Below, in pieces: positions 1 through 24,608 of a DNA stretch of 24,608 bases. Within the stretch, counting starts at the first letter, position 1. Each line of letters starts with the position of its first letter. Under the pieces are notes generated by a model. That model was not told the origin of the DNA, ran no database searches, and saw only the letters and a list, made by a program, of their open reading frames with translations. The position numbers were made by a program, and so were the translations under genes. Source of the DNA: a virus; IMG/VR virus record IMGVR_UViG_3300005399_000006, positions 1-24,608 of that record, one strand, 5' to 3'.

Positions 1-473
1 AGTGAACCAATAGCTTTGCGAACCATTGCAAGCCAAGCTTCAGCTTGTGAGTCTGAACTAGCGTGAACAATGACTAGATTGCTTTCAGGGATGATTGTGC
101 CGTAAGTGCTTTTGCGGTTGGTGAAAGCTTGTGGCAGCAACTTGGTAGTAATTTCTTGCTTTATATCAGCCTTTGCTTTTTTACCAACCGGTGCGCCTGT
201 TTCCATTTCGATGCGCTCAACCATTTCTTCAAGCTCTTGATTGATTACGCTACTTGGTAAAAGCTTTTCTTCTTTCTGAATACGGATTGTGAACATGCCT
301 TGTGTGGCGTGTGCGAATAAACCACCTATGCAGCGAGCAAAGCCCATTGTTGCTAAGTCGTGTGCGCCACAATGGCGAAACTCATGCTCACCTAAAGCCT
401 TTTCAAGCATTTCACTGGTCAGCGCTAGGGGCTGTGTAATTGTGTAAATCTTTGCGTTTTTAAAAATCATCAT
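1..473 (-). CDS. rdgC: RdgC, recombination-associated protein (partial, C-terminus outside window)
   Basis: About 157 N-terminal residues are visible; the gene continues past the left edge. The N-terminus (MMIFKNAKIYTI), the HDLATMGF segment, the EEKLLPSSVINQ segment and the KLLPQAFTNRKSTYG segment line up with the E. coli RdgC N-terminal half, as recalled from the family. RdgC (about 300 aa in E. coli) is a ring-shaped DNA-binding protein that limits RecA filament activity. Two adjacent ATG codons are possible starts (473 and 470). The AGGA at 477-480 is only 3 nt from the first and 6 nt from the second, so the second may be used. The Shine-Dalgarno overlaps the ssb stop codon, so the two genes are probably translationally coupled. 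Identity is confident; its phage role (protecting or steering phage recombination) is inference. Confidence 0.88.
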   Translation of the reverse strand, partial: MMIFKNAKIYTITQPLALTSEMLEKALGEHEFRHCGAHDLATMGFARCIGGLFAHATQGMFTIRIQKEEKLLPSSVINQELEEMVERIEMETGAPVGKKAKADIKQEITTKLLPQAFTNRKSTYGTIIPESNLVIVHASSDSQAEAWLAMVRKAIGS

Positions 474-479
474 CGTTCC

Positions 480-1088
480 TTAACAAGCTAAGTGCATTGC
501 GCGGTGCTGCATGAATAACCGGGCAAAAGGTATATCATCATCAAAATCAAAGTCGGGCTCTGCCATTGGTGGTGTTTTACCGCCTTGATTCATCCCATTC
601 TGGGGCGAACCCGCGTTCCCGCGTCCGTTATTTTGTTGGTTTCCACTGTTGGCCCCGCGTGATCCGCTAGACTGTCTAGCATTATTCCCAGCCGATCCGC
701 TTCCGTTATTGCCCATTGGCTGAAAGCCTTGCCCGTTCTGCGCACCCCCTTGACGCCCACCAAGCATTTGCATCTGATCAACAATAATCTCGGTGGTGTA
801 TTGGTCGTTGCCTTGCTGGTCTTGCCATTTACGCGTTTGAAGTTTGCCCTCTACATAAATCTGAGAACCTTTCTTCAAATACTCGCCAGCAATTTCCGCT
901 AAGCGGCGATACATGACTAAGCGGTGCCATTCAGTGCGTTCTTGCACTTGGCCTTGTTGGTCTTTCCAGCTTTCGCTGGTGGCCAGTGATAAATTAGCCA
1001 CGGCATTCCCGTTGGGCATGTAACGAACTTCGGGGTCGTTACCCAAGTTGCCCACTAGAATTACCTTGTTTACGCCTTTTGTTGCCAT
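480..1088 (-). CDS. ssb: Single-stranded DNA-binding protein with extended C-terminus
   Basis: A 202-aa SSB. Residues 1-110 form the OB fold ([17 protein letters not shown], then [20 protein letters not shown]). Residues 112-170 are a Gly/Gln/Asn-rich linker, and the acidic tip [10 protein letters not shown] ends at residue 188. It coats single-stranded DNA during replication and recombination and recruits partners through the acidic tip. Oddity: in cellular SSBs the tip is the extreme C-terminus, but here 14 further residues ([14 protein letters not shown]) follow before the stop. The gene sits 2 nt after the preceding small gene and just before rdgC in a leftward early operon. An AAGG lies upstream of the ATG at 1088. 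Function is certain; the meaning of the extension is open. Confidence 0.95.
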
Positions 1089-1090
1089 TG

Positions 1091-1237
1091 TTAAGCCTTT
1101 ACTGAGTTATTCACGCCAGAAGCGCGGGTAAGAGTCCATCCACCTGGTACCGCAGTAACCATTAGGTTGAACCAAGGAAATTGATTTGCTGAGTTGCAAA
1201 AAGATTGTGCGTGTTTACGCTTTTTGAATACGATCAT
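1091..1237 (-). CDS. Small hypothetical protein, 48 aa
   Basis: This short frame encodes 48 residues beginning [13 protein letters not shown] and ending VNNSVKA. It is supported by context: an AGGAG lies 7 nt upstream of its ATG, the start overlaps the stop of the upstream gene (ATGA), and it ends 2 nt before the ssb start, so it fills the gap in the leftward operon exactly. The N-terminus is basic (KKRKH) and the middle is aromatic (FPWFNL). I recognise no family. Its position next to ssb suggests a co-expressed early protein, without further indication of function. Confidence 0.6.
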
Positions 1238-1653
1238 GCTGCTACTCCTTTAATGGCTGCTTCGCGTGCTGCTTCTACACGGTCGAATATCGCTGCATAA
1301 TCTTTTGATGGGTCGTATTTCTCCCAGCCCATCTTCGGCTTTTTGGTGGTGTTGTTGATAACCAAACCGCCCGAATTGTTTAACTGAGGCGCGTTGATGC
1401 GTATTTCTAACGAACGGCTCTCTGTCGTTTTTTTTGTGAGGTCAATCAGTTGCTGCGCGAACTCAGGTGCATCTAAAGGTTTACCAATTACAACAGGCTT
1501 CATCTTTTTAAATGCTTCTACTGCTTCCTCTTGGATGAACTGTTCAGCTTCTGCAGGTGACATTTCCATGCGCTTTTTGAAAGGCAGATTCTTAAACTTC
1601 TTTTCTGCAGCAGCTTTAGCTGTTTCTTTTGTTACGCCGTAAACCCTAAACAT
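1234..1653 (-). CDS. Hypothetical early protein, 139 aa
   Basis: The start is the ATG at 1653 (MFRVYGVTK), chosen because an AGGAGG lies 7 nt upstream; an in-frame TTG at 1659 is too close to it. The start shares bases with the stop of the preceding gene (TAATG), and the end overlaps the next small gene by ATGA, so translation is coupled on both sides. The N-terminal half is Lys/Glu/Ala-rich and probably helical (KETAKAAAEKKFKNLPFKK; AEAEQFIQEEAVEAFKKMK). The C-terminal part contains GGLVINNTTKKPKMGWEKYDP. No family is recognised. Its place in the operon with ssb and rdgC suggests early DNA metabolism or host modification, by position only. Confidence 0.75.
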   Translation of the reverse strand: MFRVYGVTKETAKAAAEKKFKNLPFKKRMEMSPAEAEQFIQEEAVEAFKKMKPVVIGKPLDAPEFAQQLIDLTKKTTESRSLEIRINAPQLNNSGGLVINNTTKKPKMGWEKYDPSKDYAAIFDRVEAAREAAIKGVAA

Positions 1654-1925
1654 TAGCAAGCCTCCTTTAGCTGGTTGCTTTGGCTGATAATCTCAGCGCG
1701 AACAGGAACGCCTGCGTCAGCTGCTGCGTCAAAGAATGGTGTAACAGCATTGCGTTGAATGTGCAGAGTCTCTACGCGCTGCATGCCGTTCAATAGAATT
1801 GCGTCCTGCGATGGCTTACCATCAACAGTTTCAATTTTGGTAAATCGTGGGCCACCCTCTACACCTGAATCATTCCAAATCAGGTAGAACATGCCTGGTT
1901 GATTTGTTGCCGGTCTTATTTCCAT
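1653..1925 (-). CDS. Hypothetical protein, 90 aa
   Basis: A 90-aa frame starting at the ATG at 1925 (MEIRPATNQPGMFYLIWND), with AGGA 8-9 nt upstream. It ends in a TAATG junction with the next gene. The sequence looks like a compact globular protein with beta-rich features (FYLIWNDSG, RFTKIETVDG) and no signal peptide or membrane segment. I recognise no family. It belongs to the leftward early operon. Confidence 0.75.
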   Translation of the reverse strand: MEIRPATNQPGMFYLIWNDSGVEGGPRFTKIETVDGKPSQDAILLNGMQRVETLHIQRNAVTPFFDAAADAGVPVRAEIISQSNQLKEAC

Positions 1926-1986
1926 GGGTTATTATCCTCATGCTGTTGGCTGCTATGTCCGTCCAAAACTCAGTAGCCAGTGGTTT

Positions 1987-2004
1987 GTGCCCCTTCGGGG
2001 GCGC
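1987..2004. other. UUCG-type hairpin in the leftward operon
   Basis: A perfect inverted repeat, GCCCC-TTCG-GGGGC at 1989-2002, is extended by one wobble and one G:C pair to 1987-2004. It lies in the roughly 80-base gap between the 30-aa membrane peptide and the 90-aa protein. No T tract follows on either strand, so it is not a convincing terminator. It may be an RNA-processing or stability hairpin between genes of the leftward transcript. Confidence 0.5.
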
Positions 2005-2007
2005 TAG

Positions 2008-2100
2008 TTACTTCCAATCAATCCCATTCACCGACTTCGCAACACAAAAGCATGCGTAGCAGTAGCCAATGAAAAGGGTGGTTAAAGTTGCAAATATCAC
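2008..2100 (-). CDS. Tiny hydrophobic peptide, 30 aa
   Basis: This is a 30-residue frame starting with GTG at 2100, overlapping the stop of the upstream 31-aa peptide (GTGA), with AGGA about 10 nt upstream. The peptide is MIFATLTTLFIGYCYACFCVAKS followed by VNGIDWK when read as two pieces: one hydrophobic, Cys-rich segment and a short polar tail, as expected for a single-pass membrane peptide. A longer version starting further upstream would overlap two well supported genes and is less likely. Function unknown. Confidence 0.45.
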   Translation of the reverse strand: MIFATLTTLFIGYCYACFCVAKSVNGIDWK

Positions 2101-2192
2101 TTGTCTGTTCCTGGCATTGCTAAGACACGCACAAAGAACGCGAAAATAAACATGAATGCAAACAGGAATAGAGCGGTTACGAAGGTAATCAT
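2097..2192 (-). CDS. Tiny membrane peptide, 31 aa
   Basis: This 31-residue frame starts at the ATG at 2192, which overlaps the TGA of the upstream gene (ATGA). Residues 2-25 are almost entirely hydrophobic and aromatic (ITFVTALFLFAFMFIFAFF), followed by a short tail (RVLAMPGTDK), so it is predicted to be a single transmembrane segment. Coupling to both neighbours supports its being expressed. Small membrane peptides are common in early phage operons. No family is recognised. Confidence 0.5.
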   Translation of the reverse strand: MITFVTALFLFAFMFIFAFFVRVLAMPGTDK

Positions 2193-2473
2193 GCTGCCAA
2201 GTCCTTTTCGTAAGGTAAGAAATCCGAAAGTTCGAACCCGTCAGGCGCACGGTTAAAAGTGGTAAGCGCTTTGTTTACAACGCCCTTAACTTCAGAGGGC
2301 AGGGTTACAGGAATATCTGAATGTTCATCTAAGCGCACTGTGACAGCCTGTGGCTTAGTTTCACCAGCAGATGGTGACCAAGTGAATGACTTCCCATACA
2401 TCACTTTGGTAACTATTTTTGAGACTATTTGAGACTTCTGAAAGCTCATCAAGTCGTTGAATGTTGAGGACAT
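2189..2473 (-). CDS. Hypothetical first protein of the leftward operon, 94 aa
   Basis: The start is taken at the ATG at 2473 (MSSTFNDLMSFQKSQ), because AAGGAG lies about 9 nt upstream and the more upstream in-frame start (2575) would read through the promoter region. The protein is 94 aa, acidic at the C-terminus (ELSDFLPYEKDLAA), with a predicted helical N-terminus (FQKSQIVSKIVTKVMYGK) and a central strand-rich part (AVTVRLDEHSDIPVTL). It ends in an ATGA overlap with the next peptide gene. No family is recognised. As first gene after the candidate leftward promoter it should be expressed earliest. Confidence 0.72.
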   Translation of the reverse strand: MSSTFNDLMSFQKSQIVSKIVTKVMYGKSFTWSPSAGETKPQAVTVRLDEHSDIPVTLPSEVKGVVNKALTTFNRAPDGFELSDFLPYEKDLAA

Positions 2474-2612
2474 GGTTTTTATCTCCTTACATATACCAAG
2501 GTTTTTGCATTTGCTTTTGTTTATACTTTGGTTTAATTTCAAGCGTTGGCCTTTTGGCCGATACAACCATGACAACCAAAATGTATAACAAGTAAATACA
2601 AGTATATTGTGT

Positions 2613-2640
2613 AATTTAATACAAATAGACTTGTTGTCAA
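2613..2640 (-). promoter_or_regulatory. Candidate leftward early promoter (PL-like)
   Basis: On the minus strand a perfect -35 TTGACA (2640-2635) is followed after 16 nt by TAAATT (2618-2613; four of six matches). It points at the leftward operon whose first gene starts at 2473. The palindrome at 2621-2634 fills the spacer, so a bound repressor would block this promoter. Prediction by eye only. Confidence 0.55.
2621..2634. promoter_or_regulatory. Repressor-type operator, left (OL-like)
   Basis: The 14-bp sequence ACAAATAGACTTGT fits the pattern ACAARYNNRYTTGT. The same pattern is shared exactly by the two palindromes between the repressor and cro genes (4305-4318 and 4329-4342). It lies between the -35 and -10 of the leftward promoter. 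A second overlapping inverted repeat, ACTTG-TTGT-CAAGT, spans 2629-2642. Shared operators at both early promoters are the lambda-like arrangement. Confidence 0.6.
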
Positions 2641-2653
2641 GTTATTTGTTGGT

Positions 2654-2665
2654 ATACTTGAGTAT
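2654..2665. promoter_or_regulatory. Palindrome over a rightward TATACT box
   Basis: ATACT-TG-AGTAT is a perfect 12-bp inverted repeat. It overlaps TATACT (2653-2658), a good -10 for a rightward promoter with a weak -35 (TTGTTG at 2631-2636, 16-nt spacer). It may be a second promoter or operator in this divergent control region. Confidence 0.3.
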
Positions 2666-2691
2666 GTAAGAAGAGCTAATTAACTTTCATG

Positions 2692-2720
2692 TTGTTTGAT
2701 ACAAGTATTAGGGTTATATT
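2692..2720 (+). promoter_or_regulatory. Candidate rightward promoter for the membrane-gene module
   Basis: TTGTTT (2692-2697), a 17-nt spacer and TATATT (2715-2720) lie 46 nt upstream of the start at 2766. No ACAARYNNRYTTGT operator overlaps it, so it could stay active in a lysogen. The -35 is imperfect; this is a by-eye prediction. Confidence 0.4.
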
Positions 2721-2765
2721 TGTACTGTACGTATTTACAGTTATTCCCTAAACTAAGGATTAAAC

Positions 2766-2972
2766 ATGAAGAAATTGAAGTTGAAGCTAGCTCTGCTTAT
2801 GGCGGCTTGTCTTTGTATGGTTGGCTTCGCTAGCGCGGAAGATAAAAAAGACAAGGAAGACGAAATCAAACTGGTGTGTGCTATTTACCCTCCATACTGT
2901 GGCGTAACAACTCAGGGAGGTAACGGCGGCGGTACTAGACCACCTCCACCGCCACCACCAGTAGAGCAATAA
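2766..2972 (+). CDS. Small secreted proline-rich protein, 68 aa
   Basis: Residues 1-24 form a clear Sec signal peptide: basic MKKLKLK, a hydrophobic core (LALLMAACLCMVGF) and an ASA cleavage motif before EDKK. The mature peptide of about 44 residues has a charged stretch (EDKKDKEDEIK), two cysteines in CAIYPPYC that could form a disulfide, a Gly-rich spacer, and seven consecutive prolines near the end (RPPPPPPPVEQ). AAGGA lies 7 nt upstream of the ATG. A lipoprotein is less likely because the residue at -3 of the candidate lipobox Cys is Met. It is the first of three co-directional envelope-associated genes. Function unknown; superinfection exclusion or lysogenic conversion is inference from the location next to the repressor. 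Confidence 0.75.
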   Translation: MKKLKLKLALLMAACLCMVGFASAEDKKDKEDEIKLVCAIYPPYCGVTTQGGNGGGTRPPPPPPPVEQ

Positions 2973-2984
2973 CATGGAAATGAA

Positions 2985-3515
2985 ATGCATGAAATAAGCG
3001 ATATAAGCATTGTTAAAGGCTTTATAGAAATGTATTCGCTGGCGCTCACCGCGCTGGCGTTTATTGTTTACACCTTAATGACTAAGCGGGTTACTTCATT
3101 TAACCTGGTATTAATAGCTACAATTCTCCTCCACATAATTCACTCATACATAACCCGAAGCTTGATTCCTTTATTTGGAATTGAGGAATATGCAAATGTC
3201 GTAGGTTATTTATGGTATCTATCCTTCGGCATTACTGATGTGCTTCTTATCTTCGTGTGCGTTCGGCTTGTTGAACGTTACGAGCTGGCTAAAGATAGGG
3301 CAAGCTACTTGATATTGCTGACTTATGGGTTTATGGCCTCGTTGCAGTTTATTGACTTGTCTCTCACGAGGTTGGGGTATAACTGGTTTGCTGAGTTCTA
3401 TTCAAATGGGATTATGTTCAGCAACATATTAGTTACCGTAATTCCTTGTGTGATGGCTATCAGAGTTGTTTTGGTTCGGCTTGGTGCAGTAATAATACCT
3501 GTTAGGGAGGGGTGA
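2985..3515 (+). CDS. Polytopic membrane protein, 176 aa
   Basis: A 176-aa protein with about five predicted membrane spans (roughly residues 17-33, 40-57, 73-94, 106-126 and 142-165), separated by short charged loops (LVERYELAKDRAS). GGAA about 7 nt upstream of the ATG at 2985 is a weak ribosome site. The start lies 12 nt after the secreted-peptide gene, and the end overlaps the next ribosome-binding region, so the three genes look like one transcript. I recognise no family. In this position (between the early-left operon and the repressor) temperate phages often carry exclusion or host-modifying genes, but the sequence gives no direct evidence for such a role. Confidence 0.78.
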   Translation: MHEISDISIVKGFIEMYSLALTALAFIVYTLMTKRVTSFNLVLIATILLHIIHSYITRSLIPLFGIEEYANVVGYLWYLSFGITDVLLIFVCVRLVERYELAKDRASYLILLTYGFMASLQFIDLSLTRLGYNWFAEFYSNGIMFSNILVTVIPCVMAIRVVLVRLGAVIIPVREG

Positions 3516-3517
3516 TC

Positions 3518-3823
3518 ATGTTTAGTATTATCTTTGAAGTTTCTACGACTGTTTTTGCAGTGATTGTCTTTGGTTGGGCTATTATTCAGCACTGTAAATC
3601 GCCTAGAATCCGTCTTCCTCAATTAAGCGAGGAAAGTAACGTTGTCTCTATACATACAGGCAAGCAATCAAGGCTAGAAAAGAACCTACAAGAGTTTATC
3701 GACGCTGAGAACGCGCTAGCGTGTAATGAGCACGAGAAGTATATGGCGCTGCGGATGCAGGCACTAGAAAACGCTAAGAGAAATCTTAGCTATAGGAATG
3801 TGGCAGTGAAGAGGGTGAGCTGA
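3518..3823 (+). CDS. Single-pass membrane protein with cytoplasmic helical tail, 101 aa
   Basis: The start is the ATG at 3518, with GGGAGGGG ideally placed 7 nt upstream; the in-frame GTG at 3512 is too close to it. Residues 2-24 are one hydrophobic segment (FSIIFEVSTTVFAVIVFGWAI), followed by a basic, probably cytoplasmic region and a helical C-terminal half rich in Glu, Ala and Asn (QEFIDAENALACNEHEKY). It starts right after the polytopic membrane gene. The gene converges with the repressor with only 9 nt between stop codons. No family recognised. Confidence 0.72.
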   Translation: MFSIIFEVSTTVFAVIVFGWAIIQHCKSPRIRLPQLSEESNVVSIHTGKQSRLEKNLQEFIDAENALACNEHEKYMALRMQALENAKRNLSYRNVAVKRVS

Positions 3824-3836
3824 GCTTTAAGCTCAC
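3815..3836. other. Hairpin at the convergent gene junction
   Basis: TGAGCT-TTA-AGCTCA (3821-3835), overlapping GTGAGCT/AGCTCAC (3815-3836), sits exactly where the rightward membrane genes meet the leftward repressor. It is symmetric, so it could slow transcription from both sides, but no clear T tract follows on either strand. A weak bidirectional terminator is only a possibility. Confidence 0.3.
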
Positions 3837-4279
3837 GCCTTCTTCTTTAAAGACTGAGCTGCGAGAGAAGCCGTTACATAATCACCTGTAACCTTACCTC
3901 GCATCGAAATTTTAAAGGCGCTCTTCAGTAGATCGAAATCCACACCGCTAACATCATCGCCGCGCTGCAAGCTTAATGCTTTGAAGCTGGTAATTGCTTG
4001 ATCGAAAGCTTCTTCACTTACCCTTATGTAATACTCTTCACCCTTGTCACCAGATTTAGGCTGCGCGTTTTTCTCGCCTTTCATTATCCATTCATAGGGA
4101 ACGTTTAACGCTTCACTTATAGGCAAGTAATAACGGCTTTGAGGGCTCTTGGTTTCTATGTTCGTTATTGTTTGCTGAGTGGTTCCGATCATATCGGCTA
4201 AATCTTTCTGAGAAAGATTCTTCTCCCTTCGGAGTTCAGCAACTCTTCTTCCTGGCGTTGACAAAATAAACAATCTCAT
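3833..4279 (-). CDS. XRE-family phage repressor (CI-like, no peptidase domain)
   Basis: A 148-aa protein whose residues 10-65 form an XRE/Cro-CI helix-turn-helix (RRVAELRREKNLSQKDLAD, then TTQQTITNIETKSP and YEWIMKGE). It is followed by a roughly 80-residue C-terminal region (YYIRVSEEAFDQAITSFKAL ... SMRGKVTGDYVTASLAAQ) that I do not recognise. It is divergent from the Cro-like gene across two operators, the classic lysogeny switch layout. It lacks an S24/LexA-type autocleavage domain, so induction by RecA-stimulated self-cleavage is not expected; how it is relieved is not visible. The Shine-Dalgarno is poor (AGGGAA about 12 nt upstream of ATG 4279), fitting low-level expression. Confidence 0.85.
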   Translation of the reverse strand: MRLFILSTPGRRVAELRREKNLSQKDLADMIGTTQQTITNIETKSPQSRYYLPISEALNVPYEWIMKGEKNAQPKSGDKGEEYYIRVSEEAFDQAITSFKALSLQRGDDVSGVDFDLLKSAFKISMRGKVTGDYVTASLAAQSLKKKA

Positions 4280-4304
4280 TGTTGTTGTGTTCCCTATGAA
4301 TTTA

Positions 4305-4318
4305 ACAAATACATTTGT
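4305..4318. promoter_or_regulatory. Operator 1 of the repressor/cro region
   Basis: ACAAAT-AC-ATTTGT is a perfect palindrome with 6-bp arms and a 2-bp centre, 25 bp upstream of the repressor start. It fits ACAARYNNRYTTGT, the pattern shared with the operator at 4329-4342 and the one in the leftward promoter. Confidence 0.65.
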
Positions 4319-4327
4319 AGTTTAGCA

Positions 4328-4343
4328 AACAAGCTTGCTTGTT
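4328..4343. promoter_or_regulatory. Operator 2 of the repressor/cro region
   Basis: AACAAGC-TT-GCTTGTT is a perfect palindrome with 7-bp arms. Its centre is 24 bp from that of operator 1, about two helical turns plus 3 bp. It overlaps the candidate -35 (TTGTTG, 4339-4344) of the rightward promoter, so a bound repressor should block cro transcription. Confidence 0.68.
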
Positions 4344-4368
4344 GTCCAAAAAACAACTAAAGTATGTA
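4339..4368 (+). promoter_or_regulatory. Candidate rightward early promoter (PR-like)
   Basis: TTGTTG (4339-4344), an 18-nt spacer and TATGTA (4363-4368) precede the Cro-like start at 4401 by about 30 nt. The -35 lies inside operator 2. Matches to consensus are moderate. Confidence 0.4.
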
Positions 4369-4400
4369 AAAACAAGTAAGCACAACTACGGAATTTGTTA

Positions 4401-4676
4401 ATGAGCGCGCTAAAAAAAGCAATAGAAATAGTATCTGGCGGTAACCAGACACACTTTGCAGCAAAGGTAAGTGCAGAGGTTGAGAAGGTAAACCAGTCAG
4501 CGTTGCTTAAAAAGCCAATCCCAAAACTTAGCCAGCAGCTGGTTCACTACTATCTGAAAAATGATGTTGAGTGTGCCGCTCACTTTGTGCCGATTATTTC
4601 TAATTTAACCAAGGGTGAGGTATCGCCTCATGAGCTTCGCCCAGACATCTACCAAGTACAGGAGCGAGCAGCATGA
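4401..4676 (+). CDS. Cro/YdaS-like DNA-binding regulator, 91 aa
   Basis: The start is the ATG at 4401 (MSALKKAIEIVSGGNQTHF); an in-frame TTG lies two codons earlier. It has the YdaS/Cro-like plan: an N-terminal helix (ALKKAIEIVSG), a recognition region (QTHFAAKVS ... KLSQQLVHYYLKND), and the family's typical ending, GEVSPHELRPDIYQ, close to the VTRHELRPDIF-type ending of these proteins. It is divergent from the repressor and should act as the early regulator that turns the lysogeny promoter down. The stop overlaps the next small gene (ATGA). Family assignment rests on recalled motifs. Confidence 0.8.
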   Translation: MSALKKAIEIVSGGNQTHFAAKVSAEVEKVNQSALLKKPIPKLSQQLVHYYLKNDVECAAHFVPIISNLTKGEVSPHELRPDIYQVQERAA

Positions 4677-4750
4677 GCAAAGTAATCACATTCCCAAGCC
4701 GTAAAGCAGCACCTAAGCCTGATCACGAACCTATGAGAAGGGCAGCATAA
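4673..4750 (+). CDS. Tiny hypothetical peptide, 25 aa
   Basis: ATG at 4673 overlaps the cro stop (ATGA), and its TAA shares a base with the next start (TAATG at 4748-4752). The peptide is basic (MSKVITFPSRKAAPKPDHEP, then MRRAA). Coupling at both ends is the only evidence that it is translated. It resembles short coupling peptides of early phage operons; function unknown. Confidence 0.45.
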   Translation: MSKVITFPSRKAAPKPDHEPMRRAA

Positions 4751-4914
4751 TGCGCTCGCCTTTCTGCTGGTGGTGTAAGCGTAACTGGGCTGAGTTTAAG
4801 CATAAGTTTGCGACTGATGTTCAGTTTCGTATAGCGGCTATCGTCGTTCCAGCGCTGTTAGGCCTAATGGCTTACCTAGCAAGCAACAGTTATTTACTTC
4901 ACAAATTCCTGTGA
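4750..4914 (+). CDS. Small membrane protein, 54 aa
   Basis: A 54-aa frame starts at the ATG at 4750, overlapping the preceding stop. It begins with a Cys/Trp-rich segment (MRSPFCWWCKRNWAEF). One predicted membrane span follows (RIAAIVVPALLGLMAYLA) and a short tail (SNSYLLHKFL). It is the last gene before the terminator at 4921. No family is recognised. Confidence 0.5.
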   Translation: MRSPFCWWCKRNWAEFKHKFATDVQFRIAAIVVPALLGLMAYLASNSYLLHKFL

Positions 4915-4920
4915 CTTTTT

Positions 4921-4946
4921 GGATACGCAGTTTGTATCCGTTTTTT
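4921..4946 (+). terminator. Intrinsic terminator after the cro operon
   Basis: GGATAC (4921-4926) and GTATCC (4934-4939) form a 6-bp stem with a 7-nt loop, followed by G and six T (4941-4946). It begins 7 nt after the stop of the last small gene. Like lambda tR1, it would limit rightward early transcription unless polymerase is modified. Confidence 0.7.
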
Positions 4947-5047
4947 ATTAGCGTTTTTGCCCTGTGCCGAGGTGATAAAACGATGTTGACTTTGAATTAG
5001 TCACGCGTAAAGGCCGCTTGAGGAAGTTATCAGGATAAAACGCTAAT
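4947..5047 (+). ncRNA. ~100-nt structured RNA element upstream of the gp49-like gene
   Basis: An 11-bp perfect closing helix pairs ATTAGCGTTTT (4947-4957) with AAAACGCTAAT (5037-5047). Nested inside are TGATAA (4973-4978) with TTATCA (5027-5032), and a hairpin TGACT-ttgaatt-AGTCA (4987-5003). The element begins at the end of the terminator's T tract and stops 26 nt before the next start codon, so it could be a leader, an antitermination RNA or a separate small RNA. No known family is recognised. Confidence 0.5.
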
Positions 5048-5072
5048 CAAAAATCAACCCAAAGGAAAGAAG

Positions 5073-5369
5073 ATGAACGACAACGATATTGAAAGTGAAA
5101 TTCAGGAAAAGGGCTTAACTGCGCCACGCGTAACACCTGAAATCATTGAAAGCAAAATCAAAGCAGAGCAATACCACATTTTCCACGGCACGACATTTAC
5201 GACCTGCCTTCTAACGCTTGAAAACGGATTCACCGTGCTTGGTGAATCAGCTTGTGCTAGCCCTGAAAACTTTGATGAAGAGATCGGGCGAAAGATTGCG
5301 CGCGATAACGCTAAAAACAAAATTTGGTCGCTTGAAGGTTATTTACTCAAAGAGCAGTTAAGCAAGTAA
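5073..5369 (+). CDS. N4 gp49/Sf6 gp66-family phage protein
   Basis: A 98-aa protein matching the phage gp49/gp66 family as recalled: the PRVTPEIIESKI opening and the very conserved block TLENGFTVLGESACASPENF, then EIGRKIARDNAKNKIW and LEGYLL. The biochemical role of this family is not established. An AAGGAAAG lies 6-10 nt upstream of the ATG at 5073. It stands alone between two structured RNA regions, in the rightward early direction, so it is probably an early protein. Confidence 0.88.
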   Translation: MNDNDIESEIQEKGLTAPRVTPEIIESKIKAEQYHIFHGTTFTTCLLTLENGFTVLGESACASPENFDEEIGRKIARDNAKNKIWSLEGYLLKEQLSK

Positions 5370-5549
5370 TTTTAAGCAGTAGCGTTTGACGTAGCGCTTT
5401 AAACGTCCTGGTTGTACCGCTCGAACCTCAGTCCAAATAGGTGAGGACAATCAGAAAAACGATGCGTAAGTCGGAGGGGGTCGGTTTTCCCCGGACATGG
5501 GCCAGTGACCTGAATGGTGGCGATAAACGGGTGACACTTGGAGAGACAA

Positions 5550-5640
5550 GGCGTTTTGAGAAGGTTTGTTGGTTATCAGCAATGCCTCTTCACATTTACT
5601 GAGTGTGATGGTTAATCAATAAGCTTTCTCAAAGCGTTAT
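5550..5640 (+). repeat. Repeated hairpin module, copy 1 (within ncRNA)
   Basis: It begins with GGCGTTTTGAGAAGGT and ends with TCAAAGCGTTAT, both identical in copy 2. Bases 5551-5575 pair without interruption with 5613-5637: 25 base pairs including six G:U wobbles. Inside the loop, TCACA/TGTGA can form a small apical hairpin. Confidence 0.72.
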
Positions 5641-5839
5641 TGCTGCTGGCTGTGGGCAAATGAGGGTGCCCACTATAAACCCCACGGAATTAACCGACAA
5701 AGCCATGGGCCAGAGAACGTTCGGATAAGAAATGGCACCGGCAACGCTTTCTAGTATCGGTAACGGTAAGCAATAGGGCTTATTCATCCGAGTTGGTGCC
5801 AAGGTGACGACCATGGCCGCGCCTACTGCGAAAGTGTAG

Positions 5840-5929
5840 GGCGTTTTGAGAAGGTGCTTCGCCTAGTTGCAACCACTTTGAGTAACGTATTAATTCTCAA
5901 AGGAGTAGGCACCTTCATCAAAGCGTTAT
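5840..5929 (+). repeat. Repeated hairpin module, copy 2 (within ncRNA)
   Basis: It has the same boundary sequences as copy 1, offset by 290 nt upstream and 289 nt downstream. Bases 5841-5849 pair with 5918-5926, and 5850-5857 pair with 5909-5916 around a bulged A (5917). The inner part differs from copy 1 on both strands of the helix (GAAGGTGC with GCACCTTC) and still pairs. A further 7-bp stem, CTTTGAG/CTCAAAG, joins 5876-5882 to 5896-5902. Confidence 0.72.
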
Positions 5930-6139
5930 GCGGATTGCACAAATGCGGTCGGCGCTTTAACTGGGTGACGCAGTATATCGGTCTGATGCTTACGGAATAA
6001 CGAGGTAGCGCCGCAAGTGTTGATCCTACCTAGTCGGTAAAGCGTGAAGCGCTAATCACGTTAACCCCGACCAAGCAGGCTGGGAGGTCTGTTACCAATA
6101 ACACTCACATTTAGATTTGTGATTGTTACAGGCAATAAA

Positions 6140-6176
6140 AAACCCCGCCTGCCGTGGAAAGCAATTAGCGGGGTTT
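6140..6176. terminator. Hairpin terminator at the 3' side of the ncRNA
   Basis: AAACCCCGC (6140-6148) pairs perfectly with GCGGGGTTT (6168-6176) around a 19-nt loop. On the plus strand only TTT follows, so rightward termination may be partial. On the minus strand a run of T follows the stem, so leftward termination is stronger. It lies 24 nt before the initiator gene, whose expression needs read-through or a further promoter. Confidence 0.6.
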
Positions 6177-6199
6177 GATGAATAAACATCGAGGTAAGT

Positions 6200-7066
6200 A
6201 TGACTCAAACAGCCACCGTAATCAACTTTGATAGGCCCGTAGTGAAAGCAGATATAGAGAACGGCTTTACTCGCATCGCTAACGAGCTAACAGAAGCCTT
6301 AATGCAAAACGCCGCCAAATTATGTGGGCGCGAATTTCAAATAGTTCACGCAATTATTCATAAGACATTTCGCTTTCATAAGAAGTCGGACTGGATAAGC
6401 AATTCACAAATTTCAGAAATGACTGGCATAGCCCAATCAAAAATAAGTGAGTTGAAAAAGTCGCTTATTGCCAAGAATGTTTTGGTATTAGATGGGCGTG
6501 AAATGTCAGTTAATACTACTGTCTCAGAATGGCAGGATTACCCGAAAAAGGGTAAAGGTGAAATTACCCGAAAAAGGGTAACGGCTTACCCAAATTCGGG
6601 TAACGGTTTACCCGAAAAAGGGTATAAAATTACCCCAAATCGGGGTACACATAAGAAGACTACTAATACAAAAGATAATTATACAAAAGATAATAGTCGC
6701 GTAGCCGCTCCGAAACCATCTTCTGCCAAGCAAAAAAAATCAGATGTTAAGTCTGAAATTCTAGCACTACCAATCCCTACTGGGTTGTCGTTTGCCATGT
6801 GGCAAGAATGGGTTGAATGCCGTTCTGAAAATAAAAAGCCAATGACGATTCGCTCAGCCAAGATGCAAATTAGCAAGCTTGAAGAATGGCAAGCTAAAGG
6901 CCACAACCTTGATGAAATCATTCAAACCAGCATAGCGAATAACTATCAAGGCTTGTTTGAACCTAAAGGCTTCTCTCAGGGCAACGGTAACACCTGGCAA
7001 AACCGTAAAACTCAAAACAACATCGATGTTCTGTCTGATTTCGTGCGAGGTGGCAACCATGATTGA
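6200..7066 (+). CDS. Replication initiator, lambda O-like
   Basis: A 288-aa protein. Residues 20-105 match the phage replication protein O N-terminal domain: IENGFTRIANELTEALM, then REFQIVHAIIHKTFRFHKKS and DWISNSQISEMTGI. This domain binds origin iterons. Residues 113-150 are encoded by the iterons themselves (KGKGEITRKRV, GNGLPEKGY) and form a linker. The C-terminal part (residues 185-288; LSFAMWQEWVECR) probably contacts the helicase-loading partner encoded next. GAGGT lies 5 nt upstream of the ATG at 6200. The stop overlaps the next gene by 8 nt. An O-like protein carrying its origin inside its own gene is the lambda plan. Function confident; the C-terminal role is inference. Confidence 0.88.
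   Translation: MTQTATVINFDRPVVKADIENGFTRIANELTEALMQNAAKLCGREFQIVHAIIHKTFRFHKKSDWISNSQISEMTGIAQSKISELKKSLIAKNVLVLDGREMSVNTTVSEWQDYPKKGKGEITRKRVTAYPNSGNGLPEKGYKITPNRGTHKKTTNTKDNYTKDNSRVAAPKPSSAKQKKSDVKSEILALPIPTGLSFAMWQEWVECRSENKKPMTIRSAKMQISKLEEWQAKGHNLDEIIQTSIANNYQGLFEPKGFSQGNGNTWQNRKTQNNIDVLSDFVRGGNHD
6538..6647. other. Replication origin: five palindromic iterons
   Basis: Five 18-bp repeats of the form TTACCC-N6-GGGTAA start at 6538, 6564, 6586, 6608 and 6630, the last four exactly 22 bp apart. Three have the spacer GAAAAA, one AAATTC and one CAAATC; copies 4 and 5 each depart slightly from the arm consensus. They lie inside the initiator gene, as in lambda, and are presumably bound by the initiator's N-terminal domain. 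An A+T-rich stretch follows. Confidence 0.85.
6666..6694. repeat. A+T-rich direct repeat beside the iterons (possible unwinding element)
   Basis: ATACAAAAGATAAT occurs twice, at 6666-6679 and 6681-6694, one base apart. The stretch 6650-6696 is very A+T-rich and immediately follows the iterons, the position of the unwinding region in the lambda origin. Confidence 0.55.
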
Positions 7067-7643
7067 TACCGATCGCGAACGCTTCGCAACTGCGCTACTG
7101 GCTACCTTCGAGGTTTACGGAAAAGAACTCTCAGATATGGTTGTTAAAGTTTGGTGGGCTGCGCTTAAGCCTCACGGCATTGATGAAGTTTGCTCAGCGC
7201 TTACCAAGCATATTTCAGACCCTGAGCGCGGCCAGTTCCCGCCAAAGCCAGCTGATGTAATTCGCTTCATGGCTACTGGTGAAAAAGAGCAGCTTGAAAA
7301 CCTAAAGTCGAAAGCCGAAATGCAATGGTTCAACGTAACCCATGCAATAGCGAAGTGCGGCACATACCGAACACCCAATTTCAAAGATCCAATTACTGCA
7401 GCGGCAGTTAACTCGCTGGGTGGATGGGTTCACATTTGTCAGAAAACAACGCAGCAACTTGAATTTCTGCAAAAGCAGTTTGTTTCAACCTACGTTGATT
7501 TCGAACGCCGCCCAATTGAGCACCTGCCGTGCCACGTATCAGGCCTTGAAGATATCCAGCGCCATAAGCTTGAAAAAAAGACAGGCTTTGAAGCGCTAGA
7601 GAAGGGTTTAGCAGATTACCAAGCAAGGAAGCAAGCATCATGA
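7059..7643 (+). CDS. Probable replication partner / DUF6475-like protein, 194 aa
   Basis: The start is the ATG at 7059 (MIDTDRERFATALLATFEVY), preceded by GAGGTGG and overlapping the initiator gene by 8 nt. The region FEVYGKELSDMVVKVWWAAL ... ISDPERGQFPPKPADVIRFM resembles the DUF6475-type domain found next to phage O-like initiators. Its location suggests a helicase loader or other partner in the role of lambda P, although the sequence is not obviously P- or DnaC-like and no ATPase motif is visible. Its stop overlaps the next gene (ATGA). Confidence 0.65.
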   Translation: MIDTDRERFATALLATFEVYGKELSDMVVKVWWAALKPHGIDEVCSALTKHISDPERGQFPPKPADVIRFMATGEKEQLENLKSKAEMQWFNVTHAIAKCGTYRTPNFKDPITAAAVNSLGGWVHICQKTTQQLEFLQKQFVSTYVDFERRPIEHLPCHVSGLEDIQRHKLEKKTGFEALEKGLADYQARKQAS

Positions 7644-7903
7644 ACGTAACCCCAACAAGCACCCAAATCGCTTACATGGAGCACATAAACGATTTCATTG
7701 AAGCGCAAGATAACTTCCCTTCTATTGAGGTTTTAGCTAACCACTTTGGTGTAGCGGTCAATAGCGCATTTCAAAACGTAACCGCCCTACGAAAAAAAGG
7801 TTACATCGAGATGTGTAAAGACCTAAAGCGTTATCGCCGCACATCAGCGTTCAAGGCGTTCATTGCCACTCGTTCAACTATGGAAAGTAAGGTTGCAGCA
7901 TGA
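7640..7903 (+). CDS. LexA N-terminal-like winged-helix regulator, 87 aa
   Basis: The pattern STQIAYMEHINDFIEAQDNF-PSIEVLANHFGV-...-ALRKKGYIEM follows the DNA-binding domain of LexA (QxxVLxFI...PPSxxEIAxxLG...HLxxLxxKGYI). There is no cleavage domain, so it is a stand-alone DNA-binding protein. It lies in the replication operon with ATGA overlaps on both sides. A role in timing of early or middle transcription is plausible but not shown. Confidence 0.7.
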   Translation: MNVTPTSTQIAYMEHINDFIEAQDNFPSIEVLANHFGVAVNSAFQNVTALRKKGYIEMCKDLKRYRRTSAFKAFIATRSTMESKVAA

Positions 7904-8187
7904 CTAATTCAGAAATAGCAATTGAATTCAGTAATGGCCGTTGGAGAAGCGCTAAAGACTTAGCCGCTCACATGGGCCTTAAGAACCCAAGCGATACACC
8001 ACTTAAAAACCTGTTTGGTGCCAGAGGTGTTTCATTTGAAGCACACAAGAACGGTGATGGGCATGTTACCCGATATCGCGCCTACTACACATCAGGTAAA
8101 TCACCAGTGGAGTTAGCAAAAGCGCGTAAGGCAATGGGCGTAGTAGTTGGTTTGGAGTCAATAAGTATCTTGGGAGGTGCAGCATGA
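7900..8187 (+). CDS. Hypothetical protein, possible winged helix, 95 aa
   Basis: A 95-aa protein coupled by ATGA overlaps to both neighbours. The opening (MTNSEIAIEFSNGRWRSAKD, then LAAHMGLKNPSDTPLKNLF) reads like a helix-turn-helix or winged-helix start: a helix, a serine-led turn and a second helix ending in a small domain with a beta hairpin (GDGHVTRYRAYY). The likeness is weak, and no named family is recognised. It sits in the replication-region operon. Confidence 0.6.
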   Translation: MTNSEIAIEFSNGRWRSAKDLAAHMGLKNPSDTPLKNLFGARGVSFEAHKNGDGHVTRYRAYYTSGKSPVELAKARKAMGVVVGLESISILGGAA

Positions 8188-8720
8188 GTAATGATTTATG
8201 GAGTACGCCGCCAGAGGTGTTTGAAGCGTTAGATAAAGAGTTTTGCTTTGGGTTCGATGTTTGTGCCGAGTATGAAACCGCAAAGTGCGCAGATTATTGG
8301 ACCATCGAAGATGATGCGCTTTCAAAGGACTGGGCTGAAGATGCAAAGTCTCGCATACCGGGTGCCGGCTTAATTGAAATGGGCGCTATTTGGTGTAATC
8401 CACCTTACAGCAAAATAACCCCATGGGTAGAAAAGGCCATTGAAGCACAGCTAAATGGGCGAATGACAGTAATGCTTGTTATGTGCGACACATCAGTTAA
8501 ATGGTTCAGCCTTGCACAGAAATATGCCAGTGAAACGCGCTTTGTTACCGATGGACGCTTAGCGTTCCTAAAGAACGGCGTACCTCAAAAAGGCAATAGC
8601 AAAGGCTCAGTGATATTCGTATTTGACCCACACCGCATAAGCGCTGGGCATGTGTTATTTGTTACGCGTGAAGCGTTAATGGAAAAAGGGAAAATTAATA
8701 AGCTAGAGGTGGCAGCATGA
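8184..8720 (+). CDS. Phage N6-adenine DNA methyltransferase (Dam-type)
   Basis: A 178-aa protein of the phage DNA N-6-adenine methyltransferase family. It starts MSNDLWSTPPEVFEALDKEF; the catalytic motif CNPPYSK (NPPY, residues 72-75) follows a conserved acidic region (FGFDVCAEYETAKCADYW), and the C-terminal half contains RLAFLKNG and KGSVIFVFDP. It methylates adenine using S-adenosylmethionine, probably to protect phage DNA from host restriction or to modulate replication or packaging. Target sequence cannot be read from the gene. ATGA overlaps on both sides place it in the replication operon. Confidence 0.9.
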   Translation: MSNDLWSTPPEVFEALDKEFCFGFDVCAEYETAKCADYWTIEDDALSKDWAEDAKSRIPGAGLIEMGAIWCNPPYSKITPWVEKAIEAQLNGRMTVMLVMCDTSVKWFSLAQKYASETRFVTDGRLAFLKNGVPQKGNSKGSVIFVFDPHRISAGHVLFVTREALMEKGKINKLEVAA

Positions 8721-8893
8721 ACCAACACCAATTAGAAAACCGCTCACTACGCATTAAGCGTGAAACAAAAAGCCCAACTTTGCAAAAGCGCGCTAAGTCT
8801 CGCCGTATCAATGAAGAGTATCGCGATACCAGTGCATTAGCGTTGAGTGATCAAGAGCACTTTAATGCTTTATGGAAGGAAATTGAAGCGTGA
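8717..8893 (+). CDS. Small basic hypothetical protein, 58 aa
   Basis: A 58-aa frame starts at the ATG at 8717, overlapping the methyltransferase stop, and its end overlaps the GTG start of the next gene. It is rich in Arg and Lys in its first half (RSLRIKRETKSPTLQKRAKS) and ends acidic (HFNALWKEIEA), which suggests nucleic-acid binding. No family is recognised. Perfect packing between two real genes supports expression. Confidence 0.6.
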   Translation: MNQHQLENRSLRIKRETKSPTLQKRAKSRRINEEYRDTSALALSDQEHFNALWKEIEA

Positions 8894-9357
8894 GTTGGCA
8901 AAGCGTAACCGTTGCAAACATTCAGCAACTTGAATCAGTTAATCAAGCAGCGTGTGAATGGTTTCGTGAAGGTAAAATGGTTGATGTGAAGGTGCGCGAA
9001 AGCGCCCCTTCGCGCCTCGACGCCATGAAAGCATTACAGCACCATTGGTACAACGAACTAAGCACCCAAACAGGCAAAAGCGCCAAGTATATGAACGCGT
9101 ATTGTAAGTTGGTGTTTGGTGTTCCCATTGCCCGTGAGAATGAAGAATTCAAAACCATTTATGACCAGGTGATAAAACACTTACCACAAAGTAAGAAAAT
9201 TTACCTTATGGGCCCACCTGTATCTATCACAGTAACTGGCAACTTCAACACGCAGCAAATGCACCGTTATTTGAACGCTATCAAAGATTGGGCAGACCGC
9301 AAGCGTTACAGGTTAACCACTAATCACGATCTTTATTTAAAGGCTATGGGGGCTTGA
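8890..9357 (+). CDS. NinB-like recombination protein (tentative), 155 aa
   Basis: A GTG start at 8890 overlaps the preceding gene (GTGA). The central part RLDAMKALQHHWYNELSTQT, then AYCKLVFGVPI, and the later FNTQQMHRYLNAIKDWADRK resemble the plan of phage NinB/YbcN proteins (a LDQNRKLWACLGD-type block and a late helix before the C-terminus). Those proteins act as recombination mediators on single-stranded DNA in lambda-type phages. The similarity is by recalled pattern only. Location next to a nuclease and in the replication operon is compatible. Confidence 0.5.
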   Translation: MSWQSVTVANIQQLESVNQAACEWFREGKMVDVKVRESAPSRLDAMKALQHHWYNELSTQTGKSAKYMNAYCKLVFGVPIARENEEFKTIYDQVIKHLPQSKKIYLMGPPVSITVTGNFNTQQMHRYLNAIKDWADRKRYRLTTNHDLYLKAMGA

Positions 9358-9860
9358 TGAAAGTTAACACACTAAATTTAGTATCACGAGAGAAGCGAAA
9401 AGCTGTCTTATCAGACCTTAATCAAGCAAGTAAAGAACGTAAGCAAAAGTTAATTGCTCGCCAATTGAAAGGGTTTCAAGAGGAAGGTGCCGCCCCAAAA
9501 AACGAAGTGGTTATTGCTGCAGGTAAAAGCCTTCTAGGTACTAGTTTTCTTGATATAGAAGATATTGTTGAAACCGCTTCAAAGTACAAGCCAGTTATCG
9601 GTATTTACTTTCTTATCCTTGATAAAGAAGTTGTTTATATCGGCCAATCAATAAATATCACCTCGCGTATCGGTCATCATTTTGGGGTTTACCAATTTGA
9701 CTCTTATTCATTTATTGAGTGCTGCGCAGAAGAATTAGACTTATTGGAGTCTATTTATATACAAGCTTACTTACCCCCTCTGAATGGGCGAACACCTACT
9801 GGGAAAGTAACATCACCTTTATCGGCAAAGAGCATTATCGATATGGCAGGTAAAGAATGA
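9357..9860 (+). CDS. GIY-YIG nuclease-domain protein, 167 aa
   Basis: The start is ATG 9357 (MKVNTLNLV), overlapping the preceding stop (TGATG); a TTG start one codon upstream is possible. Residues 82-96 hold the GIY-YIG core (GIYFL ... VYIGQS), Arg104 lies in SRIGHHFG and Glu131 in ESIYIQAYLPPLNG, the expected catalytic residues. The N-terminal 75 residues are basic and helical (SREKRKAVLSDLNQASKERK). It could be a homing-type or DNA-processing endonuclease. It sits immediately before the integrase with an ATGA overlap. Activity appears intact by motif. Confidence 0.82.
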   Translation: MKVNTLNLVSREKRKAVLSDLNQASKERKQKLIARQLKGFQEEGAAPKNEVVIAAGKSLLGTSFLDIEDIVETASKYKPVIGIYFLILDKEVVYIGQSINITSRIGHHFGVYQFDSYSFIECCAEELDLLESIYIQAYLPPLNGRTPTGKVTSPLSAKSIIDMAGKE

Positions 9861-11080
9861 AGTACGTTAAAGATAATATAAATGATGCTGTAGTTAAAAA
9901 GCACGCTAAAAACCCAGAAGTACATGCCATTTCAGACCCGCGCTATCAAATCGAGCTCAGATTTCACAAATCAAGAACGAAAGCTACATGGAACCTTCGC
10001 CTATATGAGCAGGGGAAAATATATAGGCACAGAATTGGTTACTGGCCAGTTCTCAGTGCTAAAAACGCAATAGCCATGGTTCCCGATGTTTTAAGACGCC
10101 TCGGTGCGGGCGAAGAATTACAGGTTAGCGAGTTTAGTACGGTGAATGATTTGCTGAACTGGTATTTAGAGCGGGTGGAAAAAGAAGCAGCGAAAAGTGC
10201 AGACAGGAAAAAGAACGTAAAAAGCGCAATCAGGACTCACTTACTACCAAGACTTGATGGGCTATTGCTGGCTAACGTAAAGAAAGTGGTTATTGATCAG
10301 ATGCTATTGCTGCCACTGCAGGGGGAAGGCTTAAAACCTTCTACCATTCGTCAATACTTTGCAATTTTGAAGCGTGTGTTTGCCAGTGCTTCTGAGTTAG
10401 GGCTTATCACCGTAAACCCGATGGCCAGCATGAAGTTCAGTGATCACATCCAAAAACGAATACTACCCAAGTTTGGAAAGCTTCAAGTGCAAGATGCTCA
10501 GCGCATCAAGGACATGATTATGGAGCAGCCAACAAAGCCCAGAATGTTAATGCTCATCATGCTGATGTTCGCAACCCGTATTGGTGAAACCCGCCAGTTG
10601 ATGTGGAAGCACGTAGATTTAGAGGGTGGCAGAATAATCATCCCTGACTCGATAACTAAAACTGGTGTTACACACGTTCTTCCTCTTACTGATAAGTCAT
10701 TACAACTGCTTCGTGAGTTTAGAGGGAAATCTCACGGCTCTTATCTGTTTGGAAGAAATATTCCTATGTCGGCCAGTACAGCAGATCAAATGATACGCAC
10801 CGCTTCTAAGGGTCAGTTTAGCGCTCACGACCTCAGAAAAATGGCTCGGAGTGTTTGGGCTGAGATAGGTGTTGATTACTGGGTGGCAGAACAATTACTC
10901 AATCATAAGCCTAAAGGGCTTGATTTAGTTTACATACAAGCCGACTCATCAAAGGTAAAAAAGGCCGCGTTAGAGAAGTATCACAACTGGCTATTCAAGG
11001 TAGAAAATACGCCTTATGAGGTGGTAACGACCCAAAATGAAAACGCGGTAATTTTACAGTTTAACAATTGGTTAGCGTGA
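9857..11080 (+). CDS. int: Tyrosine recombinase (phage integrase)
   Basis: A 407-aa P4/lambda-like tyrosine recombinase. The N-terminal arm-binding region spans about residues 1-90 (LRFHKSRTKATWNLRL ... IGYWPVLSAKNA), the core-binding domain about 95-195, and the catalytic domain 210-380. The catalytic residues look complete: Arg241 (ATRIGETRQL), Lys268 (TKTG), His324 and Arg327 (HDLRKMAR), His350 (LLNHKPK) and Tyr359 (LDLVYIQ). It integrates and with a partner excises the phage. Unusually it is the late member of the rightward replication operon, with phage genes continuing on both sides and no att-like or tRNA sequence nearby. Confidence 0.93.
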   Translation: MKYVKDNINDAVVKKHAKNPEVHAISDPRYQIELRFHKSRTKATWNLRLYEQGKIYRHRIGYWPVLSAKNAIAMVPDVLRRLGAGEELQVSEFSTVNDLLNWYLERVEKEAAKSADRKKNVKSAIRTHLLPRLDGLLLANVKKVVIDQMLLLPLQGEGLKPSTIRQYFAILKRVFASASELGLITVNPMASMKFSDHIQKRILPKFGKLQVQDAQRIKDMIMEQPTKPRMLMLIMLMFATRIGETRQLMWKHVDLEGGRIIIPDSITKTGVTHVLPLTDKSLQLLREFRGKSHGSYLFGRNIPMSASTADQMIRTASKGQFSAHDLRKMARSVWAEIGVDYWVAEQLLNHKPKGLDLVYIQADSSKVKKAALEKYHNWLFKVENTPYEVVTTQNENAVILQFNNWLA

Positions 11081-11133
11081 TTGTTGGCTTTTTCCACATG
11101 GAATACACAAAACAGTAAAAAGGGCGTAGGTAA

Positions 11134-11526
11134 ATGGCTAAGCATATAGAAGATGACCACCAAAAAAGCTTGGTGCAGTGGGCTAAATTAAGACGCTTAC
11201 CAGAGGGTGAAAATATTGAAAGCGGTGCCAAGGTGATTGATTACCTGTATGCCATACCTAATGGCGGTACCAGAAATAAGAGAGAGGCAGGCCGCTTAAA
11301 AATGCAAGGTGTTAAAGCTGGCGTTAGTGATTTGCACTTTGCTCTACCAATTAACGGGAAATCTGGTTTGTGGATTGAAATGAAACAACCAGACAGGAAG
11401 AAAGCGAGCGTTACTGCTCTACAAAAAGCTTGGATTGCACGAATGAAACTTGCTGGTTATGACGCTCACGTTTGCTATGGGTATCAAGAGGCGAAGCAGG
11501 TAATTGAAAACTACATAGCGGCATAA
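11134..11526 (+). CDS. VRR-NUC (PD-(D/E)XK) nuclease
   Basis: A 130-aa VRR-NUC domain protein: IPNGGTRNKREAGRLKMQGV is the family signature, followed by catalytic Asp66 (GVSDLHF) and the Glu82-x-Lys84 pair (WIEMKQ). VRR-NUC proteins are virus-type replication-repair nucleases and probably act on branched DNA, as Holliday-junction-type resolvases do. It starts 53 nt after the integrase stop. Its place at the end of the replication block suggests resolution of replication or recombination intermediates before packaging. Confidence 0.9.
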   Translation: MAKHIEDDHQKSLVQWAKLRRLPEGENIESGAKVIDYLYAIPNGGTRNKREAGRLKMQGVKAGVSDLHFALPINGKSGLWIEMKQPDRKKASVTALQKAWIARMKLAGYDAHVCYGYQEAKQVIENYIAA

Positions 11527-11548
11527 GCCGTGCGCTAGAGGTAGAGAT

Positions 11549-11797
11549 ATGTCAAACGACCAAACGTTACCATGCCATAATGAGACAAAGGTAATACCAA
11601 GAGGGGGTCTGGTTATCCGTTACGCCAGAAAGCTGCGTGGTTATTCGCAAGCCGAATACTCAACACATATAGGGCTAGGTAAAAACACTTTAGGCAACTG
11701 GGAGCGTGGTCAACAAGAACCAAGTTTCTTTATGGTTATGACTATTCTCAATGATCTAAAAGTTGATTTGGTGGAGGCGTACCGTAATGCCCAGTAA
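11549..11797 (+). CDS. XRE-family helix-turn-helix regulator, 82 aa
   Basis: An 82-aa protein with an XRE helix-turn-helix at residues 20-75 (LVIRYARKLRGYSQAEYSTH, GLGKNTLGNWERGQQEPSF). There is no other domain. It overlaps the Q-like gene by 11 nt and follows the nuclease gene by 22 nt, so it may regulate the switch to late transcription. No direct evidence for its operator was found. Confidence 0.85.
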   Translation: MSNDQTLPCHNETKVIPRGGLVIRYARKLRGYSQAEYSTHIGLGKNTLGNWERGQQEPSFFMVMTILNDLKVDLVEAYRNAQ

Positions 11798-12221
11798 TTC
11801 AGATACAAGAACAATAAAGCAGGCTCGTTCTGAGCTTCGTGCTTGGGGACGGTTTTGGCAACGTTATGGAACAGAAATCACCTCGGGTGGCAGTATTTTT
11901 GCGAATATGATGCAGCGATGCCAACGCAGCAACAGTAAATACCATTCAAGAAGGCGTGTTGGTAAGTCCGATGTCAGAAGTAATATGGCTCACGGAGTCA
12001 CTCGCCCAGTTACGGCTAATTGTACGCCAACACATTCCAGTACTGCATTTCATGAAAAGGAAGTTTTTGTGCCGTGGAGTCTGCAGGGTATTGATGACTT
12101 TATAGAATCATTGCAAGATGAATGTAAAAATGCACTTAAACGAAAATACATAGAACAAGAGGATAATTTCAGGAGTATTTGGCTTGATAGAGCTGAAAAA
12201 CTTGTCATGTTTCGTCGTTAA
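11787..12221 (+). CDS. Q-like late antitermination protein (tentative), 144 aa
   Basis: The start is ATG 11787 with GGAGG 9 nt upstream, overlapping the preceding gene. ARSELRAWGRFWQRYG resembles the RxxLRxWGRW-type opening of phage Q-type antiterminators, and the C-terminus (ALKRKYIEQ ... WLDRAEKLV) resembles their helical end. The middle is Ser/Arg-rich and unrecognised. Context is strong: it sits at the end of the early genes, and immediately downstream come a candidate promoter and an intrinsic terminator before the lysis genes. Such proteins load on polymerase at the late promoter and let it pass that terminator. Confidence 0.55.
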   Translation: MPSNSDTRTIKQARSELRAWGRFWQRYGTEITSGGSIFANMMQRCQRSNSKYHSRRRVGKSDVRSNMAHGVTRPVTANCTPTHSSTAFHEKEVFVPWSLQGIDDFIESLQDECKNALKRKYIEQEDNFRSIWLDRAEKLVMFRR

Positions 12222-12245
12222 TTTACTGCGCCCCAATATATAGGG

Positions 12246-12274
12246 TTTTTATGAGCCTGAAAAACAGCTAAAAT
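12246..12274 (+). promoter_or_regulatory. Candidate late promoter
   Basis: TAAAAT (12269-12274, five of six -10 matches) has a weak -35 TTTTTA at 12246-12251 with a 17-nt spacer. It lies between the Q-like gene and the terminator at 12299, where a lambda PR'-like promoter would be expected. Low certainty. Confidence 0.3.
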
Positions 12275-12298
12275 TTGTAAAAATGCAGAAATTGTCTT

Positions 12299-12330
12299 AA
12301 GCCCCATCTTTAAATATTTGGGGCTTTTTT
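12299..12330 (+). terminator. Intrinsic terminator between the Q-like and lysis genes
   Basis: AAGCCCCA (12299-12306) pairs with TGGGGCTT (12319-12326), an 8-bp stem with a 12-nt loop, followed by further T residues through 12331. Placement 3' of the Q-like gene and 5' of the endolysin is that of lambda tR', a terminator bypassed only after Q acts. Confidence 0.85.
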
Positions 12331-12348
12331 TATGCCCTAAGAAAAGTC

Positions 12349-12765
12349 ATGAATTATCAATCAACCATTAATCAATTGAAGCGACACGAAGGGTTAAAGC
12401 TTAAGCCTTATAAATGTACCGCTGGTAAGTTAACAATTGGTTATGGCCGCAATCTTGAAGGCAAGGGCATAAACAAGTCAGAAGCAGAAGAGATGCTTCT
12501 TAGAGATATCTGCGAAGCAGAAGAAAGGCTTTTCGATGCAGGCTTATTAGATAGTCATAACGATGCTCGTAAAGCAGTGTTGATCAACATGGCCTTTCAG
12601 CTTGGCTTTAACGGTCTTCTTGGTTTTAAGAATATGCTTGAAGCTGTTCGCCGTCACGAATACGAATTAGCTGGTAAAGAAATGCTTAATAGCCGCTGGG
12701 CTATGCAGACACCAAACCGCGCTAAAGAATTATACGACCAAATGGTAACTGGTGAATTTCAATGA
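12349..12765 (+). CDS. Endolysin, GH24 (T4-type) lysozyme
   Basis: A 138-aa muramidase. The catalytic signature is RHEGLKLKPYKCTAGKLT: Glu14, then Cys23 at the position of T4 Asp20, then Thr29, followed by IGYGRNLEGKGI. This is the E-x8-(D/C)-x5-T triad. No signal peptide or SAR segment is visible, so release should depend on the downstream holin. It is the first gene after the late terminator. The stop overlaps the next gene (ATGA). Cys instead of Asp is known in many phage lysozymes and compatible with activity. Confidence 0.92.
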   Translation: MNYQSTINQLKRHEGLKLKPYKCTAGKLTIGYGRNLEGKGINKSEAEEMLLRDICEAEERLFDAGLLDSHNDARKAVLINMAFQLGFNGLLGFKNMLEAVRRHEYELAGKEMLNSRWAMQTPNRAKELYDQMVTGEFQ

Positions 12766-13001
12766 TCACTAAGTTTCTACTATTTCTTTATGAATTCCTT
12801 GTTCCTCGATTTATCGAAGAGTGGGTAATGCTTGAAGAAAGGCCTGATGATTATCACCCTGTTTGTTCCTACTTGGATATCCAAGAAGGTGAAACGTTCG
12901 ATGCAATGTGTAAAGCAAAGTCATTCACTTGGTTTGGTATTTGTTTTTTTGCACGCTTTGGTGCTCCCGTGCCATTTAGTTTAAAAGAGATAAATAGATG
13001 A
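12762..13001 (+). CDS. Hypothetical lysis-region protein, 79 aa
   Basis: A 79-aa protein with a hydrophobic, aromatic N-terminus (MITKFLLFLYEFLVPRFIEE) and a hydrophobic patch near the C-terminus (FTWFGICFFARFGAPVPF). It overlaps the endolysin gene and the holin gene by ATGA on each side. It may be membrane-associated, but no family is recognised. Location suggests an accessory lysis role. Confidence 0.6.
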   Translation: MITKFLLFLYEFLVPRFIEEWVMLEERPDDYHPVCSYLDIQEGETFDAMCKAKSFTWFGICFFARFGAPVPFSLKEINR

Positions 13002-13477
13002 ACTGGCAAGAACTAGGTAAACAAGTAGCGGATTATGCGCCACTGTTAGGCGGTGTTCTTGGTGGCCCATCAGGTGCGGCATTCGGCACAATTTTAGCGA
13101 GTAAGTTCGGCACAAAAGAAACGCCTAACGATATTGCTGCAGCTATCCAAGCAGACCCAAATGCAGCGCTTAAGCTTAAAGAAGTCGAGTCGAACAACGA
13201 AACTAAGCTTCAAGAGCTGTACTTGAAAGACAAACAGGACGCTCGCTTAAGTCATAAAGACAGCAGAATGCCAGCGGCATTATCAATCGCACTCACTTTA
13301 TTCGTTGTACTGGTAGTTTATCTGCTTTTTTTTGCGCCTGTGCCAGATGCATCAAAAGACGTATTGTTCATGTTACTAGGCGTAGTTGTAAAAGAATGGT
13401 CGAACGCTATGCAATATTGGTACGGAACAACCCGTTCAAGCAGTGATAAAACGAAGTTAATAGCGGCTCGCAACTAA
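12998..13477 (+). CDS. Holin of the 3TM (GTA-holin-like) family
   Basis: A 159-aa protein with the plan of the three-membrane-segment holin family: a Gly/Ala-rich N-terminal amphipathic or membrane segment (APLLGGVLGGPSGAAFG), a charged middle (residues 40-90), a strong transmembrane span (ALSIALTLFVVLVVYLLF, about residues 94-112), a third hydrophobic stretch (DVLFMLLGVVVKEW) and the family-like ending YWYGTTRSSSDKTKL. It forms membrane lesions that let the endolysin reach the wall. It lies two genes after the endolysin, as in many siphophages. Assignment from family pattern. Confidence 0.75.
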   Translation: MNWQELGKQVADYAPLLGGVLGGPSGAAFGTILASKFGTKETPNDIAAAIQADPNAALKLKEVESNNETKLQELYLKDKQDARLSHKDSRMPAALSIALTLFVVLVVYLLFFAPVPDASKDVLFMLLGVVVKEWSNAMQYWYGTTRSSSDKTKLIAARN

Positions 13478-13716
13478 TGAGCACAGAGAACAAATTCCAC
13501 ATCGAGAAGTCTATTTCCGTAGGCCATATCATCACCACTATCGTTCTTTTAGTAGGTGGTATTCAGTACCTTTCGGATTTCGATAAACGTATAGCGGCTG
13601 CTGAACAGGACATCGAGTTTTTGCAGCAACAGCGTATTGAAGACGCTCGCAGAATCGAAAAGCGCCTAGATAGCATTGACTCTAAACTCGATCGCATCCT
13701 TCAGGTGAGCAAATAA
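13477..13716 (+). CDS. Small membrane-anchored coiled-coil protein, 79 aa
   Basis: One N-terminal transmembrane segment (VGHIITTIVLLVGGIQYL) is followed by a long heptad-rich helix (RIAAAEQDIEFLQQQRIEDA ... RIEKRLDSIDSKLDRI). Similar small TM plus coiled-coil proteins sit next to phage holins; they are annotated variously as holin-associated or hypothetical. The TAATG overlap with the holin stop indicates coupling. An inner-membrane spanin is possible, but no outer-membrane partner gene is visible. Confidence 0.65.
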   Translation: MSTENKFHIEKSISVGHIITTIVLLVGGIQYLSDFDKRIAAAEQDIEFLQQQRIEDARRIEKRLDSIDSKLDRILQVSK

Positions 13717-13729
13717 CTAAGGGGTAGTC

Positions 13730-14017
13730 ATGGCCTACTCAACCATCAAATCAATAGATGGGTTAGTAGTAGAGTCAGAGCTGACTGGCGCAACCCTAAA
13801 AATATATGATTGCGAAGCGAGAACTCGCTTGGTATTCAATGTCAACGTAACACATGCTGGCGATAGAACGGCAAGGCTTTTTAATGGTTACGGCTCAATA
13901 ACATTAGAAGTAAGAAAGGCGATTAGGGCTTACCTTAAACATAATAACTTTGAGTTCTTAACATTCGAGCGCGGTAATCCTGAAGATGGGTTAAGGCCCA
14001 TTACTGGTAAAATATAA
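13730..14017 (+). CDS. Hypothetical protein, 95 aa
   Basis: A 95-aa soluble protein with AAGGGG 7 nt upstream of its ATG at 13730. The composition suggests a compact beta-rich fold (LVVESELTGATLKIYD, ARTRLVFNVNV) followed by a helical region (SITLEVRKAIRAYLKHNN). No family is recognised. It lies in the late direction between lysis genes and a membrane-anchored protein. Confidence 0.6.
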   Translation: MAYSTIKSIDGLVVESELTGATLKIYDCEARTRLVFNVNVTHAGDRTARLFNGYGSITLEVRKAIRAYLKHNNFEFLTFERGNPEDGLRPITGKI

Positions 14018-14058
14018 ACGCGTTAGCTATGCTAGACACTTTAACAACGGAGTGTTTT

Positions 14059-14451
14059 ATGAAAAAGCTAGGTTTGTATTTTTTAATCGCCGTAATAGGT
14101 TCGATTACATTATCTTGGTTAGCAGCCAAAGATAACAAGAGCGCTGGTATAATAGTTACTAAATCTCAAGAGCAGCCAGATCTTAAATCAAGCAAAAAGC
14201 CGCTAACCCGAGAGCAAAAGATAGATAGAGAGTTTAGCTTTGATGGCTCTTTTATGCCATTAGTGGTAGAGGTTCAGAAGCAGTTAGTTGATCCTGAAAG
14301 CTTCCAACATATAGAGACAAAGGTTATGGATAGAGATGATAACCTATTCATCACCATGACATACCGAGCACGCAATAAGTTGGGCGGTATGGTAATAGAG
14401 CAGGCCAGCGCAGTATATTGGCCTGATAAGAATCAATACGAGATTATCTAA
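14059..14451 (+). CDS. Membrane-anchored or exported hypothetical protein, 130 aa
   Basis: The start is ATG 14059, with CGGAG 7 nt upstream; it opens with a signal-anchor (MKKLGLYFLIAVIGSITLSW). A more upstream ATG at 14029 lacks a good ribosome site. The rest is soluble and probably periplasmic. The block LVDPESFQHIETKV ... LFITMTYRARNKLGG resembles a small domain common in phage and mobile-element proteins (NPxSFEHVxT ... FRGTNxFGG), of unknown function. It ends 4 nt before the terminator at 14456. Confidence 0.65.
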   Translation: MKKLGLYFLIAVIGSITLSWLAAKDNKSAGIIVTKSQEQPDLKSSKKPLTREQKIDREFSFDGSFMPLVVEVQKQLVDPESFQHIETKVMDRDDNLFITMTYRARNKLGGMVIEQASAVYWPDKNQYEII

Positions 14452-14455
14452 ATAG

Positions 14456-14479
14456 AGCCCACCATTGAGTGGGCTTTTT
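14456..14479 (+). terminator. Intrinsic terminator before the packaging genes
   Basis: AGCCCAC (14456-14462) and GTGGGCT (14469-14475) form a 7-bp stem with a 6-nt loop, followed by four T (five counting the last stem base). It ends 3 nt before the HNH start codon, separating the lysis block from packaging genes. Confidence 0.8.
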
Positions 14480-14482
14480 ATT

Positions 14483-14872
14483 ATGCCCACTAGACCAGCC
14501 AAAGCGTGCAGAGTAAGCAACTGTCCTAACCCAGTAACAGACAGAAAGTATCAAGGTTACTGTGAGCAGCACAAAGACAAAGCTGGTTGGTTTGCTAATG
14601 AGAAGGCTAAAGGCAATAGGCATCAGCGTGGTTATGGTAAAGATTGGCAAGCTATAAGATTACAAGCGCTCAAGCGTGACGCTTATCTGTGCCAGTCATG
14701 TAAAGCCAAAGGCAAGTACATTAAAGCCACAACAGTAGACCATGTAAAAGCGAAAGAACATGGTGGCACTAATGCGTTGCACAACCTTCAATCATTGTGT
14801 GAGTCTTGCCACACAGCTAAAACAGCGAGAGAACGCGTCAGGGGAGGGGTAGGTCAAAAGTCTGAGGGCTGA
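14483..14872 (+). CDS. HNH endonuclease
   Basis: A 129-aa HNH nuclease starting at the ATG at 14483 (MPTRPAKACRVSNCPNP). Residues 70-110 hold the domain: CQSC (Cys70, Cys73), TTVDHVKAKEHGG (Asp86-His87), NALHNLQSLC and the second zinc pair C-E-S-C-H (Cys106, Cys109, His110). An N-terminal Cys pair and HQRGYGKDWQAIRLQALKRD complete the phage-type pattern. HNH proteins next to TerS and TerL in HK97-type phages stimulate terminase cutting at cos. Location immediately upstream of the small terminase fits that role. Confidence 0.92.
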   Translation: MPTRPAKACRVSNCPNPVTDRKYQGYCEQHKDKAGWFANEKAKGNRHQRGYGKDWQAIRLQALKRDAYLCQSCKAKGKYIKATTVDHVKAKEHGGTNALHNLQSLCESCHTAKTARERVRGGVGQKSEG

Positions 14873-14944
14873 TCCTACAGTACCGCCGCCCAAGCTTTTT
14901 TTTTACGTCCGCAACTTCAAAACTTTTTTTTCGAGATTTAGATC
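14873..14944. other. Noncoding gap with two poly-T tracts (possible cos region)
   Basis: Seventy-two bases between HNH and TerS hold T x9 (14896-14904) and T x8 (14924-14931), each preceded by AAGC or AAAAC, and a C-rich stretch (ACCGCCGCCC). In phages with an HNH-TerS-TerL cassette the cos site often lies close to these genes. Assignment as cos is inference only; no cohesive-end sequence can be recognised by eye. Confidence 0.25.
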
Positions 14945-15415
14945 ATGGCTTCACCGAAACCCACACCTACAGCATTGAGGTTGATTAAGGGTAACCCGGG
15001 CAAGCGAAAAATAAATAAGCAAGAGCCCAAGCCGAAGCAAGGTGTACCAAAATGTCCAGCTCATTTAGACCCAAAAGCCAAGACTGCTTGGAAGAAGTTA
15101 TGCGCTCATCTCGAACAGATGGGAGTGCTCACCCTGGCGGACGCTTTGGCGCTTGAGACTCTTGTTTCGGTTTACGCCCGAATTCGTGATTTGCAAAAGT
15201 CTATTAAGGAACATGGCGGCACAACGTATGAGTCTGTGCGTGAAGATGGAACTGTTTTTCACAAAGCACTGCCTCAGGTGGCTCAGCTAGAGAAAGCAGA
15301 AAGCACGTTTCGTTCTTATTTGACTGAGTTCGGCCTTACTCCGAGTGCAAGAGCTAAGCTTAAAACCGAAGAACCTGATGATAAGGATGACCCGCTCTCT
15401 AAGTATGGTGTCTAA
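14945..15415 (+). CDS. terS: Terminase small subunit, P27 family
   Basis: A 156-aa P27-family terminase small subunit: PTPTALRLIKGNPGKRKINK is the characteristic N-terminus, followed by PKCPAHLDPKAKTAWKKL and the helical dimerisation region (LETLVSVYARIRDLQKSI). The C-terminus (TEFGLTPSARAKLK) is typical too. It recognises phage DNA and hands it to the large subunit. The stop directly adjoins the TerL start (TAAATG). Confidence 0.93.
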   Translation: MASPKPTPTALRLIKGNPGKRKINKQEPKPKQGVPKCPAHLDPKAKTAWKKLCAHLEQMGVLTLADALALETLVSVYARIRDLQKSIKEHGGTTYESVREDGTVFHKALPQVAQLEKAESTFRSYLTEFGLTPSARAKLKTEEPDDKDDPLSKYGV

Positions 15416-17071
15416 ATGGCAACCCTCGAAAGTGCGTGCCAGTACGCTGACGATGTTGTCAGTGGTGAAGTAGTAGCTGGCAAGTGGGTTATTCAAGCTT
15501 GCAAAAGGTTTTTAAAGGATCTTGAAACTCATACTTTTGATGTTGAAAAAGCGCAGCGAATACTCGATTTTTTCCCTGACTTTATTAGGCACGTTAAGGG
15601 AAAGCTTGCTGGGCAGCCATACGAACTGTCAGACTGGGAAGCGTTTATACTCATAAACCTTTTTGGGTTTGTTGATGAGAACGGAAAGCGCCGTTTTAGA
15701 ACAGCCTACGTAGAAGTAGCCCGGAAAAACTCTAAATCTACATTTTGCTCAGGCATCGCTCTGTTTATGACTGCTTTCGATATGGAAGGCGGAGCAGAAG
15801 TATATAGCGCAGCTACAACTAGAGACCAGGCGCGAATAGTTTTTGGTGACGCACAAAACATGGTGCGCAAATCAGCCCCGCTTAAAAAAGTTTTCGGGGT
15901 TCATAAATTAAACATTCACCACATGAAAAGCGCGTCGAAGTTTGAGCCGCTTTCATCAGATGCACAAACCCTTGATGGTTTGAATATCCATTGCGGCATT
16001 ATGGACGAAGTGCACGCTCACAAAACGCGTGAAGTGTGGGATGTTGTGGAAACTGCAACAGGTGCGCGTGAACAACCCTTAATCTTAGCTATTACGACGG
16101 CTGGATTTAACAAGCAGGGCATCGGCTATGAGCAGCGCGAGTATGTTTCAAAAGTGCTTGATGGCGTGGTTGATGATGACACTTATTTTGGCATTATCTT
16201 TACAATTGATGAAGATGATGATCCTTTTGATGAAAGCGTGTGGGTTAAAGCTAACCCAAACCTTGGCCGAAGCAAAAAGCTCGACGATATGCAGCGCTTG
16301 GCTAAGAAAGCGCAAGAAATGCCTGCGGCAAGGAACAACTTCTTAACCAAGCACCTTAATGTTTGGGTTAACGCTGAAACCGCTTGGTTAGACATGGTTA
16401 GGTGGGAAAAGCTACCCGAACGTGGAAGCGTTGAACACCTTAAAACTTTGCCCTGCTATATCGGCATGGATTTGGCAAACAAGCTAGACGTTGCCGCAGT
16501 AGTTGCCGCTTTTCCTGATAGCAACAAGATACACTTTCTTTGTAAGTTCTACTTACCCGAAAACACCATATTTGCGAAGTCTCGCACCATTGGGAACATG
16601 TATGACACATGGGCCAAGCAAGGTTATTTAACATTAACCGATGGTGACATTATTGATCATGAGTATATCGAGCAAGATATCCGAGAAATGCTTAATCATT
16701 TCGATGTTCAAGCAGTAGGTTTCGATCCTTGGGGCTCAACTCAAATGTCAATCAGGCTTGCCGAAGAAGGTGCGCCAATGGTGGAAATTCCTCAAACGGT
16801 TAAGAACCTTTCAGAGTCAATGAAAGAAGTGGAAGCCAAAGTAATAAGCGGTGAACTCCACAAAGACAAAAATCCAATGATGGACTGGATGGCTTCAAAC
16901 ATCGTGGTGAAGTTAGACAGAAACGAAAACTATTTCCCAAACAAAGAACACCCCGATAACAAAATAGATGGAATGGTGGCTTTGTTCATGGCTGTAAATC
17001 GCATACTCACAGATGATGGAATTTCACTAGATGACTTTCTATCTGACAGCATAACAATAGAAGGTTTTTAA
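15416..17071 (+). CDS. terL: Terminase large subunit
   Basis: A 551-aa packaging motor. The ATPase has a Walker A-like VARKNSKST (residues 101-109) and Walker B IMDEVH (195-200). The nuclease half carries the acidic motifs GMDLANKLDVAAV (about residue 345), GFDPWG and, near the end, DNKIDGMVALFMAV. It pumps DNA into the prohead and cuts it at the packaging site. It adjoins TerS and overlaps the portal start (TAATG). Full length for the family. Confidence 0.96.
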   Translation: MATLESACQYADDVVSGEVVAGKWVIQACKRFLKDLETHTFDVEKAQRILDFFPDFIRHVKGKLAGQPYELSDWEAFILINLFGFVDENGKRRFRTAYVEVARKNSKSTFCSGIALFMTAFDMEGGAEVYSAATTRDQARIVFGDAQNMVRKSAPLKKVFGVHKLNIHHMKSASKFEPLSSDAQTLDGLNIHCGIMDEVHAHKTREVWDVVETATGAREQPLILAITTAGFNKQGIGYEQREYVSKVLDGVVDDDTYFGIIFTIDEDDDPFDESVWVKANPNLGRSKKLDDMQRLAKKAQEMPAARNNFLTKHLNVWVNAETAWLDMVRWEKLPERGSVEHLKTLPCYIGMDLANKLDVAAVVAAFPDSNKIHFLCKFYLPENTIFAKSRTIGNMYDTWAKQGYLTLTDGDIIDHEYIEQDIREMLNHFDVQAVGFDPWGSTQMSIRLAEEGAPMVEIPQTVKNLSESMKEVEAKVISGELHKDKNPMMDWMASNIVVKLDRNENYFPNKEHPDNKIDGMVALFMAVNRILTDDGISLDDFLSDSITIEGF

Positions 17072-18354
17072 TGCTTAAATGGTTAACAGGCTTTCTGGGT
17101 GGTTCTGCTACTGCTCAAGGCGAAGGCTCACAATCTGGTACGCCATCTAAGCAAGGCATTCAACCAGCTAAAAGTGTTGATGAAGATTCCGCTTTGCAGA
17201 TAAGCGCCGTTTGGCGCTGTGTTAGAATTTTGGCTGAAACTATATCTAGCTTACCTATAAAAGTTCATGAGATTTCCGGCACAAACACCCATAAAGAGGT
17301 AACAGACGAGCCTAGCAACCCACTTTGGTTTGTTTTAACCCAGTCTCCTAATCGCTACCAAACCCCGCAAGAATGGCTTGAAACAATGTGCTTAAACCTT
17401 GTGTTGCATGGTAACGCTTTTGCGGAAATAAAAAGGAATGGAAAAGGAGAGCTTGCTAGTCTAACGCCGCTACCGGCACAGAATATGGAAGTGAAAGTGC
17501 TGAATGATGGATCGATTGCTTATCTTCTCCATCGACCCACTAAGGGTACTGTTTCGGCACTGGCTGAGAGGAACGTGCTTCATATCAAGCTATTTGGAAA
17601 TGGGATCGTTGGTCTCTCCCCACTTGGCTACGCAAAATCGTCTATGGGTCTAGCTCTTGCTGCAGAAGAATACAGTTCTAAATACTTTGTAAACGGTGGT
17701 AAGGCCTCCGGTGTTCTGACTATTGATAAAATACTAAATAAAGAGCAAAGAAAGCAGATTAGAGATTCATTTAGTGGTCTTACTGAAGGTTCTGAAAACG
17801 CTCACAAGATGTACATACTTGAAGCAGGTATGAAGTATCAGTCTATTCAGGCAAAGCCAGATGAACTTCAAATGATTGAAACTCGTCGTTTTCAAATAGA
17901 AGACATATCCCGTTTTTTTGGTGTTCCTCTTTTCCTTTTAAACTCTACTGAAAAAAGCACAACATGGGGTTCGGGCCTTGAGCAGATAATGACAGGTTTT
18001 TATTTGTTAACACTTCGCCCGTATCTAACCCGCTTCGAGCAGTCGTTTAAAAAGCAAATAATGACGCCCCAGCAGCGTAGAAAATACACTGTCAACTTTG
18101 ATTTTGAGGACTTACTTCGAGCAGACAGCACGAGCCGCGCTAATCTCGACAAAACCCTTATCAGTTCAGCTATTCACACTATTAACGAAATTCGTGCAAA
18201 GAGAAATCTTCCGCCAGTACCAGGTGGCGATATGCCACTAGTTCAAGGTGCATTTGTACCCCTAGACCAGATAAAAGATTTCCACGCACAAACAAACAAC
18301 TCTGCACCGGAGCAAGAAGATGATAACCAAGAAACTGAAAACCCCGTTGAATGA
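17071..18354 (+). CDS. Portal protein, HK97 type
   Basis: A 427-aa HK97-type portal: SALQISAVWRCVRILAETIS (early in the protein), PNRYQTPQEWLETM, VLHGNAFAEIKRNGKG and SSKYFVNGGKASGVL, then GVPLFLLNSTEKSTTWGSGL. The C-terminal tail is acidic and disordered (APEQEDDNQETENP). It forms the dodecameric ring at the capsid vertex through which DNA enters. It overlaps both TerL (1 nt) and the protease (35 nt), a typical packed head cassette. Confidence 0.95.
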   Translation: MLKWLTGFLGGSATAQGEGSQSGTPSKQGIQPAKSVDEDSALQISAVWRCVRILAETISSLPIKVHEISGTNTHKEVTDEPSNPLWFVLTQSPNRYQTPQEWLETMCLNLVLHGNAFAEIKRNGKGELASLTPLPAQNMEVKVLNDGSIAYLLHRPTKGTVSALAERNVLHIKLFGNGIVGLSPLGYAKSSMGLALAAEEYSSKYFVNGGKASGVLTIDKILNKEQRKQIRDSFSGLTEGSENAHKMYILEAGMKYQSIQAKPDELQMIETRRFQIEDISRFFGVPLFLLNSTEKSTTWGSGLEQIMTGFYLLTLRPYLTRFEQSFKKQIMTPQQRRKYTVNFDFEDLLRADSTSRANLDKTLISSAIHTINEIRAKRNLPPVPGGDMPLVQGAFVPLDQIKDFHAQTNNSAPEQEDDNQETENPVE

Positions 18355-18991
18355 TGTCGACCTGAAATTTGATAACGAAGATGGTTACACATTTGAAGGT
18401 TATGCGTCTGTTTTCGGTGGTAATGATTCTGTTGGTGACACAATTATTAAAGGTGCTTTTTCTGCATCTTTAACAGTATTAAAAGGCATGAATAAAATGC
18501 CTATTGGTTTTTACAATCATGATCACTTTGGCATACCCGTAGTTAAGTGGCTTGATGCTTACGAAGATGATAAGGGGCTTAAAGTAAAAGGCCGATTAAC
18601 ACGCGGCATACAAAAGGCCGAAGAATTAAGACTTGCTATGCTGGATGGCAACGTTGATGGAATATCTATTGGCATAAAGCTTTCGCCTGATGACTACGAA
18701 ACTAAAAGCGGTCAAGCCGGGCGAGTAATCAAGAATGTTAGCGAAATGCCAGAGATTAGCGTTGTCACTTTCCCAGCAGACCGTGCCGCAAGAATCGACA
18801 TCGATACTGTTAAATCATCGTTAGACAGTATCGATTCAATACCAGAATTCGAACAATTCCTTCGTGAAGTTGTGGGTTGTTCAAAATCAGCAGCTACGGC
18901 TGTTGCAAGCTTAGCTTTAAAACTGTCACGGCGTGATGCTGATGATGTCGAAGCAGCACTTTTAGATACACTCACAAATTTCAAACTTTAG
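18320..18991 (+). CDS. Prohead maturation protease, HK97 gp4 type
   Basis: A 223-aa serine protease of the U35/HK97 family. The probable catalytic triad is His67 (FYNHDHFG), Ser116 (DGISIGIK) and Glu145 (EMPEISVVTFPA). The C-terminal third (residues 160-223) is the usual disordered or helical extension. It cleaves the scaffold part of the capsid protein. The start (MITKKLKTP) lies inside the end of the portal gene in another frame. Confidence 0.94.
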   Translation: MITKKLKTPLNDVDLKFDNEDGYTFEGYASVFGGNDSVGDTIIKGAFSASLTVLKGMNKMPIGFYNHDHFGIPVVKWLDAYEDDKGLKVKGRLTRGIQKAEELRLAMLDGNVDGISIGIKLSPDDYETKSGQAGRVIKNVSEMPEISVVTFPADRAARIDIDTVKSSLDSIDSIPEFEQFLREVVGCSKSAATAVASLALKLSRRDADDVEAALLDTLTNFKL

Positions 18992-19003
18992 GGTAAATTA
19001 ATT

Positions 19004-20155
19004 ATGTCTGAACAAGTACAAACAGCACTTGAAGATATTAAATCACAAGTAAATGCCGCTATTCAAAAAGCAAATGCTGCCGCGGAAAACGGTGAAAAAT
19101 ACAGTAAAGGCTTAGAGGCCGATATTAAAAGCCTAAACGAGCAGATGAAAGACATTCAAGCAGCACAGGCTGAAATGTCACAAAATGGTGATATTCATCA
19201 AGAAGAACTTAAGTCATTTGGTGAGCAACTTGTTTCTAAAATGAACCTTAAGTCAGATGGCCGCGTATCAGCACAAATCGAAGGTAAAGCCGCTGCTTCT
19301 CCTGTCTTAAGTGCAGCGCATGACTCAGTAAACGGTTCGGGCGTGATTCAAGGCCAGCGCTTAGCCGGTGTTGTATCTGATCCGTTAGAGCGTTTAACAA
19401 TTGTTGATGCGATGACGCGCATGCCGACAAGCGCTCCATCTATTGAGTACGTCCAAGAAGTAAACACTACGCTTAACGCTGGTATGCAAACTGAAGGTGG
19501 CTCTAAACCTGAGTCACAATTCGACTTCCAGCTTAAAAGTATTCACGTTGGTACTGTTGCGCACTTTACACGTATTTCAAAACAGTTCCGCGATGATGCG
19601 CCTTATCTTGTATCGCTTATTAACAACCGCATGCTATTTGGAGTTCGCCAAAAGCTTAATGCAGAAATCATTGCTGGTAACGGCTCTGTTCCTAATATTA
19701 ACGGTCTGATCGGTGTTTCGGGCAACCATACTGCATTCACACCAACAGCATCAGAAAACCGTTTTGATGCCATTCGCCGCATGATTGCCGCGGTAGAAGA
19801 TGCAGAGTTTAACGCAACAACTGTAATCATGAACCCTGCTGATGTTCTTTTGCTCGACTTGCTTAAAGACTCTAATCAAAACTACGTTGCTTCAAACCCA
19901 CGTAGCGGTCTGAATGCAGTTGCTTGGGGTCGTCCTATCGTAACATCTAAGAAGGTTGCACCAGGTAAAGCCATTGTTGCTGATATGGCTAATGCTTGTA
20001 CGCTGTGGGATCGTGAACAGGTTGGCGTCGAAATGTTTGAACAAGACGGTGACAATGTAACCAAGAACTTGCTTACCATTCGTGCGGAAGGTCGTTTCCA
20101 AGTTACAGCTGAACATCCGAAAGCAATCGTTTACGGCGATTTGTTAAGCGCTTAA
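19004..20155 (+). CDS. Major capsid protein, HK97 type
   Basis: A 383-aa HK97-fold capsid protein. Residues 1-100 are a helical, Gln/Lys/Glu-rich delta (scaffold) domain (ALEDIKSQVNAAIQKANAAA) that the protease should remove. The mature part begins after the hinge around residue 100-115. Recognised blocks are PLERLTIVDAMTRMPTSAPS, STGVAHFTRISKQ-type VGTVAHFTRISKQFRDDAPY, and NPADVLLLDLLKD with WGRPIVTSKKVAPGKAIVAD. It follows the protease by 12 nt and is followed by a terminator. Confidence 0.95.
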   Translation: MSEQVQTALEDIKSQVNAAIQKANAAAENGEKYSKGLEADIKSLNEQMKDIQAAQAEMSQNGDIHQEELKSFGEQLVSKMNLKSDGRVSAQIEGKAAASPVLSAAHDSVNGSGVIQGQRLAGVVSDPLERLTIVDAMTRMPTSAPSIEYVQEVNTTLNAGMQTEGGSKPESQFDFQLKSIHVGTVAHFTRISKQFRDDAPYLVSLINNRMLFGVRQKLNAEIIAGNGSVPNINGLIGVSGNHTAFTPTASENRFDAIRRMIAAVEDAEFNATTVIMNPADVLLLDLLKDSNQNYVASNPRSGLNAVAWGRPIVTSKKVAPGKAIVADMANACTLWDREQVGVEMFEQDGDNVTKNLLTIRAEGRFQVTAEHPKAIVYGDLLSA

Positions 20156-20167
20156 TTCTAAAAATGG

Positions 20168-20190
20168 AGGGCGGTTTTCCGCCCTTTTCT
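20168..20190 (+). terminator. Terminator after the major capsid gene
   Basis: AGGGCGG (20168-20174) and CCGCCCT (20179-20185) form a 7-bp stem closed by TTTT, followed by TTTTCTTATT. It lies 13 nt after the capsid stop and could lower expression of the following head-tail genes relative to the capsid, or protect the capsid mRNA end. Confidence 0.75.
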
Positions 20191-20205
20191 TATTAAGGAT
20201 CAATC

Positions 20206-20415
20206 ATGATTGCATCAAGACGTTTCTTTCATAGCGAAACCCACCAAGCTTTTGAAAAAGGCCAAGAAGTACCTGAAGAAGTGGCTAAAGGCATTCCATC
20301 TGAGTGGCTTGAAAAGCCAGATGAAGAAGTAACTTCGCCACAGCCGCAAAAGCAAGCTGCGCCAGTTACCGACAAGAAAGTAGCCGCTCCTAAAGTAGAC
20401 AAAAAAGGTAAATAA
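20206..20415 (+). CDS. Small hypothetical head-region protein, 69 aa
   Basis: A 69-aa protein with AAGGA 6 nt upstream of its ATG at 20206. The first 40 residues (MIASRRFFHSETHQAFEKGQ, EVPEEVAKGIPSEWLEKP) look folded; the rest is a low-complexity Lys/Ala/Pro tail (KQAAPVTDKKVAAPKVDKKG). Small proteins of this type often sit between capsid and connector genes. No family named. The TAATG overlap links it to the connector gene. Confidence 0.65.
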   Translation: MIASRRFFHSETHQAFEKGQEVPEEVAKGIPSEWLEKPDEEVTSPQPQKQAAPVTDKKVAAPKVDKKGK

Positions 20416-20735
20416 TGTCGTTACCTACTTTATATGAGCTCAAGTCTCACCTTAATCTGACGCAGGACGAGAACGAGTTTGATGGGGAGCTGCCGCGCCA
20501 CCTTGCGGCGGCGAAAGAGAAAGTAAAGGCCTACATCAACCGTACCGTTTATGACAGTCAGGGTGATGTGCCAGCAGAGCCAGAGAGTGATTATATTGTA
20601 GTGAACGATAGTATTAGCCGTGCGGTTTTAGAAATTGCAGGCTACTACTTCGATGCAAAGGGCTCGGTAAACACCGATATGTTAAATAACATGCTTGAAG
20701 CCTTTGTTGGCCATCTTCGGTTGAGCGCTTTCTAA
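20415..20735 (+). CDS. Head-tail connector, gp6-like
   Basis: A 106-aa protein of the HK97 gp6-like connector family: MSLPTLYELKSHLNLTQDEN, then LAAAKEKVKAYINRTVYD and SRAVLEIAGYYFDAKGSVNT. It forms a ring under the portal during head completion. It is coupled by TAATG junctions to the genes on both sides. Family match by pattern. Confidence 0.85.
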   Translation: MSLPTLYELKSHLNLTQDENEFDGELPRHLAAAKEKVKAYINRTVYDSQGDVPAEPESDYIVVNDSISRAVLEIAGYYFDAKGSVNTDMLNNMLEAFVGHLRLSAF

Positions 20736-21055
20736 TGATTGCAGCGAGATTCATGCGACACCGCATAACCATCAATGAGTTATCTATAACAGAAAACGAC
20801 TACGGCGAAAAAATAGAAACAGAAGTTCCGCTTTTTACCATTTCTGCCGAAATAATTGATTCAGAAAAAAGTGTAAGCATTAACGCTGATGGCGGCGATA
20901 TAGCAGATGCCAAATCATTTCGCGTTAGGTACAACAAAAAAATTACACCTCGACAAACCCTTACATACAAGGGTGTTAAGTACGAAATTGACAGCGCTGA
21001 AAATGTAAAAGGCCTTAACAAGGAGATCATCATAAATGCAATCAGTTACCTATAA
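20735..21055 (+). CDS. Head closure protein (SPP1 gp16/HK97 gp7-like)
   Basis: A 106-aa head-tail joining protein: RFMRHRITINELSITENDYG, a central strand region (VPLFTISAEIID), and RYNKKITPRQTLTYKGVKYE are typical of the head-tail joining family. It closes the head and provides the tail docking surface. It is adjacent to connector and tail-completion genes and overlaps the next gene by 20 nt. Confidence 0.85.
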   Translation: MIAARFMRHRITINELSITENDYGEKIETEVPLFTISAEIIDSEKSVSINADGGDIADAKSFRVRYNKKITPRQTLTYKGVKYEIDSAENVKGLNKEIIINAISYL

Positions 21056-21566
21056 GACTGAGGGCACTAAAAACCTTGAAAAGGCACTTGTTCAACTTGG
21101 CAGGTCGGCAGGCTTTAAAGCGCTCACTGGCGCTATGAGAGATGCAGCCAAGCCTATCATCGCAGACGCAAGAAATAACGCGCCCTCAAAGACGGGAACA
21201 CTAAAGAAAAACATTATTAGCCAAGTTTTCAGAGGTAAAGGTTATTCCGATAGCGTTGCGACCCTTCATATAGGTTTCAGAAAGAAAAAGGCTTGGTACG
21301 GACAAATACTCGAAAGGGGTGCCAAGCGCCACCGCATACCCAGCAAAACAGTGGGTAGAGGTAGAAGTAAGACAAAGAACAATGCAAAGGTTAGTTGGGA
21401 GAAAGGCAAGGTTTACAGCAATGTAAATCACCCAGGTACGAGACCTTACCCAATGCTGAAGCGTGCATTCGATAGGAAACACGGCGCATCCGTCAAGATT
21501 CTGAGAGAGAGACTCAGGCAGCGCATAATTTTAGAGAGCATAAAGAAGTATGGAAAAACAGCTTAA
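21036..21566 (+). CDS. Tail component, HK97 gp10-like
   Basis: A 176-aa protein of the HK97 gp10 family: GTKNLEKALVQLGRSAGFKA, RDAAKPIIADARNNAPSKTG (the most conserved block) and WYGQILERGAKRHRIPSKTV, followed by HPGTRPYPMLKRAFDRK. It takes part in joining heads to tails. An AAGGAG about 10 nt upstream supports the ATG at 21036, which lies inside the previous gene. It overlaps the following gene by 17 nt. Confidence 0.88.
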   Translation: MQSVTYKTEGTKNLEKALVQLGRSAGFKALTGAMRDAAKPIIADARNNAPSKTGTLKKNIISQVFRGKGYSDSVATLHIGFRKKKAWYGQILERGAKRHRIPSKTVGRGRSKTKNNAKVSWEKGKVYSNVNHPGTRPYPMLKRAFDRKHGASVKILRERLRQRIILESIKKYGKTA

Positions 21567-21945
21567 AGCCATCTTATCCAGTGACACCGAGCTCTCATTG
21601 ATTGTTGGAAATAAAATATCACCCATTCAGCGAGATAGCTTTCCTTCAATCTCATACGAAAAGGCCAGTTATTCAGAAGATACCGATATACATGGTGTCA
21701 CTATGGGCGTTTGTCGCTCTCGGTTTCTCATAACTGCCAGATCTACGTCTTACGAAGAAGCCAAGAAAATGGCAACGCTAATACATAGAACACTCTCTGG
21801 TAAGTCGGGTTTGTTTGATGGCGTTCAAATATTTCTGACCGAATTCATTGACGAAAACCAGAACCAAATATTAGAGCCAGACATTGTTGAAATCAGTCTG
21901 GAATATCAATTTCACCATACCAGCGCGAACAAATCGCCGAAATAA
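21550..21945 (+). CDS. Tail terminator/completion protein (DUF3168-like)
   Basis: A 131-aa protein matching the DUF3168-type tail completion proteins: KAILSSDTELSLIVGNKISP, then SFPSISYEKASY, ARSTSYEEAKKMATLIHRTL and a beta-rich end (PDIVEISLEYQFHH). It caps the tail tube and ends its growth. It lies between the gp10-like and tail tube genes, as expected. ATG at 21550 overlaps the previous gene. Confidence 0.82.
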   Translation: MEKQLKAILSSDTELSLIVGNKISPIQRDSFPSISYEKASYSEDTDIHGVTMGVCRSRFLITARSTSYEEAKKMATLIHRTLSGKSGLFDGVQIFLTEFIDENQNQILEPDIVEISLEYQFHHTSANKSPK

Positions 21946-21957
21946 AGAGGCTTATAT

Positions 21958-22374
21958 ATGACTACGTCAATCATTGCTGGCTCAAAGTTTGAGTTTTCAA
22001 CAGACGATACTACTTTCACTGAAGTAAAAGGTATTCAAACGCTGCCTGATTTCCGTGAAGAGAGCGGGGAACGAGAAGTTACATCGGTGTCTGATACTGT
22101 TCGCCAGTATGATAACGAAATGGATTCTCCGACAGAACAAGAGCTTACTGCTTTTTACATTAAAAGTGACGCTGACCAGCTAGCATTCAGAACGCTAGCG
22201 AGACAAAAGGGTGCTTGCACTATCAAGGTTACCTACTCGGACGGCGAAACTGTCACGTTTGAAGCAAAACTCAAAAACTACGGCATCATGGGCGGCGATG
22301 CGCCAAGCACGAAAATGTGGGCTTGCGTTATCCGCAGAACTACACCGATTGAATTTAACGAGGCTTCATCATAA
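21958..22374 (+). CDS. Major tail tube protein
   Basis: A 138-aa siphophage tail tube protein: GSKFEFSTDDTTFTEVKGIQ, LPDFREESGEREVTSVSD and a C-terminal beta domain (VTFEAKLKNYGIMGGDAPST). Subunits stack into the tube around the tape measure. GAGG lies 8 nt upstream of the ATG. It is followed at a TAATG junction by the tail chaperone, the invariant order in this type of phage. Confidence 0.88.
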   Translation: MTTSIIAGSKFEFSTDDTTFTEVKGIQTLPDFREESGEREVTSVSDTVRQYDNEMDSPTEQELTAFYIKSDADQLAFRTLARQKGACTIKVTYSDGETVTFEAKLKNYGIMGGDAPSTKMWACVIRRTTPIEFNEASS

Positions 22375-22730
22375 TGGGTTCTCTTTCTCTAGCCATGGAG
22401 TTCGCAAAGAACTCTAAAAAAGCAACGGTGGAAACAAAAACTATCGGGAAAGTTGACCTTCTTCCAATGAAGTTAACCAGCAGGCTACATGTTCAGTCAG
22501 CCGCAGCCGTTGAAGGCTCCTTTGAACATGTCCTTCTGGTTATCGCTTATTCATGGGCTGAAAAAGGTGTAAGACTGAGCGATTCAATGGACGTTAATGA
22601 GTTGGTAAGCATCCTTGATGACCTTGGCATGACTGAGCAGGGCATGGAAGATTTGAATTTGCTTTTCTCCGAGGCCAACAAGCTTTCCAAATCAAGCACC
22701 AGCGATGTAGAGGAAGCGGTAAAAAACTAG
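22374..22730 (+). CDS. Tail assembly chaperone, short form (gpG-like)
   Basis: A 118-aa protein (MGSLSLAMEFAKNSKKATVE, KVDLLPMKLTSRLHVQSAAA, then a helical region with SILDDLGMTEQGMEDLN). It corresponds to lambda gpG by position, size and the frameshift signal at its end. It coats or folds the tape measure during tail assembly. The last codons are GTA AAA AAC TAG, and the slippery heptamer lets some ribosomes continue in the -1 frame to make the longer GT form. Confidence 0.85.
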   Translation: MGSLSLAMEFAKNSKKATVETKTIGKVDLLPMKLTSRLHVQSAAAVEGSFEHVLLVIAYSWAEKGVRLSDSMDVNELVSILDDLGMTEQGMEDLNLLFSEANKLSKSSTSDVEEAVKN

Positions 22731-22769
22731 TCAGCGCCGAGGGTAACATGTTTGCATTTCGCTTGGCGC
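22721..22769 (+). promoter_or_regulatory. -1 programmed ribosomal frameshift signal
   Basis: The slippery heptamer A-AAA-AAC spans 22721-22727 in the correct zero frame. After 6 nt an 8-bp stem pairs GCGCCGAG (22734-22741) with CTTGGCGC (22762-22769) around a 20-nt loop. In the -1 frame the reading continues directly into an open frame of 57 codons. Slippery site, spacer and stem all match established frameshift signals. Confidence 0.85.
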
Positions 22770-22900
22770 AAGACCTCAAAATGACCGTTCAGCAGCTATG
22801 TGAATCAATGACTAGTGAAGAATTCACATACTGGATGGCCTACTACCACCACAGAAACCTTGAAGTAGAACGACAGGTTAACGAAACCAAGAAGCGATAA
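22727..22900 (+). CDS. Tail assembly chaperone, frameshift extension (T part)
   Basis: This open frame follows the slippery site in the -1 frame and adds 57 residues (LVSAEGNMFAFRLAQDLKMT ... RQVNETKKR) to the 118-aa short form, giving a chaperone of about 175 aa. Helical, with MTVQQLCESMTSEEFTYWMA, like the T domains of lambda-type GT proteins, which bind the tail tube subunits. An independent start at ATG 22748 (GAGGG 4 nt upstream) is possible but less likely. Confidence 0.82.
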   Translation, partial: LVSAEGNMFAFRLAQDLKMTVQQLCESMTSEEFTYWMAYYHHRNLEVERQVNETKKR

Positions 22901-22906
22901 TTCTGA

Positions 22907-23119
22907 ATGGCAAAAACGATACTAGCCGATCTGGTAACCAGAATGACGGTGGAGAGCGCGCAATTTAAGCGCGAGCTCGAAAAAACCACTGCAAAAACGG
23001 TCGCATGGTCAAAGGTTCAACAAAATGCTGCCAATCAAGCGCAATACACAAACAATAAATGGCTAAGTCGTTCGATAATGCATCGAAATCAGCTAAAAAG
23101 CTTGGTGGCGGCGCAATAA
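22907..23119 (+). pseudogene. Tape measure protein, N-terminal part (frame disrupted)
   Basis: ATG 22907 opens a typical tape measure N-terminus (MAKTILADLVTRMTVESAQF, KRELEKTTAKTVAW). The homologous sequence stops making sense after NQAQYTNNK, and the frame runs into a stop at 23117-23119 after 70 codons. The continuation (MAKSFDNASKSAKKLGGG) is present in another reading frame from 23059. One extra base, most simply an A in the AAA run at 23057-23059, would join the two into one gene. So this is a frameshift mutation or a base-calling/assembly error. Confidence 0.75.
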
Positions 23120-24608
23120 CACAGGTTGGTTATCAGGTTCAGGATTTCGCGGTACAGGTCGGCGGTGGAACCAACGCATTAATCGCCTTTGGTCAACAGG
23201 GTTCGCAACTTGCTGGAATATTCGGACCTACCGGTGCAGTGGTTGGTGCATTTATCGCGATTGGTTCCGTTTTAGGTTTAACGCTTTTACCTGAAGTATT
23301 TAAATCAAAAGACGCGATGAACGAACTTTCGCAATCGATGGAACGTTTGCGAGAAGTTGCGGAAAAGAGCAAGACTGGCGTTTATGGCTTTACTGATACC
23401 ATTCGTGAACTATCTAAGGTTGGCTCCACGGTTGTTGCGGCTGAGTTAGAAGCGTCATTAATCCGCGCAGAAAAAGCAGCTTCGGCGGCTGCATCAAGCA
23501 TTGTAGAAAAACTTTCAGGTTTAGACGTTGGTTATGGCTTTTCTGATGTTGCGGATTATGTCGAAGCCTTAAACGCAGATCTCGGTTTTGCTGTAAGCCA
23601 CACGGAAGGATTTAGAGACACAGCAAAAGAATTAGGTGAAGAATTTGGTAGGACGGGAAAAGCGGCGGCCGAAGTAGGCACGGCAATAATTAAGCAGCTG
23701 GCAGAACTGCAAAAATCGCCAGATGCGACCAGATTTGAAACGCTTCAAAAGTACCTTTCTGACTTGTCGCTCTCGGGCGATAAGGTGTCAGAATCTGCAA
23801 AGTTAATGGTTTCGGATTTGCGTCTATTCTTTGCTGAAGCAAAGAGCTCTGCCGAGATTGCTGAGTTCCTCAGCGAAAAGCTAAAGGAAATAAAAAGTGG
23901 CGATGATAGCTCAGTAGCCCCGCCAGACTTAAGTTTGGACAAAAGCGCTGAACTCATAAAGCAGCTGCAACAAGAACTAGACATAACCAAGCTGAAAATA
24001 AACGGTAATGAGCTAGAGGCAATCAAACTAGCCAACGCTTTTTCGCTTGGCAAAAACTCCATTTCTGAGTTACCTAATGAAGCGCAGAAACTTCTTGAAA
24101 CGCTCTATAAGATCAATCAGCAACAGGAAGAAAACCAGAAACAGTCGGCAATAGAGACACGCTCACTTTCACAGGTAGAGTCTATCGAGAAACAATTCGC
24201 TGCTGAAAATGACGCTATACTGGCCGCAAATGATGAACGCATTAGCATCATAGAGTCTCTACAACTTGATGAAGAAGCTATCAAGGCAAGGGGATTTTCT
24301 AATCTCATTGAGTTGCAAGCGTTTTACATTGCGGAGTCAAATGAGCTATACAACAATCAGCGAGAAGAAGCTCTAGCTCGTGATGAAGCAGAGATCAAGC
24401 GTGAGCAAGAAAAGCAGCAACGCATAGAAGAATTTAAGAAACTATCAGAACAACGACAGCGCCAAGGTGCTACACAAAACTTCCTCTCTGATTTGCAGCA
24501 AGCAACCGCCCACAGTAAAAAACTGGCAGGCATACATAAAGCTGCAGCAATTTCACAAGCAATCATCAACACTTATCAGGCAGCTAACCAAGCGCTAGCG
24601 GCACCTTT
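23059..24608 (+). CDS. Tape measure protein, main part (partial, frame-shifted from its start)
   Basis: An open frame runs from 23059 past the right edge (over 515 codons) with no stop. It has the features of a siphophage tape measure: an N-terminal Gly/Ala-rich hydrophobic stretch (QVGGGTNALIAFGQQGSQLA, GIFGPTGAVVGAFIAIGSVL), long helical coiled-coil regions (KQLQQELDITKLKINGNELE, REEALARDEAEIKREQEKQQ) and the end-type block AAAISQAIINTYQAANQALA. It sets tail length. The ATG at 23059 has no ribosome site and is preceded in frame by TAA, so the true start is probably 22907 with a frame change between. Confidence 0.85.
   Translation, partial: MAKSFDNASKSAKKLGGGAITQVGYQVQDFAVQVGGGTNALIAFGQQGSQLAGIFGPTGAVVGAFIAIGSVLGLTLLPEVFKSKDAMNELSQSMERLREVAEKSKTGVYGFTDTIRELSKVGSTVVAAELEASLIRAEKAASAAASSIVEKLSGLDVGYGFSDVADYVEALNADLGFAVSHTEGFRDTAKELGEEFGRTGKAAAEVGTAIIKQLAELQKSPDATRFETLQKYLSDLSLSGDKVSESAKLMVSDLRLFFAEAKSSAEIAEFLSEKLKEIKSGDDSSVAPPDLSLDKSAELIKQLQQELDITKLKINGNELEAIKLANAFSLGKNSISELPNEAQKLLETLYKINQQQEENQKQSAIETRSLSQVESIEKQFAAENDAILAANDERISIIESLQLDEEAIKARGFSNLIELQAFYIAESNELYNNQREEALARDEAEIKREQEKQQRIEEFKKLSEQRQRQGATQNFLSDLQQATAHSKKLAGIHKAAAISQAIINTYQAANQALAAP

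Follow-up and report, generated by a model that had tools for sequence, protein, structure and literature searches.

Modular structured RNA before the replication gene O of a temperate phage, with a pseudoknot element resembling one in unrelated phages

The window, the whole stretch of 24,608 nucleotides analysed here, comes from a marine bacterial virus recorded in IMG/VR and carries at positions 5370-6199 a long gap between a gene of the Phage_gp49_66 family and the gene of replication protein O. A repressor-like HTH gene, a YdaS-like gene and an integrase gene are found nearby; together with gp49 and O, they assign the interval to the early region of a temperate phage. The HTH and YdaS-family genes (3833-4676) mark the immunity region of this phage. 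The following features are distinguished:

4947-5048, plus strand: module I, another small element with an inverted repeat (4941-4957/5037-5053), lying upstream of gp49
5073-5369, plus strand: upstream gene, Phage_gp49_66 family (PF13876, E 2.6e-31), outside the RNA
5375-5550, plus strand: conserved 5' module (A), from the 19-sequence alignment A1
5408-5454, plus strand: long hairpin in the 5' module, CUGGUUGU / ACAAUCAG, with both-sided changes in 4 of 10 pairs and in 3 of 3 inner pairs
5500-5550, plus strand: pseudoknot element, hairpin GGCCA-GUGACCUGAA-UGGUGGC, then GAC-A-CUUG-GAGAGA-CAAG (5533-5550)
5550-5640, plus strand: hairpin H1 (inverted repeat I1), constant base GGCGUUUUGA / UCAAAGCGUU and variable interior
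5641-5751, plus strand: exchangeable module B, closed by AAAGCGUU (5632-5639) / AACGCUUU (ending at 5750)
5752-5843, plus strand: exchangeable module C
5840-5929, plus strand: hairpin H2, with the base of H1 and a different interior
5930-5958, plus strand: module D, with a terminal CGCUUU that complements the closing AAAGCG of H2
5959-6095, plus strand: exchangeable 3' module E1, with the alternatives E2, E3 and E4 in relatives
6096-6176, plus strand: 3' segment T1 and terminal hairpin AAAAAACCCCGC..GCGGGGUUU, from the locus sequences
6200-7066, plus strand: downstream gene, replication protein O (PF04492, E 1e-32), outside the RNA

The gp49-family gene also adjoins the array in the related loci L005, L007, L024, L034, L038, L061 and L073. 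Module I (~100 nt) recurs as a block inside the arrays of L010, L014 and L076, and an intergenic gap of Shewanella phage SppYZU01 holds a 77% match to it.

A preliminary description of this DNA saw no plausible gene in these ~830 bases, and this holds. The longest ORFs overlapping 5370-6199 reach 53 aa on the plus and 61 aa on the minus strand. A conserved protein frame, which would argue against an RNA, was looked for in 13 homologous arrays without obvious genes; each forward frame contains 5-20 stops, and no frame is common to them. The protein-coding reading of the interval, including the annotation QIV64695.1 of Alteromonas phage P24 over module B, was rejected for lack of a shared frame. 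In P24, the frame annotated for this hypothetical protein (L002:1033-1371) overlies RNA module B and is probably a spurious gene call.

The interval, read on the plus strand, folds far better than shuffled sequence: its minimum free energy is -296.2 kcal/mol, while 20 dinucleotide shuffles gave -257.0 ± 6.7 and none of them reached the native value (z -5.9). A repeat run gave z -6.6 on the plus and -6.2 on the minus strand; as the latter folds nearly as well, the energy alone gives no strand. The RNA is read on the plus strand because the G-U pairs of helix 5 and the U-G pair of every hairpin base turn into A-C mismatches on the other strand. The dense packing with perfect or near-perfect helices reported earlier is real, as seen in I1 (5552-5575/5613-5636) and in the second hairpin (5840-5929).

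Compensatory base changes across homologues are present in the 5' module, the hairpin bases and the pseudoknot element. In A1 (19 sequences), 99.0% of the cells in the 33 named pairs are paired, and 11 of these pairs changed on both sides, a number reached by 0 of 500 shuffles; when the pairing partners are slid, pairing falls to 32-42%. The hairpin loop of the pseudoknot, ACC(U), pairs with GGU at 5530-5532, directly before GAC. Its hairpin stem covaries, and the loop pairing is kept in 19 of 19 sequences. Covariation thus supports the 5' module and the hairpin bases, and homologues and covariation agree with the earlier claim of a large structured noncoding RNA region in the phage early region, conserved in related phages.

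Relatives of the interval 5375-6190 occur in at least 28 phage or prophage contigs of Alteromonas and Thalassotalea, and a distant BLAST search finds Alteromonas phage P24. Through the neighbours of the O protein, the pattern GTGACACTTGGAGAGAYAAG and genome contigs, 29 array contigs were gathered, among them Alteromonas sp. IB21 and a Thalassotalea MAG. Their general layout is a 5' module, hairpins with a constant base and a hypervariable interior, exchangeable modules, and a 3' hairpin before gene O. The 26 hairpin interiors of relatives fall into 15 classes, less than 80% alike between classes, over bases in which 9.3 of 10 basal positions are paired (7.2, at most 8.5, with the halves permuted). 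Between the array ends lie the RNA modules B, C, D, E1-E4, F, G, I and J or coding cassettes. Nearly all arrays end with a AAAAAACCCCGC..GCGGGG hairpin directly before the next gene; in the window, the terminal hairpin (6096-6176) is a strong intrinsic terminator on the minus strand and a weak one on the plus strand.

The arrays match each other in patches, with blocks of 95-98% identity beside unrelated sequence. Module B is present in P24 (L002), L013, L015, L023, L025, L028, L061 and L073 and missing from the others; in L013, it is 97.6% identical to that of the window, while the rest of the two arrays differs. Counting hairpin identity, the 29 contigs show 24 arrangements. The length ranges from ~350 to ~1550 nt, and coding cassettes and terminators interrupt the array in relatives. 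Two phages found through O (L008 and L009) keep the array and have lost the 5' module; its presence in all other arrays is partly a matter of selection, since the loci were mostly found through it. The array is hence a mosaic and not one fixed giant RNA, and it is regarded here as a new type among the large RNAs of phages, one composed of modules instead of a single unit.

The sequence CGCTTT follows within 160 nt of 23 of the 30 distinct hairpin ends (0.7 in shuffles). This complementarity to AAAGCG is suggestive, not proven, as the modules concerned belong to only 3-4 types and are not independent. The AAAGCG strand can close either the hairpin upstream or the module downstream, so the array may also switch.

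The preliminary description had compared the region with the class of GOLLD and ROOL, RNAs marked by a homo-oligomeric cage; on such a reading, the whole 830 nt would form one ornate particle. These RNAs are phage-borne, 500-900 nt long and free of ORFs, with an elaborate fold and often a link to tRNA arrays (PMC12286853). The window's region resembles them in size, phage habitat, lack of ORFs and exceptional folding energy, and the small pseudoknot element described below provides a link to tRNA arrays. However, modules are swapped whole, inserted or missing, the length varies about fourfold, and genes are inserted. In GOLLD, the 3' half is universally conserved and the 5' half variable; in the array, on the contrary, it is the 5' module that is conserved, and at least four different 3' modules occur. 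The nested long-range pairing of all 830 nt finds no support either, because whole blocks between the helices are swapped, lost or gained in relatives. The idea of a single RNA-only machine is likewise not supported, given the same combinatorial build, the coding cassettes and the loss of the 5' module in two phages.

The Rfam search that had been suggested returned no family. A cmscan of the window against all 4227 Rfam families, among them GOLLD, ROOL, OLE and HEARO, gave no gathering-level match, and at E ≤ 5 only two sub-threshold, terminator-like matches on the minus strand, in line with the minus-strand terminator of the terminal hairpin. Eight records that are related or bear the element were also searched with the GOLLD model RF02032, which gave no match at E ≤ 10. 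In the related and element-bearing loci, gathering and permissive searches returned only tRNAs, one sRNA-Xcc1 match (in a Pasteurellaceae locus) and sub-threshold tRNA- or terminator-like matches. The interval is a structured phage RNA outside every Rfam family, GOLLD and ROOL included, and a giant RNA of that type is quite unlikely. Of the earlier interpretation, which left the choice between a GOLLD-like RNA and a new family, the structured phage RNA region stands; one fixed giant RNA of a known class is not supported.

Variable hairpins with a conserved base between exchangeable cassettes are also typical of integron attC sites, whose consensus has inverted AAC and GTT boxes at the two ends. 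This reading was rejected: the hairpin ends GGCGTTTTGA / TCAAAGCGTT have no inverted AAC/GTT pair, and the G-U pairs favour RNA. No integron integrase was seen, the integrase of the window being a phage tyrosine recombinase (PF00589). No single known family tested works like this array.

The coding cassettes include a small secreted-type protein, a 59-aa phrog_1761 protein and others, and in several arrays they carry an intrinsic terminator on the coding strand. A cassette leader, ACAAGCCCCTTAATTGGGGTTAAGTCGGTG (L010:3497-3540), precedes the coding cassettes in many arrays; a copy with 88% identity is found in Pseudomonas phage phiPMW (KU862660, 15373-15414), adjoining an annotated terminator. 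The 59-aa protein (L010:2802-2978) is predicted to fold as a helical hairpin (pLDDT 93), and 367 phage records contain matches to it. The array might be a counter-defence locus, in which RNA decoys or antitoxin-like modules and small anti-defence proteins are shuffled by an arms race. The fast exchange of modules and small genes at one site would fit, as would the small phage-specific orphans among the cargo proteins and the resemblance, by eye, of the phrog_1761 protein to the Acb2 anti-CBASS family. Pfam, NCBIfam, PDB sequence and fold searches did not confirm the Acb2 identity, however, and no RNA module resembles a known anti-defence RNA; this explanation is considered highly improbable.

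Bacterial hosts rarely carry a homologue: one was found in 1 of 60 genomes of the genus of genome G001 and in 2 of 397 of its family, as well as in 2 of 140 genomes of the family of the Actinobacillus genome. A search of plasmids gave no homologue.

The pseudoknot element leads beyond these phages. A search with the pattern TGACANTTGGAGAGACA yielded copies adjoining tRNAs in unrelated phages, and the pattern AAGCC-N4..34-GGCTTGAC-N2..12-GGAGAGAC occurs in at least 120 IMG/VR stretches; read backwards as a control, it occurs in none. The topology is that of the window's element: a stem with a GAAAGCC loop, a GGCUU pairing to that loop, GAC, and a covarying GAGAGA stem. The element measures ~48 nt, with 22 invariant positions among the matches listed, many of them unpaired. 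In the alignment of its copies (A2), 102 both-sided changes were counted against 30 in shuffles, and stem P3 is 97% paired, with four covarying pairs. For stem P1, at least three pairs are formed in 66 of the 109 copies listed, against 39 (at most 51) when permuted.

The loop pairing is invariant among the pattern matches by construction of the search. It is kept with other letters as AUGCC/GGUAU (L087), AACGC/GCGU (Pasteurellaceae) and ACCU/GGU (the window and Alteromonas phages). A scan for the single compensated variant AACGC/GCGTT found only two stretches, so the covariation of the loop pairing rests on few divergent lineages.

A model built from the unrelated phages (R1) matches the window at 5507-5550 (18.1 bits, E 0.003) and all tested Alteromonas and Pasteurellaceae copies at E 0.0003-0.011, except L004 (E 2.6). 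The score of the window copy is modest and comes mainly from the 3' half, GAC..GGAGAGAC; hence, this copy is called a divergent relative of the phage-wide element. Judged from these sequence matches, homology between the two is likely, though not certain. The element is recorded here as an RNA motif absent from Rfam 15. A literature search found no paper naming it, with preprints, subscription papers and large catalogues of candidate phage RNAs outside its scope. Phage ICP1 makes an abundant ncRNA of ~800 nt (PMC7567579), in which the element is absent. In Vibrio phage 1.033.O (L226) and Bacillus phage 055SW001 (L228), matches to the 3' half of the element lie in unannotated gaps of ~950 and ~860 bases, respectively, possibly further large RNAs.

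The position of the element is telling. A tRNA starts 2-11 nt after it in 20 of the 112 copies listed, where ~2 are expected within 60 nt. Among the listed copies before an ORF with a Shine-Dalgarno sequence, 25 of 40 lie 13-33 nt from the start codon. Several copies may occur in one phage, also in tandem, and the tRNA arrays of L087, L208 and L129 contain multiple copies. The position before functional RNAs, the multiple copies and the site at the joint between fixed leader and cargo suggest a boundary role: the element may act in cis to form, protect or insulate the 5' end of the RNA cargo that follows. This proposal is tentative and given somewhat less than an even chance. Against it count the compactness of phage genomes, which alone shortens spacers, the 51 of 112 listed copies with no tRNA or gene start detected just downstream, and the arrays of L008 and L009 without a 5' module.

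A further point against a boundary comes from the Pasteurellaceae. Mannheimia phage 587AP2 and three prophage loci of Pasteurellaceae have an early leader with a promoter and a boxA-like GCTCTTTAAcAAT at its start and the element at its end, a position of the element that fits antitermination at least as well. These promoter-boxA leaders (L048, L080, L103 and L225) are roughly 200-300 nt long. In 587AP2, the leader lies downstream of cI, the usual place of nut and put sites. Antitermination is the main rival: the element, like HK022 put RNA or boxA/nut, would bind RNA polymerase and permit read-through of the structured, Rho-prone, terminator-bearing cargo into the replication genes. The intrinsic terminators within the cargo cassettes of several arrays agree with this, and put RNA, too, is short, consists of two hairpins and acts on terminators of both the intrinsic and the Rho-dependent type (PMC9378689).

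The likeness to put RNA and to lambda nut or rrn boxA leaders, all cis-acting leader RNAs of early operons, nevertheless remains partial. The published description of putRNA gives two stem-loops and a triplex and mentions no pseudoknot (PMC9378689), while the element is a pseudoknot with a GAGAGA hairpin, is multi-copy, stands before tRNAs and genes, and lacks boxA in most phages. In other phages, boxA (GCTCTTTA) was found upstream in 0 of the 110 copies listed, and none was found near the window's RNA; boxA as a general companion of the element was rejected, there being no enrichment outside the Pasteurellaceae. A site just downstream of an early promoter is seen in the Pasteurellaceae leaders, and no promoter was scored on the plus strand at 4700-6400 of the window. 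Moreover, antitermination needs neither multiple or tandem copies per phage nor tight spacing to tRNAs and start codons. It is considered unlikely.

A special form of the boundary idea is that the element is an unreported self-cleaving ribozyme, which would cut transcripts beside tRNAs, genes and cargo modules. Its small size, its pseudoknot and its many invariant unpaired positions are compatible with this, and it directly adjoins phage tRNAs, as do the HDV-like theta ribozymes (PMC10879173). Theta ribozymes differ in fold, however, and sit at the 3' ends of tRNAs, while the element sits 5' of the tRNA and its cleavage is putative. Rfam ribozymes match neither the window nor the element-bearing loci, and no single conserved position marks a cleavage site. 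A ribozyme thus appears very improbable.

In the boundary model, the interval would be an untranslated modular RNA segment, transcribed as one RNA within a rightward early transcript leading into gene O. The element would mark, protect or generate the 5' end of the RNA that follows, be it a tRNA, an mRNA or, here, exchangeable cargo, which could be swapped behind it with the boundary undisturbed. The cargo would consist of RNA modules in series, joined by the standard-base hairpins, and these identical joints would allow phage recombination to shuffle modules and small genes. A wider reading, possible but doubtful, is a new class of phage RNA put together as from a kit of parts, with interchangeable folded modules and standard closing helices. 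The widespread pseudoknot introducing it would itself be a new RNA, acting in processing or cleaving itself, that stands before tRNAs and genes of phages.

To our knowledge, few abundant transcripts are understood as poorly as the large RNAs of phages. In the present case, one such RNA can be followed block by block as it evolved: the 24 arrangements separate fixed parts from cargo, which opens each part to tests by deletion or exchange. The pseudoknot element, found in phages whose hosts differ widely, is so short that its cleavage or read-through could be assayed simply, and the Pasteurellaceae promoter-boxA leaders offer a clean system for this. Through it, many intergenic gaps that now lack annotation would gain a function, as would the spacers in phage tRNA arrays.
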